Below are positions 1 to 64,000 of a stretch of 64,000 nucleotides of DNA, in pieces. The position numbers and the translations under genes are program-made. Positions within the stretch are counted from its first letter, which is position 1. Each line of letters starts with the position of its first letter. The notes beneath the pieces are model-generated. The model was not told the origin of the DNA and made no database searches. It worked only from the letters and a program-made list of their open reading frames with translations. Origin of the DNA: Gamsiella multidivaricata (taxonomy: Eukaryota; Mortierellomycota; Mortierellomycetes; Mortierellales; Mortierellaceae); NCBI RefSeq assembly GCF_025024155.1, contig NW_026251710.1:620001-684000 (forward strand), written 5' to 3'.

Positions 1-3000
1 GAGCGACCATAAGATCCCTCTCTGTTATGCGGGTCGTGCCGTCCATAGTCCATACGACCATAACCATTGTCGCGACTGTCGCGACCGTCGCGTCCGTAGG
101 CATCTCCCATCCTTGCATAAGGGTCCGATGCGCGCTGAGGATCTGATCGCGGACCGTATTCCACAGAATCGTAAGGATAGGTGTGATATCTTGTTGGATC
201 GTGTGGGATAGTGGCGGAATCTATGTCCTCTAGTGGCGTCTGAACTGTATTATTCTCAAACTTGCTTCGTTTCTCCATGCCGGCAGGTGTAGAGGCACGA
301 TCTTCATCTTCGTACTGTCGTTTGCATAATCCCTCGGCAGATCCTGATCCATTCGATTCTACAGGCGACATGAAACTGGATGGCTCATCGATTGGTGTAC
401 TAACGGCATCCGTGGAAGCAGCTGCAGCCTTAAAAAGTTCCATATAAAAAAATAAAATAAAAAAAGCAGAGTCAAGATCAGTATGAAGGTTGGTGACAAG
501 AAAGAACATATCGCTACAGACCATAGAGTCAACTTACCACTTTCTTGGCTTTTGGAATTCTATAACTTGGCTTCAATTCTTTCCACTGAGTCAAGACAGC
601 CTGTGCCATGTCCTTGGACGGACACTCTGCTCCATCAGCAACCTCTTGAATAGCTTCCTCGATCTGGGAGTCCTCGATGGCGTTCCTGGATAGCAGCGGG
701 ATGTTGGGCAAGACGAACATGATACCCATGACAATATCCGGCTCATCCTTGTAGTGTCGCAGCCACGCCTTGAGAATAACAAGACCGTGCAAGACCAGAA
801 AACGCCGCAGACAGGCCCGTTCGGTTGTTGCCATCAGTTTCGCGAGTAGGCGCTTGCTCTTTTGGACCTTAGGCTTCATGAACATAATGCGCGCCAGTTT
901 TTCCATCAGGATTGGGTCTTCAATGCCACGAGTCATCTTTCGCTGCTCATACTCGACCTCATAATCGCCATCGTTGCCTTTCTCCTTCTTTGGATGCCGG
1001 AGACTGATCTGGTTTTCGAGGTCGATTTCATCTTCATCCTCCACTTCATCCAGGTTGTTGTAGTTATCGAGCCTGGTGGCAGACGACCTCTTGTTACCGC
1101 CGATGAAGCCAGTGCAGTTTGGTTCACCACAATAGCATTTTTGGGCCTCGGCGCTATAGAATAAGATCACATTACAGTGGAATCGCCCGGTCAGAATACG
1201 ATGCGTGGTTCAACGAAAACAAAATATGACCGCAATAAGGTATCCAGTGATCTCTCTTACCCATAACGTTCAAATTGATAGTCAAAGGTAAGCTCCTCGC
1301 CTTCGGCCACGCGCTTAATGGTGAAAATACCAATCCTGAGTTTGGAGCCGACAACCCACTTTTCCAAATGACAGTTGGGGTTGCAAGAGTGGTTGATGAA
1401 GCGCGCAAGACATCCTCTTTTTGTGGCATCGATGACCTCGTCAGATTGGAGGGACATGAAGTAGAAGTGCTCTACGCCAGCCATAGAATATTCCCGTGTC
1501 CGTTTCACAAAACTGGAATGAGGTAATACCTCGCCGATATATTCCATCACAAACATCCCTCTATAAGATAAACAAGAGACCGAAGAACAAGATGGGTAAA
1601 TACACCTGAGGACGGTGTCTTTGTGCTCATATCATAGTGTATCACGAAGGACATGTTAACATACGCTGCGAGTCCCTCCATAGCCCGGAGACCATAGCCC
1701 TTCTTGTCGGTCTTGACAACGTCCACCTGCGCGTTTTGCTTTGTTTGAAACCTATGGAAAAGAAGAGAATCCAGGTTAGCGTCATGGCTTGGCAAAAAAT
1801 AAAAGAGCACTAGCGCACTCGAAGCTCTGAGGAATATTGCTGCTCACGTAATACTTTTCAAAAGTGTTTTGGAAACAAAGTGTTTTGGAAACAACAGCAT
1901 ACGAGTCCTTGGTACATCTCCAATAACATATGAAAGGGTGGCAACGTACCTCCTGTTTAGACAATAAGAACCGCATGGACAGTCATCCTCTATACACTCC
2001 ACAAGCAGGTTTCGGTTGATGCAGTCGGGTCCACAAGCCTTCCACCTTGGATCTCGATCTAGGAATGGGATATCAGTCCGTGCGAAAGCAGCAGATATTC
2101 GTCAGTATCCATATGCAGCTATATAATGAAGCGTTTCTTTCCAGTTCCTCTTCCTCGAAACATTCTTGTCCATGCACTCACGAGGATTATATTTGCATTG
2201 ACAAGGTAGACAGTCGTCTACCGGCGAATTTCCTGTATTGCTTCCCCGATAGATGTTGTGCTCGATCTGCTGGTATGAACTTTGGGCCTCTTCCAAGGCT
2301 GACGGCAGGTGCTTGATTGGGGGTGGCCCGATTGGTGGCGGTGGAGGCGGCGGTAATGGAAGCGTACTCCTATCTGTACGTTCTCTCCGCGCGTCTTGGT
2401 CATTGTCATCGTCATCATCATCGACGCGAATCTCCTCCTCGTCAGAGTCATAGGTTTTGGCATGACCACTATGGCCATTCGTGTAGTCGCCAGTCCCACC
2501 TAAGGTTCGACCTCCATTTTGGTTGGTCAACTCTTCGAAGCCAGCATCGAACTCATCCCTGAGCTTCTGTTGGTACTGCCTCTTGGACTCATTTTTGACG
2601 ATCTGATCTGACTTCTGATCCTCCTTATCAAAGTCGAACAACCGAGACAATGGGATGGGACTCGATATCTCAAGTTTTTCCATCTTTTCGATCTTTGGAG
2701 AGCCTGCCGAGGCAAGGGATGGTGACGCTGCCGCATCAGTCTGTTTTGGGATTCCTGCGTCAGTGAACGGTGCCTTGAGTGATCCTAGTGAAGCATATAA
2801 TTCTAAATCATTCGTTCGTGATGACATATGCTGCTGTTAGTCGAGTGATGGTCACTTGGCAAACGAGATTTGAAGGGCCCTGCATATAAAGAATATTCTG
2901 GATGGTGCTCCGAGTCGTTACCTGGGACGTCTTGCTTCAGTTGTGGAATAATGCTACTGAATCCAGTTTCCTTGGCATGTTCAATCGTCATGACGGCGTC

Positions 3001-3144
3001 GCTTATTGAAGAAGACGGCGAGGTAGAGCTCGAGGTGCTTGCGGACGAGGGTCCTGTAGAACTGTCAACGGATCCTGCTGCAAGTCGCTGGGTCACCCTG
3101 CCACTCTCCATGACAGAGTCATCCTGCTGCAAACTGGGCAACAT
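1..3144 (-). CDS. SET2: Histone H3 lysine-36 methyltransferase Set2 (3' end cut by window edge)
   Basis: Nuclear enzyme that methylates H3K36 in transcribed chromatin. Reading leftwards, the ATG at 3144 opens a Ser/Thr-rich N-terminus. A spliced exon (about 2795-2102) then carries an Asp-rich stretch, a polyproline run and the start of the AWS domain (CLPCQCKYNPRE). AWS cysteines continue at about 2045-1975 (VECIEDDCPCGSYCLNRR). The SET domain spans about 1810-1257, with the substrate and cofactor motifs GYGLRA, FVMEYIGEV, FINHSCNPNC and ELTFDYQFERYG. Post-SET (KCYCGEPNCTGFIGG) follows at about 1165-1100. Introns with clean GT-AG ends separate these blocks, e.g. 1650/1560, 1250/1171 and 530/438. 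The tail after 438 is rich in Arg, Asp, Gly and Tyr and runs off the window, so a C-terminal SRI domain cannot be checked. AWS-SET-post-SET order and the NHSCNPN motif make Set2 much likelier than Set1 or Clr4. Confidence 0.93.
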
Positions 3145-3738
3145 GTGATATATAGTAATGCGGTGCGGACGTATACGATAGATGCTGGCTCAGGCAAGAA
3201 TCAGAAGGGTTGGAAGGTATTGTGGGGTCGGTCCTATGACAACATGAGTAGATTGATATAGAAAGCCAAAAATACCACCACGGTTAGTTTTGCCAAACTG
3301 CCCTGCAATGCCCGCTTAGACGAAAGTTTCTTTGACGCCCAAAGTATTTCAAGGTCCTGAGAAGCCGATTATTACGCTGACATCGGGACGCCATCAAGGT
3401 CAAAGTGAAGGTAGCCATCCTTGAGCGCATCCATGTAAGAAGTCCAAGGAGAATCACAGGCATCCAGAACTCTGATGTTTTTACTTGATTTTGATCGCAG
3501 CGTTGGGTAGTGGCAGAAGTGAGAATGGTCTTCCGTGCTGAGTAATTACGGAGGACACTGGATCCAGCGCTGTCGGTGCCTCCTTTCAAGCCGAGGGTGT
3601 CCCGAGATTTATCCGTTAGATGTCAATGTCGATTCCGATGGTTGTGCACACCTGTAAAGTTGATTCCCGTTCTACTTTTCTGACAAGCAGACATCGAGGA
3701 CCTGGTGGGGATGATTTCAAGGGCAATACGAGATTTGC

Positions 3739-3779
<41 letters not shown>

Positions 3780-4669
3780 ATGCAGCGTTGGATGAGGATG
3801 ACACATCAGATATTGGCATTGTGTAGCTGATACTTACTTTGGAATAATTGAATGAGGGCCGACGAAAGGAGAGTCCAATGACTTGACGGTTGCTTGCTAA
3901 TGTTGTTGTCGCTGTTGTTGTCGCTGTTGTTGTTGTTGCTGTTGAATATGTGCTCGAGTAGTTATCTCGCCTTGGTAGGGAGAGGGAGAAAGAGAGAGAA
4001 GTGAATGAGGGAGTGCGATGCAAATAATAAACAGTAATAGTAAAAATGAGCGTATGTGTTTGTTGTAGCGAATGATAATAAATAAAACTATGATAATATA
4101 CAAGAGGGCACAGGAGAGAGTAGGCGAGAAAGGAAGAAGTGGGTCTGGAAGAAGGGGTCGAATAACAAGAAAGCTATATGCGGCCTATAGCCTGGAAGAA
4201 AAGTGCAGCTTGCTGCGCTTGGGGTAGAGAAGGGTAGGGAAGAAATATTTCTTCGTCAGGGAAAAGTAAAAGAAGGGAGCAGGGACTGTATGATGAAAGG
4301 ATGATGGGCAACCCTGATGATCGCGATCAAACAAAGATGACAGTGCAGAAAGAACCTTTACAGCGCATAGAAAGGACCGACCCCCAGTTTACTGGCCCCA
4401 CACCTTCTTTGTCTCTCCTTTGCCACCATTTTTTTTTTACTCTGTTTTGAATTGTAGACCTGTCTTCAGATCCCGTGTGACGCGCATTCGAGCCTCTCTG
4501 GCTGGACTCCAAAGGGCCTCTGCGCACCCACCCACGGCGGTTGTTGATTGAAGTTCATTTATTTCCAAAAGAAGGGGCCACAAACAGCCGATGCGCTGCC
4601 TCATCCTAATATGGTCTGACTGCAGCTGGGGTGCTGAGTTCATCGCCTAGTCCTAAAACAGGCGTCGCC
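3145..4669. other. Intergenic / 5' region of SET2, no supported gene
   Basis: Between the SET2 start codon and the stop codon of the cold-shock gene. Open frames here are low complexity and resemble no family. It contains a 39-nt T run (3740-3778), a GTT/CAA trinucleotide tract at about 3898-3946 and purine-rich runs near 3975-4000 and 4110-4160. It probably holds the SET2 promoter and 5' UTR and the 3' UTR of the cold-shock gene. Confidence 0.6.
3740..3778. repeat. Homopolymer T run (39 nt)
   Basis: An uninterrupted run of T on the + strand, the longest homopolymer in the window. Its exact length is likely to be unreliable in any assembly. Confidence 0.95.
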
Positions 4670-6695
4670 TTAATGTCCACCAAACTGCTGCTGTCCCCCA
4701 AAGGATGCGCCCGGTGGGCTCGACTGCTGAGCACCCTGCTGGGATGGCATGCCAGCATTGGCGCCCATGTAGTTCTGTTGCGGGTATCCTCCGTACTGGA
4801 ACTGGCTGTTGCCCTGCTGCAACCCGGTGCTACTTCCATATCCTTGTTGCTGCTGGCCATAGCCCTGGCCATATCCTGGCTGACCACCGGCGCCCTGACC
4901 ACCATAGGGTACGTTGCCCATCGCTCCATAGCCGCCGCCAAATGCTAAAGATTGAAAAGAGGTTTGGGTAGTCGGGTCAGTCAAGCTCGTAACCATCTTG
5001 CCTTATTTGGGTGTTGCTATTGATATTTTTTCCCGCCAAATTTTGGGTCCTGTATCTTGTTGCTACATAAACAGCAGCTCATTCATTTGGTCGGGGGAAT
5101 AAAAAAAACTTACAGTTTGGCCCACCAAATCCGCCATAGCCGCCGCCATAGCCGCCACCGCCGTAGCGGCCACCAGTACTCCTGAATGATCCATTCCTAT
5201 GCAGTTTGAGTCAGTTATACATGTATCTGTCAACAATTGCTGTTTTCTCCAAATGATAATGAGGTTGCACAGGAATCATGCACTTACCCGTAGCCGCCGC
5301 GGCCAACGTTAGGATCGCCGCGGACGGGTGCGCCATTGGGACCTGTCACGTTAGCGGCTTGCATTCCCTTGGGACCCTGGACAAGATCATACTCGACCTA
5401 TGCCGTATCAAAAGAGCACATGTCAGCAATGGTCGCATGAACTCTTTCGCATGAACTCTTTCGCATGATAGATCAAATCGTTTCATATGCTCATACCTCT
5501 TCACCCTTTTCAATCGCAACAAAAGTAACGACATAGGCGTGGAAACGATGGGTGTATAAGTTGATTAGTGCCTCAGCATAAGACTACCATACCAACTAGA
5601 GATAGGATCCCGTAGAGAGCGACGCAGTACTAATTGATACAAAGTATAAAGATTCATTCGGATCTCAAAAGGAGAAGTAATACCTCTGCAAGACTCTTAA
5701 ATCCTCCATCGTTGTGGATGGCGGTGTGATGAACAAAGACTACAAATTTCGTCCAGCAGCACATAGACCATATGACAGAGTGCGCAGCGTTGCACCAACA
5801 GAGGTATAAAGAGAGATAGAACGAGAGAGAGAGGTAGAAAGAAGGCGGTATTTGATCAGCACAGATTTACAGACATTGATATACAGCGCATATGGCAGTG
5901 AAAGCGATATTGCAATAGGAGAAATGGGACATAAAGGGCGCTGCATGAGTATCTGAATATCGAATAGTGCCACTCATATGTTCATATGTGGTATTGACGA
6001 TGGAGAAAATGCGGCCGTCTCATGCGAACCACACTCAATTCTGTAGGCTATAAGGATAAGTCTCATCCGATATTGCCAGGGCACAGCCCTTCGCCGGTAG
6101 ATGAGATCTCGCAGCAGCAACACTATAGCGCGCTGAAAGAGGACCTGAAGCACACAAAACAAGACTCCCATTAAAGTTCTTCTTCTCCTCAGCATGCTAA
6201 ACGAGGGCCGTTTGTCCAAACTGGCATTCATGATATCCTTATTCACGTATGAAGCCATGTTATACGTTAGGGCAAGAGACCATAAACACCACGGGACGAC
6301 TATGACGCACACCTCAGATTCCGAGATTCAGCGCGATAACCACCAGGCTGAAGAAAGAAACACAAAAGGCATATTGCGGCAGATGTCAATAAAGACTCTC
6401 TGCGCGATCAAGCACTGTAAAGGCGATGTAGAGTGTCGCAACTGCCAAGGATTGTCCTTTAGACAGAATTACGTATACCCTTCCAAATGAATAAAGACCC
6501 CACGATGCAGGTGTGAAATCAGAGGCCTCAAGAGGGTTGGTAGAAAAAAGGAAGGCGAAACAAAGGGCACGCTCCCGACTTACTTTCATCAAGAGGAGCG
6601 GCATCAGTGCTTTCAGAAGGATAGATGAATCCAAAGCCTTTCTGGCTATTGAAAAACTTGACCTTGCCGGCCCTTCTGACTGTGTTAACGGACAT
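4670..6695 (-). CDS. Cold-shock-domain, glycine-rich RNA-binding protein
   Basis: Predicted single-stranded nucleic-acid-binding protein of the Y-box / bacterial CspA type. The ATG at 6695 gives a short N-terminus, then GKVKFFNSQKGFGFIYPS (RNP1). After an intron of about 850 bp (donor near 6591, acceptor near 5734) comes IFVHHTAIHNDGGFKSLAE (RNP2). A 9-nt exon supplies GEE, and the next exon VEYDLVQGPKGMQAANV completes the five-strand OB fold. The rest (about 5190-4670) is Gly/Tyr/Gln-rich, with GGYGGG and GQQQQGYG runs like a disordered RGG/QG tail, ending FGGQQQFGGH then stop. All junctions keep frame with GT-AG introns. The assignment rests on both RNP motifs in the right order and spacing. 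No second RNA-binding domain or CCHC zinc knuckle is visible. Confidence 0.88.
5497..5505 (-). other. 9-nt microexon (Gly-Glu-Glu) of the cold-shock gene
   Basis: The exons on either side read ...FKSLAE and VEYDLVQG..., both in phase 0. Cold-shock domains have about three residues between them (SL-x-E-G-x-x-V-x-F/Y). The nine bases GGT GAA GAG, flanked by AAAAG and GTATGA, supply exactly G-E-E. The upstream branch-like CTAAT (near 5566) has no AG before this one. A longer exon extending upstream is open but would insert extra residues into a fixed-length fold. Confidence 0.7.
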
Positions 6696-7059
6696 GATTC
6701 AGACCAAAGATAACGGGAAAGAGCTGTAGAAGGCAAGAAGGTAAAAAATGATGGTCCAATGCAGCTAAAGGTCGTTGTGTGGTGTGGCAGAAAAGACAAT
6801 TGATCCAAAGGAAGTAAGGGACAGAAAGCGATCGAGTGTTGAATGAGGAATGAGAACAACGGGGTGTGCCAAAGAACAAAAGAAGGCAGGGAGGATGAGG
6901 CGACATCCAGTCACACATTTCCTGGGCTTCTTTTTTTGGCACTCTGGTACTCCTTACAAACAACTCCGCGCGAAATGGCTGGACAGATAGTTTATTGGTT
7001 TTTCCTACGTCTGTCCTTCTTGATTCTTCAATTGACACGCGGTGCACTTCGATAACTGA

Positions 7060-7966
7060 TCATGTTGCCTTGGCAATCTTGATCTGGAAGGTGCAGGCCG
7101 GTAGGGACGATGGTTCTGCTACAACATTGCACACAATGCCCAGGTTGGAAAGAATTCCTCGCAGGATGCCACACGGGAACCAGAGATACTATGATTAATA
7201 AGAGGTAGGTTACATGTGAAAAGTCCGGTTAAATAATTGCATCGGCGGATGGTTTGTGAACGAAAGATAGCAAGTTCGCCTTACTGGTGTTACACGTTTT
7301 ATGGACTCTGCAGAGTTTGGGTCGTGAGCCATCCTGCTGAACCAGCGGAAGTTGCTGTCCTGAAGAACATATACTCCCTACGCGAGGATCAAGGCGCCAC
7401 CGTTAGTGAAGGCCATATCTCCCTGTGCCAAAGTGACATTGAAGAATATTGATCCCTTCATTGACGCGTACCCTATGGTTCGTCTTCAAGTTGTCAATCT
7501 GCTTCTTGAAGAGAAACATCCAGACCTCTTTGCACACAAACTTGATGACTTCCAAGTTATCTGTGAACCTCATCCTGTCCTTGCTGATTCTAGAGTTGGA
7601 AAGTAACAGTCGACATATATATAATCCTGTATTAGCATATCCGTTGCCTTGCAAGCATAATTACTAGTGAACACGATGCATCTGACCGTGATATCATGTC
7701 GCTTGCCTTTCAATCAACCGCTCACCCACGCGGAAACCGATCATTTCCAGCTTATAGAACACTGCTTCCATGGCCTCGTCTCCTTCTGAATAGTCCTTGG
7801 GTCCACCTGCAGCATCATTGGGGTTGCCATATGAAGGGTCGCTGTCAGAGCCGAGTTTGAGCGAGTCGTCCTTGACGGTCCTGATCATGGCTTCGACCAT
7901 CTCTGTTGTCAAGAACTCGAATATGGATTCGTTCACCAGCTTGGGTGGTGTTTGATTGGTAGCCAT
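7060..7966 (-). CDS. TRS33: TRAPP complex subunit Trs33 / TRAPPC6
   Basis: Core subunit of the TRAPP tethering and Rab-GEF complexes at the Golgi. Exon 1 (7966-7707) reads VNESIFEFLTTEMV, an acidic low-complexity insert, then YKLEMIGFRVGERLIER. Exon 2 (from 7589) reads ISKDRMRFTDNLEVIKFV, continuing CKEVWMFLFKKQIDNLKTNH. Exon 3 (about 7371-7300) reads GVYVLQDSNFRWFSRM. Exon 4 reads YLWFPCGILRGILSNLGI and ends FQIKIAKAT with TGA at 7062-7060. These are the conserved blocks of the Bet3/Trs33 fold. Intron 1 has a GC rather than GT donor (AG|GCAAGC at 7706). The gene is divergent from HAP3, 306 bp away. Confidence 0.92.
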
Positions 7967-8272
7967 GATGGGTATGATGCTTATTTGTGGTTTGAATCCT
8001 GTTCTGTCGAGTTCCTGCTGTAGATGAGGAACTGGTGCTTCGGCATTCTGCTCGTACTGCACGTGCGGAAGGTGCAACACCAAAAAAAAGAACGTGGTCA
8101 CACAAAAGGGCAAGCGAGACAAGACAAAAAAAAAAAAGAGAGATGAGACCTTCGTGCTCAACTTTTCAACCCCCTCTACCAACTCACACTCTTCCATCCG
8201 TCTATCCAAAGTACGCGCAACTCATCTAAAAACTATAGCACTTGCTACGCTTCCACCGAGAAAAATCCAACC
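7967..8272. promoter_or_regulatory. Divergent promoter region TRS33 / HAP3
   Basis: 306 bp separate the two start codons, which point away from each other, so both promoters must lie here or overlap the genes. The HAP3-proximal half is pyrimidine-rich. No TATA box or operator can be singled out with confidence. Confidence 0.55.
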
Positions 8273-9001
8273 ATGTCTGAACAGCATCAATCCGGCGATG
8301 AATTAGACGACTACAAGGAGCAGGATCGTTTCTTGCCCATTGCAAATGTCGCCAGAATTATGAAGAAGGCGCTTCCCGACAACGCAAAGATTGCAAAGGA
8401 AGCCAAGGAGACTGTGCAAGAATGTGTATCCGAGTTCATCTCCTTCATCACCAGTGAAGGTAAACAGCATTAGCTTCAAAGCGTAGCAGCAACAATTCCT
8501 AGAGAGCTCATACTTTGAAACACAGTATATAGTATCATTCCTTGCATCTAACCAAACGATTCTTACCTTTGCACTCTCTTCAATTCAATCGCTAGCAAGC
8601 GATAGATGTCAGCTCGAGAAGCGTAAAACGATCAATGGCGAGGATATTCTTTGGGCAATGCAATCTCTTGGTTTTGAGAACTATGCCGAGGCTCTGAAGA
8701 TTTACTTGGCAAAGTACAGAGAAGTATGTGTGTGCATGGACCACAATGGCCTTCCTTCTTTGAACAAGTGGATATTCAAGAAGCCACGTTACAGTTTCCA
8801 CTTTGGGCACAATTGCTGACATGTTCTTATTCTCGTTATTAACAGACGACAAAGATCGAACGACAGGCTGCAACGCTAAAAGACAAGGATGGCGAGGAGG
8901 ATGTCAAGAATATTGATGACGCTGCTCTGTACCATCAGCAGGACGTCAATACAGGATACTACCAACAGCAGAACGGCGACTACTCCAACCTCCACCAGTA
9001 A
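8273..9001 (+). CDS. HAP3: CCAAT-binding factor subunit Hap3 / NF-YB
   Basis: Histone-fold subunit of the heterotrimeric CCAAT-binding transcription factor, pairing with Hap5/NF-YC and Hap2/NF-YA. Exons are 8273-8459, 8596-8723 and 8846-9001. Spliced, the core reads [59 protein letters not shown] and [17 protein letters not shown]. This is the full NF-YB histone fold with its DNA-contact segment at the start and the subunit-interaction helix. The tail is short and Gln/Tyr-rich. At about 146 residues it is the usual size for a fungal Hap3. Splice sites are canonical and keep frame. Confidence 0.96.
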
Positions 9002-9279
9002 AGAGCAGCTGAATTGGGCTCAGCACCATATCATGACCGAGTCTTCAAGCTAGACGGCATCTCATCTCACCATCTGTAAAATATGTATTCATTTTTATCC
9101 CATTCACCCTTATCGTAATCATACAGCAAGCATATAATAAACAAAAAAAAACATGTTCTCATCATCAAGGAAACGACGGTACAAAAAAAACTCTGTGCAG
9201 GGATAACTATGCACACGCACATCAAGCGTCCGTTCGTTCGCTTTATTTGTCTCCAATGTAGCCAGCCAGTGAATTATCT

Positions 9280-10527
9280 TCAGCATCCTAGGAACGACAG
9301 GGCTTTGTCCAGAGAGTCGGCAGCAGTCTTCATGCTCTTGATCTGCTTCTCTGTCCAGCTATCCCTCGGTAGATCGCGCAACCACCATGGCGCGATATTG
9401 GCTTGCAAATGGTAGAGCACGACCTTATACTCTTGATTGTCTTTGCCGTACTGAAGAATACCATATCTCTCCTTCAGAATCCGCAAAAAGTACTCCAACA
9501 GCTCCTTTTGATCGCTTGTCATTTGCTGCAACTTATTCTGTTCGCCTTCATCATATGGATCTTCTGAGCGCGCAAACAGCCATTCGAAACCAGCACACCA
9601 CTCCTGTTCGGATGGGAACCCTCCAGCGAACTCGAAGTCATGAAGACCCGTGATCTTGGTTCCGATCACCAGCATGTTCCTGGCCTCGAAATCGCCATGG
9701 AGGAACGAAATCGGATTATCCACTTTGGCTCTTTTGAGCAGTGTACCCTTTTCTCCAAATCTCTTCTCGAGCTCCCCTGTCTTGACCTTTTCAACCAATG
9801 CTTCGATCCGTGGCAAATATGGAAGGGTCTCAATGAATCTGTCCTTGCTCTGGAGCATGTATGTTGTCTCCTGCTTGATGTTTCCAGCCACAAACTCCCC
9901 CCAGCTCGAGAATGGCCCTCCACCGCTTTCCATCAAGGGGCCCACAGTCGCTTCGCCGCTTGGTGCTTCCACAAAGTTGCCAATGGCTTTCAGATTGATG
10001 GAGCGGAGGCGTGAAAAAATCTCGGAAACCTGATCGACAACCTTCTTCTTCTCGTCCTGTGACAAGTCTTCCCAGACAGAGTCGAGCGGCACACCGGGCA
10101 ATCGGTCCATGATGATATAGTCGTGTGGGATGATTCGACTGCTCTCGTCCAGATGGATCTTGGACTCCTGGATGCTGGTGCCGATAAATGCGGGGACTTG
10201 GGCGATATCGTCCAAAGCGCTTCGGGCCATTTCGAGCGCCATGGCCTCATTTGTGATCTTTTTATGGTCCCAGAAGCGACCTCCAAGGCGTATTACATAC
10301 TCAGTGGCATCGGTGCAACGCGCCAAGTAGACGCGATTGTTGTAGCCGCGTTTGAAGTACGAGAGCTCTTTCAGTTGCTTGCCGGGGATGTGGAAGTTGA
10401 GCAGGCGCTGAGCATTGGCGAATGTCAGATAGATACCCTTACGAGGGCCTTGGTCTTCGGTATAGATCTTGGAGACTAGGGTCGCCTCGTCCGCGGTTGG
10501 AGGGATGATAATGGTGTCGGTCGGCAT
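9280..10527 (-). CDS. Aminoglycoside-phosphotransferase / choline-kinase-like (APH fold) enzyme
   Basis: Single-exon protein of about 415 residues with a kinase-like APH fold. The N-lobe has YFKRGYNNRVYLARC (nucleotide loop) and EYVIRLGGRFWDHKK (lysine or arginine position), followed by HDYIIMDRLPGVPLDSVW (hinge). The catalytic loop is FLHGDFEARNMLV, with the HGDxxxxN Brenner motif, and the metal-binding motif follows as GLHDFEFAG. It ends KALSFLGC. The ATG at 10527 is preferred; the frame is open for ten codons upstream but without another ATG. Fungal members of this family are mostly of unknown substrate, so the substrate is not assigned. A TTTAAATA stretch lies 35-45 bp upstream of the start. 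Confidence 0.8.
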   Translation of the reverse strand: MPTDTIIIPPTADEATLVSKIYTEDQGPRKGIYLTFANAQRLLNFHIPGKQLKELSYFKRGYNNRVYLARCTDATEYVIRLGGRFWDHKKITNEAMALEMARSALDDIAQVPAFIGTSIQESKIHLDESSRIIPHDYIIMDRLPGVPLDSVWEDLSQDEKKKVVDQVSEIFSRLRSINLKAIGNFVEAPSGEATVGPLMESGGGPFSSWGEFVAGNIKQETTYMLQSKDRFIETLPYLPRIEALVEKVKTGELEKRFGEKGTLLKRAKVDNPISFLHGDFEARNMLVIGTKITGLHDFEFAGGFPSEQEWCAGFEWLFARSEDPYDEGEQNKLQQMTSDQKELLEYFLRILKERYGILQYGKDNQEYKVVLYHLQANIAPWWLRDLPRDSWTEKQIKSMKTAADSLDKALSFLGC

Positions 10528-11849
10528 TTTTAGCGCTGCAAAAGGTCGATGGTCCAAGGAGCTTTAAATACAAGTCAAATGCAACAATGAGTTTAGGTTT
10601 GATCCATCCGCTCCATTTCCCGCAGTTGTCAACATGATTGTCGTACGCACAGATGAGATGCTGGATAAGTCCAAGGGAGAACTTCAAAAAAACACCCCCA
10701 ACACTCAACACATCAACTTTTATATGTACTTTCCCGCTTCTTTTCTCTTTCTTTATTCGGCATAGTTACCTATCTATCCCTATCCACGGCTTCTGTCTCG
10801 GGATCCTTGTGTTGTCTCTTCCTTCTCGTTGCGCCTGAATACGCCACCAATTTCAAATAAAATGAACTCTCTGTGCCTGAAAGAGCAGAGGGGGAAGGGC
10901 TATCATCATGTGGTCATTAGGAATGGAAGAGCATTTTGGCATTGCCCTCTGCATAGCCATTGAGACAGAATAGCAACCGCACTTGCTCTGGAAATAGGCT
11001 AACAGGGTCTTTTTTTTTTTTTTTTGCGGCTCATGCGTATCAAGGTACATGTACTTTACACGGAAAAAAAAGAAAAAAGAACTCAGCTTAGTGCACATGT
11101 TTCTCATTCCTTGCTGCTTATTTTTTCTTTCATCTTCTTTCTTGCCCAGTACCCTATTGCTTTTGGCCATATCAAAAACCACTAACTATTCATCACTCCA
11201 CAGTCCTACGACTGAAGAAAGGTAAAGGAAGAAGAAAGACACAAGGAAGCTGCTGCTAGACGACGAAGAACCCCAGATGCACTTGTCGCCAGTTGCCCCA
11301 TTCAGGAATCCCATCCGCGCGAGTCGTCTTTCGAATGAGAGATGACAGGACTTCCTCCCCTTTTTTTTATTCTTCCCTCCGTCCCTATATAGCACACCAG
11401 TCCCCAGAAGAAGGTTAAGAACGCCTTCCACCGCCCCTTTCCTCGCCACACTCAGCCGGACTTCATCGTCCTCATCTCTCTTTCCTTCCTTCCATCATCT
11501 CTTTTCTTCATCCGCACCATAACAGACTCTGCATTGTGTAAGGCGACGATGATAGCTCCCTACCTTGATCAACATACAGCACACCTCGACAGCGTGGCAA
11601 TAACTGAGACCGTTCTTGCCTGTCATATGCCGTGCTCGAAATCCAGGCACACTTAACTTGCACGTCCAGTGTCTAACATCGCCTTCTCGACTTAATCGAT
11701 CCCATAGGAGTGCTCTTTAGGACGGAACGAGCAGCATCTATACCCAAACCCACCCAAAGCGGATAGCTCTACAGCCACAAAGGGAAGCGAAGAGCGAGTC
11801 AGAGCACACACACTGTGACATAGACTAGGCGGCGCCCTTTCCCTGCACC
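10528..11849. other. Divergent intergenic region, APH-like gene / kinesin
   Basis: 1.3 kb between two divergent genes. Short T and A runs (e.g. 11011-11025) and a strongly pyrimidine-rich stretch at about 11330-11520 look like a kinesin promoter and 5' leader. The short open frames here have no recognisable similarity. No RNA gene is seen. Confidence 0.6.
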
Positions 11850-12692
11850 ATGTCCAACAATATCAAGGTTGTCTGTCGATTCCGTCCTCAGAATTCTATT
11901 GAAATCAGAGAGGGCGGTCAACCAATCATCACATTTGATGACAATGGTCAATCCGTTAAAGTCGATGTAAGTCCCATCTCTTTTTCTACTTTCATGAGAG
12001 AATCGTCTAGTCGAAGCAGTAACCATTGGAGAAAGAGGGACATACCCAGTGGGCTTTGTTGAAAGGAACGCTCTTTTCTTTCAGGCATGGCATATGAAAA
12101 CACTTTAATATACGTGCGTTTTTATTATCGTTGCGTTTTGGAGTCATTTTATGCGCATGCCGCCTCCCGTGTGATTGTTGGGGAGGATACTGAGCGTGAG
12201 GATAAGGCGGCATGCGGGAGTGCATTGACAACCATGCTGGCGAAGCGTGTCTAATTGAGATATGAGGTTGAAACTCGGCATGATGCCATTTTTTTTTTGG
12301 CATGTGCAAACAACAGTGGGAAACATAGGTCTGTTTAGTAGACAAGCCAAACTATATCTCATCTCACGGATGCACTCACACAAATAAACGTGCACATCCT
12401 TTGCGCACGCGGCGAAAGAGGAGGGAGACATCGAGAAGGGACTTTTTCAAGGGGATATGAACAAGCACCAGACGCATTGGCTGCGGAGAATGGCGGCAGT
12501 CAGTTGCCAGTCTGATTCCAGCACCATTTATTAACCATTTTTTTTGCTATGGTAACCACGGAAACTATAGAGCAAAGATTACCCAGGGACGTTCACATTC
12601 GACCGCGTCTTTCCCTCAGACTCCAAACAAAAGGATGTCTTCGATTATTCAATCAGCACAATCGTCGATGGTAAGCGGAATAACACCGATCC

Positions 12693-12723
<31 letters not shown>

Positions 12724-15700
12724 TCGATATGTGGATGCCATATGTCCATAGTCTAACGAAATCCTCTTTTGCGACTAGACGTCATCAATGGATACAATGG
12801 TACCGTGTTTGCCTACGGTCAGACTGGATCCGGAAAGACATTCACAATGATGGTATGTCTCTACAGTTTGAAAGTGCTGGTCAAGAGCCAACTAAATGAA
12901 ATATGGGCACTAAAATCGAGATACATTGACCGGTTGTGTAGGGACCCTCCATCGACGACGAAGACACCAAGGGTATTATTCCCCGTATCGTTGACCAGAT
13001 TTTTGCAAGCATCCTTGCATCTCCCTCAACAATGGAGTACACCGTCAAAGTCTCATATATGGAAATTTACATGGAGAAAATTCGCGATCTTTTGAATCGT
13101 AAGTTCATTGCTTTCGTTATCCTATGGTAAGTATCTTCTATATCTGTCGATAGGTCGCTAATAGTTGTTTTCGTCGTTTTTTCAATCCGAATAGCCGTTA
13201 ACGATAATCTGCCGATTCACGAGGAGAAGAACAGAGGAGTTTACGTTAAAGGACTGTTTGAAGTCTATGTCAGCTCCATTGCTGAGATCCATGAGGTCAT
13301 GCGTCGCGGAGGCAACAGCAGAATGGTCGCATATACCAGTAAGTTGAACCTGCCACTGTGAATATGCATTTCTGGTGTGAAGCCTATGCATTTCGTCCTC
13401 TAATCACCCTCATCTTTCTTCTTTCTTTGAACAACAGACATGAACGCAGAGAGTTCTCGGTCGCATTCCATTTTCGTTGTCACTATTTCGCAAAAGAACT
13501 TAGTGGATGGAAGCGTCAAGAGCGGAAAGCTTTACCTCGTCGATTTGGCTGGTTCAGAAAAGGTTGGCAAGACAGGAGCCTCGGGTCAGACATTGGAGGA
13601 GGCCAAGAAGATCAACAAGTCTCTGTCAGCCTTGGGAATGGTCATTAACGCCTTGACCGATGGAAAGGTGTGTTTCTTGTGGATCTCACACACATTACCC
13701 GTACAGTCGAAAAATACCGTTTCTTAACATATTTTTTTATCATTCCGCATTGTATAGTCGACACACATCCCATACCGTGACAGTAAATTGACAAGAATCT
13801 TGCAAGAGTCCTTGGGAGGAAACTCGAGGACAACCCTGATTATCAACTGCTCGCCCTCTTCCTACAACGATGCCGAGACAGTTGGTACACTACGTTTTGG
13901 TACGAGAGCCAAGAGCATCAAGAACAAGGCCAAGATCAACCAGGAACTTAGCGCTGCAGAACTCAAGCAGCTTCTTAAGAAGGCCAAAACGGAAGCTATT
14001 ACATTTACTCAGTACATCGCCGCATTAGAGGGAGAAGTCGTTATTTGGCGTCAGGGCGGAACTGTTCTGAAGGCCGACTGGGCCAGCATGGAGAAGATTC
14101 AGGCCGGCGGAGGAGTCACTCCGCTCTCAAGTCTACCCGGACATATGGCCCAGCAGGATACATCTCGACCCTCGACTCCTGCTGTCGTCTTGGATTTGGA
14201 TGAAAGGGAGGAGTTCTTAAAGCGTGAGAACGATCTGACGGATCAGATTGCGGAGAAGGAGGCCGAGTTGCTTAACAGGCAACAGCTTTTGGATTCGATG
14301 AAGGAAGAGCTCAGCTTCCTTAAGGAGCAGGATTCATCAAGCGCCGTCCATGAACTCAGCGAACTTAAATTGCAGCTTGAGAAGGTTTCATACGAGAATA
14401 AGGAAGGCGCAATCACCGTCGACAGTCTGCGCGAGGTCAATCAGGAGCTCTCCAAGGAGCTGGAAGAGCTCAAGAAGACACTCATGGAGATGCGTCTTGC
14501 CCAGAAGGACTCTAGCGAGGGTGACAAGGAGAAGAAGAAGATGGAGAAGATGGCGCAGATGATGGCTGACCTTGATCCGTCTGGCGAGATGTCCGCGAAA
14601 GAGGCACAACTGCGCGAGACGCTCTTCAAGTTTGAATCGCCACAAGGTCTCACCCCCGAGGAGACGATTGCGATCCGCAAGGAGATTGCACAGTCGCGGT
14701 CTAAGATTGAGCAATATGAGCAGACTATCGCTGATCTCAACAACGAAAATACCGCCTTGACCGTGAAGAGGGATACCTTGGAAATGCGCCTACAGGCAGC
14801 CGAGCTGGAGTATGAGGAGTTGCTGGACAAGACCATTGCGGACGAGGAGGCCAATTCGTCGATCGATGTCTTGGAGACGATCTCGGAGCTGCGAAACAAG
14901 GTTGAGGCACAGTATGCGGCCAAGAGGGACCAGGCACAGCAGGAGATTGATACGCTCAAGCAGGAGCTCCTCCGTCGCAATGAGGATATTCAGAGGTTGA
15001 GCATCAATGTCACAGAACTCAGACGTGGTAACGAGGAACTCAAGGAGCAGATCGAGCGCCAGAACAACCACACTAGCAGCGGTCTCTGGGAGGGCAAGGA
15101 CATGACTGAGCGTGAGCGGGATATGGAGCGCATCCGCAAGACCATGGCCCAGCAGCTTGCCGATTTCGACGTGATGAAGAAGGCCCTGATGCGTGACCTT
15201 CAGAACCGTTGCGAGAAGGTCGTTGAACTCGAGATCTCTTTGGATGAGACGCGGGAACAGTACAATAACGTGCTCCGTAACAGCAATAACAAGGCCCAAC
15301 AGAAGAAGATGGCATTCCTTGAGCGCAACCTTGAGCAGCTTACCTTGGTCCAAAAGCAGTTGGTGGAGCAAAACTCGGCACTCAAGAAGGAGGTTGCTAT
15401 CTCTGAACGCAAATTGGTGGCCCGCAACGAGCGCATCCAGAGCTTGGAAAGTCTTTTGCAGGATGCCCAGGAGAAGCTGACGACTCAGAACCACAAGTAC
15501 GTGTCAAGCATATTTGAACGATGAACAACTATTCCGTATGTGAATCAAATTTGTTTCCTTACATTCTTTTATTGCTTTCTTTTATTATACTAGATTCGAG
15601 ACTCAGCTTCAGGCCGTCCGCGAGCGCCTCGAACAAGCACGATGTATGTCTTCGTTTGCATTTTCTTGATCGCATGGAAAGCGCTATCATGTTAGATACT

Positions 15701-16012
15701 AACCATAAGTCTCACTGTGTCTTCATTAGCCCAAAAATCGGCTGCCAACGCCATGAACTTCAACTTTCCAAGGATCGCCAAGCCCCTTCGCGGAGGTGCC
15801 CCGACTATCGACAGCAAGTAGGTCCAACTATCACTGTGGATAAATATGTTACTATCCTTGCCCTCTATCTTTTCGTGACTAACAGGACTTGTTCTTCTCG
15901 TTTCCTATTTGATAGCGTCCCTGCAGAGGAGAACTACTCGCCCGGCTCGCCAAAGGGACAGGTGCCGGACCGCAGGACCAGCTGGCTTGGCGGATGGAGG
16001 AACGGCGTATAG
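11850..16012 (+). CDS. Conventional kinesin (kinesin-1) heavy chain
   Basis: Plus-end-directed microtubule motor for vesicle and organelle transport. Motor domain (about 330 residues): IKVVCRFRP, then FDRVFP, P-loop [12 protein letters not shown], switch [12 protein letters not shown], switch [16 protein letters not shown] and [15 protein letters not shown]. The neck [12 protein letters not shown] and a long coiled coil (about 14200-15500) follow. Small 3' exons (from about 15596, 15729 and 15916) give [15 protein letters not shown], then [11 protein letters not shown], which contains the IAK autoinhibitory motif of fungal kinesin-1, and the end [10 protein letters not shown]. There are about ten exons with GT-AG introns that splice in frame. 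Intron 1 (11967-12570) is about 600 bp, much longer than the others. Total length of about 950 residues is normal for fungal conventional kinesin. Confidence 0.95.
12696..12724. repeat. Homopolymer T run in kinesin intron 2
   Basis: 29 consecutive T between the GATG|GTAAGC donor near 12670 and the acceptor before 12779. Intronic, so neutral for coding. Confidence 0.95.
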
Positions 16013-16284
16013 CTCTGGTCATCCCTTGCCACATATTTTGTTTATCTCCCATACATTCAAATAAACTCTTCCCCAGCCCTGGGGCCCTCGTTAACTACGT
16101 CGGCAAAAGGTGTCGTCATAGAATTTTCTTCGACTCGAGCCGCCAGCTCAATGCAGCTCAACGCCGCAGCCTTCATTTTCCGTCCAAAGTCCTGCTTTTT
16201 GAGCGGAACCAGAAACGTGTCAAACTGAAAGAGCCGGAAAACTCCTTTAAAATCCAACTGCCAAAGTTTGGATTCGTCCTTATA

Positions 16285-16576
16285 CAGTCGAACCTCGAAT
16301 ATCCGAACAATTCACAGCCAAAATCGTTCGGATAAAAATTAGGTTTAAATGAATTGATTTATTTAGAAACTCGCCATTTGTTTGGCCATTCGTTTGGAGT
16401 CATGCAACTGAGGAAAGCTAGGCGAGTCAGCCGTTTGTTCGTCCTTGCATTTAGGGAGCGCTTGGAAGAGGGAGTATATATTTTCTGCGAGTTTCTAAAT
16501 AAATCAATTCATTCAAACCTAATTTTTATCCGAACGATTTTGGCTGTGAATTGTTCGGATATTCGAGGTTCGACTG
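16285..16576. mobile_element. Fold-back MITE with pogo/Tigger-like ends
   Basis: A 292-bp element made of two 90-bp inverted arms (16285-16374 and 16487-16576) that match at 89 of 90 positions by eye, around a 112-bp centre. Ends are CAGTCGAACCTCGAATATCC, and the element is flanked by TA on each side (16283-16284, 16577-16578), the target duplication of Tc1/mariner/pogo elements. Each arm also contains an internal ATCCGAAC...GTTCGGAT pair. No coding capacity. It lies about 270 bp after the kinesin stop codon. The near-identical arms suggest recent insertion or selection on the hairpin. Confidence 0.92.
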
Positions 16577-16578
16577 TA

Positions 16579-18289
16579 CACGACAGGGGATGGATTCGCG
16601 GCATGTGGCTCTCAGCTGGCTGATCCGTGAATCCCGCATTGCCCTCACCAGTTTGTACTCGTCCTCCTTCAGCTTCTCAGCCTTGGATTGGTGCCACTAT
16701 TGACGAGGTGTTTCTGTCCGGGACAAGATCAGAGTCATCGAGTTACCTTTCAAGTTTGGCAATAGAAAGCAAGGAAAGGTGAGCAAGCAAGGTGCCTGTA
16801 AATTCTCTTAGTGCATATTCATTATTTCCGCACGCGAGAAAACAATAAAACCCAACGCTATTTCGAGCCAATCAATGATTACCCGGGGCCCTGGGTGGCG
16901 TCTTTTTTTTTTTTTTTGTAGATATAAAAAAATATAAATTGTTTGCGAAAAATTTTTCTTCTCAACTCCACTCCCACCATCCATCTCCCTTCTCCAATTC
17001 ATACCTATTGCTCTCCCTTACATCCACTGGTCACACCGCCCACTTATAGCAAGTATCTTTTATTGTGCCTCCCATGGTTTGCTGCTTATTAAAGACTGAA
17101 ATGTACACTGGATTTGCCTACGATCTATATGATGAATTTTATGTTTGCTGTTGCCTACATCTTCCCCTGACTCCCCTCAAACACACACACACACATACAC
17201 CGGGGTCTATTCAATCGGCTGCGCGATATCAATGCGCAGTTGTATGGGAAAAATCCCGAAGAAAGTAAAAAAGCGAGGGACTTACTATCCCTTGCGCACC
17301 ATGCTCTTGCAGCTGCTCCTCTCAGAAGAGGGTGGGTGTTGCCGTTGTCGCCCTGTTTTCGAGGCAGGGTACGATCATAAGAGACGTGCGAAATCTCTTC
17401 GCCTTTTTTTTTTATGAACCAAGTTAAACAGAAAAAAAAATTATATTGAAATAAAGAATGAAGAATATCAAAAACAATTGCCTTTTGCTTGTTGTTTTTT
17501 TATGCGTGCCGGGTGTGCAGTTCGCGAGAGATCGACATCCGCATACAGGGATACCTTCTGATTCGACCTCGACAGGGCTGTAGAGCGCATTTCCGGCGTC
17601 GAGGACCCAGTGAACAGAAGTCTACCGTACATCCGTGCTGTGAATGTTCCACAGACGCCACACACACACTTTCTCGCTCATTTTGCAACGGCATAGTTGT
17701 GAAACATTTGGTCGCGATGCAATGCTAATGTTGAGCATAGATCGGACGCGTTTTCGAACTGCCTACATCGCGTTTCTTGAGCACGGCTTTGATTTTTATG
17801 GATTCCTTTTTACAACGTCTCTCTTTTCCGTGATTGGCCTAGTCTAGACGCGTGGAGAGACATATAATGAGATTGCTACTTTGACACAAGCAGCCCCAAA
17901 TCCACGAACGAGCAAGTCTAATGTACATTTAAGATTGTCGTGCGAAGATGTCTCTGCTCAGCATCTTCGCACTGCGCTAGACGAATGCAGATTTTAGTGA
18001 ATGCTGTTGCCTATCACGAAAGTGTTAGACAATACGCTGAAAAGAAACGGCACACATGAGCCTATGCGTGGCCTCTACCCCCTTGGATGCAATCCACGCA
18101 GGAAACAAGATAAAAGATCTTCATGCGATCTGTCGGTAGAACAGAGGCTTGCATCTACCATCGGTCTGCAAAGCTCACAGCTATATAACGAGCCACAGGT
18201 GCCCGATCGGCATTCTCCACTCCAAACTCATCCTCAATATTTCTGTCCACCACTCAAGTGATCTCCTTCAAGCCCTCGATTTTTACGCA
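16579..18289. other. Gene-poor region
   Basis: No gene supported. It contains short A/T runs, a CA microsatellite (about 17177-17200) and a short inverted repeat around CGAAGATG...CATCTTCG near 17941-17970. Open frames are short and unrelated to known families. Confidence 0.55.
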
Positions 18290-19265
18290 TACAACAATGC
18301 ATTCTTTATCACCGGTGGTACCGGGCTCATCGACAAGACTTTACTCGAAAAAGTTGTAGAGTTCATTCAGTGATCAGCCACGCGATCAGCCATTCAGCCA
18401 ATAGGACAAAGCTTTGTAAAGAATCTACCTGTTGATGCGATCCTCGGCCAAGTCGCCGCTAAGCACTCGGATCGAAGAAGAGATATTTGGAAACCACATT
18501 TGTGAGACGCTGCGATTCCAGATCCCGAACGAAGAGCAATTCCGACAGCAGGTGATAAACAGGGTCATGCCTATTCAAGGAAACATTGTTCAGGAGAGAC
18601 AAGAAATCTCGGACAAGGATCACGAGATGATTCATGATACGACATTCTTGGTGAACTGTGCTGCATCTGTGAACTTCGAGGGCTCCCTGCGAATTGTTCT
18701 TTCGGTAAGCAGAAAGAGTTACTCCAAGTTTGACAGTTATCGTATCCTTCCATTGCCCATTCCGACCGCGAGTGTTGTCACGCTTCGTCGGTGAAATACT
18801 TATTTCTGCTTATCTGAATACCCATAGGTCCTTACAGCCCTTCGAGGCGGTTACGCGGATGCATAATCTGAAGGTATTTGTCCATGTTTGCGCCTCATAT
18901 GTGAACGCACACATCAAGAACGTGCACATCAAGGAGTAGATTCATTCATTTCCGTTTGGGGTCCCAAGAAGATCTTTCACGCGATGAACCAAATGTCGGA
19001 CGACGAGATCAATTTGTTCAAGCGCACGATCGTTCTCAAGACCAACCCGACCACGTACTCGTTTACAAAGTCACTGGTGGAGCACTTGATCCAGAGTCGA
19101 TACCAGCCAATGAGCTTGCCGATCATCACTGTACGCCCGCCTGGCGTCGCTGGCGCTCTCGAGGAACCAGTGCCCGGATGGAGTGAGGGCTTGGGAGCCA
19201 CTTTGGGTATCATGGCCAATTGCGGCCTCGGGCATGTGCAAGAGTGGGCTGCAGATGAGCTATGA
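18290..19265 (+). pseudogene. Fatty acyl-CoA reductase (NAD-binding_4) fragment, decayed
   Basis: Remains of a fatty acyl-CoA reductase, which makes fatty alcohols. Pieces in different frames read FYAYNNAFFITGGTGLIDK (Rossmann motif, whose last glycine of TGxxGxxG is Asp here), NRVMPIQGNIV, TTFLVNCAASVNFEGSLRI, LKVFVHVCASYVNAH, TTYSFTKSLVEHLI (catalytic YxxxK) and PIITVRPPGVAGALEEPVPG. An in-frame stop at about 18371 and frame changes between pieces are not explained by plausible introns. The block normally following VPGW and the C-terminal sterile domain are missing. The frame closes at 19265, only a few bases before a sequence resembling a pogo-type end. Confidence 0.75.
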
Positions 19266-19267
19266 CA

Positions 19268-19317
19268 CAGTCCACATTCGGATAGAGACCGAAAATCGGT
19301 CTTCATCCGAATTTTTT
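19268..19317. repeat. Imperfect hairpin, possible degraded pogo terminal repeat
   Basis: CAGTCC is followed by an inverted pair, 19276-19292 against 19296-19312 (15 of 17 matching), then a T run. The layout CAGTC / ATTCGGAT / AAAATCG / ATCCGAAT resembles the subterminal organisation of the MITE at 16285. No TA duplication and no matching right end were found, so the assignment is tentative. It could also act as a transcription-stopping structure. Confidence 0.35.
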
Positions 19318-19393
19318 ATCAATAAATATATGTCACCTCAATGATATCTCCCCTTCTAGTTCCTCTTCAAGTGCCATCATGTCGTCCAGTAGA

Positions 19394-21566
19394 TCAAGCC
19401 CCATTTCTCACGGCTTTGACAACACTGCGACTAAGCGGTTGCGTGGGGACACCGGATGCTAATACATGTCTCCTATGAGAAATCATGGAGCGATACAAGT
19501 TCATAGCGTCCTTCAGACCCTGCATCACTAGCCCGTACGGCTCTTCATAAACGCTTGATTCTTGCGATGAGCTCACGTTTGGCGGCAGCTCCGTCTCATG
19601 TGTGCCAGACCGACGTTTCATGACTCGTTGGGGAGTTCTGCTCGTGACAGCCTCATTGCTTAGCGGTAAAAGAATAATCCGTGTCGGAGAAGTCATCGTC
19701 TTCATCCTTGTCGTCCTCGCCGACTAGTCGTACACTCCCGGGAGGTAGAAAGAACGTTTTGAATTTCTCGTCAGTCGAGACAGTCTTGATGTCGTCCATG
19801 AGGTCACATGTAGGGCCTTTGCCCATACACCACTTTAGGTACGCGAGCACAGCAAAGTCTTTCTGTTTCTTGATGGCTTCTGCACGATCAGGGTACAATT
19901 CCATTATCTCTTACTTGAACTATTTCACCTCTTTGTCGTCGTTGTCGAGATTGTCGGCCGTTCGTAAGAGATCCTTCATTTCTGGAGGTATAGTAAGAAT
20001 GTGGGCAAAATAGTAGCGTCCCAAGCAGAACTAAGGCGTGGCCACAGTAGATTGTCAGGGATTGGCTTGCCAGGTTCAGCCTCTGATCGCCATTTGGATA
20101 CAACATGAATCATATCCCGACTATATTTCACTTTGAATGAGCGAATGATCCCTGCATCCAAAGGCTGAGAATCTGAGGTCGCTTTTGGTGGTAGTCGAAT
20201 GATATCAATATTCTTGAGAGCAAGGTCGTCGGCATTGCCGTGTCCTGGTGCGTTGTCGATCACCAAAACAATATGTCGCCCCTCCATAGCAGCATCGAGT
20301 CCCTCAAGCTATCTGTCGGATAGGATACGGTTCATGTATCCTTTATCACTGTAATGGGTTTTCAGTTGTGCCTCTGTATCCTTATCCAGGCCTCTAGGAC
20401 GGCATTTAGCTAAAACGAGGCCAAAAAACACAACGAAAGGGTTGTGTTAAATTCTACTGGCTTGTCAGTGCTGCATTTGGAGGTACGCTTAAGTTTGCAC
20501 GCCTTACACATCACAAATGACATACGTTTATCCGATCCATCAGCGTTGCAGCACAGCAGGATGGATACCCTGGAGGCTTTATCAAGCTTTCGGGTATGGA
20601 TCACACCATTTGACAAAGCCCTGTTCGACAAGCTCTTGAGATACAGGCCGATTTCATCACAGTTGTAAATATCTGCCGGTTTGTAATTGAAAGTAGCGCC
20701 GCAATTGCCTTGAACTTAGGACCGTTCCCGACCATATCCACGTCGCCTTCCTCGCCATGTCCTGACTTCATGCGAATGGCATTGTTTCTCTTGAAGTCCG
20801 TGAACCAACCACCAGAGAATTCGATCGGCTCTGGCGCCATGGATGGGTCCAAAAAGGTCATCTAAATATGCCTGCACGGCTATTTCCCTTAATCGGCTGT
20901 CGTTCACAAGGACCTCTATATAAGATTTTAGTAAGGTACACATAACCTACCGGCATTGCAGTAACGGTAAATGATAGGCATAAACACTTTTGATAATCTC
21001 GATCTGAAATTGAAGGAAAATTACTCCTCCATGGGTAATCTTTGTTATCTTCATTGCATTCTTAGGGCAACCTTATGAAGAATGTCTTCTGCTTCATGGA
21101 ACGTGCGAGTGGCTTCCCTAGGTCCAAAGCTGTATTTTTCTCATCTCCCGACGGAGGCTGCTGAACGTTTTGGATCCCGTTGTCGTGCGGCAAGCACATC
21201 CTTGATAAACTCCGCCTTTAAACCTAACGGAATACCTTTACGTTGCTTCTTACTGGCAGCTTCTCCAGCCATGGAAGTTGTCACGGTATTTTTCATCTTG
21301 GATTTAGTTGCTGGGCGTTTCTTCGCAGGAGGTTTGACCGATGTTGTAACTGTTGTTATTGTGGTGGTTGTGGTGGTTTTCGGTGGAGGCTTCACGTTGG
21401 CTTTGGGCTTTGTCACTGGGTCCTTGGTCGCCTTCGATGTCGTCGCCTTGGCGTTAATATTTATAGGTTCAGTATTTGGTATAGTGGAGTCGAGGAGGAG
21501 TATGGGGATGGAGTTGGGGACACATTCAGCACTCAGGCACCATGGCGTACTAAGGTTTACATGCAT
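19394..21566 (-). mobile_element. Decayed pogo/Fot1-type (Tc1/mariner) transposase
   Basis: Remnant of a pogo-family DDE transposase, broken by many stops and frameshifts. Reading leftwards: a Lys/Thr/Pro-rich N-terminus with KQRKGIPLGLKAEFIKDVL, then CENP-B-like DNA-binding pieces (IEFSGGWFTDFKRNNAIRMK, SGHGEEGDVD), the start of the catalytic core (RVSILLCCNADGSDKRM), the second catalytic Asp block (LVIDNAPGHGNADDLALKNI) and the third (IIRLPPKATSDSQPLDAGII, RSFKVKYSR). A downstream acidic piece (19653-19904) is in yet another frame. No intact frame exceeds about 165 residues. It cannot encode an active enzyme as read. It lies immediately after the truncated acyl-CoA reductase. Confidence 0.88.
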
Positions 21567-22876
21567 TTATTGACAATTCTTTTGTCGCTTTGCGCTCAAG
21601 GATCTGCGGAGTATCCCTGGCCCCGAGTAGCGTTTTCTTGTATTTCTCTCCCTCCTGAGCTTCTTCGGGAACCCATACTCGGAAGCGCTGATGAAACTCG
21701 CTCGCAGCATAGAAATCGAATCATTGCATTAATCGTCTGAGACTCGTTTCAGTACTGTTCAAACCAACACACGACTTTCCTAATGATGACCGTAGTATAG
21801 AAACTGGCGCCGATTTGGCATTACTGGAGTAATGGGTTTTGAAAGAGGGACTCTGTAGCTTACTGCAGCGGTCATGAGTATGAAATTGCACAGGAATTAT
21901 GTGTGCATCAATGTCTGCGTGGAGACTAGGAAGAATTGCGTATTTGGGGATCCAATCCTTGTTTTTATGGTCCATTCCTGGACAATCTCCAGAGCGTAAG
22001 TGATGATAACACTTTTCGCCGCATCTAAACCCTTCATCCATCCTGGCACTGAAGTCGGTCGCATAATCATTGTCATCAGGCTCATGGGAAAAGCCCTTTC
22101 ACTTGCGACGTTTTCTAATTGTGGCTAGGGTTGCCTTTGTATTTAGCTATGGGTAAATAAGAGGTGTTTGTTAGTGAATGTTACTGAAAACGAGAATTAC
22201 CTGAGTGCTGGGAAAGTTAACTACAACGTGTATTGGACGCGGTTTTCAAAGTACTGTTGAAGCGTACAGAGGTGGCGCGGTGTAGAAACACTTCCACGTC
22301 TTCATGTATCATCTCAAGTCAAAGTCAGTGAGCCCCAAGCCGATCCACCCAAGGACCTCGTCCTCGATACAATTCTGAGGAGACGTCTTGAATAAGGCTC
22401 CTACCAACAAATAGGTACTTTTGCAATGAATTCTTTTGAGTGCAGTACGTATATCATGATCTGGACATCAACGCATCGGTCTCCGCGGTCCTTGGCCTAA
22501 GACTATGACCGGAGAATATTTTTCAAGAGGACATTACCAACATTATTGCGCGTATGGCGCTTCAGTGCTGGCAGCAGACCGAGAGAGTGAGAGTTTGACA
22601 TCATGGAGGGCATAGAAATCCTGTCAAGATAGGCCTAAATAAACGAACGTAGACTTTTGCCGATGGATCACATAAGATCACAGTAGACAACCGACCTAGC
22701 ATAGGTACTATTTAAACTGGTTCCCATGAGCCTGCGATGGTTGTTATAATTGTTATTCAAGACGATCAGTGATATTTTATTGTAATAAATAAAATAGAGG
22801 GTAAAGGGTATATCTTGCGGTTTTGCGGTTCTAGACGCGCACGTTCATACTCATAAATCCTTCTAGGAGACTACGG
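21567..22876. other. Gene-poor region with one unidentified coding-like stretch
   Basis: No known gene. On the minus strand at about 22085-21721 a frame reads DDNDYATDFSARMDEGFRCG and then KNKDWIPKYAILPSLHAD, with a composition like real protein but no family recognised. It could be a further piece of a mobile element or of a broken gene. From 22100 to 22876 nothing is seen. Confidence 0.4.
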
Positions 22877-24273
22877 TCAAACCATTTCATCATCTCGTGG
22901 ATTATTAGAACCATCATAGGGGCGCGCCCACAGCATCGAATGTGGCGAACGCGAAGATGACGATGACATTCCGTCCTCCTCCTCCGAAAGCGATGGATCC
23001 CGCAGATCGCTAGGGTTGTCCCGTCGGACCTTAAAGTACAACCCGTCTCCGAGCATTGGCTGTGGCCAGAGCCACAGTAGCGGATTCTTCCCTAGTACTT
23101 CTTGAAAATTTGCAAGAACACCTCGGTGGTATGGGCATTTCACCTAATATAGAGTAGATATGCAGCACAGGAATGCATTAGTGCGATACTAAGGTACATC
23201 AATTAAATTTAACGACATAGTGGCGACTTACATCTCTGATCTTGCCGCGCCGGATCATAGTAAGCACACGATCCTTTTCCCAACTTTCAATCGTTGTTGT
23301 ATTGCTGGAGATGCACCAGATGTGGTATGTTGCCAGGATACTGATGCCGAATAGGACCGTGCCATCGAGACATAGATCCACAATGATAAGGAGAATCTGC
23401 TCTTGTGTTGGCGCACTTTGACGATTCTATTTTAGTTGAAGTTCATGCAGACAGGCAGTGCATTAGCATAAAAAATAAATAAAGTCTCATATCCAAAGAC
23501 CAACCATATTGTAGGCACATACGATGCCTAGTTGCTCGTTCTCATATGCTTCCAAGCACCGAAGAATAATAAGGGCGGCGCACATGAAAGTTGAGATCGT
23601 AGTCCAGATAATGAATCGCACAAAATGGCCGTAGTTGAAATATCCAACGCAATTCCGGATCCAAGGACAATGATGATCCATCTTGAGAATGCACCTCTTG
23701 CACGTCCTGCAATGATGCGTCCGCGCGGGTTTGTATGTATCGCAAGTGCGGCAGTAACGTGGAGTATGAGTTGTCCGCTTGTACTCGACACCCGATCCAT
23801 CCATTGGTGGGTTCTATGAGCAGAGAATCAGACAGCAGTAGAGTTGAGATGGAGTAATGGGCATAGATCAGACGAGTTTCGGCGGGCAACAGCTCTTTTT
23901 TCCTTTGATGATGATGTGCTCTTACCCAATTCAGCGGAGGCGAACCTGGGTCGGTCACCATGGCCAGATAATAGTTCCAACAAAGCATGACCAGTGAAAA
24001 GTTGAACGGGACTAAGTACAGTAGTGCCTGGACATTGAGGTTACTCCACATGGTTGACAGGTATCCGAGAGCGAGTCCTTCACCACTGTTTTTCATGTCA
24101 TAGTCCATGGCATTGGTTATAGAGTCCAGAGACTCAATTGAATTCAAAGAGGGTGCAGAGGTTGGCAACGGCCCAAAGAGCCAGGGCCAGAAGATGAAGA
24201 CTTGAGATGAGATGCTGATGAAGGCAAAGATTAGCCACGCCAAGCAGGCGATCCACCGGTCGTTACCACCCAT
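22877..24273 (-). CDS. PFA4: DHHC palmitoyltransferase (Pfa4 / ZDHHC6 type)
   Basis: ER/Golgi membrane protein S-acyltransferase. Exon 1 has two transmembrane segments ([40 protein letters not shown]), ending [14 protein letters not shown]. After an intron the cysteine-rich domain reads [20 protein letters not shown] and [20 protein letters not shown], with the catalytic DHHC, followed by two more membrane segments ([36 protein letters not shown]). The TTxE-type motif is [12 protein letters not shown]. The last exon reads [20 protein letters not shown] and PLLWLWPQP, a C-terminal block typical of Pfa4, before a Ser-rich acidic tail. Four TM segments and complete zinc ligands indicate a functional gene. 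Confidence 0.93.
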
Positions 24274-25528
24274 CCTGTCTTTGATGCTTCTTCAGCACTG
24301 TCCGTTGTTGCTGTGTATTGTCGGCTTTCTTTGTGTACTTGCGGTGTTCAGCGATCACTCTTTCTTCTCTTCACACATCGTCTTGACTCGCGCCCCCCCC
24401 CCCTTTGGTCAGGGACAGCATCGTGACGACTCCATCCAATCGCGTACGAAGCACGTACGAAATTTCATTTCCAATGCTGAACGAATAAAATGATATTCCA
24501 ACCGTCCAGTTGGACCAATACAGTTTATCCAGCTATCCAGCTATCCAGCTATCCAGCTATCAGTGCTCTGGGACATGTCAAAGACGATGGCAAGCGTGAT
24601 ATTGATCATTTCGTTGAAACAAACACCAAAAAAAAAAAGTCACCCACCGCCAAGATGAACAAGGGATTACGCGACACGAGGACCCTGACGGGTATACGGC
24701 ATATTACAAACTTGATTTTTTGTGCCATGTTCGTTGAGGATAAACATCGCTCCTTTGATCAAGGAAGTATGAATTAACATCAAAGGAATTATCCTGTTCA
24801 TGGTTATCTTGTGAAATGTACATATACTCCACTGCTCTTTTGTCCTAGAATTTCTCCGGTACATTCGATCGATTTAAGTGTTCTGCAAGCCGAACCTTAT
24901 GAAGGAGGGTAGACCCTGAGTCTGGACAGCCATTGTTGCCAGCAGCCATTTCGACATTTTAGCCGCCTGTTTCAGCGTTTATCCCTGGTACGGCAGCGTA
25001 TTTGCTTTATTTTTATTTTATGGGTCTCAAATATGGGCTGTACCGAGTTGACAATCTAGAAAGAGGCATCATGAATTCATCCGTTGCAGAGACAAAACAA
25101 CAACACCAACACCAACACCAACATGGAGTAACAATGTGTAGACTGCAGAGTAGCGTGCGCAATAAAGCCAAGAGAATTCACCGCGCCATCTGCACCCTCA
25201 TCACGGCCTGTCTGTGCTCTCGTGAATAAATAAAGCACAAAGCTATAAAAGCAAGCAGCTCACAACCCAAAAACGGAAGCTGCTGCCCCTCTGATGAAAC
25301 TTCTTCCTTATTCCTTATTCCTCGGACCCCTGCTACTCGTGTGTCCTTTCTTTTTCTTTACCTTCTTCTTCTTTTTCTCTTCACACATCCTCCCCCCGCC
25401 ATTCGTAGCTTATTTTCAGCGTCTACTTCTTGCCGCCATTCGATCCTCAGCCTATTCATGAATTGATTTTCACTGCTCCTTTGATCTACTCCCTCCTCTC
25501 CCTTCTCAGTCTCCCACTCTACCCAAAG
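24274..25528. other. Intergenic region with simple repeats
   Basis: Divergent spacer between PFA4 and the Stealth gene. It contains a C run at about 24392-24403, four tandem TATCCAGC units (24526-24557), a CAACAC tract (about 25098-25125) and a pyrimidine-rich stretch (25310-25400) likely to be the Stealth-gene promoter. No gene supported. Confidence 0.6.
24526..24561 (+). repeat. Tandem 8-bp repeat TATCCAGC x4
   Basis: Four exact copies of TATCCAGC followed by a partial TATC. Non-coding microsatellite upstream of PFA4. Confidence 0.95.
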
Positions 25529-27812
25529 ATGACCCCCAATAATACTTTTTCGCTCCGCCAGTCAATCCAACATCTCTTTCGACGGCAATGCAAACACAGT
25601 ACCAAAACACTGGCCCTCGCCCTGCTAGTCCTCTTCATCACTCTCAACCTCCTTGTATATATGAACTTCTCATGGCTCTTTCTACCATCAGTCCTGGACC
25701 CGGAGCTACCTGTGGAGAGGCGGGAAACCAGCTCGATGACCCGTCCACCACAGCATTTCTTTTCATCGGCACCGGATTGGATGGACGAATGGCTTCGATA
25801 CCAGTGGCTCGATCCCTCTTTAAACGAAGCAGTAGGCGCAGACCTAACAATCGATATCGTCTACACTTGGGTTAATGGCTCCGATCCAAAACTCCAGGCG
25901 TTGAAAGAACACTATCAGGACATCTCACCTCTCTTTCAAATGTACCGTGCAGGCGCGGGCCGAGGAATGGGTGTTGGAGGGGGCAGCGTCATCCGCGGAA
26001 CAGGAACTACCAAGGACCAGACTGCGAACCGGTTCAGGGATATGGACGAACTCAAGTACTCTGTACGGTCGGTGGCCGAGTATGCAAAAGACATGTTTAA
26101 GAAGATCCATATTCTAACGACTACCGTGGATGGCGAGTCGGATGAGGTCCAAGTGCCGTCGTGGCTCGACATGGACACGTCCAAGGAGGTGATTCAACTA
26201 GTGCCGCATCGTGCGATCTTCGGGAACGTATCTGTGCTGCCATCGTTCAGCAGTTTGTCGATCGAGAGTCAGATCCATCATATTCCTAACCTCACGGACG
26301 TTGTAAGTGTGTACCTGTGCTGTTGTATTGCTTTTTATATCGTGTGCTCTAGCCCGTCCTCTTTTTACCCGTGTATGGTTTTTTTTTGTCCATCTGACAA
26401 AAAAAGGAGCATTTTGATTTTTATAGTTCCTCACTTGAGGTCTAATTATGGTTTCTTAAGTGAAGTTCATCCGCGGAGGATGGGCCTAACTGCACGCAGC
26501 ACATGCATGTGCTTCACAAATAACAAACAAGGCTAAGCGGAATGTGCATTGTCCGTTTTCTTACCGTTTCGTCTCCTCTTATGCTTACATCATGCTGTAG
26601 TTCATGTACCTGAACGACGATGTCTTTCTGGGCACTCCCACGACCGCTGCCACCGTCTGGACTCCCCTCTACGGGTTCGTCTTCCACATGGAGCCAACCT
26701 TGCTCGTGCCACCGACCCTCCTTGACTTTCCAGCAAACTCGATCGTCTTTGGCGAATGGAACTCGCTCCAGTACTCCAACTATCTCCTCTCCAGGCAATT
26801 TGGCCCCCGCCATCGCTCCTATCTTGCCCATGTTCCTCATGTGCTCAGCACACCAATCCTACAAGAGATGCAAGATATGTGGCCTGAGGAGTTTGCCGAA
26901 ACTAGCTCACATCGCTTCCGAGGAGAGGGACAGGCCATGGATGTGCATGTGTCGTTCTTCATGGCCCATTACGTAATGGAGCGCTTGCGTGAGTCCCAAC
27001 TGAGCTCGTTCTGGTTTTATCGACTGGATGCGAACCAAGATGGTGTCCTCGACTGGAGCGAGCGCCAGCAGTTCATCGAGCGCGTTGAGAAATGGAACAA
27101 GGCCGAGCAAGACCTTCTTCAGCACTACCCACCTTCGCCATATTCCAGAAATTTTTCCAGTTACACCCAGAACAGTGATGCTCGTCTCCGGCAACTGGGC
27201 TTCTCGTCCCCGAGCCCATCTATCTACCGCTTGTCAGGACAGGATGGATACCCCTTTATGCTAAAGTATGCCAACACAACATCGAGCCCCAACAACTGGC
27301 AGTCAACGCCCTATCTGCCGTACGAGGAGGTCGGACTCAGGAACTGCCATTTGGATGTCAAATTTTGTCTTAGCCCACTCTTCTTGGACAGCACAATACC
27401 TGAAATTGACAACATCACATCCGCAAAAATCTTTGAGCGCCTGGCGTTCTCAGAATTCCACTGCGGCGACTGTCTGCTCCACATGCTTCGCCAGACAGCG
27501 ACTGAGCCAGGGCTGGCAGGGGAGATCATGCCTCTAGACAGGACCTCGGATGCCTACAAAACTGTGAGCTCTGACCTGTCAAAGTACAACTACGTGATCG
27601 CGACCTCGACATACTCGTTTATCCAACTCCAGGAGCCTTATACATCACAGAGGGATCTGAACAAGATCCTAACCAACAAGGCTTCGGAAGCATTCTTCTG
27701 CATCAATGACAACGTGGGTGACAGCCCTAGGGTCGAAAGCGCCGTTCGTCAGGTGTTCAAGCAGTTCCTCGACGAGCGATTCTCGACGCCTTCACCATGG
27801 GAGAAACCATAA
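25529..27812 (+). CDS. Stealth-family hexose/GlcNAc-1-phosphotransferase, type II membrane protein
   Basis: Golgi-type sugar-phosphate transferase related to the animal GlcNAc-1-phosphotransferase alpha/beta subunit. From ATG 25529 there is a short cytoplasmic segment, then one membrane anchor (TLALALLVLFITLNLLVYMN). CR1 is DLTIDIVYTWVNGSDPKLQ. CR2 spans NRFRDMDELKYSVRSVAEYA to LPSFSSLSIESQIHHIPNLT and, across the intron (about 26304-26599), FMYLNDDVFLG. CR3 follows with FGPRHRSYLAHVPHVLS and an EF-hand loop (DANQDGVLDWSE). A CR4-like end reads EAFFCINDNVGDSP. The EF-hand insertion is shared with animal GNPTAB. Open frame upstream of 25529 lacks an ATG. The phosphate donor and acceptor cannot be deduced. 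Confidence 0.9.
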
Positions 27813-27979
27813 CAAATATGACAACAATACACATCCTCATATCGAACAACTAAACAACTTGTACAGTAGCATCATTCGTTCCACAATAATAAAAGTCGCC
27901 AGAGCGCATAAACACACCTCCTACCACTGTCGTGTATGTTAACGTTTTAATGTACTCGGTATGAAGAAATAACTATCCA

Positions 27980-30900
27980 TTAACGAGAGCGTGATCTGGA
28001 TTGACTGCCCTTTCTCATACGCATCCTCTTGCGCTGCTCCATAAAGTCTTTCGAAACTTCAATCGTATTGGCCCCAGACAGCTTGTTGCCGCCGCCTGAT
28101 CTTCTTCCCCTCCCTCCTCCTCCGCCTCCTCCTCCTCCTCCTCCTCCTCCGCCGCCGCCGCCGCCGCCGCTAGCTCGAGCAGGTGATTTTGAAGTCGTTC
28201 TCTTTCGTCCCTGTTGGCCTTTAGAGTCAGACCCACCGCCCCGAGCATTATTACTGCTGTCATTCTTGTCGCGGTTCCGCTTGGACGGTGATCTGCTCCG
28301 TGATCGTGCTCTGTTTCCGCCTCGTCCAATGCGACTGTTGGAAGGACTGCGATCCCGATCCCTGTCTGCATTCGCCTGGCTTCGATTGTTGGATCGTCCG
28401 TGTGCACCTGAGCTGGCATGATCCTTTCCGTCCTTCTGTTGACCAGACCGGGTGCGACTATCAGATCGACTCCGTCCAGCGCGATGGTCGCTTCTAGTCC
28501 TGCTATGCGACTGGCTGCGTTCTCGGCGAGCGTTCCCACTTCTGTCACGATCATTCGAACGGCTACGGGCCCTGGTGTTGTTATCATGCGGGCGCTGACT
28601 GCTCGATCGACTGAGCTTCCTGCCATGGGTGTCTCTGATACGGCTTTGGCTTCTTGAAGGGCTCTGATGGCTGGTCGAGTCATCTGCCTTGTTCTTCGAT
28701 GGACTTGCCGAACGGTCCCTGCGTCGACCCCGGCCATAATATGTATCCCGATCCCTGGATAGCCTGGAATTTTCGACTGGCGAGCGCAACTTATCATCAT
28801 CCTTGGCTTTGTCTTTCGCACTGGTGTCCGCTGCTGCATCAACTGCAGGCTTGTCGATCTTTTTCCCCTCTTCAGCCGAATGCTCCTTCGATAGTTTCGT
28901 TGCCTCGTGGTGTTCCTCTTTCGAATGACGTTCACTCCTGGAATGGTCTCCGTCTATCCTTCCAGAGATAGCGTCATCCTTCTTGCGTTCGATTGCCATC
29001 TCCACATCCCCATTAGCATCCTTGATGTCCTTGCTATTCTCGTGGTCCTTGCTATTCTCTTGGTCCTTGCTGTCCTTCTTACTCTTGGGGTTCTCGACAT
29101 CAAGCGAGCGCTTTTCCGACTGATGCGGAGTTTCTCCTCGGGCCTGTCTCTTTGCTGGCGAATGACTGCGAGAGCGAGAACGTGAGCGAGAACGAAGCGG
29201 AGATTTGGATCTCTTCCTACTGTTACCCTGTCGGGATGGTGTTCGTTGTCTAGAGCGACGTGTTGCTGGGCTTTTGGATCTAGATCGTCGCCGTGAACGT
29301 GTCGGCGACCTCGACCTCGATCGCGAAAGAGGAGACCGTGATCGTGATCCGCCTCGACGGGACGTCCTCCTAGAGTACCGGTCGTTATCTCGGTCACGCG
29401 CTCGGTCTCTGCTTCTGTCCCTACTCTTGTCTCGACTCCTGTCTCTGCTCCTATCGCGACTTCTGTCCCTGCTCCTATCCCTGCTCCTATCCCTGCTTCT
29501 ATCTCGACTTCTGTCCCTGCTCCTGCCTCGACTCCGATCTCGTGCCCTATTTCGGTCCCGTACAATGTCTCGAGCGCGCTCACTACCATCGTAATGATCC
29601 AAGTCATCTCTGGGTCGATTTCGACGTTTGTTCTTGTTCTTTTTCTTCTTCTTTTTCCGCTCAGTGTTTCCTTTATTGGCGCCTTCCACGTTCTCAATGC
29701 CCTCCGTATCAAGAACGATCTCGTTAATGTTGTCCAAATTAGCGTTGCCATTAATTGATGTCGGATTCGTGAGTGCGGACACATCATTCGACATCCTGGG
29801 TTCCATGATTGGCTATCAAGTGTAAATGAAAATTATTAACAGCCGAAAATGTAACCTATTGCGAACCCACTCTTCCTTCAAAGCCTTGTCCGTTCATCTT
29901 ACATTGAGACGATGATCTTCTTCCTGCGCCATGGTCGTTTCCAGATACTGGCGTGCCGAGATATTTGACGGGTCCAGCGCCAATGCAGCACGAAAGTCCA
30001 TGACAGCATTCCTCCACTTCCTCATATTAGCAAATCTAGCTCAGTAAACCATTAAGAGCCATTGTGAGATAGAAATGCTTCATTCAATTCAAGCAATCCT
30101 TGTAGTCCGCTTTTAATCAGAGCATGCAGTCTAAACTTACGTGCATCCTCTAGCGATATAGGCCTCTAAGCACTTTGAATCGATCTGAATTGCCTGGCTG
30201 TACGCCTTGATCGCATTATCCAGCTGGCCTTTCTGAGCGTGGTCAATTCCTGTAGCAAAACTAGCATATTCACAATAAGAAATACAAACCGTTAGTAAGC
30301 CATCCCAGAGGTACAATACCTGAATATGAAGCAATCCAGTTTTCATCCCCATTGGGACATAATTACCTGTCCATCGCCCAATTCCTATTCTGTTCATCCC
30401 GTAGATCCAAATACGTTTCCTTTCGATGCAAGGGTGTAGCAGATTTGGGATCGCCTTCATTTGAACCAGGTCTATCAAGAGGTATAAAGCGGTGGTCATG
30501 ATCAGGAAGCCGATTGTGAGGAGCACCCGTCCGATCCCGTTACAGATCCCGTATGTAGTACCCGAATAAGTTACCTTTCGCACTTGACCCATGGCACTTT
30601 GAGCAAGCTGTCATCCAATTTCGGACTGATCCCAAAGACCCTCATCCAACGAGCTGTCCAGAACGGGTTGTTGGAGGCGACTTCATCCTGCATCAGATTT
30701 TGTCGCCATATTTTCGTCTCCTGCTGCGTCAACGATGTAGCCGGGGCGAATTTGTAGTCTAAAGGTCAATCCCATTGAGATGCAGGCAACCGGTCAATAA
30801 AACGGTTCCTGGAAGACATCAACCGCCGAAACATCCTAATTGTCCCTGTGCTACTCACTTTGCCGCCCTGGAACTGAGGTCGCTCGAACGATGTATTTTA

Positions 30901-31159
30901 TCTTGCGAGCATACTTCTCCGAGCGTACGAAATGCTTGACGACGCCTTCTAGTGCAGGGTCGATATTTGAGAGCGCAGGGATGGCAGAGTGGTGTTGTTG
31001 GTAAGGGTGACTCATGCTATGGGTAGGGGAGTCGAGTGGGTGTCGACTGGTACTGGATCTCTTTCGGCTAGCGGCTGCAGAGGCCGAAGTCGTAGATGAG
31101 GATGCGGGCGTTGATGCTGCAGGTTGGGCAGCAGCTGTTCCTGCCGAGAGCGGCTCCAT
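27980..31159 (-). CDS. TPR protein with a long RS domain and poly-glycine tract
   Basis: Likely nuclear, perhaps splicing-related protein; the exact family is not recognised. ATG 31159 starts an Ala/Ser/Thr-rich segment, then VVKHFVRSEKYARKIKYIVR. After a GT-AG intron (about 30856-30763) comes KFAPATSLTQQETKIWRQNL. Later exons give a tetratricopeptide pair (GQLDNAIKAYSQAIQIDSKC, LEAYIARGC; KWRNAVMDFRAALALDPSN). The last exon (from about 29820) is almost all disordered: an acidic start, KKKKKNKNKRRNR, an alternating SRDRSRDR repeat (about 29400-29550), many SR dipeptides, about 22 consecutive glycines (near 28105-28170) and a final Arg/Ser end. The TPR-plus-RS layout recalls human TTC14, but no S1 domain is visible. 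Exon joins between 30600 and 30300 were not all resolved. Confidence 0.75.
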
Positions 31160-31414
31160 GACGCGATACGGTGCCTTTGATGGTGATGCGATGCGAGGCG
31201 GTCAAAAGAGTGGACGAGACGATCGGATTGTTCAACCCCCCACAAACGAGTTCAATTGAACCGCAGGGAGGTGGCTTAGTGTCTCCCCTTGAAAAGTCGC
31301 TCAAAACTGTCCCTCCCACGGCAACACTCACCCCAGCCGAGCATAAAGTGTCCACTATCGTCGATAACCAGACGGCGTAACCTGTACACCCAGGCACGCT
31401 CAGCTACACCAAAC

Positions 31415-33542
31415 ATGGATATCGACCTGTCAGAGCAGCGGGATTTGCTGGACGCTTTGGAAGCAAGGACCTTTGTATACCTGCAATCGTTCATCAAGAT
31501 GACCCACCCTCTGCGACAGACACGCATCGAGGCAAAGGACCTGGAGTTGCAGTGGACTCGACTCTGTCGTACGTTTTATACGTTCAAATGTATCAATCGT
31601 TCAATTTTAATTATGCTGAAAAAAGATGGCGTGCAACTTATTCCTACGTCCTATATGCGTGTGTTCCTTTACAGGAGGAAAGCAACAGGCGTTGGATCAT
31701 GATTTTTACTTTGTTGAGAAGCACCATATTATCGAATACGGTCTGGAGAACGGTTTCGTGGTGCGTCTCGATCTCGCGACATTCGCCCATGAAGTCTTTA
31801 CCCCAACTTTAGACCTGAAACGCTGCAAGCGGGCGTTTGAGGGCTTTATCGAGCTATTCCTCATCGGGAAGGAACCGTTGGTCGATCCCAAGAACGCGCC
31901 TCAGAAAGCGATATTCATTCAACTCGTTGCCATTGTAGGTGTGATGATCGCTTGCCATCATACATTGCATATCAACCGTTGGAATAAAACCGCTGATCGA
32001 AAAATCTTTCCCGTCTCTACCCCGATTTGTTTGTTCTATAGATCCTAGCTTTACAAGTGAGGCAAAGTCTATCCTCTTCCAGAAAGGTGTCTCAGAGGAG
32101 CATCGAGGCTGCATGCAATACGAAGAACATCCCAGAAATCACGAAGCTAACAAAGATGAACTTGGTATGGAGTTCAAAACTACTTTTAATTTTTAATTAC
32201 CACGTCGTCCGTCAACTGCGTGTGATCATTTTGAGAACTAACCCGTATTTTGTATGCTTGTGTGGGTCCTTCTGTGTAGACCCCAATGTTTGAGCTCGCG
32301 ACTCGTGTGGCCAACGATGAAAAGCAGCGCCTGGACCTGTTCGGCGACACTCTCAAACAGATTAAGGAACAGATTCATTTGAAGATGAAGCCATTGGCGC
32401 CGATCGCGAATAAGGAGCTTGCGCGAGAGCAACAGGAAGCCCGGGAAAAGGACATCGCGGCACTATATAAAAACCAGTTGGACGGCGACCAAGGCGAACA
32501 CAATCACGCTCCTTGGCTTCCATTGGAAGATCCACAAGATGAAGGGGAGAAGGATGGGACGGATGTCGCCCAGAAGGATGTTGTTCAGAAAGATATTAAC
32601 CAAAAGGAAGTCGGTCAGAAGGATGTCAATCATAAGAATGTCGCTCAAAAGGACATCGCTCAGGAGGCCTCCGAGCAGGATACAGCAAATTCAGGAAAAG
32701 CCAGTGGTAGAAAGATGGATAAAGCGCAGGCGCACACCCCATCGTCCCGAACCCCATTGAGCCGGGCGGCAAAGGATTCACGTAAAGAGACGACTACATC
32801 ATCAAAGCCATCGTCGGATCGGACAACTAGAACTGCAGATAAGGAGGTCGTCACCACACGCTCGAACTCATCACCAAGCAATATGACAAAAGAAACAATC
32901 AGAAATGCCACCACAACGCCATCAAAGGCATCATCGAACGATACGACAAAGGACGCGGACAAAGAGACCCCCGTTACCTTGACAAGGAAACGACCGTCAT
33001 TAGACCGGGCGGCTAAGGACAATGTAAAGAGAGCTAGGTCAGGAGAAGCAGCTTCGGACTCCGACTTCGACCTGGGTGATGATCTACCAGCACCAGTGTC
33101 AGAGAATATCGAGCATGACCTCATCGATGATTCCATAGAACCATCTGAGGTGTCCGACTCGGTAAATAAACAGCGCATTACGGACGAGGCTTCTACGGGA
33201 ACCGATGCAGCAGCAGCACCTACTGCAACCCCGACTGGCTCAACAGACATACACGTCCGGAAGAAGACCCGACATTGGTCACACGCAGAAGAGGAGCGGC
33301 TACAGGAACTGGTGCCTCAATTTCTTTATAAGGAGGGAGAGGCCAAGAATAAGAAGAGGACCATCAAGTGGGCCAAGCTGAAGGCCCACGATCAAGCGTA
33401 TGGAGACATCCTCAAGCACCGGACTCAGATCATGCTGAAGGACAAATACCGCGACTTGACAGACGGTGGCCAGCATCGAAAGTTCGTCAGTGAGTTATAC
33501 CGCAAGCAACGGGATGTCAGCAAAACGCAAGAAACGGAGTAA
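31415..33542 (+). CDS. Telobox Myb-domain protein, candidate TRF-type telomere-binding protein
   Basis: Exons start at 31415, 31674, about 32042 and 32281 and splice in frame. The N-terminal about 190 residues are helical (LLDALEARTFVYLQSFIKMT; RCKRAFEGFIELFLIG), in the position of a TRFH-like dimerisation domain. The middle is disordered and contains a five-residue repeat (VAQKD VVQKD INQKE VGQKD) at about 32570-32665. The C-terminal Myb domain reads TRHWSHAEEERLQELVPQFL and, after a basic insert, ILKHRTQIMLKDKYRDL. The VDLKDKWRNL-like telobox signature (here IMLKDKYRDLTDGG) is characteristic of telomeric TRF/Taz1/Tbf1 proteins. One Myb domain at the C-terminus fits TRF/Taz1 rather than multi-Myb factors. 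Telomere binding is inferred from the motif. Confidence 0.75.
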
Positions 33543-33696
33543 TAAGGCACTAGGACTACATGACACGTAGCGTATATGTCCTGCCTCTAGTTGCCATCTA
33601 TAATTCTCCTCTCATAAATAATAAAGCCCTCGAATTCAGGAACTTCTGAAGTCCTGCCCTTCCAATGACACCTGATTTCAACATCAAGAATCGTTC

Positions 33697-34654
33697 ATGG
33701 ACAACAACAAAGCGGCCACATCACTGACATCGAGAAATGACCTGGCCTCACAGCTAGCGTCATTCGACTCGATTCTTGCCCTGGCGTCCGAGTTCAACCT
33801 CTCTTCATCACAGCCTGAACACCACACGTTGGTGCCACCAACTTTGCGGCCGAAATCCATCACTACCGCACAGTTGATATTCGATACTGAGGCCATTCAA
33901 GAACAGCTTGCAGAGGTATACACAGCAAGTCACCATGATTTGTGATGACACTACGCTTTTCTTCTTTTTCTCTATTGTTGACAGGCTATGAATACCCTAG
34001 ATAGAGAGACAATTGCGGACGGTGCACAAGTTACGGCTCGGCGGTGATATTGACGTCCCTAGCTTTGGTAAAAGGACACCTGGCTCTGCTCTTTACGATG
34101 ATGTGAACAAGGCGCGCTCCATAATTGCTTTGCTCTACGTAAAAATAACGCCCTTTTTTTTTTTTTTCCTTAGATGACCGGATACAATATCTGAACGAAT
34201 TCATCAATCAACTCGCGCTCCTGCAAAAAAATCGCGCCCAACTCGTCCACAAACTAAGCCAACCACGCGTTGGTGACTATATCCTGATGGACCACGCGTA
34301 CCACAAGGATTTCGTAGGACTCTTCCAAAGGATCCAGGAGGAAATCCCAAGGATGCAGCAGAACCTGGATGCCATGGCCTGGAGAGACGAATCCTTGGGA
34401 TCGACCAGGGAGTTGGATCAAGTGGTAGGAAATGAATAGAGCACATCAAATCAAGGAAAAAGGAAAGTGCCTATTCTTTATTCTTTTGTTTTTATTTTAT
34501 TTTTAACACTCTTCGCTGCTTGTTGTGTATTCGATAGAAGACATGTTTAGATGAACTGACGGAGCTTTCGCAGCGTCAGTCCGAGATCGCAGATGCGTCT
34601 CAGAAACTGCAGACGAACCTCATCAATGTCCTTCAGCATTACAAAAAACTGTGA
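33697..34654 (+). CDS. Small coiled-coil protein, possibly augmin subunit HAUS2
   Basis: About 210 residues from four exons. Exon 1 (33697-33915) ends TAQLIFDTEAIQEQLAE. Using the acceptor CCCTAG near 34000, exon 2 reads IERQLRTVHKLRLGGDIDVP; the earlier acceptor would run into a stop. Exon 3 reads RIQYLNEFINQLALLQKNRA followed by QLVHKLSQPRVGDYILMD. Exon 4 (from about 34541) reads CLDELTELSQRQSEIADASQ and ends LQHYKKL. The pattern of an R..L...L..P motif between helices resembles HAUS2, a component of the microtubule-branching augmin complex known in some filamentous fungi. Similarity is weak, so treat the name as a hypothesis; the exon structure is better supported. Confidence 0.5.
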
Positions 34655-34780
34655 AATAATAACAATAAAGAAAACCAGAGCGTTTATTCTTGATGCTACA
34701 ACGTGCTAATTAGAAGTAAAGAGAGTTTATTTACAAAAGTGGTGGAAAGTACATAGAATGTAGCTGATATAGGACGCGTA

Positions 34781-36385
34781 TTACAGGGCCATCATCAACG
34801 ACGCAACCATGGCCAATCCCATAACCGTATAACCCATAGTCTGAGCGCCATTGTGAATCATAGCCTTAGCTTCGCTCTTGCTCATCGACAGACCCTGTTC
34901 GTTCTTCGTATCCTGCGCCGTTGATCCATTGTAATCAGCTGCACCATTGCCCGGCGTAGTGATCCCTGGTTTCGTGGCCAGGCTGGTATGATTGCCTGCA
35001 CCGCCATTGGCCTTCTGATCCGTCAAAGAACCCTTCTGGTAAGGGCTAGCATCGTTCAAACACCTATCCAGACTCATGGGCCTCAAACCACGGTTCATGC
35101 CCATGGGGATGATCTGCTTCGAAAGGTAAATCGTGCCGTCTGTCAAGTCGTGCTCCAGTGTTACGGGACCACCGGGACCACCAGTCGAGGACCTGATCAG
35201 CTCGCGGTTGTCGAGTGCGTTCTCGAAGGTTTGCATGATCTCGTCCGGCTGGATCTGGTTCATGGCAACGCGCCAGTCGTTGGTGTCCCAACCTAGGGTC
35301 CAAATCACGGTTACGTATCCCATCTGGCGCAAGATTTCGCGTACACGATTGTCGACATCGCCTATTGAATATACATATTTAAAAAAAAAAGTGGTTAATG
35401 GATAACTATAATCGCGCGTCGTTTAGATGAAGATAAAGGTTGGAGACTTACCATAGGGAGGGCGTATATACTTCACCGTCAGGCCAGTGGCATCACGGAT
35501 GATCTTTTCGGACCAACGAACCTCGGCGACGATTTGCTCGTTGGTCAAGGTAGTCAAGCCAGCATGCGACCAAGCTAATACAGAAAGGAGGAAAGCAATC
35601 GGCTTTAGATCGAGAAAATAAGCAATATGCTCGTGGTATCAGACCGGTGAATAATATAGTAACATACTGTGCATAGCAATGTGATGGCCCTGCGCAACCT
35701 GCTCCCTCAGAATATCAGGGTACTCAAGCACTCTACTCCCGACAATAAAAAAAGTCGCGCTGATCTTATTCGAGTTCAAGTACTTCATCATCTCCCTACT
35801 CGCCACGCTTGGTCCGTCATCATATGTCAGTCCCCAGTCGCTCTGGTTAGGACATGTCACCACATCCGAGGGCTGAACACACCCGTCACAAGACCACCAG
35901 CACGATCGCTTGTCGACCTCATCATCCGGCGGGCAGTTCGGAAAATGAGGCGAGTCTGGAAGTCCTCCTGCGACAGGAATCTGAGGGACCTTTGACCAGT
36001 CGATTTCGGACACCCACTGCTTGACCTGTGGGTGACTTACATCCGGGATTGTATCCTTGGGGGGGTAAAGATCGCCATTCATTTGGTTCTTCTGATCGTT
36101 CGATTGCACGCTGATGGTCGCGCCATCGTCGGACGTAAGCTCCTGGCGCCAAAGATCGGTCTTCGCAGTGCGGATGATGCCATGGTAGTTTCGGTGGTGG
36201 CTGTCTCCTGGACGCCTGAGGAGCTCCATAGCTTCCTCGGTGGTCGCGACCGAAGGGTTTGCGCCCACGACAGCCTGGACGAAGACGGGGGTTGTGAGCG
36301 CAAGGAATGCGACGAGGATTAGATGATGATGAGTGAGCAGAGGGAACCGAGTATCCTCCCGGGAGGGCAGCGAGAATTGAACCAT
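34781..36385 (-). CDS. Chitin deacetylase (polysaccharide deacetylase, GPI-anchored type)
   Basis: Extracellular enzyme converting cell-wall chitin to chitosan, a major wall polymer in Mucoromycota. ATG 36385 is followed by a signal peptide (LILVAFLALTTPVFVQA). The NodB domain begins near WGLTYDDGPSVASREMMKYL, holding the catalytic Asp and metal Asp. After an intron it continues with the metal-binding His motif (HSWSHAGLTTLTNEQI), then VKYIRPPYGDVDNRVREILR and TLGWDTNDW. A Cys-rich segment (CWWSCDGCVQPSDVVTCP) precedes NodB. The C-terminus is Ser/Thr/Gly-rich with a hydrophobic end (TVMGLAMVASLMMAL), fitting a GPI-attachment signal. All five NodB motifs are present, so it should be active. 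Confidence 0.93.
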
Positions 36386-37784
36386 GCTGATGTTTCTTCA
36401 AGAAAATCCTGGGATTGAATGATAAGAAAGATGAAGCGCGTTGAATAGGCTAAGTGGATTGATTGTGCACAAAGACTGAAGTAAAACGAGAGCGAGAGGA
36501 ATAAGAGCGACAAAAAATGATACAAATCTAGGTCCTTTATAAGGTGCCTTTCTATGTAAACCCCGCCTCCACCACCTCGCGAGAGTGTCGGCTGTGCGTT
36601 GTGGTCTTGGCTGATGACTGCAATGATCTACGAATGTCTGCTGGTCTAATTTACAATGTAAATCCAAATCGGAATACTTCCACTGTTTCGCATTCTAACG
36701 CGTATGGTGTGCATTCTAAATATTCTTTCGTCGACGATAGTAATACCTGAGGGGAAAAAAGGGTCTTCTTTTAGGGTATCAAGTATTTTTAACACGCGCT
36801 GTTGTTGTAGACATCAAGCTGTGGGTATAATACGCAGCATCGAGGAATAGTTTATTATGGGGTTTCTAGCTTAAATGAAATAATACATGCGATACACGCG
36901 ACTTTTTTTTGTGCCATGAGGGCAAGTACGGAGACCATAATGAACAACAAAAAATAAACGGATAAAGTGCATAGCAGGAGGAAAATAAAAAGCGAAATTT
37001 GTACAGTGGCCAAAAAAAGAAGAAAAGAACGGCGCGGTGTGAAAAAAGACTGGATGGAAGCAAAGGAGGAACTCAGACAAGCGGGCATTGGCTGAGTTTC
37101 AAGGTAATCAGCGAGTCAACCAATCGTTCGCGGTCAGACGCTTGGTCAGGGCTTATTCTTGTTCAACGCGTCGATCACTGTAGCAGTCTTGTGTGGGCGG
37201 CATTCCCCTTGGCAATAATGAAAAAAGGCCTCAAATGCATCACGCTTGTCGTAAGAGAGAGTGACCCCGGCGGACCATGGGAGAGAGGAGCTTGATCCGT
37301 ATCCCGCCTTTCTCCAAGGCAGAACGAGGGGCGAATCAGGTTCGAGGGTTACAATGTGTGCTCTCATTTTTTTTCCCCCACAAGTAAACCGAGCTTGCTC
37401 TCCGCGCTGACCATGTTCCGCAAGGAAAGAGAGCAACGAGAGTCGACCGAAAGGAGATTTTTTTGGAGAAAACTCTATTGTTAGAGTCCCGGGTCCAACA
37501 GTTCAGGAACTGTTGTTGTCAGAAATGAAAGGAAATAAAAAAAGAAAAAAAAAAAAAGAGAGAGAACGCGCTGTGTGTTTATAACGGACTTTTTCCTATG
37601 CCGTAAAACGGTAAGAGTAGCAGCAGAGAACATGGATAGAAGATGGAAGGACTATGGACAATGGTTATATGTATTATTGGAGCTGTGTGTCTGAGGCACT
37701 GCGATAGTTTGTGTGGAAGATCGTGCTGGCGTGAAAAAAGAAATGTCAAAGGGGATTGGGGTTCCTCGGGACCATCCAAGTTAT
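36386..37784. other. Intergenic region
   Basis: 1.4 kb between the chitin deacetylase start and the Ecl1 stop codon. It has A/T-rich runs and short purine tracts (about 37535-37565). No open frame resembles a protein family; nothing else is seen. Confidence 0.55.
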
Positions 37785-38288
37785 TTATTGATCCTGCGGC
37801 GGACCAGAGGGCGAGATAGGTCGGAGTGCGTTCAGAGTCGCATAGAACAGCGGGTATTGTGCAGCTGCTGAACCGGGCAATGGGTTGCTGAGGTGTATTG
37901 CTGGCGGTGCCGTGGACGACTGTTGCTGCTGGAGGTGATGGCTCAGTGCTGAGGATCCGTTCCCGCCAGGGGAGAGGTAGAGCGAGCCAGGCGGGTTCGG
38001 GTTGGAGGTGCAGTGGGCATAGATGTTGGGTATACTTGTCCGCTGCTTGCGAACGAAGGGTGGCATCTGATAGTTGTCGTGAAGAGACGAGACCGAGGAT
38101 GCTGCCGCTGGCAGCAGAGCGCCGTTCGGGTCTGTCATGCTGAAGCTTGAGGATGATGCGGACGACGAAGAGGAGGACGCTGAAGAGGAGATGAGGTCTG
38201 AGGAGCGACACTCTGCAGAGCAGTAGGTTGCACCGCTGGAGGTGCGTTTGTCGCAGACCAGGCACCAGTCGCAGTCGACACCGTCCAT
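37785..38288 (-). CDS. ECL1: Ecl1-family life-span regulatory zinc-binding protein
   Basis: Small single-exon protein (167 residues). The N-terminus DCDWCLVCDKRTSSGATYCS followed by AECRSSD holds the C-x2-C ... C-x3-C zinc site that defines the fungal Ecl1/Ecl2/Ecl3 family, regulators of chronological life span and zinc- or sulfur-limitation responses in fission yeast. The rest is a long Ser tract, Gln-rich and Pro-rich disordered sequence, and a short conserved-looking end (YPLFYATLNALRPISP). Start ATG 38288. Function is transferred from the family. Confidence 0.8.
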   Translation of the reverse strand: MDGVDCDWCLVCDKRTSSGATYCSAECRSSDLISSSASSSSSSASSSSFSMTDPNGALLPAAASSVSSLHDNYQMPPFVRKQRTSIPNIYAHCTSNPNPPGSLYLSPGGNGSSALSHHLQQQQSSTAPPAIHLSNPLPGSAAAQYPLFYATLNALRPISPSGPPQDQ

Positions 38289-40078
38289 GGCCTTGTCAAG
38301 GTGAGCTTTTTATAAGAAAGTGGCTATCAAAAGTCGGGACGCTGTGCTCGATCTTTCAAGTCGAGGAACCAGACGAGGAATAAGTAATGAAAAAAGAAGA
38401 GTGTAGAGGAAGAATGCAAGTGTACGAGGGAAAGTGTGTGGGGAAGATGGTGCGATGCTACGGTTGTGTTCAGCGGAGTTTGTGTTGAGAGGACGTCCTT
38501 CCGAAATTGAGCGCAAACAAGAAGAGGATACTGTGGCGGCGGGAGGGCTATTCTCGGGAAGGGATGAAGAAAAGAGAAGAAAAAGAAGAAAAAGAAGAAA
38601 AAGAAGAAAAAGAAGAAGGGTGTGATGGAATGTAGAATGCCTTGGAGTGAGATGAAGGAATGAGGGCGTGCTGTAGTGGCAGTGGTGAGTGCGGTGTATG
38701 GCGGGATGAGCAAACCTCTAAATGTATTATTATGGGCGGGATGGGAGGGGCGTGAGTCACTTGCAGTGTCTTTTGTCCTGCTGAGCAAGGTGCATGTTTG
38801 GAAATGAAAGCGCGCGCTAGGCCCGCCATGACTCTCTTGCATCTGAGCATTTGGAACCAGGCAAATTGTCCAATGGCTCTGGTCCAATGTGCCTGAGCGA
38901 TAATTTCTTTCTATTGCCTCCCGCCTCTCTACCCTTCCGCGTCTTTTCTGGGCCCGTAGTGGACTCGAAACAGCTGTCTACACCAGCAACTTGGCAGGTC
39001 TGACTGATAGGACAGACATTTTGCCCAGCACAAGCACAAGGAAATAAAATAAAGGAGACACACGGGCTGCAAGAAATCCAAGTGGACGTTTCGATGATAA
39101 GAACTGAGGAACAACTCAGCTGCTGTCAATCACATCGACTATGAAAAGGCGAGCAATCTCCGAACATGCCAATTGCACCTCGCCTACCATGCGAACCTGA
39201 ATGAAGAAACTGCCTGAGAAAAAAGCACTACAGGTGCCGTTCTTCTCATGTATCTGTTTTCTTTCTGTTTTCTATCGCATTCCAGCTTTCACGCCGGTGG
39301 TTGAAATAGGTTGGCGAACAATAAAAGAGCGTCTTTAAACACGAGGAAAACATACGGCGAACTAACCCGCCCTGTCTGTCATCTTTTTAGCGGCGAACTG
39401 GCTACATGTTTTAGCCAGCCCACACAAAGACACAGACCCTCCTCCGCAAAGGCATTCGAATCCCAGGAGGCTGCTGCTGCCGCTAAAAAAAAGTTTCTGG
39501 TTTCTTCTCCCAGGGCCTACGACATTCAGTGTAGCGATCACACGACTTCAAAAAAGAAAGCCAACCCATGATCCACACTCTCTTACTTAATACTGAGGGA
39601 TTGAGATCGCAAATGATCTAAACACACCTCCTCCATACACACACATAACCCGTTGACGTGAGAAAACCCAGATAGGTCTGCATTGGGACCCCTTGCGCTT
39701 TTTGCATAATCAGTCGCACAAGCATCAAGGAAACAAAGAGCAAACAAAGCGAACGCGTTCAAGGGTACAACATTATAGGCAAAACACTCGTTCAAAGATG
39801 AACAGCATACAGGGCTGTTGTTGTCCCGAGGCTTCAACGGCACAGGCAACCCATTAAAAAAAATGGTGTAGCAGTCTTTTGCAGGCTTGCCCCCTCCCTC
39901 TATGGTCGATTTGCGGATCCTGTCTGCCCTTCAATGCGTCCAGCGAAATAGAGCGCGCCATATTTCGCCACCAATTTTTTTTTATTATTATTTCCTTCTC
40001 GCGACGCGTCTTGCCACCAATTTGTCCCCAAACTTGCACATCGCCCCTGTCTTCAAGGCGCTCTGATCCCTCTTAACC
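38289..40078. other. Intergenic region with purine microsatellite
   Basis: 1.8 kb between divergent genes (Ecl1 and the His-rich protein). It contains an AAAAAGAAG-type purine repeat (38565-38617). No frame has recognisable similarity. The last 120 bp before 40079 are pyrimidine-rich and probably promoter and leader of the next gene. Confidence 0.55.
38565..38617 (+). repeat. AAAAAGAAG-type purine microsatellite
   Basis: Repeated GAAGAAAAA units on the + strand, upstream of the Ecl1 gene. Non-coding. Confidence 0.9.
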
Positions 40079-41017
40079 ATGCCATTCGCACGCTACCTAG
40101 AAGGAACAGCCTACATCCTTTACGCACCTCCCTTCGCGCCCGAGAGGACTAATGACGCAACGAATGACAGCACGGCAAATGATCACCAGCATCAACATCA
40201 ACATCACTGTCAAAACCATGAGCACCACCGGAATGGTGATTCAGACGATCCACAGCCGCACTTCTGGGTAGTCTTCAGGCCCGATAGCGAAACCCCCATA
40301 ACTTCCGGTCAATCCAACCATCAACAAATCCAACATCACCAAGGATCAGATAAAGAGTCGAACTCACGGTTATTCGTCCTCAAAGGTACTCCGCACCCAT
40401 GGGGTAGTTACCCCGAAGACGTGTCTGAGCCCCACGGATGTATCCCTCCACACCTCTACTACCATGTCACCATATCCGAACATCACCATCATTATCATCA
40501 TCATCATCAAGACAACGACAAAACAGCTGCGGAATGGACGCTACCGTATGTACACAGGATCGGCGATGGGAAGGACGACGCAGGTGGACTCACCACCTGT
40601 TACAAACTTCTTGAAGATCTGGAGGACGCGGATGACTTTGGCTATTTCATCCAACAAATCCTTGAGCGATCAGGGTCCTATTCTAAAGAGCCTCTGTCAC
40701 CATTGCGTTCATCACCAACTACGGAAACAACGACACCGGCGGCAGAGCTTTCATCCGCTCCTAGTCTTTATGCCTGCACAGAGCTCTTGATCTCAGAAAA
40801 ACGGACGCCGGAGGTGATAGAGCAGCAGTTCTTTTCTTGGATCAAGAGTGGCGACAGGAACAACAGCGATGAGGCATTACCCAGAGTATTGAGCGAACTC
40901 TTGAGCGATATTGCAGGCATTACGAGCACAACGGAACCATCAAGACCCCGTTCATCTTTCATAGTCAAGTCTGATCTCAAGCTTATTTTACCTCATCGCA
41001 TTCCCGGACGAAAATAA
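40079..41017 (+). CDS. Histidine-rich protein of unknown function
   Basis: An uninterrupted 312-codon frame with a good start context (AACCATGCC). Family not recognised. The N-terminus MPFARYLEGTAYILYAPPFA looks ordered. Two histidine clusters (DHQHQHQHHCQNHEHHR and EHHHHYHHHHQDN) flank a segment with WVVFRPDSETP and LFVLKGTPHPWGSYPED. After them come AEWTLPYVHRIGDGKDDAGG and YFIQQILERSG, then a Ser/Thr-rich linker and a C-terminal helix-rich part (TPEVIEQQFFSWIKSGDR). The absence of in-frame stops and the protein-like blocks support a real gene. Metal binding by the His clusters is conceivable but unproven. Confidence 0.65.
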   Translation: MPFARYLEGTAYILYAPPFAPERTNDATNDSTANDHQHQHQHHCQNHEHHRNGDSDDPQPHFWVVFRPDSETPITSGQSNHQQIQHHQGSDKESNSRLFVLKGTPHPWGSYPEDVSEPHGCIPPHLYYHVTISEHHHHYHHHHQDNDKTAAEWTLPYVHRIGDGKDDAGGLTTCYKLLEDLEDADDFGYFIQQILERSGSYSKEPLSPLRSSPTTETTTPAAELSSAPSLYACTELLISEKRTPEVIEQQFFSWIKSGDRNNSDEALPRVLSELLSDIAGITSTTEPSRPRSSFIVKSDLKLILPHRIPGRK

Positions 41018-41139
41018 AGGAATGTGCAAATGTTTTAGCAATATATTGGCGTTATGGCTTCAGTATTTAGTTCTTTTTGATCAATGCAATGGGCGCTTGA
41101 ATTAATGATGACAAATTTAACAGACGATGTCCTCCATGA

Positions 41140-44100
41140 TTATCCTCGCTTCTCAAGGTCTAGCGCCCCGACTCTCTCTTGAACCTTTGTCACCTCGTTG
41201 TCGTCTTTGACATTCCTCGTATCAATTTCCAGATTACTCTGGCTCTGAGGCGCACTGTCGACCGAGGAGGTTTTCACAAGTTTTGGTTCACTAGGGTTCG
41301 CCAGGTGAACGACCTCCATCTCCACGGGCACTGACTCCGGCTCATGTGCTGAGAAAAGATCCGCAGATGACAAAGACGAGGCAGGGGTCGATGGCGGTTC
41401 AACAGCAGTGGAAGATATTGAATTTGCGCTGCTGCTGTCCGAGGAAAGTAATGGTGCTGAGGACACCGTGGAAGTTGACGAATCCTTGTCTTCCTCTCCC
41501 AAAGTTCCCTTGATAACGGGCGTTTCCTGAACTTCGGGTGCAAGAGCAACAGGCTGCAGGTCCAGGCTGTTAGAACCTCTCGCTGATACCTCAGTATAGG
41601 GCATCTGGATTTGTTGGACATCCTGCGTCAAGACATTGCCTTCAACTTCATTCACAGCAGCAGGGCTTGAGGTTGAAGATGACGAGACAAGCACCGTGAT
41701 TTCGCTCGGTTCGCCATGGTCATGGGTATCCTGTTTGTCTGTTGTAGTTGCGGCGCTATTTGCGGTAGTGAGCGGTGGCGTGGTGCTTGTTGGGTGTTGA
41801 GTCGCAGGGATAGCAACAGCGGATCCCTTCGTATCCTGTCTAGATTCTTCCGGTGCTGTGCCGACATCCGGTAAAGCGGTAGCAATGTCCTTCTCATTAC
41901 TCTCCTCATCAGGAGGAGGAGCCATCTTCATACCGGCTGAATCACTCTGCGATCTCTCAGATGACTCCGTCAAATTCGCACTGAGCTGTGTCGCTGAACT
42001 TTGCTCGGCTGTCTTATTCTCAGCAATCATGTTTGGCCACTGCGAACAATATAGAAACGATATTGTCATATTAGAGTCAAGCGATGCTTTGACGAGAATA
42101 AAACAGGATGTAAAGAGATATACTTACAGGTGCATTCCAGGTCTCTTCATCGACGCCCTCCTCGTCGTCGCTGTCAAAGACCATACCATGGCTGGTTCCG
42201 AACGGATCGCCCATAACATCGGGGGCTCCGGTGCGGCGCATATCAAATTCGTTTTCGGCACCATACTCTCCGATCCAGTTGCCGTCCTCGTCATCCTCGT
42301 CCTCATCGGACGATCCAAACTTGTCAGGCAGATTGTTGGTAATCTGCTGGCAGAGATATCGTGCAAACTATTATCAAAGGAAGAGAAGGTGTCTTGTGAG
42401 CAACCGCTGTATCTTGACAACCACCCAAGAGTTTTAGTATAGCGATGGCAATGTTGTAGACCTACCTGATCACTGGCAACATCGCCTTCATGGCCAGTAC
42501 CACTGCCACCACCCAAGAAGTCATTTCCACTGCCGTATTCATCATCGTTGTCATCCATATAGTCATCATCATTCCCGTCATCAAGGCCAGACTTGTGACT
42601 CTCAATCACGTTAGGACGAGTGCCTCCTAGGACTTGTGCGTCGCGCTCCTTGGTTTCCTTGAGGATTTTTGAGACGTAGTTCCACCAATCCTCCAAATCG
42701 ATGTACTCGTACAAAGTGGGAAACAGAGTCGTTTGCGAGTACAGCTCTAGCAGCTTGACGGTCTCGTCCGCGATATAAGTCAAGTGTCCCATGTATCCAA
42801 GACGAACACCCTTTGGTTGAGCACTATTAGATAATTGATATGACGTTCAGAGATAAGTAACTATTGTAATAGCGCTTGACTACTCGCATCAACTAGGACA
42901 ATGTGACTCACCATTCGTAGTCATTGAGCCGCTGGGCATCGGTGATTCGCTTAGTGAGCTGGCCATCTTTGAAGATCGAGATTGTAAGCCTCCTATTCCA
43001 TCCTTCTGTGATGTCCACGTCCGATTTTGGTGGTATGTAACTTCCATCAACATCTGGTCGTCCAATATCACCCATGGGTCGATGAAACACCTGGTGTACC
43101 ATGTCATAAACCACGGTGTGCAAGAAGTTGTTCCAGGGAAACTGGAAAAACAAGTCGAAACAGGTCGGAATGATGCGATAATCCACGAACTGAAGCTTCA
43201 AGAAATCGCCCACTGGAATCAACACGTCGTCCTGGGTATGGTTGGTCGTGAGCGCGGCGATGGTCGAACTAGTTAGGGTTGCTGTCGCAGGCCGAAGTGG
43301 CGGTGAGGCCATGGGCGTTGCCAGATCTCCATTTGTGGCTGCCAAGTCATTGCCAGATGATCCTGTTAGTGTGGAAGTGCCGTTTTGAGTCTCAGCGGAC
43401 ATGCGACCACGGTTCTGTTCGACTTTGCCGTTCTCCTTCTCATCCGTATCGACCATCTTTCCATTCAATCCCTCCGTAGGCTCCTGTGCCACACAGTTGA
43501 TTGAAACGGTCGGGACCTTGACAGTTCCATCAGGCGAAACAGAAATGATAGGCCTCGAGTTCAACACAGCCATATTGGAACAATGAAGCAATTCTGCAAA
43601 CAGCTCGCAGATTTTCAATCTCTCAAAACCAAGAGGTGTTTGTTTTCCGATTGAGGTGTCAATCGGCCCCGTCTATAATGCAGGAATATAATAGTTTGTC
43701 AGTCAAGAAAGTCTGCAAGTGGACATAATCTAGCAAGCATCTGATGATGTTTCGTTGGAGGGCACTTACAACTGACCGCGGTACATTGAGCAAGTTCTTG
43801 AAGTCTTCAATCCTTGAGGCCAAGACCTTGAGCAAGTCACTGAGATCCACTGCTTCGCGCACAGGCTCTGTAGAACCTGGAGGAAGGGGCTCGACGTCAT
43901 AATCACTAGTGCATAAAAGAGCATGTTGAAGAACTGGATGGTCAGCAACATTCTGAATCCTGCTGCGTATACTAACTGATGATCGAATGCTATGCAACGC
44001 ACCTGTTGTTTCTCCGGATGAGCTCGATGAAGATGGTAACACCGCTGATAAGGGTGGAAGAAGAATAAGGTGCATCCCTGTCGAGCATAAATCCAACGAG

Positions 44101-45954
44101 CTGAGAAACGAGTACCTCGCTTTTCAGCTCGTCAATCAGCACGTTGGTTCCAATTGAAGGCTGCTCAGGATGTGAGGACTGTGAAATGGCGATAATATCC
44201 AGCAGGACTTGCGAAGCAATCGAATGCACCTATTTCAGTTCGATCATGTAGCGCAATTGTTAGGTACTTTTAACAACGAAGATATGTGTAGCTGCTTTCC
44301 GTGATACGCCATGCAATTGCATTCGTACCTCTGTATCAAAGTTGGGGTCCAATCGATTCACGAGCCATGGCATGAGCCCTTGTTCGCTTAACCACTATTG
44401 TTGTTTCAATCGCATAGAGTTTATAGCAGTGTGCGTGTTAATTAACACGTTGACCTCAAATATAGTGCGAGCCGTCTCCAGCTCCAAGAGTCCGATTGTA
44501 CTTTTCGCGCACCTGAACAGTTCCTTTGCCCTCGGGTGATTCCTCCATACTGATAATTTTGAGCAGTAGATCCATGATTGCAGATGTGGACATGTGAAGC
44601 AATAGTTTTGGTACCACCTCAGGTTGCGACTTGATGAATTCCAGCATCTACGTGGTAGCAATGTAGAATCGAAAGGTCAGATAACTTCAATGACCGACAC
44701 TTACAAGTTTGGAAAAAAATTCCTCCATTTGCTTTCTGGTAATTACCTCGCTCGTCTTCTTCATCAAAAACACGCCAATGACTTTGGCAAAGTAGCTGGC
44801 CTGGACCGGGTTCAAGGGAGGGGGTCGATCCAGAAACTCCCAAAACTTGACAAGTATATCAATGTTGGATAGAGCCGATTCAAAAATCCCCCAGACCTCG
44901 CAGGCAATGACTTCGCAGGCAATAAAAGGGTATCTATCGACAAACCGGACAAGGGAAGAGAAAAAAAAAAGGGGGTGGGGGTGGAAGGCGCGGTAGGATT
45001 GTTAAAAGCACGGTCTTGTTTATCACTAATTATCAATGCAGTGGTTTTCTGCATTGGTCCTCTTTCGGGCAGCAACCGTGAAGAAAGGGAGTGCCTCTGT
45101 TTCCCGTTAAAGGCGTCGCGCCCCTTGTTTATCCTCTTCCAGGAGCGAGTCTTCCCTTAACATGTTCATTAGAGTTGATCGCCGTCATTCCTTGTATCAT
45201 CATGATTCCATCCTGCCTTTTCTCCTGACATCTTTCCAATGGTTAAATGGCTCCCAGATACCATCCTGAAGGTCCTTTCTGATCCATGAGAGTCGCATTA
45301 CCGTTGGTTTCCTGTCATCGCCACAATAGAAGATAATACACGTTATGTGTCCCACATGAAAATTGAGTATTTATCCCCCAAAGATGCCCTTACTTGAACC
45401 GTGCACGATCTTCAAGGTCATCGCTCGTGATATAACTCAGCAGCTGTTGAAGGACCTTCGGGTCACGCAGGCTGATAGAAAGCAGATTGCAAACCACAAA
45501 CAGGAAAACAAAAGTTAGATAAAAACACTGCCCATGATATCAAACTGCAGCCCAGTTGATGTGATTCTTGTCCCGCTTGTCCCTCGCTCGATCCAATGAG
45601 GTCGTAGTTAAATGGAGGTGCCACTTAGCAATGCTGCTGATGTTGATTTCACGGAGACAAGCAGCTGCGCTTTTTGCATTGACCACGGCACACTTCTGCA
45701 ATATGAGCAAGCATCCTGCTTCGTCCCTCTTCCCAGAAAGAGCGAAAAGAACGATATCGACAGACGAGCCAAAGGAAAGGTGCGAAGCGTGAGGAGAGGC
45801 AGGAGGGCACTTACTATTCAATGAGTTTTGGGTTCTGTGCCTTGCACTCCTGGATCAGGTCATCTTGCTCGAGCAGTTCCTCGAGCGAGACATTGCCGCT
45901 CTCGAGCAGATGGTCGATTACTGAGGCATTCTGATGTCCAAATCGCCAGTACAT
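41140..45954 (-). CDS. SAPS-family Sit4/PP6 phosphatase-associated protein
   Basis: Regulatory subunit of the Sit4/PP6 phosphatase (SAP155/185/190 family, human PPP6R). ATG 45954 gives MYWRFGHQNASVIDHLLESG, NVSLEELLEQDDLIQECK, the hallmark SAPS N-terminus. A small exon reads RDPKVLQQLLSYITSDDLED. After an intron of about 470 bp come YPFIACEVIACEVWGIFESA, LVKFWEFLDR and ASYFAKVIGVFLMKKTSE, then MLEFIKSQPEVVPKLLLHMS and AIMDLLLKIISMEESPEG. Later exons continue the helical repeats (LLNVPRSV; ERLKICELFAELLHCSNMAV; MGHLTYIADETVKLLELY). The C-terminal part is acidic (SSDEDEDDEDGNWIGEYGAE; VFDSDDEEGVDEETWNAP) and then Ser/Thr-rich to the stop at 41140. More than ten exons, full length. Confidence 0.93.
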
Positions 45955-47920
45955 GATCAAGTGGGTCTAGGCACTCGTTGCGACTTGGTGTTGATAGACA
46001 GGCGTGAGGGCTGAGAGGGACCAAGCGAGAGAGGGACGAATAAAATAAGAATAATGAATAAGAATGGAATCTGAATGAGCAAGAAAGGAAGGGATGAGGG
46101 GTGATGAGGGTGAGGGAAGGAAGGAAGAGGCGAAGAAGAGGATAGCTGAAAGTAGACCTAACTGACAACAAGTGAGACCTCCCAACTCTTAAAAATATAT
46201 TATTATGATAGCATTAGGGTATAGCAACACCCACCCATCGACATCTTTCTCGCTCTCTTTCTCGCGTGCAACTATCCGAATATGGATGAATGAACAATGT
46301 ATACATGGCGGTGCAAGCAGGCCATAATGGTAATAGCCTGCTCCAGCCCGATACCTCCACATGTAATAGTTTCTTTATTGGTGCACCTCTACTCCCGCGA
46401 CTCACCGCCTTCCCACACCTCCACGTCATGGGCGCGCCATAATTTTTTTTAGTATTTCAGCAGCGAGTCGCGTGCAGTTTGTGTCGACACCATCGCTTTT
46501 CAGCCTAACCTTGATTATATACCGTCCATTGGCGCCAACATCGGACGCGTCGAGTTTGAGGACCTCCTTTTCCAAGTTGTTACCTAGACCCCTTCACCAT
46601 GCCTAGGAGTAGACTGTCCCACAAGCCTGACAGCGAAACGCTACTCAAACGCGTCAGAGTGGACCACATGTGCCTGAGAGTAGTATGCTATCGCGTCGCC
46701 GCTCAAAAAAGGCGCGGCCGGTGCAAGGTTGTTATCTTTGTTTGGATACGAGTTCAAAGTTCTACAATCAGTCCAGGCACAACGCCTTTAGCGAGAAAAG
46801 CTCGCTTTTTGCACATCTTTTTTCCTTCACGCCTTATCCTCACTGTATATGCATTTTTGATTCGTGATTTATTTCGTAAATTCAAGTCATCTTAGAGGTG
46901 ATAAGGCGGACATGAAGGCCGTGTGTTGACTAAAAGCCGTTACATTACACTTATACATCCATTTCTCTCCATAGGAATCCCTGGCAACGACTAAGCGCAG
47001 GGCTTTCGATGAAATATACAGGGCTCGCAGCTCGTGTCGTGGCTGAAGGAAAAGCCACGGTGTCTGGAAGGAGTTCGTCATCGAAGACGCATACTAATTT
47101 AGTTATCGAGCGTTGAGGCGTCCAACAGGCGATATTCGCAGCATGTGTACGATGTTCAGGAATCACGTAGTGTTTGTAGGCCACTGTACAATGCAAATTC
47201 TTGGAGATTGATCTTTCACGGCCAGAGCTTTCAACCCAAGGCATGACCGGAAGCCAAGGGAAAAATCCCATTTAACGCGTTCAGAGATCTTTCGGACGAT
47301 CTCGAGAAGCTACACAACAAATTTGAAAATGCTTTCATGACGAAAGATGTATACTTGGACGTTCATCGAGATGTCAACTAGTAAAGACTTGGTTCTATAT
47401 GGACAGTCTAACCAATGGTCAACCGCTTCTTTTGACCTTGTGGGATTAATCTCCGACATGGGAAGTTATGCAGCAGCGCTCATGGACGTCCACACACGAG
47501 GCTATAGCTAGTATGGAATCAAAACGAAATGAAAGAAGCTTTAAGCACAAGGGCCTCAATACACAAATATAATTTTTTTTTTTATCGACACCTTATGAGT
47601 GGCAATTGGGGTAATTGAAGACCCTCAGTGGCTGCCTCTTCTGCGATTTCATCATAACTAGCATTCAAAGCCGTCAGGGACTCTTTGCCACTGTTGCAGC
47701 TTTTAGCATTGGATGATGCCATCGCCCTTTTTATTTTTTTAAGGTTGCGGGACAACGTTGGGCGCAGCACCGAACAATATATAGCAAGTTGACCTTCATG
47801 GACCAGCATAACAGGCTCCTCCTTGAATCCCATGCCCTACTGCCAACAAAGATCATCATTCCTCTCACTCGTCCAGCAACAAACGACAAATTCAACTGAA
47901 CAATCGTTTTATTGCTGTTA
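45955..47920. other. Intergenic region with scattered coding-like fragments
   Basis: No intact gene. On the + strand, short frames look protein-like but do not join: SHKPDSETLLKRVRVDHMC (46620-46680), ESLATTKRRAFDEIYRARSS after a TCCATAG acceptor-like site (about 46975-47035), DLEKLHNKFENAFMTKDVYL (about 47300-47360) and LYGQSNQWSTASFDLVGLIS (about 47395-47455). They may be one decayed gene or element. On the - strand 47833-47582 reads LAIYCSVLRPTLSRNLKKIK, similar to a Psq-type helix-turn-helix of transposon origin. Confidence 0.35.
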
Positions 47921-49399
47921 TTAGTCCATTTCAGCGATTGTTATAGACTCTCGCGTCCGCATGGGTTCCAGTTCGCGTTCTAAGGCCTCTATACTCTGCA
48001 GTGCAATCGAAGGGTCTTGTAGGTGTAGCCCTACATATTGTCTCAGCTGAAATACTAGCCTTTGAGCGTCCTGGAAAGATTGAGCTGAAGTAGGACCACC
48101 AAGGACCACCTCTGAGGGTGGGGTGTGGTCCAGTAAAGATGTCTCGCTACATGGTTGTGAGAGGAGGACTTGGCTATGCAGCATTGGCGACGACGGCAAA
48201 GACGAAGATGTCGGAAGGGTATGCTGGAAAGGGTTCGTGGGCGGCGATATGGGTATAGAGTGAAGGAAATCCAGATGGGGGGTCGTTGATGACGGAGGCA
48301 TGGATGAAATCTGGGTTGAAGGCTGGAGAGACGTCATAAGCGACTGATTATGGGGTTGCTGTTGGGAATTGTGTACTTGCGGTGGGGGCTGATAAGGATG
48401 TCTCCGATGGCGCCGACAATCCAATGTATCTTCGTTTGAAGGCCTCTTCTGCCGCCGTTGCTGTGGATGTTGTTGTGGAGGCGGTTGCTGCTGTAATGAA
48501 CGTTGATCTGCAGTTGATACTGAAGAAGATTCTAGCGACGACCCATCTTCGACTCCATTCATAGTTGATGTCAAAGAATCGCGCGACCTCAGTAACTGTT
48601 GTATTGAGTCGTGTGCGCTATTGATGTTGGAAGGTACTGCAATCGATGGTCTCACTTCAACGGACGAAATAGTATCCTGGTCCAGGATATTCCCAATAGA
48701 GGTGCTCGGACTTGGCGCTGGCGACATTGGACTGAGTGAGGAAGACGGGAGTTTGCTGGGGATCGTGCTCGAATTGTCTGATGAAGACAACTCATCGGTC
48801 TGTGAACGAGTGCTGGCACGGCTCGATTTGAGACCATACCGCGCCTTGAACCGTGATAGCCATCCTGGACAAAACACGGTATCGTCAATATTCATCTCTT
48901 TCGCAATCCTTTTCGCCTCCCGCATCAATACTGGGCCAGTGATCGCCTCCATTAACATCTCCGATGCCGCTGCTTCGGATCCAAAACTGCCATCAGGCGC
49001 TCCCACACTCCCTGGGAACTGGCGTATTATGTTCGCTTGCTGTTGGTGCAATTGCTGCTGTGACTTGACCCACTGATAGATGGCCATCTCCAGTTTAGGA
49101 TGTCGAACAGGTCTATTCCGGACACGTGTGGACTCAATTCCTGGTATTGATAGGCCTCGAGCAAGGGTCTCTGCACTCGTTTTGAGAGAATGCGATATAG
49201 TGGGTTGGCTGATCGAAAACGAATACTTTGCCTTGAACCAGGCGGCCAGCTCTGCTTGTTTCATGCCTGGACATTCTTGCTTCTTCAAACACAGCTGGTA
49301 TCGCTGCTCATGGGTGATGCCTTTGATCGTCCGTGGACAATTCGTCGACATGGCTATATGTGTCCATCCAAATGATGAGCTATACTCATTTTCTGGCAT
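47921..49399 (-). CDS. CENP-B/Psq helix-turn-helix protein without a transposase core
   Basis: Intronless 492-codon frame. The N-terminus has a Psq-type helix-turn-helix (ITHEQRYQLCLKKQECPGMK, QAELAAWFKAKYSFSISQPT). A second CENP-B/Tc5-type DNA-binding domain follows (PKLEMAIYQWVKSQQ; ITGPVLMREAKRIAKEMNID; FCPGWLSRFKARYGLKSS). These two domains are the DNA-binding half of pogo-type transposases and of CENP-B/Abp1. The remaining about 280 residues are Ser/Pro/Gln-rich with polyglutamine, ending in a short helix (SIEALERELEPMRTRE). No DDE residues are present. An open frame of this length with two intact HTH domains suggests a domesticated transposase acting as a DNA-binding or transcription factor. 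Confidence 0.8.
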   Translation of the reverse strand: MPENEYSSSFGWTHIAMSTNCPRTIKGITHEQRYQLCLKKQECPGMKQAELAAWFKAKYSFSISQPTISHSLKTSAETLARGLSIPGIESTRVRNRPVRHPKLEMAIYQWVKSQQQLHQQQANIIRQFPGSVGAPDGSFGSEAAASEMLMEAITGPVLMREAKRIAKEMNIDDTVFCPGWLSRFKARYGLKSSRASTRSQTDELSSSDNSSTIPSKLPSSSLSPMSPAPSPSTSIGNILDQDTISSVEVRPSIAVPSNINSAHDSIQQLLRSRDSLTSTMNGVEDGSSLESSSVSTADQRSLQQQPPPQQHPQQRRQKRPSNEDTLDCRRHRRHPYQPPPQVHNSQQQPHNQSLMTSLQPSTQISSMPPSSTTPHLDFLHSIPISPPTNPFQHTLPTSSSLPSSPMLHSQVLLSQPCSETSLLDHTPPSEVVLGGPTSAQSFQDAQRLVFQLRQYVGLHLQDPSIALQSIEALERELEPMRTRESITIAEMD

Positions 49400-49506
49400 C
49401 TCGTTCTTTGCGAGAAGGATGATTAAGGGTCAAAACCTTATTTGACATTATTATGCCTTGCGATGCTGTGGAGTGCTCTTCCTCTTTCTTTGATCAATTT
49501 TCAACA

Positions 49507-50652
49507 ATGGTACTCATTTAAGGGAGTGGATGTATCAATCATAATCATGGCTCGAGGCACCCATCCATCGGTCGACATATCCATTGCATTCAATACAACG
49601 GTGCTGCATCATCATCGACATTCGACATCCAACACCACGCCCAACACTTATCAGCGATGACAAGAATCTCTTGTTTACTGATGACGCTCGATTTGAAGCG
49701 AGGAGTCAAAGGATCAGTAACAGAAGCTAAGGGGAAGCTATGCCGGATTTTATTCACCACTCTGCAATCAAAATACAAAGAAGCAGTTTGCTGGAGATCT
49801 GAATCTGATGATGTGTGCGAGATCATCAAAACTCTTTTGCGCCGATCCGTATTTAACGCTACAATCGAACTTGAGCCATTACAAGGAGTACGCCGACGAC
49901 ACTGAACGCAACATGGACTGCTCGTTAGGAAAGAGGGACAGCGGACTTTTCAAGGCGCACACCTATTACTTAATCAGTGTCTTGAGAAAGAGGTGTGATC
50001 TCTAACATCCATCTCGCCACCAACCACTTTTCATCACTCCAGGATAAGACCCCTGTCAAGCACGCCAAAGTCACCAAGGTTCTCGGTCGTACCGGCTCCC
50101 GCGGTGGTGTCACCCAGGTCAAGGTCGAGTTGCAGGAGGATCCCTCCAACCCCAGCTCTATCCGCAACGTTATCCGTAACGTCAAGGGTCCCGTCCGTGA
50201 GGGTATGTGTCTAATTTGCTCTTTCTGCTATGCTGACTCGTGGCAGGGCATGACCTTTGAGGCTTTATTGGAATATATATTTTGAATTCGACTCGTTATC
50301 GTGGATCGCCGATTTCAGCAGCATTTACAACGCTCAGCTATGGCGTGGTGGCAATCGTGTTCGGGACCGCTGTCACGCCATGGAATATTATCGTTTTCGG
50401 GATCGACGTACATCGCTAGATCGGCATCTTTCTCCTCAACAAGACCTCTGTTTCATCAGGATAATTTAGGTTGAGTGCTATCCGGGCTGACACATTTCAT
50501 GGAGTTTGTTTCAGGACACCGGCCTTCGGCTACACATCCAATAGCACAATGATCTCATCTAATCATCTGCCTTTGTTACTCTCCACTATTTTCATTTAGG
50601 CGATATCCTCTGCCTTATGGAGTCCGAGCGTGAGGCCCGTCGTCTCCGTTAA
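49507..50652 (+). CDS. RPS28: 40S ribosomal protein S28 (eS28)
   Basis: Small-subunit ribosomal protein near the mRNA exit site. The exon from 50042 reads [49 protein letters not shown]. After an intron (GAGG|GTATGT to TTTAG|GCGAT) the last exon reads [17 protein letters not shown] with TAA at 50650-50652. The initiator Met must come from a separate upstream exon. The best candidate is the ATG at 49507-49509 (context TCAACAATGG, preceded by a pyrimidine tract) with donor GTACTC, giving a first intron of about 530 bp; that join is uncertain. The loop before IRNVKGPV is several residues longer than usual. Confidence 0.85.
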
Positions 50653-50870
50653 AAAAAAAGACCGTCTAGTTCTTTTTTAAACACTCGATTTAAAAGCGAC
50701 TCTACGCAGGAATAAAGCGATCATCTCGTCCAAATTCGTCGTCATTTCGGACAGACAGTCCATTTGCTGAACCAACATGCGCCGATTTGAAAAAGTGTTG
50801 AATATACTTAACCACAGGAAAGTAGCATGGAAACACAAATCATGTGCCTTTGTCCATTTTTTATTGCTTC

Positions 50871-53367
50871 TCAGCGGTAAATGAACTTCACACGGGTGTC
50901 GGAGGCGAGGATTTCGTCCATTTGTCTTACACTGCAGCCAAACATTGTGCATAGTTCATCATAATGGTGCCCGCCATTCAATAGCCTCTCGAAGGAGTAA
51001 CAGAGAAAAGACGATCAGCGGTCATGAAGACGTACGTGCTCGAGCCTGTATGAGATGATCAAATTTCTTCGCTTACTTTTTGAGAGCTGGGGGTATTGCG
51101 ACAGAAGCTGCAGGATGCTCATTTGAGTGGTGGTTTTGATAATGCAGGCCCTGGTTATTTGGTGCCATAGAATCACCGTACGTTTTCTTTACGGAGGCCA
51201 TTGTTGATGGTGTTCCAGGTCTGCTTGTGATAGCGGTCGCATTGCCTGCTGTGGCTGAAGGCGTTGACACTGCAACTGCTGAGGCCGGACTAGTTGCGGA
51301 TGTTTCTATTGACTTAGAATTGGATGATGCGGAGTTGATGCCCAATGCGCTTGCTGGGTCGTGGTAGTCCAAGATAGGATACTTGTGCACCCTATACAGG
51401 AATCCTTTGATAACACCGAACGAGATAAATCGTCTAGGATGAGAGAAAACCATCCCTTTGGTTTAGTCGAAAGGCCTATTTAGCTTTTCAAAAAGCGCCT
51501 CCTACGTGTAGTTCTGAGGGTAGTTACCGGACATCAATGTTGTAGTCTGCAATTTGATTCTGCTCAATCCAGTCCTGTAACACAACGCCGTATTGCAGTG
51601 AACAATAAAGCGAAAAGATCTTTGCGAATGAGGGGGCGTGCATATCTATAAGGCATAAGACGAAGCTAACAATTTAGACTTTAATAATTTAAACAACACT
51701 TCAGACATAACAAAGGCGGTTATCGGCGCATTACCTGGCAATGTCACATAAGAGACGCACTCGTTCTGCAGAGCCACATCTTCCGTCAAACGCATCATCT
51801 CCAGCTTGACGGCGTAGATGTTCTTAAATTGGAATAAGTCCACCATGATGATGCATCCGTAATACCTAAAGCATGCGGACAAAAAAAAAAGTCTAGTTCA
51901 CGTTACTCAACTAACAAACGATAGCCACATATGCACAGAGATTAAATTCAAACGCTGCTGCACATACAGGAGATGTTGCATGCACATTCTTGCCAAGGCG
52001 GTTTCTACGTCGGCATACTCTGCGATTCGCTTCACAGAGTTAACGCCGTTTATATACACTGTGATCCGCTGCATTGTCATATCCCAATTGACGTCCGCGA
52101 GCGCCTCCAGATTGACAGTGGAGATTGGAACCTGGTAATCGTATACCGGCGCTGGATTTGGATATGTCGGAAATAATTTCAAGTTGATTGTGTTTGCAGA
52201 ATCTAGATACAGGAAAATCATAATGATAACGCAAATAAGATAGAGCCATTGATATTCAAGGGGTTGTACGTCATGCCAGGCTACAGGCTTACCGATAGGG
52301 ATTTGACATTCACAATAGCTGTTAAGGTCCTCGATCAATTGCTCGATCAGGTTCTGCATCCCGCTCCCGTCGGCTTGCTCTTCCGCAAGCAGAGACGACG
52401 GTGATGGCATGCCCTTCTGTGCTGTCGTCGCAGATGAAACTCCGTTTGCAGCGCTAGTGGCACTATTCGAGTTGGATACTGAATATAGTTTTGATTGTGG
52501 AAAAGGCGACGATGATGGTGGCGCCGTCAAGACCAATGTGATGCTGCTGTTGGTTATGGACGGTGGCGAGGAGACGATTCCATTGGAAGTGATCGTGCTT
52601 GTTCCCTGCTGTGTCGTTTGTGGAACTGGTATAGGTGAAGCCGATTCCATAGGCACTGAGAGGCCACTGGAGGTTAAAAAAGAGGAAGACAGCGAGGTGC
52701 CATTGATAGTTTGCGGTTGTCCTAGTGCTGTGGTGGTTCCGTTTGCATCTGTGCTAGAAAAGCTGGCAGCCGATTCTGTTACCATTTCCAGGATGCCATT
52801 GCCGCTGTTACCGTTGTTTGATTGGATCAGCTCGGTCATGGAGGTTCCAACTGCCGCGGCTTTACCTGACGCAACGTTAGCCGCATGGAAGCTATTTGCA
52901 GTTGAAGCGACTGTTGCCGGTGTCGAAGGAGCGATTGCTGGGAGAGTCGCGTTCACCAATGATCCACTGCCCATCATCGCTAGTCGTGTTTGTCGACTCA
53001 AGAACTCACTCTCCTTCTCCAACGCCTTCAAGACGCGAGCCATTTTCCTGACAACGGGCTCGTAGGAGGATGTCTCGGCGTCCTTATCAAAGACAAACGC
53101 CAAGTTAAACATGAGCGCATTCCGCTGAAACTTCTTGTGCTCGAGGTTGACGGGAAATCCAATGACCTTGCAAGTCGGGGTCGAAATGGTAACGAGCTTT
53201 GAGCACAGCTCGACCTTGGGAATAAGGTACTCGGAGATGGAGTCGAAGTCAACAAGAGGCGAAGACTTTGAAAGGATCGATCCCTCTGGTACCTCGTAGA
53301 GCACCTTTGGCCCTTGAATAGGGTGGAAGGTGCAGTAAAAGATTGAGAGTAGTCGAGGGAACCCCAT
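50871..53367 (-). CDS. NPR2: Npr2 / NPRL2, GATOR1 (SEACIT) subunit
   Basis: Subunit of the GTPase-activating complex that restrains TORC1 under amino-acid or nitrogen limitation, acting at the vacuole. MGFPRLLSIFYCTFHPIQGP starts at the ATG 53367 and matches the conserved N-terminus; an in-frame ATG at 53490 would add 41 residues and is less likely. The longin-like domain continues through KVIGFPVNLEHKKFQRNALM and FVFDKDAETSSYEPVVRKMA. A long Ser/Thr/Ala-rich insert follows, then IEQLIEDLNSYCECQIPIG, YYGCIIMVDLFQFKNIYAV and RRFISFGVIKGFLYRVHKYP. The end is the winged-helix-like block HHYDELCTMFGCSVRQMDE, with TGA at 50873-50871. The large insert is a fungal feature. Several GT-AG introns; 3' end convergent with RPS28. 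Confidence 0.92.
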
Positions 53368-53494
53368 AGTGTCCTGATGCGCGATTAACCTGGCGACCAG
53401 GTTGGATGCATCATGGTATAAGGAAGTGTTAATAGATCGATCCATGCACGTGACGAAGCATGTACACGCCGTAGATCTACCCTCCGTCATCTCC

Positions 53495-53500
53495 GACGTT
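53495..53500 (+). repeat. Left target-site duplication GACGTT
   Basis: GACGTT directly precedes the left terminal repeat (GGGATCGCG...). The same six bases directly follow the right terminal repeat at 61055-61060. Six base pairs is short for a Mutator-like element (usually 8-11). Confidence 0.65.
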
Positions 53501-53588
53501 GGGATCGCGTGAATCGGACTACGACTAGCTAAAAAAGAATGAAGGGAAATAAGGCATCATTTATTGAGCAGGTCTCTTAGTTGATGCA

Positions 53589-56373
53589 CTAAAGCCTTGG
53601 AGGAGGCCACTGCTTCTTATTCATCAGTTCGACAATCGTGCGCCCATTGTTACAGAGCTCTTGCTCTGCATCCTCAAAGTCTCTCTTCCTCTGCTCCTTC
53701 CGCCGGTGTCTTTCTTCCTCCTCCCTCCTGGCCCTCTCGTATTCGAGTTGGGTGTAAACTTTTGGGTTAAGCACTGCTAGTTGGTCTCTGAGCGAGTCTT
53801 GCTCGAAGATGCCCGTGTCATTGTTGTTGCGCATGTTATCATTGTTGATGTTGTCGTTGGAACCATCGTTGAAGTCGACTGTCCGGTCCTCGATGATATC
53901 GGCCGACACAGACGGGCGAAGAAAGCGACTGAGCCAAAGGTCATGAAACACACGCTCAGCAAGAAAAATGTGCTTGCACGGAAGGGGTTCACGCTTGGTG
54001 AAGTCGAGGCATGAACATGAGAGGAGTTGCCCGGATCTGGCGATGACAACAAGGATATAATACCTGTCTGGAGTGTCGGGGTCAAATGACTGAATGGAGA
54101 TCTACACAAGAAGGGGAAGTTAAAGTATACCCCACTGTAAGTAACATTTGGCTAAGGCAGGCGAACTTGGAACGGTGCTCGAACGCAAAATGGTTGGTGA
54201 AGCCATACCCGTAAGCGTCCATCATCGCAGGGCTGGTCTCTGTTGTAATCAATCTTGCGTTGTGCCTCGTCGAACGAAACCTTGTCTGCTTTCTGTTTCC
54301 TCTCCACGTCCCCCTTTCTCCAGGGTATGGGTTGGAAGCCTCTCTTGCTCTTGAGATATGCGAATCGAAACTCTCTATCTACTCGATCCTGCAGCAAATA
54401 AACAAGCCGATCGACACGGAGATTCCGATCGCGACCAAGATGATCGCCCTTCAAACGAGCATGCCACGACTCTATCCAATTGTTGGTCGTGACAACTTGT
54501 CCATCCTAATGAAAAATAAGAAGAAATAAATGAAACAGATATATGAGTCAACCGGTGGTAGTCGTGATGATTGACATGGAAAGAAATTGAGGTGCACTTC
54601 ACCTCCCTGTGAAATAACGCCCATTTCTCCAGTCTTCCCTCCTTATTGAACCAGTTCTTCTGAATATAATCGATCACTGACGATGCGCCCGAATAAAGCT
54701 CTTTGAACTTGGCCCAGAGTGTCTGCTGCAACTCGGGTGATCTGGCTCTGCGAACCTCGTTCAAAAGGGGCCGCATCTGCTTCCTCCGTTCTTCCTGTGT
54801 GAATGAATGCAACACTGGTACTATGTTAGGTCATCCAGAATATTGTTCAAGCATGCCGCATGGCATCAGGCCATAAGAGGGAAGAAGATACCTACCGAGA
54901 ACTTGACCAACTGTTTCTCCCAGAGCTGACCGACATGAAAATCGCAAAAGTGGATCCTTGCTTCAGGAAAAACAGTCCCAATGGCATGAGACTCGGCCTC
55001 GGCACAGTCCACCATGAATGCATCCGTTTTCAAACCACATTCGTTCTTTAGCCAGTCCAACCACCGAATGATGGGATATCTAATGTGTGCAAAGGTGCAA
55101 AAGTAAAGACATGTTCAGTCAACTGCATGAAAGAATGACGCGCCACAACGGGCATGATACAGAAACAAAGTAAATACATACCGGGATTCGGACTTGCACG
55201 CCATGAAGGCGACAGGGATTCCTTGATGGACGTCCTTGTCCTTGACGAGTAGCGTGATCAAGTACACTGAGTTGTAAATCTTGCTGCCCTCTTCGATCGG
55301 CGTGATGTCCTTTGCCGTCTTGTGAGTCGAGTCCATGCAGTAGATAGTGGTGTTTTCGGGAATGACCTGGAACGACGAAGGAAAAGGCCATGGTGAGTAA
55401 TCTCGCATGACTGAGGAGGAGCCAGTGTGTATACTCAATGTAGAGCATGTATCACATTACTTTCAACTGAAATTTTGTACACCACCCATACGCGAATCCT
55501 GTCAATGTTGCATCCTCAACAAACATGGTCTTTCCACCCTTATCCTCTATCTCTCTGAACCAAAGCTTGACGCTCTTGACAACATCCTTGTCCTTCTGAT
55601 AATCCATCCTTTTTTTTCTGTAGAGTGCTTGTCGAACATGGTCGGTGTTGATAAATAGGCTGCCAGACACAACTCCTTTGGAACGACCATCGGCCGCATC
55701 CTCCATCTACATGGTATGAACAAAGGCATCAGATGTAGAAGTTAGCAAAAGAATGAGCTGTTTAACCTGTGTCTGGAAACAGGACACAAGTTAACTCTCT
55801 TATCGCTTGCAGGCTCTGTTCATCGGGTATGACCCTGCTCGACAGAGAGCACCAATCATGACCCTCATCCACCATACACCGAATCCACTCGCGCTCGTTC
55901 CGAGCAAGAGGCAGTTGTGCGCGATCATCACCATTATTGTGCTTCCACGTGTACCTAACTACCACTTTGCCCTCCTCCCCAACGGGCTGTGCCATGAAGA
56001 TCTGTGCCATGCAGCATTGACCCACTGACTCGCGCGGGAGAGAAACAATCTTTTCCTTGCGGTGGCGACGGCAGGCAAACGTGAGTCTCCAGGAGTACAT
56101 GGCCCTTGTGCCTGCAACCTGTTCACACGTTTTGAATGGAAGTGGGGATTCCGGATCATCTTTCTGACTGTAGAAGATGGAGTACTGATTTGGCCTATGT
56201 ACCCACAGGCCAGTTTGCCGCTCTCCCGCCCACCATGTGCGAAACTCGTCGCATGTAAGAATAAATTCCTTGGTGTTGGGGTCGTTGGTTGAGAATTGCT
56301 GAGATTTGTTGTTGATCTTGGGGTCGTACTTGCGGTCGACGATCACCACGTCCTTCAACTTGAGAACAGACAT
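53589..56373 (-). CDS. Mutator-like (MULE) transposase with SWIM zinc finger
   Basis: DDE transposase, probably mobilising the element at 53501-61054. ATG 56373 starts SVLKLKDVVIVDRKYDPK, followed by a zinc-finger-like N-terminal region (TCDEFRTWWAGERQTGLW). The next exon has KTMFVEDATLTGFAYGWCTK. The catalytic domain reads TIYCMDSTHKTAKDITPIEE (first Asp), LVKDKDVHQGIPVAFMACKS, RYPIIRWLDWLKNECGLKTD, AFMVDCAEAESHAIGTVFPE (second Asp), IHFCDFHVGQLWEKQL and TTNNWIESWHARLKGDHLGR (third acid, Glu). The SWIM zinc finger follows (SCSCLDFTKREPLPCKHIFL), then a charged coiled coil and the stop at 53589. Introns are mostly GT-AG and in frame; the join between about 55800 and 55706 could not be phased. 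No stop interrupts the identified exons, so it may still be active. Confidence 0.85.
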
Positions 56374-56517
56374 TAGATGGAGCAGATGACAGATGATATG
56401 AATTAGCTTTTTTTTTTGGTCGCGTCGAGCACGTGACTCATAAAGTAAAAGGACCACCTCAAACGCGCGATTTAGTCCTTGTTTCCACATCATCCTCTTC
56501 TTGCCCCTTTGATCACA
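56374..56517. promoter_or_regulatory. Divergent promoter inside the transposon
   Basis: Only 144 bp separate the start codons of the transposase (-) and nuclease (+) genes, so both must be driven from this spacer. It holds a run of T at 56409-56418 (+ strand). No TATA box stands out. Confidence 0.5.
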
Positions 56518-59500
56518 ATGGGCGTCAAGAACGCTTGGCCTTTTGTGCGCAAGAAGGGCAATGTTCCTGATGCCCAGCCCAAAGTCTCGCCCGTCTCACC
56601 CGAGTCCAAGATCCGCATTGACGTCTGCTCCACTCACAACACCCTCATCCGGCACCTGTACGGCAGCACCACCGACCTCAACACAGCGCATCTCAAGTTG
56701 GAGTCGTATCTCAAGAAGATTGGCGACAAAGCGCGAGTGCGGTACTACATCGACGGCGAGCCAGCAGTGGAGAAGAAGCAAACGCATGCGGACCGCCACC
56801 AACGTTGACAGCATGCTCTCGTCAAGGCCGCCACCGCCATCACCAAGCTGGAGAGCCGCCTTGTCACCAAAGAGCGCATCCGCAAGCACCACATTGTTGA
56901 TGCCTACAAGAACCTCCGTCAAGCATTCCATTGGCGCCTCGAACATCGCAGCTCTTTTATCGAGTACATGAGCAACGAGGGCTATGACATTGTCCTTTGT
57001 CCAACTGAGGCCGATGTGCTTATTGCCAGCGAGTGCCAGCCCAAAGACGCAGTCGTGTCCTGCGATAGCGACTTCCTTTTCTACAAGAACATTCCTACCG
57101 TTTGGCGGCCAGTGGGACCATACAAAGCCAGGCAGTTTGTGCCGTACGAGAAGGGTGCCTTGCTCGGGGACCTCGGTCTGTCAACGACGCAGCTGACCGC
57201 TCTGGCTATCCTCAGCGGAAACGCCTATATCAACAACATTCCTTATTTGGCGATCAACACCAATGCAAAACTTATCAAGGAGGTGAGCGACAAAGTATAT
57301 TGCCGGCATCACTTTCCTCCTATCAATCACGATTATTGCGCCCGTATCACTGAACTCGATTACTCTCCTCTTTTTCCTCTCTCTCTCTCTTTCCCTTTAC
57401 AGACGAGCGCAGCATCGTGCAACAATACCTCGCTCATCCTCGCGTCATACGGCAGATAAACAAGGAGGACGGAGACTGGACCAAGCACTCGTATGCCAGT
57501 GCATTCAAGGTGTTTATCGACATGAAGCAAGTCAAGGCTGAGTCTTCACCGTCAACTGCCATTGGTAGCGGCGCCGGCCACTCCGATGCTTCGGTCACGC
57601 CTCCGTCGTACGAGTTGCTCCAGGAACGAATGATGATCTTCATGCGCGCCTTCAATGTCTCTAAAACAGAAGCCTACAAGGCCCGAGTCGCGAAAAGGTT
57701 TGAATCTTCCCTCCCCTATTTCACCAGGTCAAAATTGCAACTGAGAGAAGAAAGCTGAGGATATACCTTCACCGACCGTGCTCACTCTCCCCAACTCACA
57801 CACCCCTTTCTCGCTTGTTGTCGATAGAGCCACGGCCACAAGTGCTGGATTGGACTCAAACGCAGAGCCAAAGCCGGTCAATCCCTTTGACACGCTGGAC
57901 AAGCCGGACCCTGACAGGAGCCACCAGTATCGCCCGCGCTACAGTCCCGAAGTCCGATTTGAGCCGTCCAAGGAGCAACCAGCACCAGCCATCTCGACAC
58001 AGTACAAGCTCAAGCCTTGGAAGGAGCCACCGGAGAAGCCAAGTCTACCAGAACCAACGAAGAAGAAACCTACGGCTGCAATCAAGACCGAGATCAACGA
58101 CGACAACCGCTTTGGACGCAAGGAGATGATGGATGCCTTGTCGTTCGAGCACCCAACAGTCACTTTGGACCTTGATCGCCTATCCAGCAACGTCCACGGC
58201 GCTGTCGAGGACGACCTTATCGCCAAGACCATCGTCGAATGCATTCGTGGTGCAGTCCGGGTGGCATGGGAGACCAAGAAGCGATGCCAGATGCTCATTG
58301 GCCTGTATCTGGAGGACCTCTTCTATCCTTCATCTTCACCTGGTGCCCCTCGCCCTGCAGTGCCCGTGACTGCCATAAGCAAGGACGACCAAGGTATTCT
58401 CGACAGCCTATGCCCTCGGCTCTCGTCCAAGGAGATGAACGGCGGCGGTGACGATGTCGGCCCTGCTGGGGACGGTCAAGACGATGGATCCAATGCGCCC
58501 TTCATCCGCTCTTTCCTCTGCTTCCTGTACTCGGGTAACCTGCCTGACAAGAGTAAGATCGGTTCAGCTGTCAACACCTTCATTGGTCGTCTACAGGAGA
58601 TGGGGCATCTGGAGAAGTCACAAGGGGCCAAAGCAGACACGCTCAAGAGTGTCAAGGATTACACGCCGACTTTTGTGGTTCGATCCGTCGCATCACAGCT
58701 GTCGGCCGAGCTGAAGAGGCATTACAAGCACGGAGCCAAAAAGTTGTCGGAAAAGGTAATGCACCGTATTCGTCATTTCTTACTTTTTTTTTCATTCTTG
58801 TCATCGATGTGGACAACAAAATCGAATTGAATCGCTCGTTTTCTATGTATTACCATAGGTTCAAACGATGATCAAGAAGGGACAATTGGAAAGCGATCGA
58901 AAAGTATATTTGACATCCCAGGAACCAGCGATCCAGGTTTTTGTGCGAGCGAATGCAACAACCGGCCGGCCCTGGCGTCTTTCGCCCCTGTCGTCGGAGG
59001 AGCATGGGTATATGACATTCACCGAGATCGAGCTGGCGGCCTTTCTGCACATGAGGGACGAGCTGCACCCTATCCTCAAGAAGCTCATTGGCTGCACGGA
59101 CCAACAGCGGCAGCTCACCCAGGCGGAGCTGACGCAAGACTGGCTCTCATTCCAGGCGCCGGGCGTGTTGATCCAGCGCCTCATTACCCCCATCGACCCA
59201 AGGACCCCTGATGGCGATCGCCTGCGTGGGCGACAGAAGAAGGATGCTGGTATCGTGGCAGCCGTCAAGGTTGTCGAGCCTGACGAGATGCGTGCCCATA
59301 TCAACACACTCCGCTGTGACGGTTTCGATCCCCGAAATTACCAGGAAAAGGGCTATTTCTTGCGCGGCTCGATCAAGACGAATGGCTATGGCTTGCAGCT
59401 TCTCGCACACAAGGTCCGCGAGCTGAACTCAGTCAAGTTCAAGCGGCACAAGACCGATGTTTTGCCAGATCGTCTGCTCACCACCACCGCCGGCACGAAT

Positions 59501-60906
59501 GACTATTTGACCGAGGTGCACAATGTCTTCAAGTCCGCGGCCGATGTTGAGCGCCTCCTTGGCTGCACCCTGACGACATTGACAAGGCGTCATACTTGGG
59601 CCTCGACCTAGGCCAAGCGTTCGTTGTCGGAGCGTACGGCCATATGCCAAAGGACAAGAGCCCCAAGATTGGCAAGCGACGCCGCCACCGGCAGCAAAAA
59701 AAGCGCGGCAGCCGAGGCCATCGCAAAAGAGGTAGCGGCAAGGGCAAGAAGAAGAAGGTCTGTCAAGACCGAGGCGAGCGGCATATCAACTTGGCAGTCA
59801 AGCAGAAAGCTGTCGCGCAACCCACTCACAGACATAGGACTTGGATGAATCGGCAGAAGGGCGCCGACTTGAAGATACACTCCAGCCCGTCGACCACCAA
59901 CACCGAGTCAACAGCACCATCAACGGTCAACCAGCCCTCAACCAGCAGCACGGAGGCAGCAACAACCGAGTCTCTCTCTATCTGCACGATTGAGTCGTCA
60001 CTCCCACCCCTCCGCGGTTCCGCCGCCGACTTCGCTGCTCACGTGCAGGGACGTAAGATGCACGAGGTCCATCTGGACAAGTTTTACAACGGCCGCCGAT
60101 TCAGGTCCAAGAAGTTCAAGCGGATGTCGCAGCAGGCTAGGCAGCGCGAGTTCGAATGCCTGGCAGACTCGCTCCTACGGATGATCGGCGGCTCCATTGG
60201 CGAGAAGAAGAAGGAGGAGGACAAGGTTGTGATTGGGATCGGCATGGGGCGATTCACCTCCAGTTCGGGATTATCGTCCTTGCATGGGACGTTCGAGGCT
60301 TACTTCATCCAGAAGGTAACTATTCGTCTGTTTATTGTGGGCTATTTGCAGTGCTCCAATCTAGCTACTGTTGCTAACTGACATATCCCTCGCGCTCTCT
60401 GTTATTCCATCGCGTAGGCGCGGTCGCTCGGATATCTCGTTGTTGGCGTGCACGAGTATTACACCTCAAAGAAGTGCCCAAAGTGCGAGCAGTTTGTCAG
60501 CCAGACCGAGAGCATTCGCCGCCTCAACTGCTCCCATTGCAAAAAGTATATGCACCGCGACGTGATGGCAGGACATAATATCGTCAACATTCTGCGCGGC
60601 CATGTCGAGCAGCAGCAGCGACCACTTTATCTGCATCCGGTCGACAAGGACGGCCACCACCCCTGGCTGGAGCTACTCAAGGACGCCCCAGATTCGTTGC
60701 AGCAAGCAAGCAGCAATGGTTGTCGTACTAGTCGTGCAGGTCGTGCTGGTTGCAAGCGCCAGGCAGAGGGGGATGGCGATGCCAAGGAGACCGGTGGCAA
60801 GCGCACCAAAACAACCATGGCCAAGCAAAAGGCAGCGACCACCAAGAACAAGGCGACCACCAAGAACAAGGCGACCACCAAGAACAAGGCGGCAGCGGCC
60901 AAGTAA
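56518..60906 (+). pseudogene. FEN1/XPG-PIN + Fanzor (TnpB-like RuvC) nuclease fusion, two disabling lesions
   Basis: Five exons: 56518-57282, 57408-57697, 57828-58755, 58859-60315, 60418-60906; about 1,300 residues if repaired. The N-terminus is a FEN1/XPG nuclease: MGVKNAWPF, IRIDVCSTHNTLIRHLY, VRYYIDGEPAVEK, PTEADVLIASEC, AVVSCDSDFLFY, then a helix-hairpin-like LSTTQLTALAILSGNAYI. After a Pro/Lys linker and an unknown domain, the TnpB/Fanzor part begins (GYFLRGSIKTNGYGLQLLAH). RuvC-I is YLGLDLGQAFVVGAYG (Asp at 59605-59607). A basic, NLS-like stretch follows, then VVIGIGMGRFTSSSG and VGVHEYYTSKKCPKC (candidate rearranged catalytic Glu at 60454-60456). The zinc ribbon is CPKC...CSHC, and RuvC-III is YMHRDVMAGHNIVNIL (Asp at 60559-60561). 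Lesions: TGA at 56806-56808 and a 1-nt frameshift near 59560-59570. No in-frame ATG precedes the RuvC-I Asp after the frameshift. Confidence 0.85.
60838..60891 (+). repeat. 18-bp tandem repeat x3 in the nuclease C-terminus
   Basis: Three exact copies of an 18-bp unit beginning ACCACCAAGAACAAG, encoding TTKNKA repeats of a basic, probably nuclear-targeting or RNA-binding tail. Confidence 0.95.
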
Positions 60907-60919
60907 TTGGCAGGTCGAT

Positions 60920-61032
60920 AGCTAGACTAGCTTTTTTTCACTTCGAGGTGCTCGCAAGCACCCTTGTCTACCTTCGGGTGGATTTAGATAGCTGCGCAGG
61001 CCGATGATTTCACCTTTTCGGTGACGTCATCG
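60920..61032 (+). ncRNA. Candidate omega (guide-scaffold) RNA region of the Fanzor-like gene
   Basis: Starts 14 bp after the nuclease stop codon and runs to the right terminal repeat. It can form four stem-loops in a row: AGCTA-GAC-TAGCT (60920-60932) followed by a T run; GGTGCT-CGCA-AGCACC (60947-60962, perfect); TCTACC-TTCG-GGTGGA (60967-60982, a C(UUCG)G tetraloop with one G-U pair); and CGATGA..TCACC-TTTTC-GGTGA..TCATCG (61002-61032, 11 paired bases around a small internal loop). In TnpB and Fanzor systems the guide RNA comes from the 3' end of the gene and the transposon's right end, with the guide read from flanking DNA. Expression is unproven. The T run at 60932-60938 would stop Pol III if transcription began upstream of it. 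Confidence 0.5.
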
Positions 61033-61054
61033 TAGTCCGTTGCGCGGATGTCCC
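61030..61054 (-). repeat. Right terminal inverted repeat of the MULE-Fanzor element
   Basis: Read on the - strand it begins GGGACATCCGCG and ends CGGACTACGA, matching the left end (53501-53524) with a few indels. It overlaps the outer strand of the last stem-loop by three bases. Confidence 0.75.
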
Positions 61055-61060
61055 GACGTT
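61055..61060 (+). repeat. Right target-site duplication GACGTT
   Basis: Second copy of the six bases found at 53495-53500, directly outside the right terminal repeat. Confidence 0.65.
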
Positions 61061-61142
61061 GAGCGAACCATTGTTTACCAGATCAACGATCAGCACTCAA
61101 ACCGACACACATCTAACATCAACACCACACAGCAACAACAAC

Positions 61143-62105
61143 ATGTCTGACTTTGGAAGCTACGGCGGCAGCTCTATGGTGCGTGCTTCAGAAACTGTTT
61201 CTGTTCTATGTTGTTTCTGTTCTATCCGAATTCGCCAGTCGATTGGCAGGTTCAGCGGATCTTGTCAGGAATACGATCGGAAGCAGCCGCATACTTGATC
61301 TCGGACTTATGTACTAATGCAAGGCAATCATTCGTTCTTTTATCGACTCTGCATTCAATGGCCGAACGTTATCAGGAGGCCAAGAAGCAGCAGGTTATGG
61401 ACCAGGTTCGCAGCGAACTTGCCCTTGCCAACGCTCAGGAGTTGATCAACGTACGTATTCGGATGCATTCTCTGCAGACTATGCGGAACGAACTTTAGCA
61501 CAAACATAGTATGCAAGGACAGGGGATCTCACCTTCATCTGGGGACGGTTCGATGTTTACTTTTAATAGAAAATCAATGAGAAGTGCTTCGCCAAGTGCG
61601 TCCCAAAGCCCGGTCCTAAGCTGAGCGGTGGAGAACAGGTGCGTATCTTGCGAGTGTCTCTTGATAAATGCATCTTTTGTATGACCATGAGCTGACCAAT
61701 TGCATTGTATAAAACGCTTCCTCACCTGCCGACTCCTTCTTGAACGCGCCCAATTATTACAACCATAACGACGACTAAAACGCGACAACTACTCCAATTG
61801 AACTATAACGACTATAACAACCACGACTACTGCATCAATTATAATAACTGCATCAACTGCACCAATTGCAATAACTGTACAACGACCACAACGACTGCAA
61901 CAATAACGTTATTTACTGCTCTACAATGTACCTGCGGATACATTGGGGTCGTTGTTAACTGCAACATTCGACGCTTACATCCAAACAGGACTGTCTTTCC
62001 AAATGCATGGATCGCTACATGGAGGCATGGAACATCGTCTCTAGGACCTATATCAACAGAGTCCAGCGCGAGTCGCAGAACATGGGAGGTGCCGGTGGTC
62101 TTTAA
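61143..62105 (+). CDS. TIM13: Mitochondrial intermembrane-space chaperone Tim13
   Basis: Small Tim chaperone that, with Tim8, escorts hydrophobic precursors to the TIM22 translocase. Exon 1 ([12 protein letters not shown]) is joined to [25 protein letters not shown]. The next exon reads [23 protein letters not shown], and the last [38 protein letters not shown] with TAA at 62103-62105. The twin CX3C motifs (CFAKC and CLSKC), which form the two disulfides, are complete and at the normal spacing. All joins are GT-AG and in frame. The third intron (about 61640-61989) is long and contains AAC/ACT-rich low-complexity sequence. The start lies 83 bp from the transposon insertion, so its promoter was probably split. 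Confidence 0.95.
61738..61912 (+). repeat. AAC/ACT-rich low-complexity tract in TIM13 intron
   Basis: Degenerate runs of ACG/ACT/AAC/AAT trinucleotides, open in one frame but encoding only Asn, Tyr, Cys, Thr and Asp. It lies wholly between a good donor (CAG|GTGCGT) and acceptor (AAACAG|GACTG), so it is intronic. Confidence 0.75.
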
Positions 62106-63416
62106 ATACACTTGGCTTTGTCAAATCTGTTTTCATTTCTACTATACTGCCAAATTTTTGTCTCCACCACGTCTTTTCATATTTTTTTCTTGGAAGCAGA
62201 AAGTAGTAACAATAGACCAACGTATTTTGTACCACATCGCAATAAAGCCGAACGGACTGCCTATAAACTTTCAACACAGCAGTACGTGATAATGTTGCAC
62301 AAACGGCACAAAAGGCACAACGGACAGCGGATTGCCAAATTCAATCGATCGCTTTGAAATGACGCCTCTCCATTAGTCTAGTGTTCGAATCGGCCTTATA
62401 TTGACCCTTGCTATCGATTTAGTGGCACATGAGGACTGGATAATTGGCCTTCGTTGGCCTGGGAGGCCTGGGCGACCTGAGGAATGCAATTGGTCTGTAA
62501 AGGAGCATCATGGTGCGGAACAAGGTTGAGAAAGAGAAGCTTTTGTGCAATGAGCACTTCAATGCATAGAATCGATGTACTTCTTCTTACTGCAACTCGC
62601 TGCAACTCTTTTTCATCCTCGACCCATCCCGAAAGGTTGACAGCCGAGAATTTGTTTATTTGTTTGATCGTTTCTTAGAGATGAAGTACGAAATATGGGG
62701 CCTTTTTCGAAAGGGGCACCAAAATAGGGCGGTTGGCAATTGAATTTGCGGTCAGGCACAGTAGACTCTTTTTTCTTTTTACGCGACCCGACCAAAGAAT
62801 GCAGAAAAAAATGGGCTCCCATCGTAATACGCCTCGGCCTCATCCGCTTATCGCTCTTTGCTTCTTTCGCATCCTTGCTCATTCATATTTTATCCATGAG
62901 GATGTGAGAAAATATGAGAATATGAAAGCCAGCTCGTTGCTGGCACATGCAATTGATGCGGTTTACTATGATTTCTATGGTTACTATATTTCTTATAATT
63001 CCTTGCATTTCGATAGACCATGCGAACCTGGTGAGAACACAAGAGACCATAGAGACCATGGTGATGGAAAAGACTTTATATTTATAAAGTTGACCACCAT
63101 TGGCACCACCGCTGCCACTCCCGAGCTGTGGATGCATCCTCCCTACTTTGACCCCGTTCACCCGCAAAAGCTGCATTCTTCTTCCCGAGGACGGGACAAT
63201 TTACTTGTATGCTTTTCTTTTCTCTTTCTTAATCAAATTCCTTTGCAACATTCATTCCTTCCTTTCCAACCTACGTGCCTGTCTTTATTGCGTTGATTGC
63301 CTTTATTCCCCGTTGCGCCATCGTCCTCTCTCTTGCGCACTCGCCTCGTCTGTGGAACCAAGTCTCTTCATCATAGCAACACTTCCCTTCATACTCATTA
63401 TAATTAACAATCAACA
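62106..63416. other. Intergenic region
   Basis: 1.3 kb between TIM13 and the oxygenase gene. Open frames are short and unrelated to known proteins. The last 200 bp are pyrimidine-rich, a probable promoter and leader of the next gene. No RNA gene or repeat family recognised. Confidence 0.55.
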
Positions 63417-64000
63417 ATGGCATGTCCAGCGGGATTCACATTCGATACATTCTCCCACAAGGGCTCCTTCGCCGCCTGTACAGAGACGCTTCAGCCTGGC
63501 GAGCGAGTCATGTTCTATGACAACGATATTGTCTGGAGCACTAAACATTTCCCTGCCAGTCGCCTGGAGCCTCTCCGACAAGTGGGAGACGTCCTTGCGG
63601 ACAACGCGCTGGAGGCCTTGAAAATCAAACCAGGACAAGACGCTTACAGTGCCCTGCTTGAATACACATCTCGCCCTGAAAGCGAGCAAAAGAGTCCTGC
63701 GCCCAGACTACTCATGGAACAGCTGATGACTGTTCCTGAGTGGGTTAACTGGGAACAGGTGCGTAGGGGACAACAGGTTTACTGGTGAGTGATTATCCTC
63801 TTATCCTGTACCTTTATGTCTATGCAGTCAATCCAGCTGTCTGCATGCATTCTTCCCGACCTGTGAGCCTTGTACCTTCCATTTGACCCTAACTTTTTTT
63901 TTTCTTTTTTTTTCACACTCTTCCCGTTCTCCCGTAAACAGGCGCTACTGTCTATTCATCTCTCATGCACTCCTTCACTTCTCGCTGACTGGCGGTTTTG
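63417..64000 (+). CDS. ER-bound oxygenase of the MpaB / rubber-oxygenase family (partial)
   Basis: Five-prime part of a gene that runs off the window. Exon 1 (63417-63785) reads MACPAGFTFDTFSHKGSFAA, later NALEALKIKPGQDAYSALLE, then RLLMEQLMTVPEWVNWEQVR, RGQQVYW. After an intron (GTGAGT to AACAG at about 63941) exon 2 continues RYCLFISHALLHFSLTGGF. The order P-x-W-V-[DN]-W ... G-Q-x-[VF]-[YF]-W-R-Y ... S-L-x-G-G-F is the start of the haem-dependent MpaB/latex-clearing-protein-like domain (DUF2236), common in fungi with unknown substrates. The conserved His ligands lie beyond the window. Confidence 0.75.

Follow-up and report, generated by a model that had tools for sequence, protein, structure and literature searches.

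The analysed window, a 64,000-nucleotide stretch of a contig of the soil fungus Gamsiella multidivaricata, contains a single 7.55-kb Mutator-like (MULE) element with a perfect 9-bp target-site duplication. The element carries a putative transposase gene and, on the opposite strand, a gene predicted to join a FEN1/XPG-type PIN nuclease to a Fanzor1-like nuclease (Table 1).

Table 1. Features of the MULE element, in window coordinates.
Feature	Position	Strand	Remark
Complete MULE element	53502..61052	none	7,551 bp; right end exactly as in other copies; 9-bp duplication
Left target-site duplication, CCGACGTTG	53493..53501	none	
Right target-site duplication, CCGACGTTG	61053..61061	none	
Left terminal inverted repeat	53502..53526	+	15/25 positions identical to right repeat, ungapped
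Right terminal inverted repeat	61028..61052	-	Matched to left repeat
MULE transposase gene	53589..56373	-	Introns present; approximate start and exon limits
Exon 1, FEN/XPG-type PIN nuclease	56518..57282	+	In-frame TGA 56806-56808; 3' limit 57282-57295 uncertain
Exon 2, end of PIN part	57403..57697	+	
Exon 3, linker	57828..58755	+	No Pfam match
Exon 4, REC/WED-like region (TDG motif) and RuvC-I	58859..60315	+	Frameshift between 59557 and 59596
Exon 5, relocated catalytic Glu, zinc ribbon, RuvC-III HRD, basic tail	60418..60906	+	PF07282 7.4e-10
Candidate right-end guide (omega) RNA scaffold	60920..61052	+	Stems take in terminal repeat

The sequence-only reading had placed a MULE transposase divergent from the fusion gene between matching terminal repeats, and both claims were borne out, with the ends refined to 53502-61052. 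The right end is identical in other copies whose flanks are unrelated, and the two repeats share ten consecutive matching positions, CGGACTACGA. When its pieces are joined, the transposase matches PF10551 with an E value of 3.3e-5 (24.7 bits, below the cut-off of 27.6) and SWIM with 0.015; the window's own pieces give 4.6e-5 for MULE, also below the cut-off. We classify it as a divergent member of the MULE superfamily. Among the copies examined, firm ends on both sides together with a duplication are present only in the window and in L040, a second complete, divergent element of the same layout with its own perfect 9-bp duplication. The repeats at the two ends of L039 are similar to each other and no duplication adjoins them, its one 8/9 near-match to a duplication being located inside the left end, and the two ends of L018 carry different flanks. 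MULE duplications vary in sequence, which a TAM-plus-guide scheme would have to accommodate, a point against the reading preferred below.

We draw the fusion gene as five exons and four introns, where two exon joins had been named before; the first intron has an ambiguous donor. The single spliced frame claimed earlier is not open in the window, being interrupted by the TGA in exon 1 and the frameshift in exon 4, but it is open in predicted proteins of other fungi, the only place where open reading through both parts is found. The last catalytic Asp of the PIN part is also replaced, by Ala, in the window. Judged from the stop, the frameshift and this replacement, the window copy is dead, and intact homologues exist; L019, an independent copy, is broken as well. 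The two parts are predicted to form one coding unit, whose polypeptide of about 1,300 residues would begin with the PIN nuclease and have a TnpB-derived RuvC/zinc-ribbon nuclease as its C-terminal part.

Both the XPG-type motifs and the OrfB/TNB zinc ribbon reported from the first inspection are present in the window. The Pfam matches differ in strength between the halves: the window's own pieces match Cas12f1-like_TNB above the cut-off (E 7.4e-10) and XPG_I below it (E 0.0036), and in the seven proteins scanned TNB is above the cut-off in all seven, whereas XPG_I appears in five, with E values from 7.8e-5 to 0.024 that are all under the cut-off. Curated NCBIfam models match far under their cut-offs, and PF00867 is given in the database's precomputed list for three homologues among the best 24. 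A profile of the homologues' PIN half matches the PDB sequence of RAD2 at 9.4e-11 with the acidic residues aligned, and the corresponding profile of the RuvC half matches the TnpB-like LaTranC at 1.3e-5. Since these half-profiles match RAD2 and LaTranC, we regard the identities of both halves as settled. A search of PDB with P0120, the product of an Umbelopsis ramanniana gene, gave no useful match.

The family retains the N-terminal Met-Gly and the seven acidic active-site residues of FEN1/XPG/Rad2 nucleases, identified by reference to the FEN1 numbering. Among homologues with the respective column present, the counts are 20/20 for D35, 24/24 for D79, 28/28 for E164, 29/29 for D166, 27/29 for D183, 29/29 for D185 and 33/35 for D236. 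The motif D-X-[TS][TS]XX-[C4 zinc finger]-X-RD, described for the Fanzor1/TnpB superfamily (PMC3627910), is found in the family, and the window has TSKKC. The RuvC Asp is kept in 38/38 homologues with the column, the four zinc Cys in 27-30 of 30-32 and the HRD Asp in 27/28; the RuvC-I D-x-G varies among DLG, DPG and DGG. In Fanzor1 and TnpB the catalytic Glu is relocated six residues ahead of the first CxxC (PMC10711439), an arrangement seen here in E1171 and C1178 of P0001, with Glu in 30 of 32 homologues. The TDG motif typical of the Fanzor1 WED domain (PMC10711439) corresponds to T851-D852-G853 (T in 36/39, D in 33/39 with N in the other six, G in 39/39), recognised here from sequence rather than from the WED fold. 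A Fanzor1-like character of the second half is supported by these motifs and by the candidate guide RNA at the right end.

A search for full-length homologues returned 41 matches, all under Mortierellaceae names. One alignment takes 40 of them, omitting P0041, and the other takes 22. We counted a homologue as joined when a single predicted protein contained 230 aa or more of the PIN part together with 300 aa or more of the RuvC part. By this definition 19 of the 40 are joined, at identities as low as 29%, and the acidic residues of FEN1 type and the Fanzor motifs are almost always kept. P0009, of 1,192 aa, contains both halves. In the G. multidivaricata genome, a PIN part lies upstream on the same strand at 29 of 46 RuvC loci; these loci were compiled by hand with some limits approximate, leaving out short end pieces (C105:273k, C131:216-217k) and extra pieces on C121. 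The PIN and RuvC parts are thus not always separate genes, and the joined homologues and same-strand upstream PINs support the proposed FEN/XPG-Fanzor fusion. No PIN is seen at the other 17 loci, which were considered as a possible class of PIN-less Fanzors and four of which adjoin a contig end (C12, C62, C121 and C129, where the linker match begins at base 341) and three of which are deletion or end copies (L018, L020, L021). The remaining ten have no such explanation; among them, L027 lacks PIN and linker, L028 and L029 have the linker without PIN, and L046 (3 kb upstream of a C131 locus) again has neither. Between the window and L019, dN/dS is 0.19-0.21 from exon 1 through exon 3 and in the initial part of exon 4, compared with 1.2-1.65 in four controls read in shifted frames (two in exon 1, two in exon 3), implying that the fusion frame is more than chance. 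On this comparative evidence, we conclude that the fusion is real and conserved in the family.

The right end of the element appears to encode a structured RNA, with the terminal repeat as part of it. Positions 60930-61054 fold with a z score of -4.55, and none of 200 shuffles folds as well, whereas the left end of the element gives a z of about 0. Five of eleven right ends, several of them placed by eye, fold no better than z -1.8. Eight hairpins from these eleven ends were cut by hand to 7+6+7, omitting L023, L028 and L031, which lack a clear hairpin, and compensatory changes occur in 4 of the 7 pairs of the first stem. In a scan of 16 copies with 30 shuffles per window, the best fold of the window element lies 30 nt past the stop (z -4.0); it lies further out for L039, L040 and L023, inside coding sequence for L031 and L030, and outside the element for L019, and L042 has none (-1.2). 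Base composition was considered as a cause of the fold, but this is made unlikely by the shuffles, by the flanks outside the element and by two left ends. A transposase site may be a partial reason for the conserved letters of the right end; in L039 the ACGTCA stretch occurs in the left repeat too. No Rfam match was obtained for 60850-61200. The predicted fold and the compensatory changes are compatible with a guide RNA of the Fanzor1 kind, which has about three stems and takes in the terminal inverted repeat.

Cas12, TnpB and Fanzor make double-strand breaks from a single RuvC site, depending on fraying of the R-loop flank. Our preferred reading, to which we assign a probability of roughly 0.6, is that the MULE transposon carries a dual-nuclease Fanzor1 whose PIN half would cut the TAM-distal R-loop flank, a type of substrate known for XPG. 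The right-end RNA, continuing into the flanking DNA as guide, would load the Fanzor half, which would open an R-loop at matching sites, for instance an empty allele or a donor site that has been resealed. RuvC would cut at the R-loop, and at its TAM-distal edge, where single-stranded DNA passes 5' into duplex, the PIN half would cut or trim the displaced strand. A pair of blades acting on one R-loop would leave a gap or a long overhang, favouring repair from the element-bearing template, and therefore, as we propose, the transposon would be kept. We advance more tentatively, at somewhat less than even odds, the notion of a natural two-blade RNA-guided nuclease, in which one guide RNA directs a RuvC and an XPG-type flap/R-loop nuclease to the same target, each strand is cut by a different active site, and the break, opened into a gap, channels repair into transposon copying. 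Purified XPG is reported to cleave R-loops at the 3' flank, with hardly any cutting at the 5' flank (PMC7286691).

A role of the PIN half in MULE transposition or gap repair, acting without RNA guidance on flaps at the element ends or excision site, is the most credible competitor, although we consider it unlikely. The fusion would then merely keep PIN with the element, in keeping with the finding that, of the 12 loci with a readable PIN start, 6 have a transposase related to that of the window placed head-to-head with this gene; such a role gives no account of why PIN is joined to Fanzor instead of the transposase, and leaves the structured right end unaccounted for. TnpB and Fanzor guide RNAs are processed out of longer transcripts, and RNases exist among PIN-fold enzymes, so the PIN half could instead mature or trim the guide RNA. 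This is less probable again, given that its profile matches DNA structure-specific nucleases (RAD2, XPG, FEN1, EXO1, GEN1) and that characterised Fanzor1 proteins function without PIN, as far as the accessible portions of the reports go (PMC10432273, PMC11423790).

Gene prediction might also have merged two neighbouring genes. The Mortierella claussenii annotation splits the parts into P0143 and P0046, with neighbouring locus tags, and 45 proteins have a PIN part without a RuvC part. The PIN-only models examined (P0131, P0134, P0139, P0143, P0161), however, stop at exon ends or within the linker, the linker is under the same selection as the flanking exons, and nearly half of the aligned homologues are joined, making such a merger very improbable. 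Least of all do we expect the PIN half to be a relic or only a DNA binder: the window copy lacks one catalytic Asp, D183 is Asn in two homologues and D236 is missing in two, but the acidic residues are otherwise kept despite the divergence of the family to 29% identity.

The dual-nuclease Fanzor1 reading, if true, would mean that eukaryotic transposons added a second blade through a conserved fusion to a nuclease class that attacks the R-loop flank. Related fungi share the two-nuclease design. It may represent a double-bladed RNA-guided enzyme of natural origin, and could serve as a compact tool where gaps or long overhangs are wanted. Because it retains its own transposase, the element offers a direct route to testing what Fanzors do for a transposon.

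The open-access papers searched yielded no description of a PIN-Fanzor fusion. The closest known systems include the Fanzor1-bearing MuDR-type elements ROr-4, PBl-3 and MCi-4 of Rhizopus, Phycomyces and Mucor, which resemble the present element in being fungal, with MuDR-like repeats and 9-bp duplications; they were reported without a MuDR transposase, whereas the present element has its transposase and a PIN nuclease in the Fanzor protein, and the accessible text mentions no PIN domain (PMC3627910). SpuFz1, GtFz1 and PpFz1 (the last from Parasitella) share the D-E-D RuvC with its Glu adjoining the TNB domain, and their right-end omega RNA has a first stem of 7 bp, like the one predicted here, but most Fz1 proteins have 600-700 aa; PpFz1 is the known exception in size, its RuvC insertion binding cyclophilin, with no second nuclease (PMC10432273, PMC11423790). 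The PIN half resembles Rad2, XPG, FEN1, EXO1 and GEN1 in its Met-Gly, acidic residues and XPG_I-like region, and differs from them in being transposon-borne and joined to an RNA-guided nuclease. A tblastn search of phage records with P0001 gave no match. 'Fanzor flap endonuclease homologs (Fendons)' have been named in large DNA viruses, with no detail in the available text (PMC11071296). Five TnpB-like loci on viral contigs (L049-L053) matched neither the PIN part nor the linker at E <= 0.1; their frames of 392-429 aa share a related RuvC-III/zinc-ribbon region at 33-40% identity.

The two halves of the five-exon gene resemble two different nuclease families. A single profile built from 40 homologues matches RAD2 at positions 44-252 (1.7e-11) and LaTranC at positions 1073-1121 (0.005). 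When the halves are compared separately, the profile of the PIN halves (A4) matches RAD2 (9.4e-11) as well as XPG, FEN1, EXO1 and GEN1, and its six sequences retain Met1, Gly2 and seven acidic residues. The profile of the RuvC halves (A3) matches LaTranC (1.3e-5), the TnpB-like L79 (1.2e-4) and Cas12 proteins; its scores against SpuFz1 (0.66) and GtFz1 (1.2) are not significant. Taken by itself, the homologue P0001 scores 1e-5 against fen_arch and 1.3e-5 against guided_TnpB, in both cases far short of the curated cut-offs. The RuvC half also contains the D..TS..C4..RD pattern of Fanzor proteins (PMC3627910, excerpts), together with the Glu six residues ahead of CxxC, another Fanzor motif, and the TDG motif of Fanzor1 (PMC10711439).

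The full-length query was searched at E <= 0.001, with the 7,999 candidates having most words in common being scored, and yielded at least 41 proteins at 29-85% identity. All 41 matches listed bear the names of genera that we take to be Mortierellaceae. In the 40-sequence alignment, 19 members have a PIN part of at least 230 aa and a RuvC part of at least 300 aa, and the distances in the two parts are correlated (r 0.587, 171 pairs; 0 of 999 permutations that high). Simple patterns find E-[AS]-D of the PIN together with the Glu/zinc/HRD motif in 17 of the 41 homologues; in 10 of the 41, a Met-Gly start, NDY and TDG are present as well. Many of the remaining ones are labelled partial. The RuvC half alone retrieved at least 94 proteins (8,000 candidates scored); the matches listed with an organism name are from Mortierellaceae, except P0120 of Umbelopsis ramanniana (791 aa), whose gene model begins in the linker and is without PIN. 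The PIN half retrieved 45 proteins. The PIN-only models P0131, P0139 and P0161 end close to exon ends, and their tails may be intron read-through, while P0134 and P0143 end within the linker. Among 46 RuvC loci of the G. multidivaricata genome, compiled by hand from searches, a PIN lies within 5 kb upstream, in the same orientation, at 29; the distance is 1.42-1.84 kb in 22 of these.

Five exons can be drawn in the window copy, starting at ATG 56518, with a first donor that is unclear. This copy is broken by a stop (56806-56808) and a frameshift between 59557 and 59596, and its PIN has Ala in place of the last catalytic residue. The related copy L019 is 79% identical across 5.3 kb, much closer in the 3' part, and carries lesions of its own. 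Between these copies, dN/dS is 0.21, 0.19 and 0.21 in exons 1, 2 and 3 and 0.20 in exon 4 to 59290, versus 1.2, 1.65, 1.38 and 1.46 in four shifted-frame controls. 3' of 59290 the values are 0.25 and 0.27 with dS 0.12; exon 5 gives 0.99 with dS 0.02, too few changes for judgement. Each of the four gaps in exons 2 and 3 has a length divisible by three; gaps of other lengths occur in introns 1-3 and in exons 1, 4 and 5, where they are in line with lesions. We estimate a probability of about 90% that the fusion put forward by the sequence-only reading is real, and in our searches of an open-access library we came across no description of a PIN-Fanzor fusion. Near 59290, dS between the window copy and L019 falls from about 0.7-2.3 to about 0.02-0.12, as if two different copies had been joined through recombination or conversion.

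Coordinates of the window, the elements and related loci
Feature	Position	Remarks
Window	bases 620,001-684,000	contig C93; genome total 37.5 Mb
MULE element	53502-61052	ends from the right end common to copies and the left repeat; CCGACGTTG flanks both sides
L040, second complete element	GCTTGGATG at 487 and 8236	repeats GGAAGCAGGACTTTTCAGGCGTAAAC and GAATCCAGTGCATTTCGGGCGTAAAC
Loci with head-to-head transposase	window, L019, L023, L030, L040, L043	PIN mostly deleted in L023
Stand-alone PIN frames (G000), examples	L048:393-1436 (C139), C115:481622, C175:88518, C126:115209, C24:10542, C113:52652

The right end of the element is identical base for base in other copies, whose flanks are unrelated. 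Joined pieces of the minus-strand transposase match PF10551 (MULE, 3.3e-5) and SWIM (0.015), both below the Pfam cut-offs. With the Met near 56373 as the start of the transposase, about 145 bp would separate the two divergently oriented genes. A transposase akin to that of the window lies head-to-head with the PIN start at 6 of 12 loci with a readable PIN start; it is absent from the examined stretches, some of them short, of L022, L024, L026, L031, L039 and L041. The transposase exons of L040 are 28-48% identical to those of the window, and the PIN and RuvC halves of its fusion gene share 46-54% identity with P0022 and 33-38% with P0001. L039 carries similar repeats at its two ends, together with the remains of the left end of an L040-type element. 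The left ends L039:3337-3974 and L040:521-1151 share 92% identity, their PIN-Fanzor genes only 65-75% (DNA); modules seem to have been swapped between elements. Between the divergent genes of L040 (3693-3811) lie 46-nt arms, 91% complementary, spaced by 27 nt. The genes flanking the window element (51907-53490, minus strand, and from 61143, plus strand), which presumably resemble NPR2 and TIM13, both have their starts near it.

At the right end, 60930-61054 has a predicted fold of -49.9 kcal/mol (z -4.55; none of 200 shuffles folds as well), versus z -0.07 and -0.17 for the two strands of the left end. For 11 right ends, each taken as its final 110 nt, z is -4.32 (window), -3.93 (L022), -3.71 (L040), -3.18 (L031), -2.79 (L043), -2.74 (L041), -1.78 (L027), -1.59 (L026), -1.49 (L039), -0.85 (L028) and +0.04 (L030); the 110 nt beyond right ends give -0.9 to +1.31, and two left ends -0.65 and -0.08. 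In the folds predicted for four right ends (window, L022, L040 and L031), the sequence immediately upstream forms pairs with the terminal repeat. The first hairpin recurs with changed letters: in a set of eight, cut by hand, 92.9% of cells pair, and both sides change in 4 of 7 pairs. Its covariation score was matched by 1 of 500 shuffles, a control in which the relatedness of the copies stays. Fanzor1 guide RNAs are described as having three stems, repeat and duplication included (PMC10711439), with a first stem of 7 bp (PMC11423790, excerpts), and the predicted right-end RNA would fit this description. The protein is probably a Fanzor1 with a guide RNA. A TAG-TTA-CTAG-TTTTT-like stretch after the stop codon of divergent copies (window 60919-60936; L022:6618 and L028:4515, both minus strand; L040:8116) may mark the start of this RNA.

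Fanzor1 is known from MuDR-type elements of Mucorales, reported without transposase in excerpts of PMC3627910, and is mostly 600-700 aa (PMC11423790, excerpts). Since excerpts of PMC10432273 describe Fz1 as common among fungi incertae sedis, Mortierella members may stand unremarked in the tree of that paper.

Sequence comparison supports one coding unit with two conserved active sites and a structured right end. The Fanzor half would be guided by the right-end RNA. In the R-loop so formed, the strand that is displaced would go 5' into duplex at the TAM-distal edge, which is the polarity cut by XPG and FEN1. Purified XPG is reported to have cut this flank, on the 3' side of the R-loop, and to have mostly spared the 5' one (PMC7286691, excerpts, citing Tian and Alt 2000). 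The PIN half would accordingly cut or trim the displaced strand there, with RuvC cutting as well. By analogy with TnpB and with a proposal for single-stranded-DNA transposons (PMC10432273, excerpts), the transposon might gain through repair by copying; a MULE is of a different type. That the PIN half acts on guided R-loops is a tentative suggestion, somewhat short of an even chance.

The genome also holds 12 stop-free frames of 332-501 aa with 25-28% identity to the PIN part, for which a genome search found no RuvC partner. The one read in L048, a 347-aa frame, is of the same PIN type as the fused PIN, and such frames may represent its stand-alone source. Five viral contigs (L049-L053) carry TnpB-like frames of 392-429 aa, akin to the zinc-ribbon region and without PIN.
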